From a virus: a stretch of DNA of 46,834 nucleotides. Location: the IMG/VR virus record IMGVR_UViG_3300047496_000217, positions 1 to 46,834 of that record; one strand, written 5' to 3'. Position 1 is the first letter of the stretch. Each line of letters starts with the position of its first letter. The position numbers and the translations under genes were made by a program. This document shows positions 1-46,834 of this stretch, in pieces. The notes under the pieces are model-generated. The model had not been told where the DNA came from and made no database searches. It saw only the letters and a program-made list of their open reading frames with translations.

Positions 1-127
1 TAATTGAGGGTACCACAATTAGTGGATTCAACACTCCAAACAATATCATGCACGGAGTGATTACGAAAGGACACAACTCATTTAGTACTATTAGAAATGT
101 GTTCTCAGCTTCGGGACAGACCTTTGG
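1..127. repeat. Terminal direct repeat, left copy
   Basis: These 127 bases are identical to 46708-46834. The giant fibre reading frame continues in phase through either copy, so the two ends are the same piece of DNA. A 127-base overlap equals the largest odd k-mer commonly used by de Bruijn assemblers, so this is most simply an assembly overlap of a circular or circularly permuted genome rather than a physical terminal repeat. Confidence 0.95.
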
Positions 128-596
128 AACTGCACCTGTGGTGCAGGCGATGGGACCTGATGGTGGATCAGGGGATTTGTCGAGTAACTGTGAAACGTGT
201 TGGAGTTTCCTCCAAGCGCAGGCACCTACTAATAATGGAGCTTATCCTTCGGCAGACGTTTACGGATTGGGTACGGCTACGTCATGGACAGGATGGGAAT
301 ATCGCAATACGATAGTGTCGGGGCATTACGTGTTGAGTCAGGGTGTGACTGGATGCGTGATGACAGAAACGGGTAATATTTTGTGTGATGAGTTTGGACT
401 GTTGAATGATTCGAATCATTATACGAGTCAGCCACAGTTTATTGCAGGATTGACAGTGATTGATGGCGGAGGGAATGTTATTAGTACGTTTGCTAATAGA
501 GCAACCGTGTTGAATCTGACGACAGGTCAATTGCAGCCGGCGTATGCAACAGCTCAGGGGATTACCTTAGGTACTACTGGCTGGGTGCCACTGTAA
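1..596 (+). CDS. Giant tail fibre / adhesin, C-terminal part (continues from 43386)
   Basis: This is the 3' end of the gene that starts at 43386 and crosses the contig junction; the joined protein is 1305 aa. The reading frame is open from base 3 with no start needed. The segment is rich in Gly, Ser, Thr, Asn and Val with short beta-strand-like periods, as expected for the end of a parallel beta-helix of the pectin-lyase-like kind that begins near residue 920 of the joined protein. It probably forms part of the receptor-binding or polysaccharide-contacting fibre. The stop at 594-596 is followed at once by the ATG of the next gene at 597, so the two are likely translationally coupled. Exact receptor or enzymatic activity cannot be read from the sequence. 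Confidence 0.85.
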   Translation, partial: IEGTTISGFNTPNNIMHGVITKGHNSFSTIRNVFSASGQTFGTAPVVQAMGPDGGSGDLSSNCETCWSFLQAQAPTNNGAYPSADVYGLGTATSWTGWEYRNTIVSGHYVLSQGVTGCVMTETGNILCDEFGLLNDSNHYTSQPQFIAGLTVIDGGGNVISTFANRATVLNLTTGQLQPAYATAQGITLGTTGWVPL

Positions 597-1928
597 ATGC
601 CTGACTATACAGTCAATGCTCCGGGTAATGTACAGAATCCGTTTACCCCCACGGGATTGGTGGTATTTAATAGTGAGGCATTAAAGAGTGATGCTAATGG
701 TTTTAGGCCAACTATTTTAGACCATGCGCCGTTTGGGCATAATGTTAAGTATAATTTAAACTTCCAGGCTACGATAACCTTAGGTCCGTATAATAGTGGA
801 GATATGATTTATGTAGGTGGAACTGTGATGAGTGGTGCTAATGCCGGCGGCTGGATCGGTATGTATGTCACAGGTACTAACCTAGCAGTATTATGCTGGA
901 TGACCGTAACAGGTACTCGTACCAACATTAGTGCAGGATTAACTTTACCTGCAGCGATTGCCGCTAATGATGTTTATGAGTGTGATATTGCTAATACAGG
1001 TACAACGATTACACTTAGTGCTAAACAAAACGGCACCTCACTAACATTCACAGGAGGTAATACTTCTACCCAGTTTGCTACAGAATCCTCTCTCGCTGCG
1101 GGCGGAGGATATGATGCTTATGATTTCAATACCACTTATCTAACACAGTTTACCGGCACAGGCGTAGCGCCGGCATTAACAGTAGTTCAGTCGGTTAATT
1201 CAACGACAGTTAATGGTAATGAGAGTGTGCAGGTAACTATTCCTGGAGTTACAGCAGGTAATACATTAGCTATTTTGGGATCGTTTTATAATGCTGCCGC
1301 CGGCGTTATTCACACTCCTCCTACCATCAGCGACGTAACTAATGGAAAGGTTCCTTTAGCTGTAAGTGTTCCTAAAGGAACCAACGCCGGGGGAGTTAGC
1401 AACGTACAGTCGTGTGTGTGGTATGAAAAACCTGCTACTTCAGGTTCGATTACCATTAAAGTTGACTTCACTGCCGACGCCATTAATCTAACCTATGCTT
1501 CATTGACAGTGGTTGAGATAGCAGGATTAGCAAATAACCCGGTTGATGCCCCGATTATAGCCTCGGCTAATGGTGGCAGCTCCCAAGGCGCAAACGCTAC
1601 CTCAGGTAATACGTTATCAACTACAAGCGGAATATTGTTAGCTGCGGTGGGAGTAATCAGTACTCCTGGTACAGCAAATATTGGATTAGCTTGTTCAGGT
1701 TTCACCAGCTTAACAGGTTCGCCGCTTAACAATACTGTTAGTGCAATGGGCGTGATGCACTGTTATCAAATTTACAGTGCCGAATCGGTGCCGGCGGCAT
1801 CCTTTACGTGGACTGATGCTGGCACCGCAGGATCCCAAGCCGTCATCGGCGCTCTAAGTGGCAACCCAATAAATCCTCCAGTCAATCCCTTAGTGATTGG
1901 CGGAATTAACGTCCAGGTGTGCCATTGA
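597..1928 (+). CDS. Tail-fibre-associated protein with two lectin-like beta domains
   Basis: 443 aa, starting with ATG immediately after the stop of the giant fibre. The N-terminal ~190 residues look like a jelly-roll lectin/glucanase fold (alternating strands, conserved Tyr/Trp/Gly, segments such as GGWIGMYVTG). After a linker near residue 195 a second beta-rich domain follows (about 200-425) with VTIPGVTAGNTLAI-type strands. No catalytic motif is apparent. Its position directly behind the fibre suggests a second receptor-binding or fibre-capping subunit. No signal peptide or membrane segment is seen. The assignment is by composition and position, not by a recognised family. Confidence 0.6.
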   Translation: MPDYTVNAPGNVQNPFTPTGLVVFNSEALKSDANGFRPTILDHAPFGHNVKYNLNFQATITLGPYNSGDMIYVGGTVMSGANAGGWIGMYVTGTNLAVLCWMTVTGTRTNISAGLTLPAAIAANDVYECDIANTGTTITLSAKQNGTSLTFTGGNTSTQFATESSLAAGGGYDAYDFNTTYLTQFTGTGVAPALTVVQSVNSTTVNGNESVQVTIPGVTAGNTLAILGSFYNAAAGVIHTPPTISDVTNGKVPLAVSVPKGTNAGGVSNVQSCVWYEKPATSGSITIKVDFTADAINLTYASLTVVEIAGLANNPVDAPIIASANGGSSQGANATSGNTLSTTSGILLAAVGVISTPGTANIGLACSGFTSLTGSPLNNTVSAMGVMHCYQIYSAESVPAASFTWTDAGTAGSQAVIGALSGNPINPPVNPLVIGGINVQVCH

Positions 1929-1945
1929 ACTTCTTTTCTTCTCTT

Positions 1946-1975
1946 CCGCCGTCTGGCGGCTCTTCTTCTTCTCTC
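1946..1975 (+). terminator. Probable terminator in a polypyrimidine tract
   Basis: CCGCC-GTCT-GGCGG forms a 5-bp, tetraloop hairpin (1946-1959) followed by an interrupted T-rich run of CTT repeats. It sits 18 bases after the stop of the 597-1928 gene. The whole stretch 1930-2002 is almost pure pyrimidine on the plus strand. Termination efficiency is uncertain because the U-tract is broken by C residues. Confidence 0.5.
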
Positions 1976-2064
1976 ACGCAGACCTTCTTCTCTTCTGCTG
2001 AGTTTCCGGGTGCGCCGGCGGTTGGTTGTGGCACTGAGTTAAAGACTTGCGAAGGAGCCAAGAT

Positions 2065-2352
2065 ATGGGGTTGATTGTTGAAGATTATATGCTCCCAAAG
2101 GGTGAGCAGTTACACATCACAGAATCATATGTGTCTTCTCCTCCTGCATTAACTATTCAGGACGAAGAAGGTGCAATTTGGACTCTTGGACATGACATGC
2201 AAGCCGGTCCCCACGGCGAATACGCATTTAGTGTTCTCCGAAACGCCCGTCCTACTGGAGCAATTGCCTCCCGTATAGAGCGACGAAATGGTAAAATTAG
2301 AGTTTTCACCGCATCTGGATGGTTGCGGTGGAGTGGTAGAAGTTTCATTTAA
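2065..2352 (+). CDS. Small virion-region protein, unknown function
   Basis: 95 aa. The start at ATG 2065 is chosen because GAAGGAG lies seven bases upstream; an in-frame TTG at 2047 overlaps that ribosome-binding site and is unlikely. The protein begins MGLIVEDYMLPKGEQ and is otherwise mixed alpha/beta with no Cys motif, signal or membrane segment. It lies between the fibre block and the fibre-adaptor gene, after the terminator-like hairpin, so it probably heads a new transcription unit or is read through. Function not recognised; a small structural or fibre-related role is inferred from position only. Confidence 0.6.
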   Translation: MGLIVEDYMLPKGEQLHITESYVSSPPALTIQDEEGAIWTLGHDMQAGPHGEYAFSVLRNARPTGAIASRIERRNGKIRVFTASGWLRWSGRSFI

Positions 2353-2368
2353 CTAGAGGATTATTCAG

Positions 2369-2854
2369 ATGCGTGAGTATATTGTCGCCGGTGCTAACCT
2401 TACCCTGGCCAACCAGGCGGTTACATTGGTATTTGTTAACGTAGGTTCGACCTGCACGATTGAGTTCCTGCGTATGTGGGCGTCTCAGTCATCCACCAAC
2501 AACACTGCCCAGCAGCGTGTTCAGATCAACACTCAGGTCAGTGCTTTCCCAACTCTCGTTTCGCAGACTCCTGCGAAGACCAAACTCCTTGATCCGGCCT
2601 CTCAGATCACTGGTGGTGCTGCCGGTGCCGCTGGTACAGCCGGTGTCAACGCTTCTGCAGAAGGTGCAGGTTCCAAGACTATTTTGTATCCTGATGCATT
2701 CAGCGTCGTAAATGGTTGGCTCTGGGTGCCGACTCCCCCTGAAACTTTCATGCTTAATGCTGGCGGAGCCAGCGGTATGGGCCTCCACCTCCCAGTAGCA
2801 CCAGGATCCCTGGGTAACTGGAACGGCGGCATGGTTTATCGTGAGCTTGGTTAA
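2369..2854 (+). CDS. Virion-region protein, probable structural
   Basis: 161 aa, ATG with AGAGGA eight bases upstream. The N-terminal third alternates hydrophobic and polar residues like a beta-sandwich; a low-complexity Gly/Ala segment (about residues 81-98, GGAAGAAGTAG) forms a flexible linker, and the C-terminus ends in NGGMVYRELG. It may belong to the small beta-sandwich proteins found beside podoviral fibre adaptors, but no specific family is claimed. Confidence 0.6.
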   Translation: MREYIVAGANLTLANQAVTLVFVNVGSTCTIEFLRMWASQSSTNNTAQQRVQINTQVSAFPTLVSQTPAKTKLLDPASQITGGAAGAAGTAGVNASAEGAGSKTILYPDAFSVVNGWLWVPTPPETFMLNAGGASGMGLHLPVAPGSLGNWNGGMVYRELG

Positions 2855-2868
2855 TCGAGATTAGTTAA

Positions 2869-4365
2869 GTGGGTTGGTTCTACCCTCCAGCACCGCAGCC
2901 CCAAGCTGCAGTACCGCACGTCCCTCCGGGTACTGCAGCCGGGCTACCTCTACCTTCCATTGGTAGTGGTGCTAAAAATGCGTCCATCCGCTCTAGCTGG
3001 CTAGCCGAGTCGTGGCCAGCTCAGAGTGGCGCGCATGTGGCTGGAAGGTTAGCTATCCCATTAGCAAGTCCTCCTTTTCCGATTCCTTTTGTTAATAAGT
3101 CACAATTAGGCAATATCCGTAGTCAATGGCCAATGGAAGCTTGGCCAGCTCAGACCTTTTCTGATAATGCTTCGTTTACTCCTGTTGCAATTCAACTTAC
3201 ACCTTCTCTTACACTCACTGCTGTAGATATACTTATCTATGAAAGCTGGCCACGCGAACAGTGGCCTGCACAGTCGAGTGCGACAATTGCAGCAGGATTA
3301 GCTTCTCCAGTAAATCCCCCGGCTAATTATCCACTGCCGAATCCGGCAGTTTTCATGAATATTCGTTATCAGTGGATGCCCGAATGGTGGTATGCGCAGA
3401 GCGAATGTGCAATTGCAGGTGGGTTGGCTCAACTTCAAGTTCCGCCAATTTACCTACCTGTTTCGAATGTTGATGATTTTGCTGTAATTAGAATGGCGTG
3501 GTTGGAACCTGATTGGCGAGCACAATCAGCAGTTCCTGGTGCAGGATTCTACCCACCATTAATTAATGCACTTCCTTTCCCACTTCCTCATAAGGAAGTT
3601 TATCAGTGGCCCCAGGAAGCCTGGCCGGCTCAGTCTAATCCTCGCACGGCACAAACCTTTGCTGGTGTGTTGGCAAGTATGCCTTATATCTCAATCTCCT
3701 CTCAAATGGCAATTCGTGCTATTTGGCCGCAGGAAGATTGGAAGTCCCAACATGCAGCACCTGTTGCTGCCTTGCCGAATATAATTAAGATTATTCCTGG
3801 GACAAACGTCCCGAAGATGCCGATTAAGTTGTGGCCTCAGGAATCTTGGCCAGCTCAGCGCGGTTCGGCAATCGCATCATTTTTTGCTTCAATATTCGTA
3901 CCGCCGAAGGCGGCACCTAATTCTAAGTATCCCTTTGGTGTTATCAATTCCTGGGGTCAACCAAACTGGTCAACCCAACACATTATTAGTCAAACGGGAG
4001 CCAAGCCGTTTAATCCACCCCTGCCGCCTGCAGGATTCTCTGTAATTGATTCAGGAGGCCGAGTGGTGTTATCTCCCAAGAAACTAGGTGAGACCAAACT
4101 TATACCAATGGACTTTATATCCAAGTTGGGTGTTGGTGAAACTATCCTTAGTGCTTCAGCTAACATTGGTGTTTATTCGGGAACAGATCCTTCTCCCGGA
4201 GCGATGTTGTTGGGGCCGATTGGAGTAAGTGGTTCGATTGCAGCACAGTATGTAACTGGTGGAGTTGTAGGTACGGTTTATGAACTACTTTATACAGTAG
4301 TAACAAGTGCAGGTCAAACCCTTGAGTTATCAGGTTACCTGAGTGTCGCTCCTGACTTGATATGA
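2869..4365 (+). CDS. Fibre-tail adaptor protein with nine W-x4-W-x2-Q repeats
   Basis: 498 aa, GTG start. Residues 41-370 contain nine copies of an unusual module with strictly spaced residues: Trp at 44, 87, 127, 169, 211, 247, 286, 322 and 362, a second Trp always five residues later and a Gln three after that. The best copies read WPQEAWPAQ or WPQESWPAQ. Modules are 36-43 residues apart, joined by Pro-rich linkers. Residues about 390-498 form a separate beta domain (segments LGETKLIPMDF, SANIGVYSGTDPSP, GTVYELLYTVVTSAGQTLEL) that matches what I know as the phage fibre-tail adaptor type. The gene overlaps the large terminase start by four bases. A head-proximal or fibre-attachment role is inferred; the repeat function is unknown. 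Confidence 0.7.
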   Translation: MGWFYPPAPQPQAAVPHVPPGTAAGLPLPSIGSGAKNASIRSSWLAESWPAQSGAHVAGRLAIPLASPPFPIPFVNKSQLGNIRSQWPMEAWPAQTFSDNASFTPVAIQLTPSLTLTAVDILIYESWPREQWPAQSSATIAAGLASPVNPPANYPLPNPAVFMNIRYQWMPEWWYAQSECAIAGGLAQLQVPPIYLPVSNVDDFAVIRMAWLEPDWRAQSAVPGAGFYPPLINALPFPLPHKEVYQWPQEAWPAQSNPRTAQTFAGVLASMPYISISSQMAIRAIWPQEDWKSQHAAPVAALPNIIKIIPGTNVPKMPIKLWPQESWPAQRGSAIASFFASIFVPPKAAPNSKYPFGVINSWGQPNWSTQHIISQTGAKPFNPPLPPAGFSVIDSGGRVVLSPKKLGETKLIPMDFISKLGVGETILSASANIGVYSGTDPSPGAMLLGPIGVSGSIAAQYVTGGVVGTVYELLYTVVTSAGQTLELSGYLSVAPDLI

Positions 4366-5819
4366 AAATCACAGCCGAACATGTGGAGGCTTTAAGTGGA
4401 GTATATCTCTCTCCCAAATACGACCAACCTCAACCCACTCCAGATTTCCATCGGGAGTGCTGGGGCAGATATTGCTCGGATGTTGCTGCTGCTGCAACAG
4501 CTGCGCCTCGCAACCATGCAAAATCGACGGGTCTTACCCACGATTATATCCTTGCCAATGTATTACTCCGAGCCGAAGATTACGTAATCCTCATTGGCTC
4601 AAGTGAAGAAATGGCTATTGAACACTTAGGCGACATAGCCAACGAATTACGCGAAAACGAAGAACTAATCAAGGCCTTTGGAATCAAAGAATTCGTTCAA
4701 GATCAAAAAACTGACATAATCGTAGAGGCAATAGATGGGCATCAGTTCCGGATACTCGCCCGAGGGGCTGAGCAGAAGATCCGAGGTAGAAAATGGCGTG
4801 GTAAGCGACCTGGCCTTATTGTCGGAGATGATCTTGAGGACGACGAACAGGTTGAGAATAAAGACCGTCGTGCTAAGTTTCGCCGATGGTTCTTTCGCGC
4901 AGCTAAACAGTCACTCCGAGACGGAGGTAGGATTAGAGTACATGGGACTATACTACACGTTGACTCACTCTTGGCCCATTTGATTAGAAATAAATCTTGG
5001 GCCTCAAAACTATATAAGGCCCACGCAGGATTTAGTGATTTTAGCAAAATCCTTTGGCCGGAGAAATTCCCTGAGGCTCGTCTCCGTTCAATCAGAGCGG
5101 AGTTCATGAACGAAGGCGATGCCGCCGGTTATTCACAGGAATACTTAAACGATCCTCGTGATAACGATGAATCATATCTGCGCATGGAACAATTCATTCC
5201 AATGTCAGATGACGACAAACTCAAGTTTAAGAAAGTCTACGTCGGCGTAGATTTTGCTATATCTAAAGAGGATTCTGCTAATAAAACTGCCTTCGTAATC
5301 GGTGGTAAGGATATGGAAAACCTAGTCCATATCCAGGATTGTCGTTGCGATCGAATGGATGCCCTTCAGATCATTGAAGAGTTTTTCTTTGTTCAGGAAT
5401 GTTATTCTCCTGAAATGTTTTTTGTGGAGAGTGGACAGATCTGGAAAGCCATCGAGCCGATGTTGATTACTGAGATGCAGCGCCGCGACACATGGATTAA
5501 CATTACTCCATTAGTTCCAATTCGAGATAAGAAATCTCGAGGTCGGACCTTTCAGAAACGAATGAAAGCCGGCGGCGTTAGATTTAACACCATGACAAGT
5601 TGGTTTGTCGAATACCGGGATGAATGTTTACTATTCACTGGTGACTCCGAAGCAATGAGTGATGATCGCTTCGACGCTACAGCAACATTATTCCTGGGAA
5701 TGGAAAAAATGCCCAATGTAGAAGAGGACGACGAAATCGACGAAGACGAGTTAGAGTTCACTCGCTTGTCTAATTCCATGCGTTCAGGCTCGGGACGCTC
5801 ACCAGTAACAGGTTATTGA
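4362..5819 (+). CDS. terL: Terminase large subunit
   Basis: 485 aa motor/nuclease that packages DNA into the prohead. A Walker A-like loop is visible at residues 48-56 (APRNHAKST, Lys54), Walker B at 151-159 (GLIVGDDLE), and the C-terminal nuclease carries VGVDFAIS (Asp298), FVESGQ (Glu357) and SDDRFDA (Asp435-439), the usual acidic triad of the RNase H-like fold. The start overlaps the adaptor stop by four bases (ATGA). The portal follows after one base. Length and motif order fit a complete enzyme. The very acidic segment EEDDEIDEDELE near residue 455 is a C-terminal tail after the nuclease domain. Confidence 0.92.
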   Translation: MKITAEHVEALSGVYLSPKYDQPQPTPDFHRECWGRYCSDVAAAATAAPRNHAKSTGLTHDYILANVLLRAEDYVILIGSSEEMAIEHLGDIANELRENEELIKAFGIKEFVQDQKTDIIVEAIDGHQFRILARGAEQKIRGRKWRGKRPGLIVGDDLEDDEQVENKDRRAKFRRWFFRAAKQSLRDGGRIRVHGTILHVDSLLAHLIRNKSWASKLYKAHAGFSDFSKILWPEKFPEARLRSIRAEFMNEGDAAGYSQEYLNDPRDNDESYLRMEQFIPMSDDDKLKFKKVYVGVDFAISKEDSANKTAFVIGGKDMENLVHIQDCRCDRMDALQIIEEFFFVQECYSPEMFFVESGQIWKAIEPMLITEMQRRDTWINITPLVPIRDKKSRGRTFQKRMKAGGVRFNTMTSWFVEYRDECLLFTGDSEAMSDDRFDATATLFLGMEKMPNVEEDDEIDEDELEFTRLSNSMRSGSGRSPVTGY

Positions 5820-5820
5820 A

Positions 5821-7914
5821 ATGTTGAATATTGACACTAAACTAACTCTCGATGAAGAAACTATTAATAGTCCTAATTTGACTAAAAAGTTTAGTGCACA
5901 GGATCTTGCCACTATTGGAAATGCAGTATATACAGGATATACTAAGGATAAACAGTCCCGTTATAAATGGGAGCTCCGCATGAATGCGGCGATGGACCTA
6001 GCTTTACAGATACAAGAGCCCAAAAATTTCCCTTGGCCACAATGCTCTAATGTTGTCTTTCCGCTAGTTACCATCGCCGCACTTCAGTTTTCAGCTAGGG
6101 CTTATACGAATATCATTAAAGGTACTAATGTAGTTCGCTATCGAACGATTGGTAAGGCAGACCTTCCTTCACTAGAACGTGCTTACCGAATTGGTAAGCA
6201 TATGAGTTGGCAGGTTCTCGAGCAGGACGAATCCTGGGAGGAACAGCATGACCGTTTATTTATCAATTTGGCTGTTGTAGGTTCCTGTTTTGTTAAAACC
6301 TATTACAATGCTACTAAAGGCTATCCGATCAGTGAAATGGTCATGGCTAAGGATTTGGTGGTAGATTATTTTGCTCCGTCGATTGAATCCGCAGCCCGTA
6401 AAACACATCGCATTCCCCTCTACCGAAACGAGGTTTATGAAAGAGCGGCCAGAGGAACTTTCCATGATGTTAGACAGGAAACGTGGTTCAATCAATCAGC
6501 CAAGGTTGTAACTCAAAATACAGCCGCGGATAATCGTTCAGGTACGGCGCCGCCGGCATCTACCGACGAATATACTCCTTACCATTTCCTCGAACAGCAC
6601 ACCTGGTTCGACTTCGATCATGATGGTTATGCAGAACCTTATACCATTACGATTGAAGAATCAAGCAAAATGGTCGTTCGAATTGTCTCTCGAATCGAAT
6701 CTGACGATGACATCGAACGAGTAGACAATAAAATCGTACGAATTAAGGCTAGTGAATACTTCACTAAATATTCCTTTATTCCTTCTCCCGATGGAGGTAT
6801 CTATGACCTCGGATTCGGAGTCTTCCTTGGACCGATTAACGAAGCAGTTAACAGCGGAATTAATCAAATCATTGACCAGGGAACAATGCAGTCCTCACTT
6901 GGAGGATTCCTTGGCCGCGGCGCTAAAATCCGCGGTGGAGTTTATACGCTGGCACCTTGGGAATGGAAGCGAGTTGATTCAACTGGAGACGATCTCAAAA
7001 AGAACCTGGTGCCTTTTCCTGAAAGACAGCCCTCAGAGGTCATGTTTAAGCTCATTGGACTCTTAATCGAGTATGCTAATAGAGTTGCAGGGACAGTTGA
7101 TGCTACTGTTGGAGAGAATCCTGGACAAAATACTCCAGCGAGTACATTCCAGGGCATGACTGAGAACGGTCTCCAGGTCTATGGAATGATATTTAAGCGC
7201 GTTTGGCGCTGTATGAAGACAGAATTTAAACGTCGGTATGAACTTAATAAAGTATTCTTACGCGCTCATGAGGATTTTGGCTCTGGAACTGACTTTATCC
7301 GTCGTGAAGATTACCTTGGCAATCCTGATCAGGTCGCGCCAGTTGCTGACCCGCGTCTCACGTCTGTAACTATGTCGATTCAGCAAGCTTTGATGCTCAA
7401 ACAGTCAGCAATGAGTGTTCCTGGTTACGATATGGCTGAGGTTGAACATAGATTCCTAAATGCCGCCGAGGTTGATGGTATAGATCAAGTCTATCCTGGC
7501 CCAGGTAAGGTTCCTCCTGGTCATGAAGCACCCAATCCGAAGGCGAGTGTAGAAATGTTGAAGCTCCAAGGTAAGCAAATGCAGGTTAAGGCTGAGCAAA
7601 TGAAGTGGGCGAACCAGCTCATGGAGACTCAGCGGGTTAATACAGCCAAGATCGCATTGTTGGAGGCTCAGGCTATGCAAGCTGCCGCCGACACCAATGC
7701 AATCAACGCTGCAGCCCAGATCGAGGCCTTCGACGGACTCATTAAGGCACATAAAGAGTACGGCAAACAGATAAACGATCGAATTCAGGCACTAACTGCG
7801 GAAGGAAGTAAAGATGGACAGGATTCTGGTGAGGGAGGAGCTGGAGGAATGGCTTCAGCATCCAGCAACCAGGGGGGTAATGCGGTACCTCCACAGATGC
7901 CGGCAAGTCATTAG
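5821..7914 (+). CDS. Portal protein
   Basis: 697 aa, the expected size for a podovirus-type portal. It follows the large terminase directly. The N-terminus is a helical portal wing with WPQCSNVVFPLVTIAALQFSA; the central stem/clip region includes GVFLGPINEAVNSGINQIIDQ and the C-terminal 150 residues are a long Gln/Ala-rich coiled coil (barrel) ending in a Gly/Ser tail. The portal dodecamer is the DNA gate and docking site for the terminase and the gp4-like adaptor. The last 101 bases overlap the small gene at 7814 in another frame. Confidence 0.9.
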   Translation: MLNIDTKLTLDEETINSPNLTKKFSAQDLATIGNAVYTGYTKDKQSRYKWELRMNAAMDLALQIQEPKNFPWPQCSNVVFPLVTIAALQFSARAYTNIIKGTNVVRYRTIGKADLPSLERAYRIGKHMSWQVLEQDESWEEQHDRLFINLAVVGSCFVKTYYNATKGYPISEMVMAKDLVVDYFAPSIESAARKTHRIPLYRNEVYERAARGTFHDVRQETWFNQSAKVVTQNTAADNRSGTAPPASTDEYTPYHFLEQHTWFDFDHDGYAEPYTITIEESSKMVVRIVSRIESDDDIERVDNKIVRIKASEYFTKYSFIPSPDGGIYDLGFGVFLGPINEAVNSGINQIIDQGTMQSSLGGFLGRGAKIRGGVYTLAPWEWKRVDSTGDDLKKNLVPFPERQPSEVMFKLIGLLIEYANRVAGTVDATVGENPGQNTPASTFQGMTENGLQVYGMIFKRVWRCMKTEFKRRYELNKVFLRAHEDFGSGTDFIRREDYLGNPDQVAPVADPRLTSVTMSIQQALMLKQSAMSVPGYDMAEVEHRFLNAAEVDGIDQVYPGPGKVPPGHEAPNPKASVEMLKLQGKQMQVKAEQMKWANQLMETQRVNTAKIALLEAQAMQAAADTNAINAAAQIEAFDGLIKAHKEYGKQINDRIQALTAEGSKDGQDSGEGGAGGMASASSNQGGNAVPPQMPASH

Positions 7915-8065
7915 AGAACAGTGGGAAAATGGTAACTTTCAAGCAGAAAGTGATCGTGAAACTGCCCGAGCTAATGATGCTGCCTTGGCTGAAATGAAAG
8001 TACTCAGAGAATTAACAGAGTTAGATTACGATAGATACGAAGGAGTAATGAATGATGGAGAATAA
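7814..8065 (+). CDS. Small protein overlapping the portal 3' end
   Basis: 83 aa, highly charged and helical (RQVIREQWENGNFQAESDRE). It starts inside the portal gene with GGAAG seven bases before the ATG, in the +1 frame relative to the portal, and its stop overlaps the GroES-like start by 14 bases. The tight nesting and good ribosome-binding site support a real gene. Similar short acidic proteins often sit between portal and scaffold genes of podoviruses; a role in head assembly is plausible but unproven. Confidence 0.65.
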   Translation: MDRILVREELEEWLQHPATRGVMRYLHRCRQVIREQWENGNFQAESDRETARANDAALAEMKVLRELTELDYDRYEGVMNDGE

Positions 8066-8435
8066 ATCAGGTTTGAAGGCAGTCGGTCGAGCTATTTTGT
8101 GTAAACCTTATCATCCCGAATTTGATAAGGGAATCATTGCTATTCCTGATCATGTGATGGCAATGGAGTTGATGCACGAAATGCGTGCTACGGTTATACA
8201 GATAGCGGAAGGTTGTTGGCCCGATGAACCACGTAGAGCTGAATCAGGAGATAAAGTTCTAATTAGTAAGTTCTGTGGGGCGATCGTCAAGGGCACAGCC
8301 GACGGCGAATTATATCGTATCTGTAATGATAATGATATTTTTTGCCAGATTGAAACAGGCAGTCTAGATGATGTGGTTATTCAGAAACCTGTCGGAGAAA
8401 CTAAGAAGTTTGTCTCGCAGGGCGGGAGTCGATAG
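8052..8435 (+). CDS. GroES-like co-chaperonin
   Basis: 127 aa. The sequence follows the Cpn10 pattern: a first strand AVGRAILCKPYHPEFDKGIIAIPD, then ATVIQIAEG, then GDKVLISKFCGAIVKG, then YRICNDNDIFCQIE. In GroES the loop after the first strand is the mobile loop that docks on GroEL; here that region is IIAIPDHVMAMELMHEM. Phage GroES analogues such as T4 Gp31 help host GroEL fold the major capsid protein, and the place just ahead of scaffold and capsid genes fits. C-terminal about 25 residues (QKPVGETKKFVSQ) extend past the core fold. Family assignment is confident; the client protein is inferred. Confidence 0.8.
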   Translation: MMENKSGLKAVGRAILCKPYHPEFDKGIIAIPDHVMAMELMHEMRATVIQIAEGCWPDEPRRAESGDKVLISKFCGAIVKGTADGELYRICNDNDIFCQIETGSLDDVVIQKPVGETKKFVSQGGSR

Positions 8436-8437
8436 TC

Positions 8438-9394
8438 ATGGCTGAAGAACGTAAATCGTTTGCTGAAACTACGGACAACACAGGAAATGCTCCTGTTGTT
8501 GATTATGAAGAGAAGGCTCGTGAAAGTGGATGGGCTCCCCAGGAACAATTTAAAGGTGATCCTGGAAAATGGATTGATGCTGAACAGTGGGTAAAGCGAG
8601 GCGAATCATTTATTCCATTTTTGCAGGCGGCTAATCGAGACCTTAAGGATAAGGTGGGAAATCTCTCTTCACAATTAGAGGAGACCCGTCGGATTCAGGC
8701 GGCTACCCTCAAGGCCATCGATGAACTTAAACAGGAATCTACTATTCAAGCCACCACAACCTTAGAGGAACAGAAAGCTGATCTTACTAATCGTATCGTG
8801 GCTGCTGTTGGTGAAGGCGAAACGGCGGTTGAGTTGGCACTTAGGGATGAATTGGCAGATGTTAACGAGAAACTTCGTGCGGCTAAACAAACCAAGTTGT
8901 CTACTGTAGATGGAACCAGAGGTACGCCGACGACCAATGGCCAGGAACTCGTTCGTGATCCTCGAATGCAGAAATTCCTGAGTGAAAATCCTTGGTTCGA
9001 GACTGATCCTGTCATGGCCGGTGCTGCTGTCGCCGCAATGGGTCAGCTCAACAATACCGACGAAGGCAAAGCGATGACCCCAGAGGCTCGCTTTGATAAG
9101 GTCGCTCGGGATATTAAAAAGCGTTTTGGAATGGCTGACAACACCCGTCGTCAGGCTCCGAATAAAGTCGAAGGTGGGAGAATGGAAGGCTCAACTGGTG
9201 GTGGAGGCGGCGGCAAATCATGGGATGATCTTCCTGCCGAAGCTCGAGCTACGTGTGATTCGTTGTCTAAGCGTTTTATTGGACGTAAGGACGCAAGTGG
9301 GGAAGTTAAATACAAAGATTTAGCTTCCTATCGTGCCCGGTATGCAGCAGATTACTTTGCTGACGACTGGGGTGTTAAGATTCAGAATCAGTAA
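8438..9394 (+). CDS. Scaffolding-like protein
   Basis: 318 aa, charged and mostly helical. It opens with EKARESGWAPQEQFKGDPGKW, a sequence typical of podoviral scaffold proteins, continues into coiled coil (about residues 70-170) and has a Gly-rich linker (TGGGGGGKSW near 255). It lies between the co-chaperonin and capsid genes, two bases after the preceding stop. A scaffold guides capsid assembly and is removed before packaging. No protease gene is seen nearby, so exit rather than cleavage is the likely fate. Confidence 0.75.
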   Translation: MAEERKSFAETTDNTGNAPVVDYEEKARESGWAPQEQFKGDPGKWIDAEQWVKRGESFIPFLQAANRDLKDKVGNLSSQLEETRRIQAATLKAIDELKQESTIQATTTLEEQKADLTNRIVAAVGEGETAVELALRDELADVNEKLRAAKQTKLSTVDGTRGTPTTNGQELVRDPRMQKFLSENPWFETDPVMAGAAVAAMGQLNNTDEGKAMTPEARFDKVARDIKKRFGMADNTRRQAPNKVEGGRMEGSTGGGGGGKSWDDLPAEARATCDSLSKRFIGRKDASGEVKYKDLASYRARYAADYFADDWGVKIQNQ

Positions 9395-9406
9395 AGGTAT
9401 AGTCAA

Positions 9407-10015
9407 ATGGCAAATGAAAAAGGTATGGGAGTAGTCACCCAGAATAGCGTTGGTGCCGCAGCTAAGGACGCAGCAACTAAGGCTCAGGGTGATGTTCTAG
9501 AAAACAATAATCCTTCATTAAATCAGAAGGCAGTTCTCACTAAGAGACCTCCTCGCGTTCCAATGTCGGAGATTAGGCAGCGACTTCAGGTTGCGCCAAT
9601 GCCTGGGTGGAGGCTTTATTGGTTTAAGGATGATAATGTGCCGGCGGCAGTAGATGCTTATTACGAATTTGTGAAGCGTGGGGAAGTTGCCCTCAATCCA
9701 AATGGAATCGGCACTGACTCTAGTCAGAGTGGCAACACTGATCTTGGAACCAATGTTAGTATTATCGCAGGACAGAATGCCGCCGGGCAGCCTGTTCGCC
9801 TTAACCTCATGAAACTCAAAATGGAGTATTATGAGGAAGATCAGCGCGCTATCGAGAAGCGCAACTCTACCATCCTTCAAGCTATCTTTGGCGACGAAGC
9901 CAAAGTATTCGATAAAGACGGTTCGATTAAAGATAAAGATGCGACTTCATACGTGAAAACTGCGTTGTTCAATCGACCAACGCGCAAGGCAAAGATAGGC
10001 AAACGGGCTACTTAA
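9407..10015 (+). CDS. Head-region structural protein, unknown function
   Basis: 202 aa, ATG nine bases after an AAAGG. The middle contains RVPMSEIRQRLQVAPMPGWRL and MKLKMEYYEEDQRAIEKRNST; the C-terminus is basic (RPTRKAKIGKRAT). Position between scaffold and decoration genes suggests a minor head protein or a second assembly factor. No enzyme motif, signal peptide or membrane segment is visible. The basic tail could contact DNA, which is inference. Confidence 0.6.
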   Translation: MANEKGMGVVTQNSVGAAAKDAATKAQGDVLENNNPSLNQKAVLTKRPPRVPMSEIRQRLQVAPMPGWRLYWFKDDNVPAAVDAYYEFVKRGEVALNPNGIGTDSSQSGNTDLGTNVSIIAGQNAAGQPVRLNLMKLKMEYYEEDQRAIEKRNSTILQAIFGDEAKVFDKDGSIKDKDATSYVKTALFNRPTRKAKIGKRAT

Positions 10016-10037
10016 CTTAACTTCAATGGAGATTTAA

Positions 10038-10691
10038 ATGACTGCAAATGTCAATAAGCCTGCAGGCCTATCTCCAGTCGGAACCCTCAGTGGTTCTACC
10101 TGGCAGGGCAAGGGCAGGGTCTATGCAATTCCGGTATCAGATTCTACGTATAACTATTTCCCGGGGGATTTAGTTAGCTTGGTATCGGGAGGTTCCGCTG
10201 GTGGTGTTGCTTCCAACGGTATTCCTTATGTTTCACTAACTGCCGCCGGCGCAATGGCCGTAGGTGTGATTCAGGCGATTGGTACTAATCCTTCAGGTCC
10301 TTGGATCAACCCCAATAACCTGAATCTGATCTACGCACCAATCACCAAGACTCAGATCTATTATGCCTATGTGCTGGACGATCCGAATATCGTTTACGAA
10401 GTCCAGGAAGATGGCACAGGTACGAATCTGACTGCAGCTGTAATTGGTCGTAACGCGAATATTCTGCTGGGAGCAGCCTCAACGGCAGCAACGCCGTCGA
10501 CTGTCCTTTCACAGACTGTTATGACTAACTCGGCAACTCCTGCGATTACCGCCACGCTGAACCTGAAGATCCTTCAGCTCGCTCAGCGTGTTGATAACGT
10601 ATTTGTCACTAGTCCTACTACCCATGGTTATCAGAAGTGGTGGGTTCTCATCAACAACCATTCTTACCGCGCCATCAACGCGTCGATCTAA
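10038..10691 (+). CDS. Head decoration-like protein
   Basis: 217 aa, ATG preceded by GGAGA. The pattern GLSPVGTLSGSTWQGKGRVYAIP, a Gly/Ala-rich central part, the segment YYAYVLDDPNIVYEVQEDG and the ending KWWVLINNHSYR are characteristic of the decoration or head-stabilising protein that precedes the major capsid gene in many tailed phages. It probably binds the outer capsid lattice. The gene ends 12 bases before the capsid ATG, with AAGGAG in the gap. Confidence 0.75.
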   Translation: MTANVNKPAGLSPVGTLSGSTWQGKGRVYAIPVSDSTYNYFPGDLVSLVSGGSAGGVASNGIPYVSLTAAGAMAVGVIQAIGTNPSGPWINPNNLNLIYAPITKTQIYYAYVLDDPNIVYEVQEDGTGTNLTAAVIGRNANILLGAASTAATPSTVLSQTVMTNSATPAITATLNLKILQLAQRVDNVFVTSPTTHGYQKWWVLINNHSYRAINASI

Positions 10692-10703
10692 GGAGATATG
10701 TAA

Positions 10704-11627
10704 ATGGCAGTCGGCGGCATAATCAGTACTGGTGCACACCCAAAAGCTCTATGGCCTGGGGTGCACGCATGGTGGGGGCAGGTTTACGATGAACACCCCA
10801 TTGAATATACTGACCTTTACGATGTACTTGACTCAGGGATGGCCTATGAGCAGGATGTACAGGTAACAGGTTTTGGTCTCGCTAACATCAAACCAGAAGG
10901 TGGTGAGGTAACTTACGACTCTGAGACCCAGGGTCCAGTTCAGACCTATACGCACATCGCGTATTCTCTGGGATATATCGTGACGCTTGAAGAGCTTCGC
11001 GATAATCTCTATGAGAAAATCTCGATGAACCGCGCAGAAGCAAATGCGTTTTCGATCACTCAGACGATTGAGAATATCTGCGCAGCTGTGTATAATGACG
11101 CGTTTACTGGTAATGTGTTTTTGAATGCTAACGGACAGTCGCTCTGTTCGACGGCGAACCCGAACACTACTGGAGGTACTTTCAGCAACCGTCTTTCTCC
11201 GGATGCGGATTTGATGGAAGCTTCGTTGGAGGATATTTGCATCCAGGCGATGGGTCTTCAGACCGATCGTAATCTGTATGTTTCGATCCTTCCCCAGTCA
11301 CTGCATGTTGCTCGTCAGGAATGGTTCAATGCGAATCGTATTCTGAAGAGTGTGTTGCAGCCGGGTACTTCGAATAACGACGTAAACGTGCTTAAGGCGA
11401 CGAATGCCTTTCCTAAGGGCATTAAGCTCAATCACTACTTTACTCTGCCCCATGCGTGGTTCGTAAGGACTAATTGTAAGCATGGAATGCAGATGTTCTG
11501 GCGTGATAAGCCGATCTTCGACCAGGATAATGATTTTGGTACGAAGAATGCCCTTGCCTCGACCTATATGAGGTTCAGCGTGGGTGATACTGATCCGCGT
11601 GGTATCTTGGGGAGCAATGGACCGTAA
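10704..11627 (+). CDS. Major capsid protein
   Basis: 307 aa with an AAGGAG ribosome-binding site. The N-terminus GIISTGAHPKALWPGVHAWW and the segments DVQVTGFG, YTHIAYSLGYIVTLEELRDNLY and NILPQSLHV-like strands match the HK97-fold capsid subunits of this type of phage. The order scaffold, decoration, capsid supports the call. The C-terminus ends GSNGP. A stable hairpin 7 bases after the stop (11634-11678) probably separates or stabilises the capsid transcript. Confidence 0.88.
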   Translation: MAVGGIISTGAHPKALWPGVHAWWGQVYDEHPIEYTDLYDVLDSGMAYEQDVQVTGFGLANIKPEGGEVTYDSETQGPVQTYTHIAYSLGYIVTLEELRDNLYEKISMNRAEANAFSITQTIENICAAVYNDAFTGNVFLNANGQSLCSTANPNTTGGTFSNRLSPDADLMEASLEDICIQAMGLQTDRNLYVSILPQSLHVARQEWFNANRILKSVLQPGTSNNDVNVLKATNAFPKGIKLNHYFTLPHAWFVRTNCKHGMQMFWRDKPIFDQDNDFGTKNALASTYMRFSVGDTDPRGILGSNGP

Positions 11628-11633
11628 GGAATA

Positions 11634-11678
11634 GGTTGAGGCCGGGGCGAATACCGTATGTATACCCCGGCCTAAACC
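11634..11678 (+). terminator. Strong hairpin after the major capsid gene
   Basis: AGGCCGGGG (11639-11647) pairs perfectly with CCCCGGCCT (11665-11673), and GGTT (11634-11637) with AACC (11675-11678) across one mismatch. The 17-base loop can form a further small ATAC/GTAT stem. No U-tract follows, so it is more likely an RNA-stability or partial-termination element that raises capsid mRNA relative to downstream genes. Confidence 0.7.
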
Positions 11679-11709
11679 AACTACTTACATCCATTAAGGA
11701 GCACATAAT

Positions 11710-12591
11710 ATGGCACTTTCCCCTCGTTCAGCCGCGCCGGTACGTACGCCGTCGGGCGCTACGACAGATCCGCCTTGGGGTCCAATGGCACAGTCGGGTT
11801 TTGGTAATCCGTTCTTTTACCATCAGTTCTCTGATGATTTCGACAATGCTCTGGGTGCATCGGGACTCTATACTTTAACTGGTACTGGTTCTGCTGCACA
11901 TACTCCAGGTGATGGTGGATTAGGTCTTTTCAGTACTACAGGTTCCGCAAGCACACATGCAACTATTCAGTTGCCGGTTGCTTCGGTGAGCTTGCCACTG
12001 ACGGGTAATAATCCTCCTGTTACTGCAAACTCATCTAAGAAATTGTTTTATCTGGCGAGAATGCAGTTAAGTGATGTTACCCTTACAGGGTTCATTGCAG
12101 GACTCTGTGCGACAGGTGCGCCGTTTACCACGGGAGTTACCAACGTCACCGATGGGCTTTATTTCTATAAAGCTCCCGGCGGCACGGCACTTCAGCTAAT
12201 CAACGTAGCATCTAACGCAGGTTCACCTTCTGGTGCATCATTTACTAATACCTTTGTTATTCCCACGACGGCATATTCACTTGTTGCTGCAACCAACTTT
12301 GACATAGGATTCTACATTGACGGCAATCAGAATCTGTTTGCTTATGTTGGTTCGCAGCTAGTTGGGTGGATTCCGCAGTCAGGAACAGGTGGAGTGAATG
12401 CTGCAGGAACTCCTTCGTTGCCTGTTTTGGGACCTGTCCTTGCGAATTATAACTATAATTCCCAGGGAAACCAGTCTCCAATCATGTATACGACGACTAA
12501 CCTGAATCTTACCTTGGGAGTTAGCAACGGAGTTACCGCAGCCATTAAAACAATGACTGCAGACTTTCATTGTTTCCAGAAAGAACGGTAA
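11710..12591 (+). CDS. Capsid-associated protein with lectin-like fold
   Basis: 293 aa, ATG with AAGGAG nine bases upstream. After a Pro-rich start (RSAAPVRTPSGATTDPPWGP) the protein is beta-rich, with FSDDFDNALG, LFYLARMQLSDV, GLYFYKAPGG and FDIGFYIDGNQNLFAYVG resembling a concanavalin-like jelly roll. It follows the capsid gene, where head fibres or decoration proteins are frequent. It may be a carbohydrate-binding head appendage. No catalytic residues are recognised. Confidence 0.6.
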   Translation: MALSPRSAAPVRTPSGATTDPPWGPMAQSGFGNPFFYHQFSDDFDNALGASGLYTLTGTGSAAHTPGDGGLGLFSTTGSASTHATIQLPVASVSLPLTGNNPPVTANSSKKLFYLARMQLSDVTLTGFIAGLCATGAPFTTGVTNVTDGLYFYKAPGGTALQLINVASNAGSPSGASFTNTFVIPTTAYSLVAATNFDIGFYIDGNQNLFAYVGSQLVGWIPQSGTGGVNAAGTPSLPVLGPVLANYNYNSQGNQSPIMYTTTNLNLTLGVSNGVTAAIKTMTADFHCFQKER

Positions 12592-12597
12592 GCTAAA

Positions 12598-12957
12598 ATG
12601 GATTCCAAAGACAAAGTTGAGTTGAGAGTAAATAAAGTTGCTGGGGGTCAGCGTAATCACACATATCAGATAACTGGTGTGGTAACGAGTGAATTGATGC
12701 TGACTCCCATTGACTTAGGACCAATAGAGAGACCTTTAAAGTTAGCTTCGTTGAGTTGGTTGATTCAAGAGAAAATGGGAATGTATCTTTGGTGGGATAA
12801 AGAGACAATTTTATTGCCAATGGAGAGTAGGAATACAATCAAATTTGATACTTCAATGAAATCACCTGAGAATTGGGATGGTAAGATGTGGATTTCAGGA
12901 TTTGGTTTTGTACCTCCTAAGAAAGTATTTTTTTTGATACTTGATTTTGATAAATAG
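12598..12957 (+). CDS. Small structural-region protein, unknown
   Basis: 119 aa, ATG six bases after the previous stop. Mixed alpha/beta with many Trp and Lys residues (SLSWLIQEKMGMYLWWDK). Its base composition is more AT-rich than its neighbours and it lacks the Gly/Ala/Thr-rich style of virion proteins around it. No Cys motif or membrane segment. The role is unknown; it could be a minor head protein or a late insertion. Confidence 0.55.
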   Translation: MDSKDKVELRVNKVAGGQRNHTYQITGVVTSELMLTPIDLGPIERPLKLASLSWLIQEKMGMYLWWDKETILLPMESRNTIKFDTSMKSPENWDGKMWISGFGFVPPKKVFFLILDFDK

Positions 12958-12965
12958 GATAACTT

Positions 12966-13697
12966 ATGTCAGTTGCGAATAGTGCGCCGGTTCCTTCGAC
13001 TTGTTATCAGATCATTTGTGATGCAATGTTTGATGCGGGACTGATCGGTCGAGGTGATGAGCCGAATGGCGAAGAGATTGCTGAGAACATGCGCCGGCTA
13101 AATAAGTTAGTTAATTACCTTCAGACGAAGGGATTAAAGTTATTCATGCAAGTTGATTTTACTCTTGCTGCGCCGATATTGCAGGCAGGAGTGAATTTTT
13201 ATTCATTAGGTCCTGCGGGTACAGTGCCCATGACTAAGCCGCGCAGGATCATCGAGGCTTATTATGTGGATGAGACTGCAGAGTCTCGCCGCCCGATCAT
13301 TATTTTAGCTCGAAGTGATTGGGACAACCTTTCAACTATTCAGAATCAGGGAACTATTACGAGTTTTTATCCCGATAAACAGGTTAGTTACATTGGGGTT
13401 TATCTCTGGAATACTCCTGATACCGAAGCAGCCTCGGGTGAGGTTCATTTAATTCTTGATACTCAGGTAGGTAACTTTGCCCAGATCACCGATACGATGG
13501 CCTTTCCTCCTGAATGGGAGTTGACTCTCGAATGGGGCCTGGCACATCAAATCAGCACAGGTCAGCCTGATAGTGTGATTGCACGGTGTAAGGAAAATGC
13601 CTTCTTTTACCAGTCAGAGCTCGAGGACTGGGACGTCGAGGACGCGCCGACGTCGTTTCAGCCTGATCAGCGTGGACTCACGCGGAGGTATCGTTAA
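12966..13697 (+). CDS. Head-to-tail adaptor, P22 gp4-like
   Basis: 243 aa. The helical N-terminus TCYQIICDAMFDAGLIGRGDEP followed by EEIAENMRRLNKLVNYLQTKG and the late segment FPPEWELTLEWGLAHQISTG match the P22 gp4 tail accessory type that binds below the portal and closes the filled head. The stop shares one base with the next start (gp10-like), a normal coupling for the two stabilisation proteins. Complete in length for the family. Confidence 0.8.
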   Translation: MSVANSAPVPSTCYQIICDAMFDAGLIGRGDEPNGEEIAENMRRLNKLVNYLQTKGLKLFMQVDFTLAAPILQAGVNFYSLGPAGTVPMTKPRRIIEAYYVDETAESRRPIIILARSDWDNLSTIQNQGTITSFYPDKQVSYIGVYLWNTPDTEAASGEVHLILDTQVGNFAQITDTMAFPPEWELTLEWGLAHQISTGQPDSVIARCKENAFFYQSELEDWDVEDAPTSFQPDQRGLTRRYR

Positions 13698-15244
13698 TGC
13701 CTCAGGGTCAACGCGATAGTTTAGGCGCTGGTGAACACGTAGACCGACCCTTACGCTGGCCATTAGTTAATAAACTTCAGGCTAGGTCGTCAACCTTACC
13801 CTTGACTAAGGATGCAAGGTTAATTAATTGTTTTGCAGAATTAGATCAAGAGGCTCAAGAATATATTGTTTATAAGCGAATGGGACTCAGCACCATTCCT
13901 TATTATGATTTTCCATCGGGAACAGCACTAGGTATTTACAAGGTACCTAATGAACCTATCGTAATAACTATTGTTGCAGGTCCAATTAATGGGCTTGCAA
14001 CAGTATATTATAATGGTATTACGATACTTGGTACCGTTGACGCCACGGGCGGACCTTATATTTTTATAAACACAGGAACTCCTGGCTTAGGAATTAATGC
14101 TAATAACTTAGGATTCATGAATGCAAATCAAGGTTATACAATTGCTTGGACACGACACTTTCCGCCTCTATCGCCACCAGTTTTGGGCCTAGCACGCATT
14201 ACAGATCCTAATTTTCCAGTCAATCGAGTACCAGGGATTGTAAGTCTCGACGGCTTAGTTTATGTAATGGATATCACAGGTACCATTTGGGGTTCTGTTG
14301 CTGATAATGTTGTTTTGTGGGATCCTTTAAATAGTATCGAGGCAGATTCAGAATCCGATCAGGCTATTTATTTGGCTAAACAGCTAAATATTATTATCGC
14401 TTTTAAGAGCTTTAGCACCCAAATGTTTTATGATGCAGGTAATCCTGCACCTGGATCTCCGCTATTACCTGTGCCAGATGCACAATTACCTTATGGTTGT
14501 GTACATTCAGGGACAGTTCAATCTATTGATAATATGTTGATTTGGGCTACCTCTAATCAAACTATTTCTCCTCAGATTGCTATACTTCAGAACCTTACTC
14601 CAACTATAGTTTCATCGCCGGCGGTTGAGCGAATTCTTACTGGTATTTTGTGGCAGAACACATATACCGATATTCGTTCCTGGAGTTTTAAGCATTCCGG
14701 ACACAGGTTTTATGGACTGACTATCATTCAACTAAACATTACACTTGTCTATGACATTGATCAACAGTTGTGGTATATCTGGACAGATTCTAATGAGAAT
14801 TACTGGCCGATAACTACACTGAGTTATCAAGATCCAGATGATACAGTTACGCCGCCGACCCAAGGATTAATTTTAGCTCAGCATATTAGTAATGGAAATG
14901 TTTATATACTGGACGAGGACACTGTTTATCCTAGTGATTATGGTACGTTGCCTCCAGTAGACATCTACACTAATAGCACTTCCTTTGGAACTGTTCGACG
15001 AAAGTATCTCAAGGGAATGTATATCCGCGCAGATCAAACACCTTATAGTAATTTACAGGTTAGATATTCTGATAATGATTTTCAAACTTGGAGTAATTTC
15101 CGAACCATTGATTTAAGTAAAATCAAACCTAGAATGATGGATTGTGGGACGTTTACTAAAAGAGCTTATCATTTTAGGCATCAGTGTAATACTTCGTTTA
15201 GAATTATGTCATCAGATTTAGCCATGGACATAGGTACACTATGA
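13697..15244 (+). CDS. Tail hub / DNA stabilisation protein, P22 gp10-like
   Basis: 515 aa, beta-propeller-like. The N-terminal PLVNKLQARSSTLPLTKDARLINCFAE is a typical opening of the gp10 family; repeated blade strands follow (GLVYVMDITGTIWGS, QAIYLAKQLNIIIAFKS, LVYDIDQQLWYIWTDS) and the last 80 residues form a beta domain with VRRKYLKGMYIRAD. In P22 this protein is the hub that anchors tailspikes under the gp4 ring. Coupled by overlap to both neighbours. Confidence 0.8.
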   Translation: MPQGQRDSLGAGEHVDRPLRWPLVNKLQARSSTLPLTKDARLINCFAELDQEAQEYIVYKRMGLSTIPYYDFPSGTALGIYKVPNEPIVITIVAGPINGLATVYYNGITILGTVDATGGPYIFINTGTPGLGINANNLGFMNANQGYTIAWTRHFPPLSPPVLGLARITDPNFPVNRVPGIVSLDGLVYVMDITGTIWGSVADNVVLWDPLNSIEADSESDQAIYLAKQLNIIIAFKSFSTQMFYDAGNPAPGSPLLPVPDAQLPYGCVHSGTVQSIDNMLIWATSNQTISPQIAILQNLTPTIVSSPAVERILTGILWQNTYTDIRSWSFKHSGHRFYGLTIIQLNITLVYDIDQQLWYIWTDSNENYWPITTLSYQDPDDTVTPPTQGLILAQHISNGNVYILDEDTVYPSDYGTLPPVDIYTNSTSFGTVRRKYLKGMYIRADQTPYSNLQVRYSDNDFQTWSNFRTIDLSKIKPRMMDCGTFTKRAYHFRHQCNTSFRIMSSDLAMDIGTL

Positions 15245-15543
15245 GCGGAACATTACCAACTAGACTGATTCCTATTCAGCCGCCGAGGAGTTCACTTCCT
15301 TTACTTGACGGACAAGTTTTTCATCATTCATGGTTAGGATTCTTTAGAAATATTGCGATTGCAGTTAATAAAGGACCTGTACTTAGACAGTATACTGTAG
15401 CAACTTTGCCTGCTGTTGGTAACGTAGGTGACTGGGCATTTGTCACAGATGCTACCAGTCCGGGATACAATCTACCTGTAGTAGGTGGCGGCGGCAAAAC
15501 AATTCCAGTATTTTATGATGGAACAGGATGGATGTGTCGATGA
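15241..15543 (+). CDS. Short tail-region protein
   Basis: 100 aa, overlapping the hub stop by four bases. It ends in a small beta module, VATLPAVGNVGDWAFVTDATSPGYN...VFYDGTGWMCR, that is common at the ends of phage fibre or tail-accessory proteins. It is probably a virion component coupled to the gp10-like protein. No further function is seen. Confidence 0.65.
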   Translation: MSGTLPTRLIPIQPPRSSLPLLDGQVFHHSWLGFFRNIAIAVNKGPVLRQYTVATLPAVGNVGDWAFVTDATSPGYNLPVVGGGGKTIPVFYDGTGWMCR

Positions 15544-16031
15544 GGAAGTTCTTCATCTTTTCTCTTCCCCGTTCTGGTTCTTCTTGGCTGAGTGTTTTCT
15601 TGAGTGGCGCAGGATGCTACTGCTACCATGAACCCCTGGCAGACGGCACGTTCTCTGCTTTCGAAGACCGGCTTTGTCTGCGGCCTGAATTGTGCGCAGG
15701 TGCTATCGACACGTCGGCGTATCAATTGCCGGTGGAGGTTCCGAGGGATTTTCATAAATTTGTACTGGTACGTGAACCATCTCAGATTCAGCGTTCATTA
15801 AAAATGAAAGGCTGGTCGATGGGGAATATTAATAGTGTTCAGGATCAAATGTTAGAGGCAGCTGGGAATGCAATTCAAATTGAATACAGTAAACTCAATG
15901 ATATAAAGTATTTATCTTGGGTTTGGAATCAAATTGTAGGTACGCCGTTTGACAGCGAACGAGCTGAATATCTCCTTGAAATGAACATTCAACGAAGTGT
16001 AAGTGCTGTCATAAAGCGAGTTGCTTCGTGA
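15540..16031 (+). CDS. Sulfotransferase-like protein
   Basis: 163 aa with start ATG 15540, chosen because it forms a four-base ATGA overlap with the previous stop; an in-frame ATG at 15528 is possible. The N-terminus FFIFSLPRSGSSWLSVFL carries the PAPS 5'-phosphosulfate loop (PRSGSSW, residues 10-16) and REPSQIQRSL (78-87) resembles the 3'-phosphate-binding motif R-[DE]-P-x5-S. The family transfers sulfate from PAPS to hydroxyl or amino groups. The protein is short compared with the usual 250-300 aa, so substrate-recognition parts may be reduced. It sits among tail genes and is followed by a hydroxylase-like gene. Nucleotide binding is well supported, substrate unknown. Confidence 0.75.
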   Translation: MRKFFIFSLPRSGSSWLSVFLSGAGCYCYHEPLADGTFSAFEDRLCLRPELCAGAIDTSAYQLPVEVPRDFHKFVLVREPSQIQRSLKMKGWSMGNINSVQDQMLEAAGNAIQIEYSKLNDIKYLSWVWNQIVGTPFDSERAEYLLEMNIQRSVSAVIKRVAS

Positions 16032-16588
16032 ACTGCATTGGAATGACCCCATTTAAGTTCAACGTAGGACCCTTAAATGCTGCCCTTCACCTTTCGCCCG
16101 AGATATGGAACACTATCCCCCTTAGAACCTCAGGAGCTAAGTCGCCGCACAGGGAGGTGGATGATGTTTGGGTCAGGTACAATCCGCTGGAACGGTTCGC
16201 CGGAGATTGGACTCAATTTAACTCTCCGCACGAATCTGTTTGGTATCCGGTCATCGAGAAGATTCCCCAAGTCAAACAACTTTCGTTTGAACTTTTTAAA
16301 CGCCTTGATGCAGAGCGATTGGGTGGAGTGTTACTCACTCGTATACCGCCAGGTAAACAAGTTTATCCGCACATTGATCAAGGCTGGCATGCACGTTATT
16401 ACGAGAAGTACGTTATTCAGATCAAAGGTAATAGGGATCAAGCCTTTCGGTTTAAAGGTGAATCCTTAAGTGCACTACCTGGTGAGTGCTATTGGTTTAA
16501 TAATGCATATGATCACTGGGTTACTAATGATAGTGATGAAGAGCGAATCAGCCTCATCATTTGTCTGAGGAGAGATTTGTGCCATTAG
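16028..16588 (+). CDS. Aspartyl/asparaginyl beta-hydroxylase-like dioxygenase
   Basis: 186 aa, GTG start overlapping the previous stop (GTGA). The 2-oxoglutarate/Fe(II) facial triad is visible as H115-x-D117 (YPHIDQGWH) and H163 (YDHWVTN), with R173 (EERISLIICLR) placed to bind 2-oxoglutarate. The order matches the Asp/Asn hydroxylase double-stranded beta-helix. Such enzymes hydroxylate side chains of proteins or small molecules. Its tight coupling to a sulfotransferase-like gene suggests a hydroxylate-then-sulfate pair, which is inference. No signal peptide, so it acts in the cytoplasm. Confidence 0.78.
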   Translation: MNCIGMTPFKFNVGPLNAALHLSPEIWNTIPLRTSGAKSPHREVDDVWVRYNPLERFAGDWTQFNSPHESVWYPVIEKIPQVKQLSFELFKRLDAERLGGVLLTRIPPGKQVYPHIDQGWHARYYEKYVIQIKGNRDQAFRFKGESLSALPGECYWFNNAYDHWVTNDSDEERISLIICLRRDLCH

Positions 16589-17163
16589 GATGGGTCGCAG
16601 CCGCCGCTGCTGTTGTTGGTGGAGTAGAAGGTATAGAAAACGGTTCAAAGGCTAGAGGTGTAGCTAGTCAAGAACAATATCAATCTGCTACTATTTTTGG
16701 TGAACAGCAAAGTTTTGAAGCTCAACTAATGGAGCTAATGGCTACGCCTGATGTTATTACTAGTTTGCCTGGATATAAATTTAACTTAGATCAAGGTTCA
16801 GAAAACCTCTCGCGGCAGATGGCAGCGCAAGGACTTAGAGGATCAGGTAATCAGTTAGCTGCACTTCAGTCGTATGGGGAAAACTATGCGATGAATTCAT
16901 TTAATCAGCAGGCTAGTTTATTGGCTAGTTTGTCAGGAATTACTGCAGCTAGTAGTCCTTCCCAGGCACTTGGTAGTGCAGGACAGACACTTAATACTGC
17001 TAATCAACAGAGTGCAGCTAGTTTAAATAGTACTTTTTCGCAGTTAGGTCTATTAGCAGGTAGATTTGGTGGACTTAGTACGCCTAGTACTCCAGCAGGT
17101 ACTCCAGCAAGTACATCAGCGAGTTCTTCCACAACTGTACCTACTTGGGGACCACCGAGTTAA
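16579..17163 (+). CDS. Ejection (internal virion) protein, small
   Basis: 194 aa. GTG 16579 is chosen because GAGGAGA lies six bases upstream; an in-frame TTG at 16561 overlaps that site. The N-terminal VAAAAAVVGGVEGIENGSKARG is a short hydrophobic/Gly segment, followed by GFNLDQGSENLSRQMAAQG-like helices rich in Gln, Ala and Ser and a Thr/Ser/Pro tail. This resembles the smallest of the three DNA-ejection proteins of P22-like phages. The next two genes look like its larger partners. Confidence 0.68.
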   Translation: MPLGWVAAAAAVVGGVEGIENGSKARGVASQEQYQSATIFGEQQSFEAQLMELMATPDVITSLPGYKFNLDQGSENLSRQMAAQGLRGSGNQLAALQSYGENYAMNSFNQQASLLASLSGITAASSPSQALGSAGQTLNTANQQSAASLNSTFSQLGLLAGRFGGLSTPSTPAGTPASTSASSSTTVPTWGPPS

Positions 17164-17172
17164 GGAATATAT

Positions 17173-18360
17173 ATGGCTGATAGTTCACAAGGTTTCATAG
17201 GTGGTTTTATTGGTGGGCAGGAAGCTCAACAAAATCACACTATTAATGATCAAACTATTCAGAAGAATAATATTGATCTGCAAAAAGAACAGATGGCGAT
17301 TAAGGCCACGCAACAAACGTTGGATCAACAGAGGACATTTTTACAGAAGATCCATGATTTGAATTCTGGACCGTCGGCTTCGGATCCTGGTGGACAGGTT
17401 CAGCAGATGGCGAGTATGATGTTTGGTTATGCAGAGGCAGCTAATGCTACTGGAATGACTGAGGCGGCGGCTAAGTATGCTAAGGATGGTGCTGGACTGT
17501 TAGAAAATGGTGCGAAAATTGATGCTTCGGTAGCTAAACAGAACATTGAAACTGCCAAGATGGCCGGTGGATTGATGGACTGGGTGAGTGAAGGAAAGAC
17601 TCCTCATGAACAACAGGATCGTTGGAATAAATCTCTGATGGTTTGGCAAAACACCACAGGGAAACCGAGTCCTTACGCACAGAAGCCGTTTTCACTTGAA
17701 ACTGTTAATGCAATTAAATCGGCCGCTACGAGTCGAATGGATCAGGAAAAGTTGAAACTTGATGCCGCCGACGAAAAACTCAAAGCTGCCCAGACTCGTT
17801 CAGCTGACGCTGCGGCTGCGCAACATCGTGCGGGAGCAGCACTCGACAAGGCTAGAGAAACTGCCCTAGGTAAAGTAGGCGGCACGAAGGCTACTAAGGC
17901 TGAACAGCAGCAAGTCGATTTACAAAATGATACTGTCAATGATATTGATCATATGATTGATCAGTTAGATACTATGAAAGACGATCCAACTGGACTAAAA
18001 GGACACTATCATCACTTTATGGAGTTTGCAGGTTCAGTTACGGGAACTAGCTCTAAAACTGATGTTACTAAATTCCAACAGGATGTCGATGCACTTCGGT
18101 TAAAGCTACCTCGAGCCTTAGGAACTCGTTCCTATACGAGTAAGGCAACACAGGAGATTGTCAATAAACTGGCGGATTTGAGTAAGCCAGGAACTAGTCG
18201 GGAGACTGCGACGGCTAAACTTCAAGAATTGAGGGATATGTTGAGTGCTGCGGTTAGTAAATCACCTGTGAAGCCGACGGGTGAACAATCCGTTATGTCG
18301 GCTGAAGATTACATTAAACAGTTTAGTTCAGGAACTTCCAGTGATGGGAGTAATGAATAA
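17173..18360 (+). CDS. Ejection protein, coiled-coil
   Basis: 395 aa, starting after AAGGAATATAT. It opens with a Gly-rich motif (SSQGFIGGFIGGQEAQQN), then is almost wholly helical with long Gln/Lys/Ala coiled coils around residues 25-60 and 180-260. No enzyme motif. The size and the order (small, middle, large) agree with internal head proteins that are ejected with the DNA and assemble a channel in the host envelope. The stop shares one base with the next gene start. Confidence 0.65.
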   Translation: MADSSQGFIGGFIGGQEAQQNHTINDQTIQKNNIDLQKEQMAIKATQQTLDQQRTFLQKIHDLNSGPSASDPGGQVQQMASMMFGYAEAANATGMTEAAAKYAKDGAGLLENGAKIDASVAKQNIETAKMAGGLMDWVSEGKTPHEQQDRWNKSLMVWQNTTGKPSPYAQKPFSLETVNAIKSAATSRMDQEKLKLDAADEKLKAAQTRSADAAAAQHRAGAALDKARETALGKVGGTKATKAEQQQVDLQNDTVNDIDHMIDQLDTMKDDPTGLKGHYHHFMEFAGSVTGTSSKTDVTKFQQDVDALRLKLPRALGTRSYTSKATQEIVNKLADLSKPGTSRETATAKLQELRDMLSAAVSKSPVKPTGEQSVMSAEDYIKQFSSGTSSDGSNE

Positions 18361-19961
18361 TGCCAGCTGTTCAACTAGCCGACGGCACTTCAATTTCAAT
18401 GCCGGATAAACCAACTGGGCAGGACATTGCTAAACTTAAACAGGTTCAGGCAATCGCCACTACCAGAGCTTCTCAGGGTAAACGTGTTAGTGGTACTGGA
18501 ACTGGAGAAGGTCGTCGGGTAGGACGGCAGAACGTAAAGGATTATCCTGAATTACCTTTTAGTGATAGAACTGTTGTTGCTGCAATGGATAAGCCAGAAG
18601 AATCTAGAGCTTATCTTGAAAAGAAATACGGAGAAGGATCTGTTAGTCAGGATAAACGAGGATTAGTTGTTACTGTTGGTGGCAAAAAAATGCGAGTTTC
18701 AACAGGAATAGCCGCCGACATAACTGCTCAGGCTCCTGAAATGGTACTTGGAACTGCTGGTGCAATTGCAGGTGAAGCAAGTCCTTTGGGTCCTGTTGGT
18801 GCAGTGATGGGTGCGTTTGCCGGTGGCATGGCAGGTAAGGGAATCAAGGAGGATATTAAAACAGCTACTGGACTTAATCGTCAGACACCGGGGGAACAGG
18901 GAAAGTCAGTGATGATGGCAGGAGCCTCGATGGCGGCAGGAGAGGGAGCTGCCAAGGGAGTGGGATTACTTAGAAAGATCCCTGGTCGTGAAATGGTGTT
19001 CGGCACGACGCCTGAAACTAAGGCAATGACTGATAAGATGTTGAAGGCAGGAGCTCGTCCGCCTCCACAGTCAACAATGCCTGATGCTAAGAAATTACAG
19101 CGTGCTGTTATTTTGGCTCAAAAATTAACTGGACCCAACAAAACCATCGAACGAGCTAACTATGGATACCTGCAGGATCATGCTGACTCTATTTTAACTA
19201 AAGCTGGAGTTGGTGGTACTGCTAAAGACGAGACTTTAAGAAGACTCAATCAAGCTGTTCCTGATTCGGCTATGTCATTTCAGGATACGGGTAAATTAAT
19301 CCAGAATAATTCTCGATATATGCTGGGTCCACAAACTCAAGTTAAAGGTAAATCTGCGGCATATCTTAAATCACTTGCGGCTAAAACTAAAACACCTGAA
19401 CAAGCTTATCATGAACTTGTTACTCCAGGCGAAACAGATCGCTTAGATCGTTTTGTTAGTGTGATGGGAAAGAATTCTACTGTTGTACAGGCTGTTCAAC
19501 AACGTGCTTTGCGAGAAGTATTGTCTGGGGCGATGGTTCGTTCGGAACAAGGAGAAGCTAAAGGTGCACTGGAAGCGTCCTTGGGACAGTTCACCAAAAA
19601 GCAACAGAAATTGTTGTTTCCAGGTGGACTTGATAAAGATCTGAAAACTCTTGGTAAAGAGATTCAGTTCCTTTATCCTGCGATTAAGGATCCTGCAATG
19701 GCTGGATTCACCGCCGGCGGCATTCTACAGAAAGTTTGGTATGATCGTTTTTACGCGCAGGGAACTTATGCCTTCATGCGGATGGCTATTCAAAATCCCG
19801 CAGTAATGAGAAGGTTGGCGATTGGACTGGATGGTACACAGCCGGCTCGAGTTGCAGCTAAAAAAGCTATCAAGGAAATGTTCTATCTTGGTGCCTTAGA
19901 AATGGGTTCACCTAATCAAGATCCAGCTGACATCCCGCAGGCGAAGTTGGATAAGAAGTGA
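18360..19961 (+). CDS. Ejection protein with glycine-zipper segment
   Basis: 533 aa. Residues about 120-160 are a small-residue hydrophobic stretch (VLGTAGAIAGEASPLGPVGAVMGAFAGGMAGKG) that looks membrane-inserting, the hallmark of large ejection proteins; I quote only its style here, Gly every third to fourth residue. The rest is helical. No transglycosylase catalytic motif is visible. The gene overlaps the PurD-like start by four bases, so the enzyme is coupled to the ejection block. Confidence 0.62.
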   Translation: MPAVQLADGTSISMPDKPTGQDIAKLKQVQAIATTRASQGKRVSGTGTGEGRRVGRQNVKDYPELPFSDRTVVAAMDKPEESRAYLEKKYGEGSVSQDKRGLVVTVGGKKMRVSTGIAADITAQAPEMVLGTAGAIAGEASPLGPVGAVMGAFAGGMAGKGIKEDIKTATGLNRQTPGEQGKSVMMAGASMAAGEGAAKGVGLLRKIPGREMVFGTTPETKAMTDKMLKAGARPPPQSTMPDAKKLQRAVILAQKLTGPNKTIERANYGYLQDHADSILTKAGVGGTAKDETLRRLNQAVPDSAMSFQDTGKLIQNNSRYMLGPQTQVKGKSAAYLKSLAAKTKTPEQAYHELVTPGETDRLDRFVSVMGKNSTVVQAVQQRALREVLSGAMVRSEQGEAKGALEASLGQFTKKQQKLLFPGGLDKDLKTLGKEIQFLYPAIKDPAMAGFTAGGILQKVWYDRFYAQGTYAFMRMAIQNPAVMRRLAIGLDGTQPARVAAKKAIKEMFYLGALEMGSPNQDPADIPQAKLDKK

Positions 19962-21253
19962 AATTTCTAGTAATGGACATGGCAGGAGATGAAGGTTGTG
20001 GCGTGGATATTGCTGTTCGCGCTCAAGCCGCCGGCCATGACGTTAGATACTGGATTAGTGAAGAATTACCCGTAGCCGACGGCATTTTAAAAAAGGTCAA
20101 GGACTTTGAACCCTCACTTAAGTGGGCCGATCTTACGCTTCTTACTGGGAATTGTGACTACCCCCGAGGACTCAAAACTTACATTAATGAAGGGTATCCG
20201 ATTCTTGGAACGAATAGCGCAATGGCAGAGCTCGAATTGGATCGTGCGCTTGGTCAGAAAACTCTTGAAGATCACGGGATTAAGGTCGTTCCCTATGAAA
20301 CAGTAGAGTCACTGGATGATGCCATTAAGCTAGTTAAGAAAACCAACAAGGCTTATGCCATTAAACCTTGGGGTGGGGAGGCTGACAAGGCAATGACTTG
20401 TGTGGCGAAGGATGCTGATGAAGCTATCTTTATGCTGAGTAGGTGGAAGGCTAAGGGACTCAAAGGTCAATTGATGCTTCAGGAGAAGATCGACGGCATC
20501 GAAATGGGCATTGCAGGATGGTTCGGACCTAATGGATGGAGTGAGTGGTATGAGGAATCCTTCGAACACAAAAAGTTTCTTGTAGACGACCTCGGCTGTA
20601 ATACTGGTGAAATGGGAACAGTTATTAGACATGTCAAGGAGTCAAAGCTCTTTGACATTTTACTTAAACCGTTAACAGACTATCTCCATTCCAAGAAATA
20701 TGTGGGTGATTTTAATGTCAACTGCATCATCGACGAAAAAGGTACGCCCTGGCCCTTGGAATTCACCGCGCGTCTCGGCTGGCCTGACTTTTGTATACGT
20801 CAAGCCGTCATCTATGGCGACCCGATACAATGGATGCTGGATCTATTCAACGGAAAAGATACCCTCGGGGCGACGGATGAAGTTGCCGTGGGAGTAGTGT
20901 TGACTCATGGAGATTTTCCAGTAAATAAGGCCGATGACGATGAACATTCAGGGTTTCCGATACTTGGCATTACAGCTAAAAATATGGACAACCTCCATTT
21001 TCAACAGGTTCAAGAGGGACATTATCCTACTACAAAAGGACCCAAAAAAGGTCTTTTGTCTGCTGGGAATTATCTTATGGTTGTTAGTGGAATAGGGGAT
21101 ACAGTTTCAGAGGCTGCGGCAGAAGCTTATAAAGTTGCTTGGGAGATTAAACTTCCGTCTAATTTGATGTTTCGCACTGACATCGGCGATAGACTCAAAA
21201 AAGATCTGCCGCGGCTTCACAAGTTAGGTTACGCCCTAGGGATGGATTATTAA
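19958..21253 (+). CDS. PurD-like ATP-grasp ligase
   Basis: 431 aa, the usual length of phosphoribosylamine-glycine ligase. The ATP-grasp core is recognisable: AIKPWGG (Lys136), LQEKIDGIEMGI (175-185), the GARS signature region CNTGEMGT (214-221) and LEFTARLGWPD (267-277), corresponding to EFNCRFGDPE in PurD. The C-terminal domain also aligns (VSGIGDTVSEAAAEAY). The N-terminal domain is different: it begins MKFLVMDMAGDEGCG and lacks the GGREHA motif that binds phosphoribosylamine. It therefore probably ligates an amine and an acid other than the purine substrates, or is a diverged PurD. It lies in the virion block, not near nucleotide genes. Confidence 0.75.
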   Translation: MKFLVMDMAGDEGCGVDIAVRAQAAGHDVRYWISEELPVADGILKKVKDFEPSLKWADLTLLTGNCDYPRGLKTYINEGYPILGTNSAMAELELDRALGQKTLEDHGIKVVPYETVESLDDAIKLVKKTNKAYAIKPWGGEADKAMTCVAKDADEAIFMLSRWKAKGLKGQLMLQEKIDGIEMGIAGWFGPNGWSEWYEESFEHKKFLVDDLGCNTGEMGTVIRHVKESKLFDILLKPLTDYLHSKKYVGDFNVNCIIDEKGTPWPLEFTARLGWPDFCIRQAVIYGDPIQWMLDLFNGKDTLGATDEVAVGVVLTHGDFPVNKADDDEHSGFPILGITAKNMDNLHFQQVQEGHYPTTKGPKKGLLSAGNYLMVVSGIGDTVSEAAAEAYKVAWEIKLPSNLMFRTDIGDRLKKDLPRLHKLGYALGMDY

Positions 21254-21676
21254 ATGGGCGATAATGATTATTTAGCTTTAGGGGATTGGAATGCTTATTG
21301 TTCAATGTGTGGACGTAAGCGAAAAGCCTCTAAAATGGTTCGGAATTGGCAGGGAATGTATCGCTGCCCAGAGCATAATGAGGAACGTCAGCCCCAGGAT
21401 TTTGCTAGGGGAGTAGCTGATCAAATTGGTGTGCCGTGGGCTCAGGATCAAGGTCCTGACTTTATAATGATTTGTAGTTATAATGATAGGAGTGGTATTC
21501 CAGGTTATTGTGGACCTGGTTGTGCGATTCCTGGGAATACTAATTATCTTCAGAATATGATTTCTGACTGGTCGCCGGCGAACCCTTTAATTGTACCTAA
21601 TGTTAATAATGCTGTTCCAGGGTACGACTATCCTGGCCTTGCGATACCTTCAATACCATATAAGCTAGGAGTATAG
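21254..21676 (+). CDS. CxxC zinc-finger-like virion-region protein
   Basis: 140 aa, ATG directly after the PurD-like stop. Residues 16-39 contain CSMCGRKRKASKMVRNWQG and CPEH, a probable zinc site, followed by RQPQDFARGVADQ, a motif seen in many phage proteins of this kind. The C-terminal half is Pro/Gly-rich with three further Cys (ICSYNDRSGIPGYCGPGC). Function unknown; a structural or scaffold-binding zinc module is likely. Adjacent to the ATP-grasp enzyme, it could be a substrate, but nothing in the sequence proves it. Confidence 0.65.
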   Translation: MGDNDYLALGDWNAYCSMCGRKRKASKMVRNWQGMYRCPEHNEERQPQDFARGVADQIGVPWAQDQGPDFIMICSYNDRSGIPGYCGPGCAIPGNTNYLQNMISDWSPANPLIVPNVNNAVPGYDYPGLAIPSIPYKLGV

Positions 21677-21680
21677 GATA

Positions 21681-22253
21681 ATGTCGTTGCAGAATTTTGT
21701 TGATAAAGTTGGACCGGTGATTAGTGCTTCGTGGCTTAATATGGTTGATACCTTAGCTACAACTATATTTCAAAATGCTACGAGTAATGTGCAGGCACGA
21801 ACAGCACTGTTTAATGATTCACCTTTAGAGATACTAAATGGTGGAACAGGGATTAGAAATTTTGTTTGTAATGCTGGGTCGTTTGTTGTTACTACAGGTG
21901 GGTTGTTGGTTCCACAGAATTTAACTGTTAATTATGTTCAGTTGGGTACGGCGGCACTATCTACTGTTACTATTAATATTCCTTTTATCCAGGGAACTAG
22001 TAATTCTAATGCATTTTACTTAACTGGATTACCGACGGCATTAACTCCAACGACAGGATCACTGGCTTACCAGCCATTTACTATCGGCGGAGAAGATAAT
22101 GGTATCAGTACACCTTTATCTGAAGTTGGAATAGGTACAGGTACAGGAGGTCTTTCCGCGCTTGTGTTTTTACTTAATGGTTTAGTAAATGGCTGGACTC
22201 CCTCAGGAATTAAAGCATCTGGTGCCGCTACAGTTACCTATATACTCGGATAA
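21681..22253 (+). CDS. Tail appendage / fibre-like protein
   Basis: 190 aa. The opening LQNFVDKVGPVISASWLNMVDTLATT is a common start of podoviral tail-appendage proteins, followed by beta-rich, Thr/Gly-rich sequence (GGTGIRNFVCNAGSFVV). No catalytic motif. It closes the structural block ahead of the lysis genes and may be a minor fibre or spike subunit. Confidence 0.65.
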   Translation: MSLQNFVDKVGPVISASWLNMVDTLATTIFQNATSNVQARTALFNDSPLEILNGGTGIRNFVCNAGSFVVTTGGLLVPQNLTVNYVQLGTAALSTVTINIPFIQGTSNSNAFYLTGLPTALTPTTGSLAYQPFTIGGEDNGISTPLSEVGIGTGTGGLSALVFLLNGLVNGWTPSGIKASGAATVTYILG

Positions 22254-22259
22254 AACATA

Positions 22260-22571
22260 ATGTTATCAGAGGATCAAGTAGCAAGTACTGGATGGGCAAT
22301 CTTAGGTGCAGTATTCACTATGATGCTGGGTTGGTTAATTCGCTTGGAGCGAAGGAGTTCTCAAGTGATGACACGAGCTGAACATGAAGCTATTTGTGAA
22401 AAGAAGCAAGTAAGGATTGAAGAAAAACTTGAAGCTATTACGGATACGCTGAATGAGCAGAATGAAAAGGCTCAAATGTATCGAGAGAATATGGCTACTA
22501 CGCTGGGACATATTAATGAAAAGTTAGCTGTTATGAGAGTTCAAGTTAATGTTAATGGTAAAAGCGAATGA
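22260..22571 (+). CDS. Membrane-anchored coiled-coil lysis-region protein
   Basis: 103 aa. One N-terminal transmembrane segment (residues about 10-27, GWAILGAVFTMMLGWLI) followed by basic residues and a long coiled coil (EHEAICEKKQVRIEEKLEAI). This is the layout of holin-accessory proteins. It overlaps the endolysin start by four bases. A role as holin, holin accessory or antiholin is likely but not decided. Confidence 0.6.
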   Translation: MLSEDQVASTGWAILGAVFTMMLGWLIRLERRSSQVMTRAEHEAICEKKQVRIEEKLEAITDTLNEQNEKAQMYRENMATTLGHINEKLAVMRVQVNVNGKSE

Positions 22572-22996
22572 CCTTAGCTCAACAATTAATTGAACAGCAA
22601 GAAGGATTAATGCTGACGGCATATAAGGATACGCTCGGCTTGTGGACAATTGGATATGGACATTTACTTGATCAGTCAAAGGATTGGACCGGTTATACGA
22701 TTACTCAATCTCAAGCTTCTATTTTGTTGTCGAGTGATTTGGTGGGTGCTTATCGTATCGCCGCCTGTTTTCCTTTTTATGCTGATATGTCCAATGAACG
22801 ACAGGCAGTACTAGTGAGCATGGCCTTTCAGTTAGGGGATAAACCCCTTCATTGGCCTCACTTTATGATTGCATTAACTGATCAAGATTACACCGCTGCG
22901 TCGGCGGCAGGATTAGATAGTTTATGGTTCAAAGAAACTCCCGCCCGCGCAAAGCTCGAAATGCAAATACTCGAAACGGGGCAGTTTCCAACGTAA
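22568..22996 (+). CDS. Endolysin, T4-lysozyme-like muramidase
   Basis: 142 aa glycoside hydrolase of the phage-lysozyme (GH24) family. The catalytic pattern is plain: Glu12 (QQEGL), Asp21 (AYKDT) and Thr27 (LWTIGYGH), one residue offset from T4 E11, D20, T26. It cleaves the glycan strands of peptidoglycan. There is no signal peptide or SAR segment, so it needs a holin to reach the cell wall. The length is slightly short of T4 lysozyme (164 aa) but the C-terminal Trp/Arg motif DSLWFKETPARAK is present. Confidence 0.92.
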   Translation: MTLAQQLIEQQEGLMLTAYKDTLGLWTIGYGHLLDQSKDWTGYTITQSQASILLSSDLVGAYRIAACFPFYADMSNERQAVLVSMAFQLGDKPLHWPHFMIALTDQDYTAASAAGLDSLWFKETPARAKLEMQILETGQFPT

Positions 22997-22998
22997 AA

Positions 22999-23235
22999 AT
23001 GCCGAAGGATTTCGGGATTAAGTGGATTGTTTGGCTGATGTATACGAATGCAGTGTCGATTATCATGACACTGCAGTTAATATTTCTCTATCTGTCGGCA
23101 GATAACTCAATACCTCAACAATATGTGCATTGGTGTCTAGGTGTTGCGAATATTTTAGGTATTGTGGTAGCACAGATAAAGAATCGTTTTCCTGTTCCTC
23201 CTCGTCCATTACGTAAAAAGGTGAAATATGGCTGA
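22999..23235 (+). CDS. Holin-like membrane protein
   Basis: 78 aa. ATG 22999 is chosen; an in-frame start 75 bases upstream would lie inside the endolysin. Two transmembrane helices are visible (WIVWLMYTNAVSIIMTLQLIFLYL and HWCLGVANILGIVVAQI) with a Lys/Arg-rich C-terminus (RPLRKKVKYG), the class II holin layout. It follows the endolysin by two bases and probably forms the pore or triggers lysis. Confidence 0.68.
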   Translation: MPKDFGIKWIVWLMYTNAVSIIMTLQLIFLYLSADNSIPQQYVHWCLGVANILGIVVAQIKNRFPVPPRPLRKKVKYG

Positions 23236-23398
23236 TCCTATTGTTGGTGATGTTAAGAGTGCGGGTACGACTATCGTAAGTGATATTAAGGGAGAAGAAT
23301 CTAAGGTTGTAACCTTCCTAAAGACTAATTGGGGGCATTTTGTAACCTGGGTTATGATCGCATGGCCGGCGCTTAAGGTGATGTTGAGCCACGTATGA
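23228..23398 (+). CDS. Small lysis-region membrane protein
   Basis: 56 aa, ATG overlapping the previous stop region. The N-terminal half is polar (DPIVGDVKSAGTTIVSDIKG) and the C-terminal part carries one hydrophobic segment (FVTWVMIAWPALKVML). The stop overlaps the spanin start by four bases. Small proteins of this shape between holin and spanin genes are common; function unknown. Confidence 0.6.
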   Translation: MADPIVGDVKSAGTTIVSDIKGEESKVVTFLKTNWGHFVTWVMIAWPALKVMLSHV

Positions 23399-23817
23399 CG
23401 ATTAAGTTGTGGGCCTTTTTGATCCTCGCCATTCTCATCGCAGTAGGTATCACATACTTCAGCGTACATGAAAGACATCAGGGAGCAGAGGTCTGCGAGA
23501 CACAAGACAAAGAAGCAGCAAAGAAAGAACTGGATCGTTATAAGGAACAATTGAGTGATGCAATGGAAAAACTCGCTGATGCGAATAGGTTGCTTGCTTT
23601 GGCTGCCAACAGTCCTGTTACTCCACTCGTGTGCCGCCAGACCCGTTCCAAACCAGTTACCCAAAAAGGAGATAGTCAACCTTCCTCCGCCGGGATTCCT
23701 AATAACGTGCAGCAACCTGATTTTGACCCAACAACCGATCTCAGAAACTTGTTTGCAGGTTATGAAGGAAGGGTCGAAGTTGCGAGAGATGCACTCAATA
23801 GATGTCCAGGGAGATAA
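23395..23817 (+). CDS. i-spanin (Rz-like)
   Basis: 140 aa type II membrane protein: one N-terminal transmembrane helix (residues 4-22, KLWAFLILAILIAVGITYF), then a periplasmic coiled coil (QDKEAAKKELDRYKEQLSD) and a flexible tail with Pro and Asp. It spans from the inner membrane to meet the o-spanin encoded inside the same gene in another frame. This pair disrupts the outer membrane as the last step of lysis in Gram-negative hosts. Confidence 0.78.
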   Translation: MTIKLWAFLILAILIAVGITYFSVHERHQGAEVCETQDKEAAKKELDRYKEQLSDAMEKLADANRLLALAANSPVTPLVCRQTRSKPVTQKGDSQPSSAGIPNNVQQPDFDPTTDLRNLFAGYEGRVEVARDALNRCPGR

Positions 23818-23821
23818 ATGA
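23579..23821 (+). CDS. o-spanin (Rz1-like lipoprotein), nested in the i-spanin gene
   Basis: 80 aa in the +1 frame relative to the i-spanin, from ATG 23579 (an upstream in-frame ATG at 23555 would add eight residues). A signal peptide with lipobox L15-H16-S17-C18 follows MRIGCLLWLPTV, then a Pro-rich mature part (ARPVPNQLPKK, LPPPG), the usual composition of Rz1. It ends four bases past the i-spanin stop. Cleavage and lipidation at Cys18 would anchor it in the outer membrane. Confidence 0.75.
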   Translation: MRIGCLLWLPTVLLLHSCAARPVPNQLPKKEIVNLPPPGFLITCSNLILTQQPISETCLQVMKEGSKLREMHSIDVQGDK

Positions 23822-23988
23822 TGCAAATTTTACCTTTTCTCTTACAGGTTATTGCTTTAGTGTTTTTAATGTTCGCAACCTTTAGTATGTTTCCAACCTC
23901 GAAAGTGAGTTGGTTTCCTGCAGGGATGCTACTTTGGCTATTATCACTGATGGTTAGTGGGATAGCTCTTCATCCGATTGTTCATTAA
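23818..23988 (+). CDS. Small two-helix membrane protein
   Basis: 56 aa, ATG overlapping the o-spanin stop. Two hydrophobic helices (LPFLLQVIALVFLMFATFSMF and AGMLLWLLSLMVSGIAL) joined by a short basic turn. It is part of the lysis cassette and could be a second holin or antiholin. No family recognised. Confidence 0.6.
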   Translation: MMQILPFLLQVIALVFLMFATFSMFPTSKVSWFPAGMLLWLLSLMVSGIALHPIVH

Positions 23989-23998
23989 GGAGATTGAT

Positions 23999-24370
23999 AT
24001 GAGTTCAACTGTTTTTACTCCCTTGACCCAGGGATTTTCGTGGGTGGATGCGACTGCTAATGTGGATGGTTCAGCTGTGGTGACAGGTGAGGTGACCGGA
24101 TTCACGATAGGAGTGAGGCCCGACGGCTCTCAGCCTCCCGTTGCGACCCCACCCGGTACGTACCCCCAATCCGTGGCCGTTGTCGGCGCTACGGCGACGT
24201 CCGAGGCCGTGGCGGCATTCCTCGCGGCATTGTCGCTAGCACCGGGGAACTATTTTGCCGCGGTACAATCCACGGGGCCTGCCAACAGTGGATGGTCAAC
24301 GGAAGCACCGTTTAGTATCCCGGCTCCGGTTCCAGTTCCGCTGCCGCCGAGCGGTTTTACTGCCGCATAG
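23999..24370 (+). CDS. Ig/Fn3-like domain protein
   Basis: 123 aa. ATG 23999 is chosen because AAGGAG lies seven bases upstream. Residues 1-105 look like one Ig- or Fn3-type beta sandwich (GFTIGVRPDGSQ, GNYFAAVQSTGPANSGWS) followed by a Pro/Val tail. The last gene of the plus arm; such single-domain proteins can decorate heads or bind carbohydrate. More GC-rich than its neighbours. Confidence 0.6.
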   Translation: MSSTVFTPLTQGFSWVDATANVDGSAVVTGEVTGFTIGVRPDGSQPPVATPPGTYPQSVAVVGATATSEAVAAFLAALSLAPGNYFAAVQSTGPANSGWSTEAPFSIPAPVPVPLPPSGFTAA

Positions 24371-24441
24371 TATGTTTCTTCTGTCATTTATTTGGCTGTA
24401 AGAAATGTAAGCTATGCGTGAAATGTCGATGTAGATAGAGG

Positions 24442-24473
24442 ACTCCCCAGGGATCAACACCTGGGGAGTTTTT
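24442..24473 (+). terminator. Rho-independent terminator of the plus arm
   Basis: ACTCCCCAGG (24442-24451) and CCTGGGGAGT (24460-24469) form a perfect 10-bp stem with an 8-base loop, followed by TTTT. It lies 71 bases after the last plus-strand gene and just past the end of the convergent minus-strand gene at 24476, so it closes the late transcript. Confidence 0.92.
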
Positions 24474-24475
24474 AC

Positions 24476-24724
24476 TTAGCTGGCAGGTAAGAGAGCCGGT
24501 TTGAGGGTAGGAGCCGGCGGCTGACCATTAACAGCTGCCACGATAGCACAAATCTCTTCAGGGGTTTCTAAAACAGAATAGCTAACCATTCCTTTGGGGG
24601 AATTGAGTGCGGTTACTACGTTGGTAACTAATGGATTGTCGGTAGCACGTTCTACGACTAAAACTAAATCTGCTTTGAGTGCGAAGATTTGTTTGTTGAA
24701 CGAACTTGTTAGTTGGATCATCAT
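24476..24724 (-). CDS. Small protein at the end of the minus arm
   Basis: 82 aa, ATG with CCAAGGAAAA upstream. Begins MMIQLTSSFNKQIFALKADLVLVVE and ends in a Pro/Ala tail. Alpha/beta, no Cys or membrane segment. It has its own promoter-like element just upstream (24762-24780). Function unknown. Confidence 0.6.
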   Translation of the reverse strand: MMIQLTSSFNKQIFALKADLVLVVERATDNPLVTNVVTALNSPKGMVSYSVLETPEEICAIVAAVNGQPPAPTLKPALLPAS

Positions 24725-24761
24725 TGGCGGTTTTCCTTGGTTAATTAAAAGGGGTTATACG

Positions 24762-24780
24762 ACATTATAAAACCCCGGTT
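24762..24780 (-). promoter_or_regulatory. AACCGGGG element with -10 hexamer
   Basis: On the minus strand AACCGGGG (24780-24773) is followed after TTT by TATAAT and then by the 82-aa gene. One of a family of AACCGRGG sites in the non-coding gaps of the minus arm. A TTTAAA that could act as -35 lies further upstream with poor spacing, so the AACCGGGG may itself replace the -35 contact. Confidence 0.5.
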
Positions 24781-25978
24781 CAAACTCTAGCTTTAAAACA
24801 AACTACTCCTGCATGGGTTATTCCTTCGATAAATCCAGCCGACACAGCTCCACGTACGATCCCTTCAAAGTTTCGGAGGTCAGGAAAGGCAGTGTGGACG
24901 TGTTTGTAGGCATCCATATAAGGCACGATCCCGTGTTTCTGCACGTAGCGTACAAAACGTTCAGCCTGAACTGATTGCTCTGTTCGTCCAATTCTAGCGA
25001 ATACCTTTTGCATATCTTTTTCAAGGTCAGTCACCATTGCAGCACCGGCGGCTAAATCATCCTCTTCAATAATCATCTTATCGTGTCGCGAGGCAGCCAA
25101 TATCATTGCCGTTTTATGAATATGTGTCTGCTTACGGGCAAGATAACCGCTGAACCGATCATCGTCCAGCTCATCACTTTTGTTTTTCCAGTGGAAATCA
25201 TACCATTTTTCCCCCCATATAATTGCTTCGGGTGTAAGGTCGTACGGGCCAACGAGAGTCCCAGCAATATGTTCAAGATCCTGAACGAGTGCGACTTGTG
25301 TTGAATAGAAGTTTGCGGGAAGGTGTCTCGAAGGGTAGGCAATATATTTATCTTTTGTATCTGCATAAACAAACAAACACCGGGACGTAAAACCTCCTCC
25401 GATAACGTATTCGGGGAAATTTCCAGCGATCCAGGCAGGAGTCGTACACGCAATGAGATTAATCCAGGGATTTTCAATAACATCTGAGCCATTTCCTTTT
25501 GTGACTTTGTTAAAGGCGCCCTGTTTCCCGTCCCATAGGTTCGTTAACAAGTCAATCATGTCACGATCTGATGGATTAACTAAGTTGCCAAATTCACTGG
25601 ATTCCATTGTTAGTGCACATTGTGCGTGAAATTCTCCACTTCCAATGGGTGCTTCGAAAGATTCAGTAGCTGCAGCAAAGGCAGTTACTAGTGCAGGCCA
25701 GGTTACTACATCCGGTCCAAATTTAACAGAAGGTACTTTATGCAAGAGATTCATGGCTATTGAAGCTGTAGTTGATTTGGACACTACTCCCGGCGGCGCT
25801 ACTAAAACGATATAAAAGTTTGCATGCCATTTAAAATAACCCTGGTCTAACCATACACGGCGCCGCAGCGCTCCAGCTAACGCTGAGACGCCGCTCCAAA
25901 ATGCATTCGTCTAGGTGCCTCCGAAAATCCAGCATAATCAGTATAGGCTGTTAACCAATCTGCAAAATGTCTACTCAT
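24780..25978 (-). CDS. Primase/helicase-type ATPase (DUF3987-like), reading frame broken by one base
   Basis: The coding signal begins at ATG 25978 (MSRHFADWLTAYTDYAGFSE...MHF) and stops in frame at 25877-25879. After the TTTT run at 25898-25901 the -1 frame continues as WSGVSALAGALRRRVW, ...FYIVLVAPPGVVSKSTT and the long ORF to 24780, about 399 aa in all. The Walker A-like loop APPGVVSKST sits just after the break, and SEFGNLV, GGGFTSRCLFVYA and EQSVQAERFVRYVQ mark the ATPase and C-terminal domains. Family members are replicative primase-helicase ATPases. Either one T is missing (assembly error or real mutation) or a -1 frameshift is used: the P-site TTT can re-pair one base back, and a hairpin (25859-25892) starts five bases downstream. 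An internal GTG at 25784 would give only a protein without its N-terminus. Confidence 0.7.
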
Positions 25979-26396
25979 TCCAGGTTTCTCCTTGAAGTAG
26001 CCGCCAAATTACTTGTTTAGATACATTAAATTGACGTGCTATTTCAACTTGTAATTTTCCTTCCGAATGAAGTTTACGTATTTCCGCAGCTTTTTCTGGA
26101 CTCAATAAAACAGAGCTTCTGTTTCGTCGGCTTGCTGTTTTTGTGGACCAACGACAATTTTCTTTACTGTATCCTTTATCGTTGTTTATTCTGTCTAAAC
26201 TTAATCCTTGTGACCACGTATCAAACATGTCTTGATGAAATGTACGGAAAGAATCCCATTCGATGCAAACAGTTATTCCCTTGCCGCCGTAATAATCAAA
26301 GTTATCACGATTAGGATTATTACAGCGAGAACGCATACGCATCCAAGCAGCGTAAAAAGGATGACCCTTATCGAAACTAATGTTATTTATAAGCAT
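25971..26396 (-). CDS. Free-standing HNH endonuclease
   Basis: 141 aa. ATG 26396 overlaps the polymerase stop (TAATG). The central part YYGGKGITVCIEWDSF and LDRINNDKGYSKENCRW is the AP2/HNH-type homing endonuclease pattern, and the C-terminus LSPEKAAEIRKLHSEGKLQ...VSKQVIWRLLQ is a helix-turn-helix. Its stop overlaps the helicase ATG by eight bases. It occupies the exact junction between two replication genes, the usual site of an invading homing endonuclease that did not interrupt either gene. Confidence 0.82.
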   Translation of the reverse strand: MLINNISFDKGHPFYAAWMRMRSRCNNPNRDNFDYYGGKGITVCIEWDSFRTFHQDMFDTWSQGLSLDRINNDKGYSKENCRWSTKTASRRNRSSVLLSPEKAAEIRKLHSEGKLQVEIARQFNVSKQVIWRLLQGETWNE

Positions 26397-28885
26397 TAGC
26401 AATCGCCCCAAGACTTTTCACTCGTATGAATACTTATAGGAATGATTAGTGGATCATCGTAAGGTACTGTCACTTTTGCTAAGTCCTTAATTCTAGGTAA
26501 CAGTTCAGCTACCCTATGTGTTGGCATTTGACCAGGGAGGGAATCGTGAACTTGCATGAGAATTTGGACCTCAGGTAATTCACGATAGATTCGCTCCCAA
26601 ATTTTATTGATTACAATTGAAACAGTTGATTGAGGTCCCCAGGCAATGGCTTCCGGAACGATAGAGTCAATTCGATCGAAGACATACCATCTGTATCCAA
26701 ATTTATTTTCAACATATCGTTTGCTCGATAGTTGAGCGATAACTCGCTGGTGCCATTGCAGGATGCCTGGATGTGCACCGAACCAAAGATTCTGAGCTCT
26801 CTCAATCTCTGCAACAGTTCTTCCTGTATGTATCGCCATAGTTCGGGCTTTTCCGCCATAGTTTGTACCATGGCAGAAGACTTTAGCGAATTGTCGTTGA
26901 TGCTCGATGGGTTTTCTGTGGTCATAATATTTAGGATGTCCTTCTACTAGTTCATCGTACGCCGGCGGCTCTTTACCAGCCAGTACATAGGCATTGACCA
27001 AGTGAATATCAACACCCATATTCATAGCTAATTTTAATTCTTTGTCGTCTGCCTCCCAACATACCACAAATAAATCAGCACGCTCAAGGTCCATATCGAA
27101 CCAAGTATAACCATAGTCAGGGATAAATATTTCTCTGATGTTAGGGAATTGATAAGGATCCCCAAGACCAGCAATTTCACCGCGGGCAGCAGATTTCCCC
27201 ATTGACTTAGATTTCTCCCCGGGGATTGTCTGTAAATTCGTTCCGCTGCCAAACGCATCTTCACTGGACGAGAGACGATATGTTTTTGGTGCAGATTTTC
27301 CACTTGCGGAGCCTCCTATGTTATAACTGCAACGCATACGATCGTCATCGCTAAGCGGGCGGCAGAGGAAGTTGGACAAAAACTTGCCCAGAGTTCGGCA
27401 ATCTGCGATGCAGTTAATGATGGGTTGAAGTAAAGGTTCGATTCGCACAAGTTTTTGGAGTGCATCATCATCAAGAGTAGCTCGAGCTGGTGCATGTTTA
27501 GTTGCTCGTGTCATCTGCACAGGCATTTTCAGATCTTCATAGAATAATGTGTGCATTTGCTTAGGACTATCAGGATTCAGTTCGTGTCCCAAGACGTCAA
27601 TAAGAAATTGCTGTCGTTTAGAGATCGCTTCCTGAACTTCCATCGTGAGTTCGTCTCGACGCTTTTTATCAATGCGTACTCCACGTTGCATAGCCTGAAG
27701 CACAGGCCAGAACATGGATTGTTGGAACCTGTGGACATTTTGTAGACCCAGTTTTTCCACAACCGCCAGTTCTGATTGGGCCACTTCGTCAGTGTAAACA
27801 CAGTCCAGGCAATTATATCTCCATCCCCCATCTTCACCGGATGCTGTAGATAGTTCTTTACCCTCGTCCTTCCAATAGATAAAATAGTCACAGTACATTG
27901 ACCCCAGGAACCCGAGGCCTTTCGGCATATCTGAAAATATAGCATGTTGGCTTATCATGGTGTCCTGGACTACGTTGGGGACAAAGTGCCAATGCTTCCA
28001 GGTGTATTGGCAATCATATAGGAGGTTCTGTCCAATTACTTTACAATTTTTATGTGTTAGTAATCGGAAGAGACGATAGATAATTTCGGGCTCTTCACTT
28101 TCGGACCAATATCCTCCCGGTCTACCAACGGCCATGAAAGGTATGCACAACGCATCTGTAAGCGTCCACGATATTCCTGCGCAAGCGATGTGTCCGAATC
28201 GGGTTTCGAGGTCAAAAGAGATTCGTACAGGCTCGCCGTGGAAGCAACGGATATAAAGTTGGTCCAGTCGTCGTATGACATCTTCATAGGAGGGCCTTAT
28301 TTTAAAATTCCACTTTGGGTCAGGATAAGGGCGTCCGTCTTTGAAACGAGCAGCTCGTCTAAGGTCGTTAACAACGATCGGACGCTGGGACCATTCCCTG
28401 AGTACCGAAGCTGGGTGGATCGTAGGTATGAGTTTGATTGGCTTCGAGTCGCCGGCTGAACGATAATAGAGCATACTTCCACGCCACTTGGTAACGCCCC
28501 AAATTCCAGTGAGTCCCCAGAGCGGCACATTCCCGAGAGTAATAATGATGTTTGGCTTGACTGCGGTAATCTCGTTCTGCAGTTGATTGAGACCTTCCAC
28601 AATCTCTTTGGTGACCCATTTACCTTTAACTTGAGAGTGTGAAGCCGTCCGATCCTTTTTTGCCTTGGTGATGAACGAACTAATGTCGTTTTTGGGCGGG
28701 CGGACTTGGCAGATATTGGTGACGAAACACTCTGATCGGGCAATTCCGACTTCCCCGAGCATTGTGTTAAGTAATTGGCCCGAAGCGCCAACAAACGGTC
28801 TGCCGTTGATTTCTTCTTCATAACCTGGAGCCTCACCTATGATCATGATTCGGGCAGGGATTGGACCGTCCGGGCGGCAGATCAT
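26396..28885 (-). CDS. Uracil-DNA glycosylase / DNA polymerase A fusion
   Basis: 829 aa, main replicative polymerase. Residues 10-180 are a family 4/5-type uracil-DNA glycosylase domain: GEAPGYEEE (17-25), GRPFVGASGQLL (28-39), TNICQVRPPKN (56-66) and HPASVL (157-162); the N-terminal CxxC pair for an iron-sulfur cluster is not seen. Then a 3'-5' exonuclease: FDLET (Asp225, Glu227), IGQNLLYD (284-291), YNCLD (357-361). Then family A polymerase: motif A FDMDLERADLFVV (596-608), motif B RQFAKVFCHGTNYGG (664-678), motif C QVHDS (778-782). Motif A is one residue different from DxSQIELR, so the position of the steric-gate Glu is unclear. Overlaps both neighbours by a few bases. Confidence 0.92.
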   Translation of the reverse strand: MICRPDGPIPARIMIIGEAPGYEEEINGRPFVGASGQLLNTMLGEVGIARSECFVTNICQVRPPKNDISSFITKAKKDRTASHSQVKGKWVTKEIVEGLNQLQNEITAVKPNIIITLGNVPLWGLTGIWGVTKWRGSMLYYRSAGDSKPIKLIPTIHPASVLREWSQRPIVVNDLRRAARFKDGRPYPDPKWNFKIRPSYEDVIRRLDQLYIRCFHGEPVRISFDLETRFGHIACAGISWTLTDALCIPFMAVGRPGGYWSESEEPEIIYRLFRLLTHKNCKVIGQNLLYDCQYTWKHWHFVPNVVQDTMISQHAIFSDMPKGLGFLGSMYCDYFIYWKDEGKELSTASGEDGGWRYNCLDCVYTDEVAQSELAVVEKLGLQNVHRFQQSMFWPVLQAMQRGVRIDKKRRDELTMEVQEAISKRQQFLIDVLGHELNPDSPKQMHTLFYEDLKMPVQMTRATKHAPARATLDDDALQKLVRIEPLLQPIINCIADCRTLGKFLSNFLCRPLSDDDRMRCSYNIGGSASGKSAPKTYRLSSSEDAFGSGTNLQTIPGEKSKSMGKSAARGEIAGLGDPYQFPNIREIFIPDYGYTWFDMDLERADLFVVCWEADDKELKLAMNMGVDIHLVNAYVLAGKEPPAYDELVEGHPKYYDHRKPIEHQRQFAKVFCHGTNYGGKARTMAIHTGRTVAEIERAQNLWFGAHPGILQWHQRVIAQLSSKRYVENKFGYRWYVFDRIDSIVPEAIAWGPQSTVSIVINKIWERIYRELPEVQILMQVHDSLPGQMPTHRVAELLPRIKDLAKVTVPYDDPLIIPISIHTSEKSWGDC

Positions 28886-29073
28886 GTACTGTAACCTTTA
28901 ACAGTAGCTAATGGAGAAGTTAAACGAAGCATATCTATATAATACTGTGCTTCCGCTGCACTAGCAAAAGTAGCTACCCAAACTTGCCCGTCTTCGCCGC
29001 CGGTTATTACCTCCTCCCCTTCAAAGATATGAGTAATGGATAAACTAGCTGGCGTTACAGTTATCCATTTCAT
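28882..29073 (-). CDS. Small replication-operon protein, unknown
   Basis: 63 aa, coupled by four-base overlaps to the ParB-methyltransferase stop (ATGA) and to the polymerase start. Contains GEEVITGGEDGQVWVATFASAAEAQYYIDML, a short beta-alpha unit. No motif recognised. The tight packing supports a genuine gene. Confidence 0.65.
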   Translation of the reverse strand: MKWITVTPASLSITHIFEGEEVITGGEDGQVWVATFASAAEAQYYIDMLRLTSPLATVKGYST

Positions 29074-30386
29074 GTCAGATCCTTAATCCGTTGCGAAGCA
29101 ATCCCCGCAGCCGCCGCTTCCATTTCGATTCCCGTGGCTTTACATTTAAGATCATGAGCAGCCGGGAAGATTGGTCCCGATCCACAGAAAGGATCGAGCA
29201 CGTTATCTCCAGGTTTGATGGACCTAAGTAATAAATCCCTATAGAGTCCAACGGGTTTTTGAGCTTGATGTCCGAGATTATCGTCGGATGCACACGTGAT
29301 AACGTCTGGATATAATCTAGTGACATTTCGATTACCTTTGACTGCGTAAAGTAAACATTGCCATTTACGCTGCGGACCACGCTCGGGCCAAGGTGCACGC
29401 ATGGCTGTAGGATTAACCCAAATGAAGGGAGTACGAAACACTGTCCAGCCGGCAAGTTGCCAATATACCTTGAGTTCGGTAAACTTGTCAATGTCACAAA
29501 AGACGTAAGCATGGGCTTGGTCCTTACCAACTCGAAAGGATTCATTAGCTAACATTATCATTAGCACAACCCACGCTTCTCCTCCAGTATCATCATAACG
29601 ATGCGCTCCCGCTGTCTTACCCATTGAGTCTCCAAACTGATCAGCTCCCATTCCGTAAGGGGGATCTGTGAGGATAACATCGAAGGTTTTTTCCGGCAAC
29701 GTGGGCAGAAGTTGAGTGCAGTCGCCCTGTAACAGCGTATGCATAGACGAAACAAAAGTTGCTCCGATTTTGGCTCCCAACTCGGCATTACGTTTGACTT
29801 CTTCATCGCGTTTTAGGGCTTTGAATGCTTCCTTTCGAGAGGCGGCTTTACTAACAACAGGGTTGTCGAGATTCCGTGCAAGGATAATATCTTGCCGGAC
29901 ATTTTCACCAAACTGACCATCGCCAGAACCGGTAATTTCTTCTGCAATAGTGCTAGCTGTTGGCGCTGGTGCGCCGTCGCGTTCAGCTTGCATACGACGT
30001 AAACTGTAGAGCCGTTCGACGGCGATGGCTTTTTCTTTCCAGTCGAGGTCCGCCCGGCGGATATTTTCTTCGAGTTCGACTTCAAACGCACTGATTTCAT
30101 CCATTTCCCCAATATAGATACACGGGACCATTTTCTCTGGGATTGTGTGGTTGTTGCAGATTACGTCGGTGCCGTAACCCCATAGTATGTCGAGTGCTTT
30201 GAGCCGCCGTTCGCCGGCTACTAAAGTGAACTCGCCGCCTTCTTCTGAACGAACTACCAGGGGGTGGATTAGTCCATTATCAGATATGGAGGCGGCGAGC
30301 TCTTGGATTAGGTTTTCGTCAAAATACTTTCGTTGACGATTTTCTGGAATTCTAATATCTTCAATAGGAATAACGTATAATTGCAT
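29070..30386 (-). CDS. ParB-like nuclease / DNA methyltransferase fusion
   Basis: 438 aa. N-terminal ParB/Srx-like domain: IRIPENRQRKYFDENLIQELA, the box VAGERRLKA (56-64) and EENIRRADLDWKEKAIAVERL. C-terminal DNA amino-methyltransferase (N6-A or N4-C) of beta order: catalytic DPPYG (241-245), then AQKPVGLYRDLLLRSIKPG and the SAM loop DPFCGSG (398-404). ATG with GGGAGAGG upstream. In phages such fusions methylate self DNA at a recognition site the ParB half may help find. Target unknown. A terminator (30404-30431) separates it from the preceding gene. Confidence 0.88.
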   Translation of the reverse strand: MQLYVIPIEDIRIPENRQRKYFDENLIQELAASISDNGLIHPLVVRSEEGGEFTLVAGERRLKALDILWGYGTDVICNNHTIPEKMVPCIYIGEMDEISAFEVELEENIRRADLDWKEKAIAVERLYSLRRMQAERDGAPAPTASTIAEEITGSGDGQFGENVRQDIILARNLDNPVVSKAASRKEAFKALKRDEEVKRNAELGAKIGATFVSSMHTLLQGDCTQLLPTLPEKTFDVILTDPPYGMGADQFGDSMGKTAGAHRYDDTGGEAWVVLMIMLANESFRVGKDQAHAYVFCDIDKFTELKVYWQLAGWTVFRTPFIWVNPTAMRAPWPERGPQRKWQCLLYAVKGNRNVTRLYPDVITCASDDNLGHQAQKPVGLYRDLLLRSIKPGDNVLDPFCGSGPIFPAAHDLKCKATGIEMEAAAAGIASQRIKDLT

Positions 30387-30403
30387 TTAGAGCCTCTCCC
30401 TAG

Positions 30404-30431
30404 AAAAAACGGGGAGCCGCGGGCACTCCCC
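30404..30431 (-). terminator. Rho-independent terminator
   Basis: On the minus strand GGGGAG (30431-30426) pairs with CTCCCC (30416-30411) across a GC-rich 9-base loop, followed by TTTTTT (30409-30404). It ends the transcript of the ssDNA-binding-like gene, 21 bases after its stop, just before the ParB-methyltransferase gene. Partial readthrough is likely because the replication genes continue downstream without an obvious new promoter. Confidence 0.85.
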
Positions 30432-30451
30432 TCAGTTAGGACTACCTCGAA

Positions 30452-30928
30452 TTAGAGTTTAGCTACACCTGCTACACGATCTTGGAGTTCACCCGATCCA
30501 AGCGGGTACTCCTCGTGCTTGATCTTCACGCGGACCTGACGACCTTCAAGTGAGGCAATAGAGAATGCCTGACCTGGGGTGTTAGTGCCCGTGGCATCGC
30601 GCAGGATACGTAGACCAGCATTCTTCCCAGGAGACCAATCGAGACCAGTATCATTGATGTCGAGGATCACTGAATAGTTCAAGGGAACCTGATCCTGACC
30701 GATACGCGCGTTTTCCTGAGGATTAGAAGTGAGGTCAACCATGATTGGCAGATCGAGGAACGTGTAGGACTTAGTAGGGTCCTTTTTTCCAGCGTTCTGA
30801 CGCATCTTGGGAGTACCGATCGTGCCGGGGAATTCAAGTGAAGCGTTGAGTGGCGGACGGCGTGTTGCTGCCTCGGTGGTGGTCTGGTGGAGGAACTTCT
30901 CGGGATCGAAAGTTGAATTGGATTCCAT
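30452..30928 (-). CDS. Probable ssDNA-binding protein
   Basis: 158 aa, ATG with AAAGGA eight bases upstream. Unstructured N-terminus, then a beta core (SYTFLDLPIMVDLT, PLNYSVILDINDTGLDW, RQVRVKIKHEEY) compatible with an OB fold. Its place directly after the RecA-like ATPase in transcription order and a terminator of its own suggest abundant expression, as for SSB. It does not end in the acidic DDxxPF-type tail of bacterial SSB. Assigned by context and shape; moderate confidence. Confidence 0.55.
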   Translation of the reverse strand: MESNSTFDPEKFLHQTTTEAATRRPPLNASLEFPGTIGTPKMRQNAGKKDPTKSYTFLDLPIMVDLTSNPQENARIGQDQVPLNYSVILDINDTGLDWSPGKNAGLRILRDATGTNTPGQAFSIASLEGRQVRVKIKHEEYPLGSGELQDRVAGVAKL

Positions 30929-30941
30929 TTACTTGGTCCTT

Positions 30942-31832
30942 TTACGATTTTACAGTTGAAGAAAAGCGGCCTCCCCTGGAGGTCCACTTGGAGAAAATCT
31001 GAGAGAAATCTGGGGCTATTTTTTCCGCAAGAGGGAGGTTTCTAGTTTTAAGATCCGCCAGTGCATTAGCAGTGCTCCACGAGAAGGAAAGTCCTTCACG
31101 CACTGATAAGATAACGTCACTAAACATCGGGGGAAGCTTAGGAGCCAACGCTCGCCCCAGAGTTGAGACAGTGATCTTAACTCCTCCGAATACTTGATCA
31201 ACCTCCCTCTCAACGTGCGCTGTAAGCACAAAGTGGCATTTGCATCCATCTGTTAGTTGCCTTATCAAGTTGTAAATTTGATCTTGGGCTATTCCCCAAT
31301 CAGCCTGTGACTTAACCGGCTTTCCGCCAACGACAAGAGAAAGAGCAATAGGGTTGATGCCTGTGAGGGAGTCAAGCGCAAGTACACGGTTCGGACCCCA
31401 CTTGTCAACTGGACCAAATTTCTTTCCGGTCCGATCGTCAGGAAAATCGGCCAGCGATTTAAGGAGTCCAATAAACTGGTTGTGCTGGCTTCGATTAGGA
31501 TCTGACATTTTGTGAAGAGATTCTTGAGTTTGCTGATTAATTCGTTCCGCTGTTCCGGCGAGAGTTGTAAAATCGACAACACTCCGTCCGAGGACGTGCC
31601 AGTGAATATTGTCAGGTACAGGAAGTCCTTTGTCGGTCCAGTATCCCAAGAACGATTCAAGTCCTGATTCAGTGAAGAGGACGAAAATGTCAAGATTCTT
31701 TTGAGACGCGATAGTGCCGAGGGCATGAGTTTTACCTGTTCCTGTGGGCCCTTCCAATAAAACATTAACTCCCGGTAAGACCGAGAGGTCCGAGTCGGGG
31801 GTGGTCGCTGCTGTTGCTGATAAAGTTTCCAT
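30942..31832 (-). CDS. RecA-like / Sak4-type ATPase
   Basis: 296 aa. Walker A GPTGTGKT (28-35) and Walker B VLALD (150-154) in a single RecA-type core without the RecA N- and C-terminal domains, as in phage Sak4-type recombinases. VLTAHVEREVDQVFGGVK follows as a typical late strand. It probably acts with the ssDNA-binding protein in single-strand annealing or exchange. The first 68 bases overlap the upstream 134-aa gene. Confidence 0.75.
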   Translation of the reverse strand: METLSATAATTPDSDLSVLPGVNVLLEGPTGTGKTHALGTIASQKNLDIFVLFTESGLESFLGYWTDKGLPVPDNIHWHVLGRSVVDFTTLAGTAERINQQTQESLHKMSDPNRSQHNQFIGLLKSLADFPDDRTGKKFGPVDKWGPNRVLALDSLTGINPIALSLVVGGKPVKSQADWGIAQDQIYNLIRQLTDGCKCHFVLTAHVEREVDQVFGGVKITVSTLGRALAPKLPPMFSDVILSVREGLSFSWSTANALADLKTRNLPLAEKIAPDFSQIFSKWTSRGGRFSSTVKS

Positions 31833-32169
31833 TATCTATTGCCTTGAATAGGAGTTGAAATTCTCTTTTAAATAAATCGTGGGGGAGAGCTTCTAAGAGT
31901 GATTCGTCGACGGCTTCCCAACTTTCCAATATAAGTAAACTACCAGGGACTGGATGCCAGTTATCAGGGCGCACGTAACATTTATCACAAAATTGAGCTT
32001 TGGGCCAAAGTAATATATCTGACTCGATAATATGCTTAGCCCAAATAGTACAACAGACAGGACATACGAGAGAATGAGAAATCGCTGTGCGTGTTTCGTC
32101 GTTAAAAGAGTGTTCCCGAAGTATCTCATAACGAAATCCGTTGAATTCAATCCTGGCCTTGACTAACAT
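31765..32169 (-). CDS. Zinc-ribbon-like protein
   Basis: 134 aa. Cys pairs CPVC and CDKC (about residues 36-39 and 62-65) with 22 residues between them form a likely zinc ribbon. The rest is helical. Its 3' end overlaps the RecA-like gene by 68 bases, so translation coupling is expected. Role unknown; recombination or transcription accessory is possible. Confidence 0.65.
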   Translation of the reverse strand: MLVKARIEFNGFRYEILREHSFNDETRTAISHSLVCPVCCTIWAKHIIESDILLWPKAQFCDKCYVRPDNWHPVPGSLLILESWEAVDESLLEALPHDLFKREFQLLFKAIDNGNFISNSSDHPRLGPLGLTGS

Positions 32170-32482
32170 GGTCGAGGATCTCCCGATACTCTATAGGTTT
32201 ATTGAGTAGTTTGGCGTGTTCGATGGCTTGTTTCATACCTAGGCTGATACCGTGGTCTTTGTAAACTGCCACTAGATCTGCTTTTGCCATCCAAGAATAA
32301 CCTGCCACTATACCACGATTACGCTCTTCCTTGATTTTGTCATCTAAGACAGTAGAATATAGAATATGAGAGGCGTAAGGAGCTTCTCCTTGGTCTAATG
32401 AATCTTTGATACAAGCGAGAGCATAAGCAATGTTAGCTCCTATGTCGCCGGCATAGGGAGATTCGATGATTACGAGCTTCAT
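32147..32482 (-). CDS. Nucleoside deoxyribosyltransferase-like (DUF4406/DUF7768 type) protein
   Basis: 111 aa. Starts VIIESPYAGDIGANIAYALACI and has RNRGIVAGYSWMAKADLVAVY with GISLGMKQAIEHA, matching small nucleoside 2-deoxyribosyltransferase-fold proteins. These may act on modified or host nucleotides. Overlaps both neighbours. A catalytic Glu cannot be placed with certainty. Confidence 0.65.
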   Translation of the reverse strand: MKLVIIESPYAGDIGANIAYALACIKDSLDQGEAPYASHILYSTVLDDKIKEERNRGIVAGYSWMAKADLVAVYKDHGISLGMKQAIEHAKLLNKPIEYREILDHVSQGQD

Positions 32483-33399
32483 ACGGGAGCTTCTACTTTA
32501 GTTTCAAGCCTTGTAACAGGATCCCAATGCCGTCGCTCGAAATAAGTATCCAACCAGGGACCTTCGTTTTCAGATTTACAAACAGAACTAAATCCACAAC
32601 CTCCATATGACTGACAGGCATCATCCAACGTATAACGAAACCTACCTGACTTCCACCAACGCATGGCGTCAGAGATCCACTCAAGCAACTCCCCATACCA
32701 CCTATTTACTTCCCACTCAGGTCTATAGCTAATGGCTTCTGCAGTATCGTATTTGGTCTTGAGGATTGAAACTCCTCGAACAACCACCCCTGCAGTATGG
32801 ATTCCAGCCTGCCGACAGCCCCAGACGTAGCCGGTAAACTGAGAACGTAGGTCCCACTTCCGTCCCCACGAACTACCCAGCGCACCGGTAGTTTTTTCAT
32901 CAAATACGAAGGTATCGCCAGCGTAATTGAGAATGGCGTCCATTCGCCCGGAGTAGAGAATGGGCTGGCCTGTGATTGGATGGTCAATGCCAAGGGGTTC
33001 AACAAATCCGAATTCGATTCCTCGCTTGCCTCCGGGAAGGATAACGGGGTAGGCGGCATCGTGGTTGAGGGGGTAGTGTTCGAAGTAGAATTCGAGGGCT
33101 CCTGCCATTCGCTCTGCCGATTTGGCTGAATCGGGGGGACACTGGTAGTCCCCGTATGCTTTGAGGAGAGCCTCAAGCCCAGACGCGATGGAATCATCGG
33201 AGGACAAGCCTTCTTCATAGAATGATCTCCGGGCTACTTCGACACCCTTGGCGAAACTACCTCCGGCCAATAAGTGGACGTTATCGCCCTTGGTTTTATA
33301 TTGATCAATGTAGACTTTTTTAAATAACTGAGGACAAGTTTTGAGAGTAGCTATCATGCTACTGTCGAATACTTCAGGAAAATCTCCTGCTTTAATCAT
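32479..33399 (-). CDS. Cas4/AddB-like PD-(D/E)xK nuclease
   Basis: 306 aa; ATG 33399 is chosen because it follows the upstream stop directly, while a longer in-frame start would lie inside that gene. GRMDAIL (151-157) and DEKTT (167-171) are the PD-(D/E)xK active-site strands. One Cys near residue 22 (KTCPQLF) and a C-terminal C-x5-C-x5-C fit the iron-sulfur staple of Cas4, AddB and related exonucleases. Probable 5'-3' exonuclease that feeds the RecA-like recombinase. Operon with that gene. Confidence 0.82.
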   Translation of the reverse strand: MIKAGDFPEVFDSSMIATLKTCPQLFKKVYIDQYKTKGDNVHLLAGGSFAKGVEVARRSFYEEGLSSDDSIASGLEALLKAYGDYQCPPDSAKSAERMAGALEFYFEHYPLNHDAAYPVILPGGKRGIEFGFVEPLGIDHPITGQPILYSGRMDAILNYAGDTFVFDEKTTGALGSSWGRKWDLRSQFTGYVWGCRQAGIHTAGVVVRGVSILKTKYDTAEAISYRPEWEVNRWYGELLEWISDAMRWWKSGRFRYTLDDACQSYGGCGFSSVCKSENEGPWLDTYFERRHWDPVTRLETKVEAPV

Positions 33400-33400
33400 T

Positions 33401-33592
33401 TTAAGCCTCGTTCCAAAGTTGCCAATCGACCATTTTATGATCGAGAAAGAAACAAACGCCACACAGATCAGTGAACTGATTAATGTGTAAGATTAAATTT
33501 TGTGGGTCCTGGACCTTCACTGTAGGTGAGGTCAGACAAATTCGGCATTCAGCCTCGAAATCGGGCTGATAAGAAACCCCCTGATTCGGCAT
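33401..33592 (-). CDS. Small zinc-finger-like protein
   Basis: 63 aa. CRIC and CGVC pairs spaced 25 residues apart make a likely zinc site. It ends one base before the nuclease start. Function unknown; the position suggests a regulator or partner of the nuclease. Confidence 0.6.
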   Translation of the reverse strand: MPNQGVSYQPDFEAECRICLTSPTVKVQDPQNLILHINQFTDLCGVCFFLDHKMVDWQLWNEA

Positions 33593-33601
33593 TAGGTTAA
33601 C

Positions 33602-33808
33602 TCACAAGTTATCGAGTTCAGCAAACAGATTGTCAGCATTAACGGGAGCCTTTTTAGTTTTACCTGGTTTAGCTGTGGAGGCCGTTGACATTCTTCCAGC
33701 TCTCAAAATAGCATAGACTTCCTTGAAATCAGCCGCCGTGGCCGTTCCAGCGGAAGTCTTAGCTCTGATTTGAGCTATTTTGGATTGCTGTTCGGGACTC
33801 AATAACAC
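33602..33808 (-). CDS. Small helical protein with LFAELD tail
   Basis: 68 aa. GTG start with GAGGAG six bases upstream. The N-terminus LSPEQQSKIAQIRAKTSAGTATAADFKEVYAILRAGR is helical, the middle basic (KPGKTKKAP), and it ends NADNLFAELDNL. The same tail type ends the 201-aa and 175-aa proteins at 36550 and 40719. Small phage proteins of this design are widespread; function unknown. Confidence 0.7.
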   Translation of the reverse strand: MLLSPEQQSKIAQIRAKTSAGTATAADFKEVYAILRAGRMSTASTAKPGKTKKAPVNADNLFAELDNL

Positions 33809-33829
33809 TTAGATCTCCTCATTTTGGAT

Positions 33830-34132
33830 TCAGGCACCAGTTAAGACCCACGGCGTACCCTCCGTCGCACTAGAAGCTGGTAACAATAGAAAATCAACGA
33901 CCCGCGCAGGGTCCCACTCGCCGGCCTTCTCGTAGTAATCAATCCACGCCCTAATGCCATCCAGGGTAACGCCCTCTACCTTGAGTAGCGCGGAGCCGCA
34001 TACGGGCTTGTTGGCTGGCGTCCGCTTAAGCAGGCAGTGAGTAGCAGTTAGCCTGGCATTCTGCCGCTGCACGGCCTCGTAGGAAGCCAAGGGGACGAAT
34101 CCCAACCGCTTAGCTAGCGACTCAAGGTTCAT
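33830..34132 (-). CDS. Unknown early protein, GC-rich block
   Basis: 100 aa, helical N-terminus (LESLAKRLGFVPLASYEAVQRQNARL) followed by a mixed domain with WIDYYEKAGEWDPARVVDFLLLP. Starts with ATG overlapping the next upstream gene's stop by four bases. Base composition is more GC-rich than the surrounding early genes, shared with the next three genes. No motif recognised. Confidence 0.6.
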   Translation of the reverse strand: MNLESLAKRLGFVPLASYEAVQRQNARLTATHCLLKRTPANKPVCGSALLKVEGVTLDGIRAWIDYYEKAGEWDPARVVDFLLLPASSATEGTPWVLTGA

Positions 34133-34323
34133 TTCGTACTCTCTGAGGATGTATCACCAAGTCTCTCGCCACACCACGGGCAGTATCGAAACGGCGTGCC
34201 GTCGTAAAGCCTTGGATTCCCAGCGCGGATAGACGCCAGCACAATCGGCCCGTTCAGCTTGGGCATTGTCTCGTACCAGTCGGCACACTTGCAGCCGTCA
34301 TGTATCAAGCCTTCAGTGGCCAT
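34129..34323 (-). CDS. Zinc-ribbon-like small protein
   Basis: 64 aa with CKC and CPWCG, a rubredoxin-like knuckle (residues about 11-13 and 48-52). It overlaps its neighbours by four and eleven bases. Typical of short phage zinc-ribbon proteins; function unknown. Confidence 0.6.
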   Translation of the reverse strand: MATEGLIHDGCKCADWYETMPKLNGPIVLASIRAGNPRLYDGTPFRYCPWCGERLGDTSSESTK

Positions 34324-34483
34324 CTATCTCGCTCACAGTGACTCTAACGATCTTGAAGCCCGGCTTTAACTTCCCGCCTGGACGCCATCTCTTCGTGAGC
34401 ATCTTCCTCTTATAGGCAATCCCGTATGCCGGTGCCAAGCATGCCGGCCCCCTGACCATGTACATCAGCACCGGCTTTCTCAT
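34313..34483 (-). CDS. Short basic protein
   Basis: 56 aa from ATG 34483 to TGA 34313. Sequence MRKPVLMYMVRGPAC...YKRKMLTKRWRPGGKLKPGFK is rich in Lys/Arg. It overlaps the zinc-ribbon start by eleven bases, as neighbouring genes in this block do, which supports it, but the ribosome-binding site is weak (GGCGGG). Confidence 0.5.
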   Translation of the reverse strand: MRKPVLMYMVRGPACLAPAYGIAYKRKMLTKRWRPGGKLKPGFKIVRVTVSEIDGH

Positions 34484-34529
34484 ATACCCGCCGACCCGTT
34501 CACTGAGAGTCTAATTGGCCGACCGAACT

Positions 34530-35192
34530 TCATGCAGCTTCTTCCGTAAGTTCCAACCACTGCGCGCCCGGCACTTTCATGTCGATCAGGATTTGCACAA
34601 CCCCCTCAGCAAAAGCAGCGAGCGACGTGTCGCGAGCGGCGTCGGCGTAGGCGATGGCGGCGTCGTAAGCGGCGTCGGCAGCGTAGGCAGCGGTGTAGAC
34701 ATCGGCGGCGGTGGTGTAGGCGGCGTAGGCGGTGTCGGCGGCCTTCTTCGCCTCACGCGCGCTCTCACTCGTCGGCGCACGCTCACACAAGTCCGCTGCG
34801 TTGAGCATGGCTTCCTTCTTGTCGCTTTTGCACAGACGCGCGGCAGCTCGAAGTGCCTGCGGCACACAAGTCTGGATAGCAAGCCTTGCGCATCGCTTGA
34901 CGAACTCAATCTCGTCAAGGTTTCCAGCACTTCCGAGCTGGATCAAAGCAAGCCGCCGCAGGCCCTTGGCGCGGGCTTCATCGGATGACCAATTGGAATC
35001 GTTAAGCCGAATCTTGAGTTTGCGCAGCGACTGGGCGACGCACTTGGGGTCATCCCCATGGGGCAGCCCGAGCGCGTAGCACACGGCAGCCTCCACGCAC
35101 ATCTGTCCGGGAACTGGCTTGCCTACTCCGCTAACCAACCCGGCGTCTACCGTGGACAGAACCTTGCGGGCGATCCCAATGTCGATGTTCAT
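34530..35192 (-). CDS. Ala-rich early protein
   Basis: 220 aa with ATG 35192, chosen for AAAGG seven bases upstream; in-frame ATGs at 35261 and 35288 would add 23 or 32 residues. The first part (QMCVEAAVCYALGLPHGDDPKCV and RLNDSNWSSDEARAKGLRRLA) is a domain I recognise as recurring in phage proteins. Residues near 145-200 are a degenerate repeat of Ala with Asp/Tyr/Thr (AADAAYDAAIAYADAA). The encoding DNA is a GC-rich run of short GCG/TCG/TAG units. Possibly a helical scaffold or host-binding protein; function unknown. Confidence 0.65.
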   Translation of the reverse strand: MNIDIGIARKVLSTVDAGLVSGVGKPVPGQMCVEAAVCYALGLPHGDDPKCVAQSLRKLKIRLNDSNWSSDEARAKGLRRLALIQLGSAGNLDEIEFVKRCARLAIQTCVPQALRAAARLCKSDKKEAMLNAADLCERAPTSESAREAKKAADTAYAAYTTAADVYTAAYAADAAYDAAIAYADAARDTSLAAFAEGVVQILIDMKVPGAQWLELTEEAA

Positions 35193-35265
35193 TACATTGC
35201 CTTTCAATTGTACTTGGAGATCTGCGGTGACCTTCTGTTCGATAGACAGTGGCTCATTCATATAA

Positions 35266-35427
35266 TTACCATTTACGAGGAGGTCCAATATCGGGATTAC
35301 TACCAGGCCAGATCCCTCGTCGTCTGGTGCTGCTATCCCAGTCTAGTGGCTGTCCTTTAACCCACCAAAATGCGGTGACAAGAGTTATTAAAATAATTCC
35401 TAAAGTAATGTAAATAATCAGAATCAT
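35266..35427 (-). CDS. Small membrane protein
   Basis: 53 aa; ATG 35427 is preceded by GAAGGGAAATAAA. One transmembrane helix at the N-terminus (MILIIYITLGIILITLVTAFWWV), then a polar tail. Only one base separates it from the upstream gene's stop at 35429. Role unknown. Confidence 0.6.
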   Translation of the reverse strand: MILIIYITLGIILITLVTAFWWVKGQPLDWDSSTRRRGIWPGSNPDIGPPRKW

Positions 35428-35428
35428 T

Positions 35429-35614
35429 TTATTTCCCTTCCTCCATCTTCTCAAAAAACTCTCTCAACAGTTGACGAAAGAATTTCTGATAAGCACCACG
35501 AGGAACACAACCCTCGGCATTAGACCAAAGATAGGTATCTAATTTACCGCGTTCACTGATAGGTAAGCAGAGACACAACTCTACGCTAGGTTCAATGTTT
35601 GGTCTTCTGGGCAT
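35429..35614 (-). CDS. Small protein, unknown
   Basis: 61 aa. Contains SVELCLCLPISERGKLDTYLWS and ends FFRQLLREFFEKMEEGK. Amphipathic helix at the C-terminus. Weak ribosome-binding site. Supported mainly by neat packing against the membrane protein. Confidence 0.5.
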   Translation of the reverse strand: MPRRPNIEPSVELCLCLPISERGKLDTYLWSNAEGCVPRGAYQKFFRQLLREFFEKMEEGK

Positions 35615-35659
35615 TAGCGTGAGTTCTCTCTTTTAAATATACCTAAGGAGTCTCGTGAA

Positions 35660-36028
35660 TCAATCCTGGTCGGAAAGTTGCTCAATGAACGTCTGTTCGT
35701 GTTCGCTCTCTTTATCCAGAGGATCGGTATCAAACTTAGTAGAGCGAACGGCACTACGACTACGAGCATTTTCAATTTCCTTGTCGATGAGTTTGCGCCA
35801 ATAATCTAATGATTTATTAGAGTGACGAGCAGGATGAGTAAACCACCATATAAAGCGAGTGCCATCCTGAGCGGCATCAGATTCCTCGATAAGCCGTCGG
35901 TAGAGCGCTTTCTCTTGCAACCTGTTGGGATATTCATCATCTACCTTCTTTTGTTTCGCTTTGGCTCGAACAGCTAGTTTTTTGGCACGTTGAATTACTG
36001 AGTCGCGGAGGAATTGTTCAAGATCCAT
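35660..36028 (-). CDS. Charged helical protein, unknown
   Basis: 122 aa, strongly basic N-terminus (RAKKLAVRAKAKQKKVDDEYPNR) and acidic C-terminus (DKESEHEQTFIEQLSDQD). Has its own AACCGGGG promoter-like element 30 bases upstream. No motif recognised. Confidence 0.6.
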   Translation of the reverse strand: MDLEQFLRDSVIQRAKKLAVRAKAKQKKVDDEYPNRLQEKALYRRLIEESDAAQDGTRFIWWFTHPARHSNKSLDYWRKLIDKEIENARSRSAVRSTKFDTDPLDKESEHEQTFIEQLSDQD

Positions 36029-36052
36029 GTTGAGCCCGTTTTGTATTGCGGA

Positions 36053-36066
36053 ATTGTACCCCGGTT
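36053..36066 (-). promoter_or_regulatory. AACCGGGG element with TACAAT
   Basis: Minus strand AACCGGGG (36066-36059) is directly followed by TACAAT, a fair -10. It lies 25 bases from the ATG of the 122-aa gene. Part of the AACCGRGG family. Confidence 0.5.
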
Positions 36067-36086
36067 AACACAAGTATGTCTATCTA

Positions 36087-36410
36087 TTATTTCATGTCTT
36101 CCATTGCCCAATCGGTTGTCTTAACCGTTAGGGGTTGCCAAGGACAAAGGTCCCAACTTCCTAAGGAAAGATCCTCTCGCTTGGGAGGATCGAGCTTTTC
36201 GAGAATTGATTCGGAGAAACTTATATTGGGATGTTCTTCAACAACCCACCAGTTTTTGTATATGAGTCCATGTGTAGGAGAGTCGTAACCTATATACTCT
36301 TTTAGAGTTACTACTGAGCCTATAACTGACTGTACTTCCAGGAACGATCGAGCATCGTTATGAGTCGGCGGCAATACGATGCACTTATCTCCAACTTTAT
36401 ATTGCGGCAT
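36087..36410 (-). CDS. Unknown early protein
   Basis: 107 aa with strong AGGAGG six to seven bases before ATG. Starts MPQYKVGDKCIVLPPTHNDARSF, an SH3-barrel-like opening, and ends with WAMEDMK. No catalytic motif. Lies downstream of the terminator at 36431, so it probably uses readthrough or a weak own promoter. Confidence 0.6.
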   Translation of the reverse strand: MPQYKVGDKCIVLPPTHNDARSFLEVQSVIGSVVTLKEYIGYDSPTHGLIYKNWWVVEEHPNISFSESILEKLDPPKREDLSLGSWDLCPWQPLTVKTTDWAMEDMK

Positions 36411-36432
36411 TTTAGGATCCTCCTACTTAAAG

Positions 36433-36454
36433 AAAAGGGCACCCGAAGGTGCCC
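36433..36454 (-). terminator. UUCG-tetraloop terminator
   Basis: On the minus strand GGGCACC-TTCG-GGTGCCC (36454-36437) followed by TTTTCTTT. A perfect 7-bp stem with the stable tetraloop. Ends the transcript of the 201-aa LFAELD protein. Confidence 0.92.
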
Positions 36455-36549
36455 AGTTCCCGCTCAATCGCGGAGGCTCAAGTACGCGATCTCACTCGCC
36501 AGATGCTGCAGGGCCCATGACAAACCCTGGAGGTTGGCTATAACTGCCC

Positions 36550-37155
36550 TTAGGCAGCATCCAACTCGGCAAACAGCTCCTTCGTATCAACATGAGCCGT
36601 CTTGGCTGCACGTTCGGCCTCCAGACGCTGAACAATAGGACGCAGCTTGTCGCTATTACGCATAGCGTCTTTCTGTTCCTTGTCCTTGGTCTTGAGCCAC
36701 TCCTTGAGTGCATCGTAGGTCTTGCCAGTGGCCTCGACCAGCGCAAGGATAAGAATGGACGTTCCTGCGAACGAACCACCTTCACGCTCGACTGCCCACT
36801 CGCCGGCACTCACTCTCTCCATCGTACGTTCGACAGCCAAAATAGCATCGTCGAGTTCGTCTTCCTTATACCCTGCCGTGGCATCACCGAACTTCTGACT
36901 TGCTCCGTGGGCAGCAAAGGCATGAAGTGCGTAATGGCCATCCTTAAGAACAGCATCCATCGCCGGGGCAGTGAAGGTCAGCGTACGACCATTGATGAAA
37001 TCAATGGAGGTGCTAAGCCACTCGCCGTCGGCCGACCACTCTTCACGCTTGAGCTGGCGGCGCTTTCCTGCAAACTCTACAGTACGGCCGTCTTCCATCA
37101 CTACATTGGTGATCTTCTTCCCCGACTTGGTCTCATTGTCATTAGCTTCAGACAT
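36550..37155 (-). CDS. LFAELD-tailed early protein, paralogue A
   Basis: 201 aa; ATG 37155 chosen because GGAG lies seven bases upstream. Helical core (MDAVLKDGHYALHAFAAHGASQKFGDATAG; AVERTMERVSAGEWAVEREGGSF; LVEATGKTYDALKEWLKTKD) and C-terminus HVDTKELFAELDAA. It aligns in order with the 175-aa protein at 40719 (HG...FGDA, SG.W..REGxG, ALRxS-type helix, RA..D-ELFAEL), so the two are paralogues. It has a good sigma-70 promoter (37345-37373) and its own strong terminator, suggesting high expression early. Function unknown. Confidence 0.75.
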   Translation of the reverse strand: MSEANDNETKSGKKITNVVMEDGRTVEFAGKRRQLKREEWSADGEWLSTSIDFINGRTLTFTAPAMDAVLKDGHYALHAFAAHGASQKFGDATAGYKEDELDDAILAVERTMERVSAGEWAVEREGGSFAGTSILILALVEATGKTYDALKEWLKTKDKEQKDAMRNSDKLRPIVQRLEAERAAKTAHVDTKELFAELDAA

Positions 37156-37302
37156 TTTCATTCTCCGAAAGAAAGTGAGCATCCTTTATTTAATGTGGCG
37201 ATTACCCGTGACTCCACGATACCTACAATAATCCAAATCCATTGTTAAGTCAATCAAGCAATACCTCGGTTAATCATGTCTTCCGAAATATTGGTTAATT
37301 AA

Positions 37303-37383
37303 CCTCCCGGCCGCAAACATTGACTATCATTACAATTAATAGTCATTATAAGTAACAGTCATTGGTATGTCTGCGGCCGGAGG
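37303..37383. repeat. Nested inverted repeats around the promoter
   Basis: CCGGCCGCA (37307-37315) is the exact reverse complement of TGCGGCCGG (37372-37380); with one bulged base the arms extend to CCT/AGG. Inside, TGACTAT (37321-37327) mirrors ATAGTCA (37339-37345), and AGTCATT occurs twice (37341, 37357). The promoter lies within, so these look like operators. Confidence 0.65.
37345..37373 (-). promoter_or_regulatory. Sigma-70-type promoter
   Basis: Minus strand CAGACA (37373-37368), 17 bases, TATAAT (37350-37345). The start of transcription near 37338 gives a leader of about 180 bases before the 201-aa gene. Confidence 0.65.
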
Positions 37384-37394
37384 CCGCCGGCTAA

Positions 37395-37733
37395 CTATAA
37401 AACTTCATCTTCCTCCGGCATATCCTCTGGTTTCCTGTTCCCGGGTTCGCCGTCTGGCGTCGGCGGCTTACCATCCGGGATCCAGATTGCCATTGATCCT
37501 ACGATAGTATGCTGAGATAACATTCTCACGTGAGGGTTGTAAGCTAATCCCATAGATAGACCATCTTCGTTCACGTAAGCATCCCGCAAACGATGATTAA
37601 ACCTAACGCGAATGCGTTCAATATAACCACCGACTGCCCTCTGGATGACTTTGAGTTCAGGTTGGTCTTTCTTCTCGTGTCGAATTCGGGTTTTGGTTCC
37701 GTCTGGGTCAATTACAAGTAGTGTTCCGCTCAT
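37395..37733 (-). CDS. DUF3846-like protein
   Basis: 112 aa. GTLLVIDPDG, ELKVIQRAVGGYIERIRV, VNEDGLSMGLAYNPH and TIVGSMAIW match the DUF3846 pattern found in many phages and mobile elements; the family role is unknown. The stop of the upstream gene overlaps this ATG by four bases. The tail is Pro/Glu-rich and acidic. Confidence 0.78.
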   Translation of the reverse strand: MSGTLLVIDPDGTKTRIRHEKKDQPELKVIQRAVGGYIERIRVRFNHRLRDAYVNEDGLSMGLAYNPHVRMLSQHTIVGSMAIWIPDGKPPTPDGEPGNRKPEDMPEEDEVL

Positions 37734-38185
37734 GACTGTGCCCTTAGTGATTCAAGCCAATTGATTTCAGCATCAATGCGAGCGATAACGGTGGAGGCTT
37801 TGACCTTTTTGTCTTCGTAAGCAAGCCCACCAAAAACTGGATGTTTGTTTGACAACGCACCCAAAGCATCGTGTCCAGTAGAACTCCTGTCTCCGAAGAA
37901 CCAGTATATAGCATCCCAAGTATACTTTGACGGTTTTGACTTGTCTCGTGGAAGGAATACCAGATCAGGCCAGCCTGTTTCTAGTAGCCTAAATCCTTGC
38001 TTCTTAAACCACGGATCAATTCCTGCCCAGCCGGCGGCACACCTCGCCGTACCGCAAGCTGTCTTCTGAATCCAATTCTGCATAACTATATGCTCATTGG
38101 CTTCGTGCTCAGGTAATGAGCTAATTACCCTACGTAACTGCCGATAACGATTAAGATAAACCTTAATCTGTGTTTTACTATACAT
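37730..38185 (-). CDS. Unknown early protein with CGTARCAAGW motif
   Basis: 151 aa; ATG 38185 follows GAGGAGG by seven bases, preferred over an upstream in-frame start. Contains ACGTARCAAGWAGIDP and YWFFGDRSS. This CGT-x2-C-AGWA motif recurs in phage proteins of unknown function. Alpha-helical ends. Confidence 0.68.
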   Translation of the reverse strand: MYSKTQIKVYLNRYRQLRRVISSLPEHEANEHIVMQNWIQKTACGTARCAAGWAGIDPWFKKQGFRLLETGWPDLVFLPRDKSKPSKYTWDAIYWFFGDRSSTGHDALGALSNKHPVFGGLAYEDKKVKASTVIARIDAEINWLESLRAQS

Positions 38186-38186
38186 T

Positions 38187-38375
38187 TTAAGCCTCCTCAT
38201 TAACTGGTTTGTTCACAATCCACAATCCAGGAGTTGATTCCGTAGCCGGGCGAACCTTTATCTTTAAGGGAGCCTTTCGCTTGAACTTTGACTCTGGACA
38301 AGGTACTCCCTTACGATTTAGCTCCATCATTTTGGCCTTTCGCTTAGCCCGTAGGCGGCGCGATTCCTTGGTCAC
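38187..38375 (-). CDS. Small basic protein
   Basis: 62 aa, GTG start, AGG seven bases upstream. N-terminus KESRRLRAKRKAKMMELNRKG is strongly basic, may bind nucleic acid. Starts within the stop of the preceding membrane peptide. Confidence 0.58.
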   Translation of the reverse strand: MTKESRRLRAKRKAKMMELNRKGVPCPESKFKRKAPLKIKVRPATESTPGLWIVNKPVNEEA

Positions 38376-38473
38376 TTCATTGCCTCATGAATGTAAACAG
38401 CAATAAATATAACTACTGACGTAATCAAACACGTCAGCGACAATACCTGACTCCATGACATATCGTGATTCAC
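38372..38473 (-). CDS. 33-aa membrane peptide
   Basis: GTG 38473 with GGGGAG nine bases upstream, or ATG 38461 for a 29-aa form. Nearly the whole peptide is one transmembrane helix (VLSLTCLITSVVIFIAVYI). Its TGA overlaps the next GTG. Too short for most gene callers. Confidence 0.5.
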   Translation of the reverse strand: MNHDMSWSQVLSLTCLITSVVIFIAVYIHEAMK

Positions 38474-38596
38474 AGTTTGTAACTCCCCACTGTCACAATA
38501 CGATCCTGCCCCGTGGGCCTAACCGGCGGGAAGAAATAGTGAAAGTGAAACATCATCATTATTGCTAACACTTTAGTCTCCTACTTTAGTTAATCG

Positions 38597-38647
38597 AATC
38601 AATCCAGCAATAACCACACTCACAATGTGGTTATTACTTGGTTGATT
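38597..38647. repeat. Long hairpin, 22-bp arms
   Basis: Arms 38597-38618 and 38626-38647 match at 19 of 22 positions including a perfect inner 10 bp (AATAACCACA / TGTGGTTATT); loop 7 bases. It covers the stop of the 151-aa gene. No U-run on either strand. The surrounding 38474-38645 holds no gene I can support. Confidence 0.75.
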
Positions 38648-39101
38648 AGAAAGGATTCTCACTAACTGTAGTTACTGTTTTTACAGGCTCATCCCCGCAG
38701 CGAGTTTCGTAGATGGTTACTTCTTCCATTCGTGTGCCGACGGCTACGCGGCGACACACTGTTGAACTAAAGGATAACCAGATCCTACAATCCTCATCGT
38801 CCTTATGTTCAAAGTATCCTGAAAACGATGGCTGATTCTGCGTCGGTCGATACTCTGGCGGCTTAAATCCATTCCTTCGCAAGATCCCCCAAATCTCTCC
38901 CAGAACTGTAGCATCCCCTGCAATTGAAATATCAAATGAACCTCCTGCAATTGCAGTCCTCGTGGGATTCAGTGGTTCAATCTCAGCAATCACCGGATCC
39001 AAATACATTTTGTACTTGGCACTAAATACCCGAGTGCGCTTAATTATTTCCTGCCACTCAAGAATTTCCTTATCAGCCATTTCTTTTAGCTTACTCGTCA
39101 T
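38646..39101 (-). CDS. Unknown early protein
   Basis: 151 aa. ATG 39101 overlaps the upstream stop; ATG 39080 is an alternative giving 144 aa. An open frame extends further up but lies inside the acidic 74-aa gene. Core contains TAIAGGSFDISIAGDATVLGEIWGILRRNGF and YFEHKDDEDCRIWLSFSSTVC. No family recognised. Confidence 0.6.
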   Translation of the reverse strand: MTSKLKEMADKEILEWQEIIKRTRVFSAKYKMYLDPVIAEIEPLNPTRTAIAGGSFDISIAGDATVLGEIWGILRRNGFKPPEYRPTQNQPSFSGYFEHKDDEDCRIWLSFSSTVCRRVAVGTRMEEVTIYETRCGDEPVKTVTTVSENPF

Positions 39102-39315
39102 CTGAGTCATCCTCCATATCTTCCCCCGCATCTTCATCATCGAGTTCAAAACAGCTCTCGATGTCGTAATCATCACCATCGAGCTCCCATTCATTGGGAT
39201 CTGCAATCTTGGCCTTTTTCAAGGCCAATTGCGCCGCCTCTTCGTCATTCTCTGCATTCACCTCAACGATCAGTTTATCGAATCGTGAACGCATAATCTC
39301 TACTTGGTATCTCAT
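39091..39315 (-). CDS. Acidic small protein
   Basis: 74 aa, strong AAAGGAGAG site. Starts MRYQVEIMRSRFDKLIVEVNAENDEEAAQLALKKAK, a beta-alpha unit common in phage proteins, and ends in a run of Asp/Glu (DDEDAGEDMEDDSDDE). The acidic tail could mimic DNA, inferred. Confidence 0.65.
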   Translation of the reverse strand: MRYQVEIMRSRFDKLIVEVNAENDEEAAQLALKKAKIADPNEWELDGDDYDIESCFELDDEDAGEDMEDDSDDE

Positions 39316-39336
39316 GAGCCTCTCTCCTTTAGTTAA

Positions 39337-39528
39337 TCATCCAAAACAACAATAATCTGCCTTACACGTCCCGGCTGCCCAACACTTATCTGGTGTATGA
39401 CAGGTCGGATAGGGAGCTTCTGCTCCACAAATCTCACACTTTAAATCACCAAATCCCTTAGAAGGACGCGTATAGACCAGCGCCCATTTGTGTTCACATT
39501 TAACTGCCGATCCTGCATCTAAGTCCAT
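39337..39528 (-). CDS. Cys-rich small protein
   Basis: 63 aa with nine Cys and two His: CEHKW, CEIC, CHTPDKC, CKADYCC. Fits one or two zinc sites. AAGGA nine bases before ATG. Function unknown. Confidence 0.62.
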   Translation of the reverse strand: MDLDAGSAVKCEHKWALVYTRPSKGFGDLKCEICGAEAPYPTCHTPDKCWAAGTCKADYCCFG

Positions 39529-39530
39529 AA

Positions 39531-39932
39531 CTATTTTTCCTTGTTGCGATTAATGTATTCCGAAACTGCATCAACTCCCTCTGGTAATTCCCCAGGACCT
39601 AATGGACGATCCTTTTTAAGTCCAGGAATACGCGAGAGACTTTCCTTTATCTCTGCAGACAATTCAACTACATTTAGCAGTTCATCCGGAACTGCCATCG
39701 TAGCAGTATATCTTGCGAGTGATTCCTCAGCTGCATTCGTACTCACAACTTTTGCTGCAGAAGTATTCCAGCTTTCATTTCGTACTATTCTGCCAATCTG
39801 ACCAATTGACATTTTGTACTCACGCGCCAGCGTTCCTTGTGAGTCGCCGGCATCGTATCGCTGTCTAATTGTCAACACATCCACAGCAGTCAACTTAGCT
39901 GCCCGTGTATGTCCTGATCTAAATCTACTCAT
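39531..39932 (-). CDS. Helix-turn-helix DNA-binding protein
   Basis: 133 aa, GGAGAAG site. Residues 13-55 (LTAVDVLTIRQRYDAGDSQG...IGRIVRNESW) form an HTH like the C-terminal module of the HNH protein at 25971. The remaining part is acidic and helical (DELLNVVELSAEIKESL). Possible early transcription regulator. Overlaps the endonuclease stop by four bases. Confidence 0.68.
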   Translation of the reverse strand: MSRFRSGHTRAAKLTAVDVLTIRQRYDAGDSQGTLAREYKMSIGQIGRIVRNESWNTSAAKVVSTNAAEESLARYTATMAVPDELLNVVELSAEIKESLSRIPGLKKDRPLGPGELPEGVDAVSEYINRNKEK

Positions 39933-40267
39933 AAATCTTCTCCGTGCTTTCGCAGGTAAGCAATATGACTTCTCATTTTACTTATCGAACGAACAGCCGT
40001 ATTACACGAATAACAAATCAGTCCTCTAACTTTACCTGTTTCGTGATTGTGATCAATGCACCAAGCTGCACTACGTTTACCGTCTGTGCGCTCTAGGTCC
40101 TTACCGCAATCATTGCAGTAGCCGTTTTGTTTGACCAGTAAATGTGCCACATCTTGTGGAGTCAAGTTATAACTAAACCTCAATTGGGCTACATTATTAA
40201 AACTTCCATGCTGCTTTGCTATTCTAGCCAAGCGTATCATGTCGACGGGCGGCATTCCTGTGTCCAT
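39929..40267 (-). CDS. Endonuclease VII-like HNH nuclease
   Basis: 112 aa. NGYCNDCGKDL, WCIDHNHETGKVRGLICYSCN carry the His-Me finger active site and two CxxC zinc pairs of the T4 Gp49 endonuclease VII family, which cuts branched DNA. Start is uncertain (ATG 40267, 40255 or 40240). Shorter than T4 Gp49 (157 aa), so the dimerisation part may differ. Confidence 0.78.
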   Translation of the reverse strand: MDTGMPPVDMIRLARIAKQHGSFNNVAQLRFSYNLTPQDVAHLLVKQNGYCNDCGKDLERTDGKRSAAWCIDHNHETGKVRGLICYSCNTAVRSISKMRSHIAYLRKHGEDL

Positions 40268-40718
40268 GCGCGTATGGTATATGAAACGGGGGAGTATTGC
40301 AATGTATAAACGGGGAGAAATGGTCTATTATCACCATGTCTTCCGTTGTTATTGTCTATCCTATCCTCTATTATCTACACCATATGGCACATGACATTTA
40401 TACCATCCCCGGTTAAATCATCCCAGTGTTTGTGTGCTAAGTGTTTGATGTGAATTTATATGTCAGTAAAAAAAAAAATTAAAAAGGAACTACTACAGAT
40501 TCACACCCCAGTTTCCCTACGTAAAACAAAGCAAATCACTGAATAAATTGTCCCCGGTTTGAATATAAACATCATGTGCCATAGGATAGGAATAACAGTA
40601 GACGATGATAGTATTACTATCCAGCTTTTGCAAAAACACCCCAAAGAGACTGAATTTATACATCATTCAGTGATAATAAAAAAGCGAGGGTGTCAGTCCC
40701 CTCGCTATTCCAGTTTCG
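40268..40718. promoter_or_regulatory. Non-coding region with mirrored promoters
   Basis: TATGGCACATGA (40383-40394) and its reverse complement (40572-40583) are perfect 12-bp arms. Each has a TATAAA box (minus 40402-40397, plus 40564-40569) and an AACCGGGG/CCCCGGTT site (40407-40414, 40552-40559) next to it, so two promoters point away from a 137-bp core that contains an A11 run. The leftward one serves the endonuclease gene; no good rightward gene is seen, but a short RNA could be made. Also AAACGGGG near 40285 and 40311. Confidence 0.6.
40678..40705 (-). terminator. Rho-independent terminator
   Basis: Minus strand GCGAGGG (40705-40699) pairs with CCCTCGC (40690-40684), loop 8, then TTTTTT. 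Ends the 175-aa LFAELD gene 14 bases after its stop. Confidence 0.92.
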
Positions 40719-41246
40719 TTATGCGTCTAACTCCTCAAGATCCGCAAACAATTCATCCTCGTCTACTGTCTTCGCCCGATCCGCTCTAACCTGAGCAACC
40801 TGTTCACTATATCGCGTACTGGCCATTGCCTTATTTTTCCAGCTCGCCGTCTGCTCACTCAGAAACAGTTTCAACTTGATCGGATCCCGTGAAGGTTCCG
40901 CCAACATTATCGCTGCGAAGAGAATCGATCCCTCACCATCGGATCTGCCGCTCGTCCACTCCTCCGAACCTGACTCCAACCATTCAGCCCGAGCTTTCAT
41001 CGCTTCGAACTTATCCTTTAGAGTCGAACCCGAAGGCAACGCTCCTGCATCGCCAATGGAGTGATCACACCCTTCCAACGCTGCTTTGACAATCAAAGAC
41101 TCAGACATCTTTTTCATGTCAAAATGCAGATTCATCCCGGGAATCGGCTCATTCTTCACGTTGTCATATGCGATGAAGTTTAGAGTCCGATTCTCAATAT
41201 CACGAAACCGCTTGATGCTCACGGCCCGCTTGTTACGAATAGTCAT
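40719..41246 (-). CDS. LFAELD-tailed early protein, paralogue B
   Basis: 175 aa, first gene of the minus arm, AGAGG site. VKAALEGCDHSIGDAGALPSG, EAMKARAEWLESGSEEWTSGRSDGEG and the C-terminus VDEDELFADLEELDA parallel the 201-aa protein at 36550. Like it, followed by a strong terminator, which suggests a short abundant transcript. Function unknown. Confidence 0.75.
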   Translation of the reverse strand: MTIRNKRAVSIKRFRDIENRTLNFIAYDNVKNEPIPGMNLHFDMKKMSESLIVKAALEGCDHSIGDAGALPSGSTLKDKFEAMKARAEWLESGSEEWTSGRSDGEGSILFAAIMLAEPSRDPIKLKLFLSEQTASWKNKAMASTRYSEQVAQVRADRAKTVDEDELFADLEELDA

Positions 41247-41650
41247 GATAAAGCCTCTTAATTAAATTAATGGTATGATTGATAACTCCCGAATTCCATC
41301 ATATTGTTAAAGATCCCTCGAATGCTAGATTCGAGTACTAGTCAAGCCCCCGACTAGTTGGTGTATCACTATCTGCTACCGTGGATACATCCTACACCTG
41401 CCCACGTTTATGCGGTAATCTAATTGCGACATTTAATGACCGTTCGTCAGGCGCATTTGGATAACTAAATATTGAGTTGAGCTCTTTTATTATTAGCTCG
41501 AAATGATATTGACAGCGTGTCAACGTGGGCACGCCGTTTGCAGGCATGCAACTCCCATGCCAACTCATTATTTACTTACAATCTCTTACAACCCACAATT
41601 TTATTAGTTAGTCAAGCTAATAAACTCTAATTAAATCAACAACTTACATC

Positions 41651-41666
41651 TGGCACGATTTATGCA
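41651..41666 (+). promoter_or_regulatory. -24/-12 (sigma-54 type) promoter-like site
   Basis: TGGCACGATTTATGCA has GG and GC dinucleotides separated by 10 bases, as in TGGCAC-N5-TTGCA with one mismatch. It faces the terminase/fibre block, 247 bases from the first ATG. Confidence 0.45.
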
Positions 41667-41735
41667 TGGGGAGGGGAAATGTTGTAAAAAAACTACAAAA
41701 TCGGCAGCGTTCTAGTCATGATCGCAGTGTGTGGA

Positions 41736-41776
41736 ATTAGCCGGGGTTAATTGTGTGGTATATAACCGAGGCTAAT
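41736..41776. promoter_or_regulatory. Imperfect inverted repeat with CCGGGG/CCGAGG
   Basis: ATTAGCCGGGGTTA (41736-41749) and TAACCGAGGCTAAT (41763-41776) match as an inverted pair at 12 of 14 positions, 13 bases apart. It contains two copies of the AACCGRGG-type element and looks like a dimer-binding operator ahead of the late genes. Confidence 0.55.
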
Positions 41777-41912
41777 CGTAGGAGCATTACGTAAATTGTC
41801 GGTAGCAATATGATTTGGTTACAATGCCGCCGGCACCTCAACTGGACAGCTTAGCCGGCATAGTGTATGGTCTGATTATGGCAAGTTTTGGGATTCACCC
41901 GCGGTAAGTATT

Positions 41913-42548
41913 ATGGAACCTGACGGCGACGCCTTGTTTGAAGAGTGCTTAAAGTTACCAGCCGGGCCAAAGGTTCAAGTTCTTAAGCGAGGGATTCGAT
42001 ACTCCCACGCCGCCATGATAGATGTGTTAATCGCAGAGCCTTGGATTCGCCAAAACGATTTAGCCAAACGATTTGATCGTACTCCTTCCTGGATCTCCAC
42101 GATCATGTCGAGCGATGCCTTTCAGAGTGCATTTGCGGCGCGAAAGGAAGAGATTCAGGATCCCATTTTAAAGTTATCGGTTGAAGAGCATACGAGGGGG
42201 ATCTTTATGAGATCCCTTGCAATACTTAAAGATAAGCTCGATCAGCCGTCGGCCGAGGTACCTGATCAATTAGCTATCCAGACCTTTGCCCAATCAGCTC
42301 GAGCCTTAGGTTACGGTGCTCGACAAGACTCCCAACCTACTGTCTCGATTACTAATCATATTGAAGTCCAAGCGGACAATCTCGTCGCACTTTTGCGGCG
42401 GGAGAAGCTTAAAATTTCTGAGGAATCCCATGTCGAAACGCAAACCATTGAAGGTACCTTCCATGAAAATGGGAGGGCACTTGGTTCAGAAGGGGCATCA
42501 GGTGAGAGCACCGAAGCACCACCTAACGGTGTCGCGGCAACAGGGTAA
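41913..42548 (+). CDS. Probable terminase small subunit
   Basis: 211 aa, first gene of the plus arm. An HTH region LIAEPWIRQNDLAKRFDRTPSWISTIM (about residues 39-65) is followed by a helical oligomerisation part and an unstructured Glu/Gly-rich tail. This is the usual shape of TerS, which recognises the packaging site and loads TerL. TerL itself lies 8.5 kb downstream across the junction, an unusual separation. The ribosome-binding site is weak. Confidence 0.65.
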   Translation: MEPDGDALFEECLKLPAGPKVQVLKRGIRYSHAAMIDVLIAEPWIRQNDLAKRFDRTPSWISTIMSSDAFQSAFAARKEEIQDPILKLSVEEHTRGIFMRSLAILKDKLDQPSAEVPDQLAIQTFAQSARALGYGARQDSQPTVSITNHIEVQADNLVALLRREKLKISEESHVETQTIEGTFHENGRALGSEGASGESTEAPPNGVAATG

Positions 42549-42575
42549 GGTACCTCGGATTAAAGGATATTCGTA

Positions 42576-42779
42576 ATGGCGAAACATAAGGGTAATGGTC
42601 GGGCACATATTTGCTACCCGGAAAAGCATACAGCTGGAATATTGAAGGGCGGGACTCTGCCGTCGATCAATAATCCTAATTATGAGGTTCGGCATCAGGG
42701 CGAGCCTACGATAGCTCACCCCACGCGTAAGCGGCATCAGCTTGCTCATATTGGTAGAATTGGGAGTGAGCCCAAGTGA
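42576..42779 (+). CDS. Small basic protein, unknown
   Basis: 67 aa, His- and Lys-rich (MAKHKGNGRAHICYPEKH; HPTRKRHQLAHIGRIG). Overlaps the following gene by four bases. Function unknown; between TerS and fibre genes. Confidence 0.58.
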   Translation: MAKHKGNGRAHICYPEKHTAGILKGGTLPSINNPNYEVRHQGEPTIAHPTRKRHQLAHIGRIGSEPK

Positions 42780-43369
42780 GATCACCAGTTTATAGCAATT
42801 CGGCAACAGCTGTAGGGTTGGCTACCTGGAATACGAGTGGGCAGCTTATTATGCCGCTCGACTATATTCAGACGGCATTTGGGGTAGGGATAGGGGTGAT
42901 GTTGTCAGAGGATGCCTCGGGGATTACTTATTCGGCTCTGATGACCTTTGATGATATGGGTCCTGATTCGTTTAGTTATGTGTCGATTTCCCAGACTACC
43001 ACTGTTGTTACGGTGACGGATCCTTCACTGCCGTTGAGGGGTGGAGTAGTAGCGGGGGATATTGTTCATATAATGAATTCAGGTGTAGCCGCCGGCGTTG
43101 ACGGATGGTATGTGGTAGCGAGTACCCCCTCGACTACTACATATACTGTTACGTCAGGTACCTCTCAGTCCGTCACCGGTGGATCAAATTCGAGGCACCA
43201 GTACTTTCGCATGTTCGCAGCGCCGGCGGCTCTCACCGCAGCCACCACGAGGGCCTCGGCGGCATTATCTCACAGTACAACGGGTCCTGTTACGGGAGTG
43301 GCACTGAATGTTACTGCCTACGCCGCTGGTCGTGCAAACATGGTAGTGGTGCAGGGTGTCGGCACCTAA
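42776..43369 (+). CDS. Virion-region beta-rich protein
   Basis: 197 aa, beta-rich and Thr/Ser/Gly-rich (ATAVGLATWNTSGQLI; TVVTVTDPSLPLRGGVVAGDIVHI). Starts with an ATGA-type overlap (GTGAGATC context; first codon ATG 42776). Probably a structural or fibre-related protein; no catalytic residues seen. Confidence 0.6.
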   Translation: MRSPVYSNSATAVGLATWNTSGQLIMPLDYIQTAFGVGIGVMLSEDASGITYSALMTFDDMGPDSFSYVSISQTTTVVTVTDPSLPLRGGVVAGDIVHIMNSGVAAGVDGWYVVASTPSTTTYTVTSGTSQSVTGGSNSRHQYFRMFAAPAALTAATTRASAALSHSTTGPVTGVALNVTAYAAGRANMVVVQGVGT

Positions 43370-43385
43370 ACCTCCATCTGACTTC

Positions 43386-46300
43386 ATGGCATCATTTCCA
43401 GGACAAAAGGGAACGGGGCCGATTGCGGCTCCTCCGACCGTACCGCAGAACTTAACTGCGAATGCAAGTTCGTCTTCGGAAATTGATTTGACTTGGAGTG
43501 CCTCGACAGATAACGGAGGACCTGGACTCAAATTCTATAATATTTATAGAAATGGGTTGGTGTTTACCTCCACTACTAATTTAACTTATCAGGATACTGG
43601 ACTCAATCCCTCTACGTTGTATACGTATAATGTAAGTGCGGTTGATAAAAATCGTACAGAATCGGCTTTGAGTTCGCCGGCCTCGGCTACTACTCTGGCT
43701 GCGCCATCGGCTACGGTTCAACAGGATCAGCCCATTACCTTGGTAGGTAGTGGGTTCGGGATTAAGTCTCAGGGTCCTGCACCGAGAGTGTGGGATAACT
43801 GTACTGATGGTACAGCCTTTGGATCTACCTCACCACAGTGGACTGGAACGAGTAAGTTTCCTGCCCTGGCGGGGGGTATTTATAATGTTCAGAATCAGCC
43901 ACCCTATTTCTCACCGACAGGTTGGCCAGTAGGCTCAGCTACTCGATGGGCCGGCGGCATGACCTCAGGGTGTCATTTATATGATTCATCTGCAGGAGTT
44001 ACACTACAACAGGATTCGAGTACTGTAGCACTCAATTATGCTTGGCAGCCGCCCAATAATGGAACAACTGTAACGTATCCCTTTGTGTCTGTGGAGATCT
44101 ACGATTACCAGTATGATGGTAATATGTTTAATGATCCGCAGACAGATAATAATACTAAAACCTATGCTGATGGGGATACGCAAGCGATCTTTGGCTCTAA
44201 TGAATATGATTATTTTGAGCCAGGACCGATTACAGTATTTCCGATTAGTAACATTACCCGGGCTAATCCGTGTGTAGTTACTTGTCCGGTTAATATATCA
44301 ACTGCACCTGTGGGTGTGGGTGATATTATGTGTATGTTTGGTGCGGAGGGGATGACCCAGATTAATGGGTTGAGTGCTCAAGTTACTGCGGTGAGTGGTG
44401 GATTTGGGGCGTGGTTGATTACACTGGCACTAGATACTACATCGTTTAGTGCTTATAACAATACTCCTTTGGTAATTAGTGCGGCGAGTGCGACAAATCC
44501 TTGTACGATTACGTTGTCGTCAGCAGCAACGACACATCCACTAGCTGGGACGTCAAGGGACTTTATTTGGATTAAGAATGCTGCCGGCGGCTCATTCGCT
44601 AATCTCAACCAGACCACTAATAGTGGTATTTTGGCAGTTCAGAACCTTAGAGGTTCGCCGGGCGCTTGGTTAGCGGATCTGTACGCAGGTCAATTCGCCG
44701 GCTCACCGATTAATGCATCAACTTGGGGTACCTATACAGCTAACAGTGGTAGTTTAACCACAGGTGGATTGAGTGTACCGTTTAGCGTAAGGGGTCAAAC
44801 CAACGCCGCCAACACCTTTATTATGACACGTGGCTGGTCGATGAACCCGATTAGTCAGATGCAGGGTCCTCCAGATGCCGCCGGACATGGTAGTGGAACT
44901 GGATACGCTACCAGCTCCCGCCTTAACATGCCCTCGGCACCTACTGCACAGGGTGTTGTTCAGGGTAGGTGGAAACGCCGTCGAATTGAAAAGTGTTGGA
45001 CACTATCTCAAACAGTGACTCCAGGTTACTTACGCATTTGGGACGACGGCGTATTGGTACTGAACTATGTAGGCAGGACAGATAATCCTGCTGCATCAAG
45101 TTTGTATCGTAATGTATCTTATGGGTCAGTATATCATCGTGATCGTGGAATTAATAACTTCGTTCACATGCAGAATGGGTATGTTGATTGGGATACTCAA
45201 TCAGGACAGTGTCCGGTTGTTTACTTTACCGATCAACCTACTTATGCTGCCTCGACGATATTTGAACCTCAACCTTACATTACAGCGTGGGCTGATGGTC
45301 AGATTGTAATTAGTAGGTTTAATCAGGGTACGTTTGCTGATGGAGCTACGGGTTATTTTCAAGTAATGCCGGGCGGCTCTACGGTAGGAACGGCTGTTCC
45401 TGTAGCCACACAGTACACGATTAATCCAACCTCTACGCCAGTTATTACGCAGAGTAGTTTACCCTCTGCTGTTAACGGGTCGGCGTATAGTCAGGTGATT
45501 AGTGCAACAGGCGGCACACCGCCTTATAGATTCTATCTGGCTTCATCGTCTACTGGGCAAGGAGTCAATGCGACACCTTGTAATAATACTTGGAGCGTAA
45601 CGACACTAAGCCCGACTTCATGTACACTAGCAAGTACACCTACAGTTAACGAAACAGATGATCTGTTTATTGCTGTGTTAGATGCTAATAGTTATAATGG
45701 AGGGGTACACTTACCTATTATTGTGGGGCAGCCGCTTAACTTCCAGTTAGCTACAGGTCACTATGTACCGAGTGTGATGCCGCCCGTTGTCGTTAACCCG
45801 CGGCCAGATACTGAAACATCCTCCTGGGAACGTTGCAGGTTAGCGCCTAATGGGATTAATTATCGCCTGCCAATTACTATTCAGGGTGGATCCTGGCCAT
45901 TCCAATATGTGATTACTGCAGTTAATGGTTCGTCCACCATACCTACGGGTATGAATATTGGTCAGACCTTTGGTAGTGGAAGTTACGGAGTATTTAACTG
46001 GGCAAATCCGGTAATTGGAACTTATCAGATTACTATTCAGGTAACTACCCAGGATTATGGTAGAACTGCTGGATCGGCTGATCCGACAGGTCAGGTTAAC
46101 GTAACGTTTACACTGACTGTAGCTGACCATACGGATGTTACTAAGTTCCTTTATATTGATGCCACGAATGGACTTGATACTAATAATGGCGCTTATGCTA
46201 CGCCGGTTAAGACACTAGCTGGGTTTGCGGCGCTGTCGAGTTCAGGTAAACAGTTATGTTTCATGAGCGGGACTTATGCGTTTAATTCACTTACCACAGT

Positions 46301-46834
46301 ACTAGATCTAACTAATCGGGCGAAAGTGTGGTATAATTATACTGGAGCAGGAGTCACGATTGATTATACGGGTGTCTGGGCAGGCACCAATATGTATATC
46401 AATGCTACGGGTCCAGGCGTGTCGATGAATGGAATTGTGTTTAACGGGTCGCCGCCTTCGTTTACTCCAGCTAACGACTACTATCACGTTAATAGCTTCG
46501 GTAATCGTTGTAATTATTACGAGTGCACGTTCCAGAACTTCAATGGATTGAATTCTAGTCAGACTAATTTCGCCAACTGGGGCGGACTGGCGATGTTCGC
46601 CAATTCGGCGAACCATGAGTATGTAAGTTCAGTTAATAATACCATTTCTGGATTCAGCCGGCTGGCGAGCGGCGGCGGACATGTCTGGTACTCGACTAAG
46701 TATTCAGTAATTGAGGGTACCACAATTAGTGGATTCAACACTCCAAACAATATCATGCACGGAGTGATTACGAAAGGACACAACTCATTTAGTACTATTA
46801 GAAATGTGTTCTCAGCTTCGGGACAGACCTTTGG
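43386..46834 (+). CDS. Giant tail fibre / adhesin, N-terminal part (continues at 1-596)
   Basis: The open frame runs from ATG 43386 to the contig end and on through base 596 after circularisation, giving 1305 aa. GTG 43356 is an alternative start; neither has a clear ribosome-binding site. Residues 13-100 form an Fn3 domain (PQNLTANASSSSEIDLTW; YNVSAVDKN). A large beta-rich middle follows, with a lectin/glucanase-like stretch around 480-600 (GRWKRRRIEKCWTLSQ; YLRIWDDGVLVLNY). Then an Ig-like domain of the TGGTPPYRF kind (near residue 710) and another near 830. From about residue 920 (FLYIDATNGLDTNNGAYATPVKTL) the start of a right-handed parallel beta-helix is evident. This is the host-recognition fibre or spike, possibly polysaccharide-binding or degrading. 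Confidence 0.85.
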   Translation, partial: MASFPGQKGTGPIAAPPTVPQNLTANASSSSEIDLTWSASTDNGGPGLKFYNIYRNGLVFTSTTNLTYQDTGLNPSTLYTYNVSAVDKNRTESALSSPASATTLAAPSATVQQDQPITLVGSGFGIKSQGPAPRVWDNCTDGTAFGSTSPQWTGTSKFPALAGGIYNVQNQPPYFSPTGWPVGSATRWAGGMTSGCHLYDSSAGVTLQQDSSTVALNYAWQPPNNGTTVTYPFVSVEIYDYQYDGNMFNDPQTDNNTKTYADGDTQAIFGSNEYDYFEPGPITVFPISNITRANPCVVTCPVNISTAPVGVGDIMCMFGAEGMTQINGLSAQVTAVSGGFGAWLITLALDTTSFSAYNNTPLVISAASATNPCTITLSSAATTHPLAGTSRDFIWIKNAAGGSFANLNQTTNSGILAVQNLRGSPGAWLADLYAGQFAGSPINASTWGTYTANSGSLTTGGLSVPFSVRGQTNAANTFIMTRGWSMNPISQMQGPPDAAGHGSGTGYATSSRLNMPSAPTAQGVVQGRWKRRRIEKCWTLSQTVTPGYLRIWDDGVLVLNYVGRTDNPAASSLYRNVSYGSVYHRDRGINNFVHMQNGYVDWDTQSGQCPVVYFTDQPTYAASTIFEPQPYITAWADGQIVISRFNQGTFADGATGYFQVMPGGSTVGTAVPVATQYTINPTSTPVITQSSLPSAVNGSAYSQVISATGGTPPYRFYLASSSTGQGVNATPCNNTWSVTTLSPTSCTLASTPTVNETDDLFIAVLDANSYNGGVHLPIIVGQPLNFQLATGHYVPSVMPPVVVNPRPDTETSSWERCRLAPNGINYRLPITIQGGSWPFQYVITAVNGSSTIPTGMNIGQTFGSGSYGVFNWANPVIGTYQITIQVTTQDYGRTAGSADPTGQVNVTFTLTVADHTDVTKFLYIDATNGLDTNNGAYATPVKTLAGFAALSSSGKQLCFMSGTYAFNSLTTVLDLTNRAKVWYNYTGAGVTIDYTGVWAGTNMYINATGPGVSMNGIVFNGSPPSFTPANDYYHVNSFGNRCNYYECTFQNFNGLNSSQTNFANWGGLAMFANSANHEYVSSVNNTISGFSRLASGGGHVWYSTKYSVIEGTTISGFNTPNNIMHGVITKGHNSFSTIRNVFSASGQTF
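46708..46834. repeat. Terminal direct repeat, right copy
   Basis: Identical to bases 1-127. Lies inside the beta-helix part of the giant fibre gene. See left copy. Confidence 0.95.

Follow-up and report, generated by a model that had tools for sequence, protein, structure and literature searches.

In phage 7-7-1, linker protein 1 is a relatively unstructured chain that contacts a 135-aa beta-rich decoration protein and is cross-linked through Cys residues (PMC12796354). Tandem repeats in variable number occur in a crAssphage protein, where the repeated unit is BACON, a folded domain of the carbohydrate-binding type (PMC6949934). Regularly spaced Trp residues are found in choline-binding repeats and WW domains. 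The Gp77 family of fibre-tail adaptors (PF23148, podophage GP4 gp77) includes proteins that are the adaptor alone, such as those of locus L051 (107 aa) and MW202796 (105 aa).

The locus described here lies in a 46,834-base stretch of viral DNA, which we analysed as a whole and call the window; loci used for comparison carry L numbers. Like the 7-7-1 pair, the window pair, known from sequence and models, would combine a small beta-rich surface protein with an extended, largely unstructured partner chain. The two differ, as compared by description, in that the 7-7-1 linker is disulphide-locked and its description mentions no tandem Trp motifs. Like the crAssphage protein, the window protein has tandem repeats whose number varies, but its units are about 40 residues long, Pro-rich and without a match to any domain model. 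It shares regularly spaced Trp with choline-binding repeats and WW domains, whereas the spacing and surroundings differ and no Pfam match was obtained in the array at E ≤ 1. Its C-terminal 82 residues score above the Gp77 model cut-off, and most phages related to the window by terminase have a Gp77 domain in the same place; unlike the stand-alone adaptors, the window protein carries about 390 residues of Trp/Pro repeats ahead of it.

Table 1. Features of the repeat locus (window positions)
Feature	Position	Strand	Remarks
Adhesin-like protein, 443 aa	597..1928	+	Ends GGINVQVCH; no family match
95-aa protein	2065..2352	+	Third member of the cassette
161-aa protein	2369..2854	+	All-beta, jelly-roll-like in prediction; conserved partner
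Trp/Pro repeat protein ending in a Gp77 adaptor domain	2869..4365	+	498 aa; GTG start; homologues start alike (MGHWYNPP, MAGWFYNPP)
Unit 0, W-F-Y-P-P-A-P-Q-P-Q	2875..2904	+	Single-W; W3 is 41 residues before W44; resembles single-W units of relatives
Module 1, WLAESWPAQ	2998..3024	+	
Module 2, WPMEAWPAQ	3127..3153	+	
Module 3, WPREQWPAQ	3247..3273	+	
Module 4, WMPEWWYAQ	3373..3399	+	Positional orthologue of module 3 in L012-L014
Module 5, WLEPDWRAQ	3499..3525	+	Orthologue of module 4 in L012-L014
Module 6, WPQEAWPAQ	3607..3633	+	Orthologue of module 5 in L012-L014
Module 7, WPQEDWKSQ	3724..3750	+	
Module 8, WPQESWPAQ	3832..3858	+	
Module 9, WGQPNWSTQ	3952..3978	+	
Gp77 fibre-tail adaptor domain (PF23148)	4087..4332	+	aa 407-488; Pfam match; kept upstream of TerL in most terminase relatives
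Terminase large subunit	4362..5819	+	phrog_38, E=4e-64; 4-base overlap with the end of the repeat gene

As shown in Table 1, the 498-aa translation (2869-4362) contains the pattern W-x4-W-x2-Q nine times, with the first Trp at residues 44, 87, 127, 169, 211, 247, 286, 322 and 362 and thus with spacings of 43, 40, 42, 42, 36, 39, 36 and 40 residues; the array runs from the first W codon, beginning at 2998, to the last Q codon, finishing at 3978. When the protein was shuffled 2000 times, the pattern appeared 0.05 times on average and at most twice, and no occurrence was found outside the ORF 2869-4365 in the six frames of the window. The sequence-only reading had described nine modules of fixed W/W/Q spacing, 36-43 residues apart and ahead of an adaptor domain, and its coordinates proved exact. 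Seven of the nine modules have Glu at +3, and seven have Ala at +7. One period ahead of module 1, and in phase with the array, is the single-W unit 0 (W3). Pro content is 13-17% and Trp content 4%, and the charge is low.

Compared with the first unit, the other units are 27-49% identical at the protein level. Mean DNA identity is 40% over units of 108 nt, and several conserved residues are encoded by synonymous codons, which together rule out a recent duplication of DNA. Because of this low DNA identity and the synonymous codons at conserved positions, the array is old and maintained at the protein level. The middle modules keep their positional identity between the window and L012-L014.

None of 24736 Pfam models matched within the array at E ≤ 1, and Gp77 was the sole match for the whole protein. 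No match to the 498-aa protein was obtained in PHROGs or NCBIfam, and a profile of the window protein with six relatives found nothing among PDB sequences at E ≤ 1. The array was thus not recognised as choline-binding, as another Trp-repeat carbohydrate-binding type or as WW domains in Pfam (E ≤ 1), PHROGs, NCBIfam or the PDB. A homology search of viral contigs with the whole protein gave no match, and one of 50,697 phage records gave a weak match in the Gp77 region only. The earlier claim that no known phage repeat family has this signature is therefore borne out within Pfam, PHROGs, NCBIfam and the PDB sequences. The repeat can be regarded as belonging to a previously unnamed family; none of those described in the searched libraries covers it. 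As a general role, an appendage of the phage virion attached through a known adaptor is not new.

The C-terminus of the protein matched Gp77 with E=6.1e-7 and 30.3 bits (curated cut-off 27), and its position next to TerL and neck genes would fit a function as fibre-to-tail joiner in the virion. The domain is fused to the array in the window, while in other lineages a separate Gp77-type gene often follows the array. Among 18 C-terminal or downstream candidates scanned, seven contained Gp77 (best E=9e-22), and the gene downstream of the array in L017/L051, two loci on one contig, matched with E=4e-16; some arrays have no recognised Gp77 nearby. Other terminal domains were also found on repeat proteins, such as PASTA in L014 (E=5e-6) and DUF2793 in L018 (E=6e-16). 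The repeats of L023 are joined to a LamG-bearing protein of 1288 aa, and repeat proteins of L030, L045, L052 and L056 have N-terminal parts that are beta-rich or Gly-rich by eye. PASTA, a domain known from proteins that sense the bacterial cell wall, here forms the C-terminal end of a virion-type protein of a phage (L014:8500-9708, also L012 and L013).

Relatives were collected in several ways. A back-translated search for the DNA pattern of W-P-x-E-x-W-P-A-Q matched seven contigs, of which one was a real homologue (L002) and the other six were chance frames. L002 has seven modules in 402 aa, is 43% identical to the window protein over 265 residues in the best local alignment, and carries upstream relatives of the window 95-aa (74%) and 161-aa (85%) proteins. 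Scans with the 161-aa family reached 46 viral loci, some of them duplicates, and one genome contig; this single locus from the genome collection, L018, is a contig of 8 kb from a MAG that carries the label Ardenticatenales. When repeat ORFs were classified by composition and by eye, Pro/Trp-rich repeats of about 40 residues were present in about 35 environmental phage loci, in about 2 to 19 units (about 2 in L043 and about 19 in the 887-aa protein of L073, counted by eye).

The double-W motif is found in L012-L014 (seven modules), L044, L046, L048, L039 and L050, and partly in L024 and L041. Single-W units, roughly L-x2-I-x2-(A/S)-W-x-P-(x)n-Q, are found in L018, L027, L033, L035, L051, L057, L059 and others. 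Module number, which the sequence-only reading had proposed to compare among related phages, does vary: nine in the window, seven in three relatives, and three to five together with single-W units elsewhere. In L039, L048, L050 and L041 a single array contains double-W and single-W units in alternation, with no change of period. Profiles of the two types aligned in register across the full 42 columns and scored 11.0, higher than all 30 column-permuted controls (highest 10.4), a weak result (p=0.035). The window array has the tandem Pro-rich units of about 40 residues, the Trp anchor and the downstream Gln, and is, by these sequence comparisons, one flavour of a wider Pro/Trp repeat family.

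The 161-aa and 95-aa genes lie directly upstream of the window array. Among 43 loci reached via 161-aa homology (window included, duplicates left out), a Pro/Trp repeat ORF adjoins or is near the 161-aa gene in about 32; in the other 11 or so, several of which are truncated, the gene occurs without repeats. In L031, L038, L040 and L042 it is followed directly by a large tail-hub-like gene and no repeats. These repeat-free loci mean that the 161-aa protein can do without the array. When the repeat alignment was used as the query, the new loci L066/L067, L069 and L071 all had an upstream 161-aa gene (E<1e-70); in L068, L070 and L073 the sequence ends at or shortly before the repeat gene. The 95-aa gene is upstream in 29 of 35 repeat loci.

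The predicted structure of the 161-aa protein is all-beta (pLDDT 91.5, pTM 0.87). Fold matches in the PDB were weak (E≥9e-3) and were to viral jelly rolls, and of viral models 25 matched at E≤1e-3, nearly all uncharacterised, so that no function follows from them. Its family (alignment A6), present in dozens of environmental phages, matched nothing in PHROGs, Pfam or PDB sequences.

Relatives of the window were also collected by terminase (L074-L111, 50-66% for most). In about 27 of 33 such loci TerL is preceded by a Gp77 domain, in most within 0.5 kb. The part ahead of Gp77 is swapped among them and absent altogether in L079, L081 and L090. In L084 (DWPNP units), L085 and L104 it consists of other Pro-rich repeats of about 40 residues, and in L077 of a beta-rich adhesin-like domain and a Pro-rich stretch. 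These other tandem repeats, which are not of the double-W type, lie at L084:1926-3959, L085:3700-5682 and L104:4551-5996. Two Gp77 copies stand in tandem in L083, L084 and L085. The double-W motif was found in none of the 33 loci, and the 161-aa gene in none of 18 whole records, which are metagenomic and possibly incomplete, while six of six positive control records were recovered. Because the terminase relatives keep Gp77 and have neither the 161-aa gene nor the repeats, the two probably entered the window lineage together and were joined to a resident Gp77.

The cassette stands between genes of host-surface type and head and neck genes. Upstream are LamG, fn3, Ig, beta-helix, GH25 and similar domains; downstream are terminase, portal, head-tail adaptor, head closure and major head families, with one tail sheath. 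Across loci its neighbours are podo-, sipho- and myo-like. The window itself looks podovirus-like, since a head closure Hc3 and a DNA-ejection protein are present and no tape measure or sheath was recognised among the genes scanned. By eye, L051 has an apparent tape measure gene, and L056 has a Mu-like sheath gene behind the array. The evidence supports, at the level of gene content and homology, a Gp77 anchor, a three-gene cassette and its apparent mobility between unrelated phages.

Adhesin-like proteins encoded upstream of the 95-aa gene share a conserved C-terminal tail, of the YQPWMQRAPILAQ type or of the GGMNVQVCM type (window), in the window (597-1928), L012-L014, L018, L026, L027, L044, L046, L051 and L057; it is perhaps a virion docking peptide. 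The idea that the tails (e.g. QPYQPWMQRAPILAQ) are single copies of the repeat motif was not supported by a scoring matrix compared with shuffles (z mostly between -1.5 and 2). Some other neighbours were noted. A 431-aa window protein (19958-21253) matched phosphoribosylglycinamide synthetase (PurD-like ATP-grasp, E=7e-10). In L013 a GIY-YIG-like ORF, probably a homing endonuclease, lies at 10795-11739 between neck genes that adjoin in L012 (by eye). Related glycosyltransferase-like proteins are encoded close behind the repeat cassette at L039:6654-7181 and L069:9240-9836, and are probably the two neighbour-scan members that matched phrog_4603 (alpha-2,3-sialyltransferase).

The AlphaFold model of the repeat protein, built with seven sequences, had a mean pLDDT of 30. 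We did not take this as evidence that the array is disordered, as the Gp77 domain was also modelled poorly (52-56 at best). The low-confidence model has short helices ahead of several modules, in line with the unit pattern L(-7), I(-4), W(0), a hint that a short predicted helix may precede each module.

We propose, with about even confidence, that the protein forms a stalk on the virion: a Pro-rich, extended chain, held by Gp77, that docks a small partner, most probably the 161-aa protein, through its Trp motifs. Gp77, at the C-terminus, would fix the chain to the neck of the particle or to its head-tail adaptor region. Each of the nine W-x2-E-x-W-x2-Q motifs, which may follow a short helix, would offer a docking site on a chain that is extended elsewhere. 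The likeliest ligand would be the jelly-roll-like product of the gene just upstream, and a single chain would in this way collect multiple copies of a small protein for display or decoration. The stalk reading is favoured by the joining of the repeats to different terminal domains; we infer the extended shape, the location on the particle and the docking. The linkage of the array to the 161-aa gene can also arise if both products sit in the same part of the virion and do not touch. Of the two earlier suggestions, that the Trp pairs bind nine copies of a virion subunit or bind sugars, the first is strengthened by the array's tight linkage to the gene for a 161-aa protein of virion type and by their apparent joint transfer, and the data speak neither for nor against the second.

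Like linker protein 1 of phage 7-7-1, the chain might instead be laced through the capsid or neck, threaded under or between the 161-aa proteins and stabilising the shell. The 7-7-1 precedent (PMC12796354) and a partner that is modelled with high confidence as all-beta and is jelly-roll-like speak for this, and a cassette that sits by head genes and occurs with podo-, sipho- and myo-type genes suits a head role. We nevertheless consider lacing unlikely, as the repeat proteins are nearly Cys-free whereas the 7-7-1 linker uses Cys cross-links, the fused Gp77 belongs to a fibre-tail adaptor family, and about 2 to 19 units are awkward for a fixed lattice geometry.

It also seems rather unlikely that the Trp pairs form a multivalent glycan-binding array, in which a Gp77-held receptor-binding fibre would grip host polysaccharide by aromatic stacking. 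Although the Trp residues are regularly spaced, the upstream neighbours are glycan-facing (LamG, GH25, beta-helix) and a C-terminal PASTA in relatives suits cell-wall contact, no carbohydrate-binding or choline-binding repeat model in Pfam matched at E ≤ 1. Moreover, single-W units substitute for double-W units inside one array, and a receptor binder, which evolves rapidly, would not usually keep its middle modules conserved at each position, as happens here. A mainly disordered spacer, whose Trp motifs would have no specific ligand and serve only to compact the chain or keep it from aggregating, fits the Pro content, the low charge, the low AlphaFold confidence and the other repeat types that hold the same place before Gp77 in relatives, but is quite improbable because 4% Trp with a fixed W/W/Q spacing despite about 40% DNA identity points to selection on each motif, the tight linkage to the 161-aa gene is left unexplained, and AlphaFold was poor on Gp77 too.

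Under the docking stalk, a broader proposal can be made tentatively, and it is possible though doubtful: unrelated tailed phages of different tail types would each plug one mobile cassette (95-aa protein, jelly-roll protein and Trp/Pro chain) into their own adaptor, and the number of repeats would set the jelly-roll copies per stalk, a display mode that would be undescribed. The analysis reveals, in dozens of environmental phages, a repeat family that had no annotation and its two orphan partner genes, together with evidence that family and partners may move as a unit between phage lineages. If docking is true, repeat number would be a simple way to set the count of subunits displayed on a phage.
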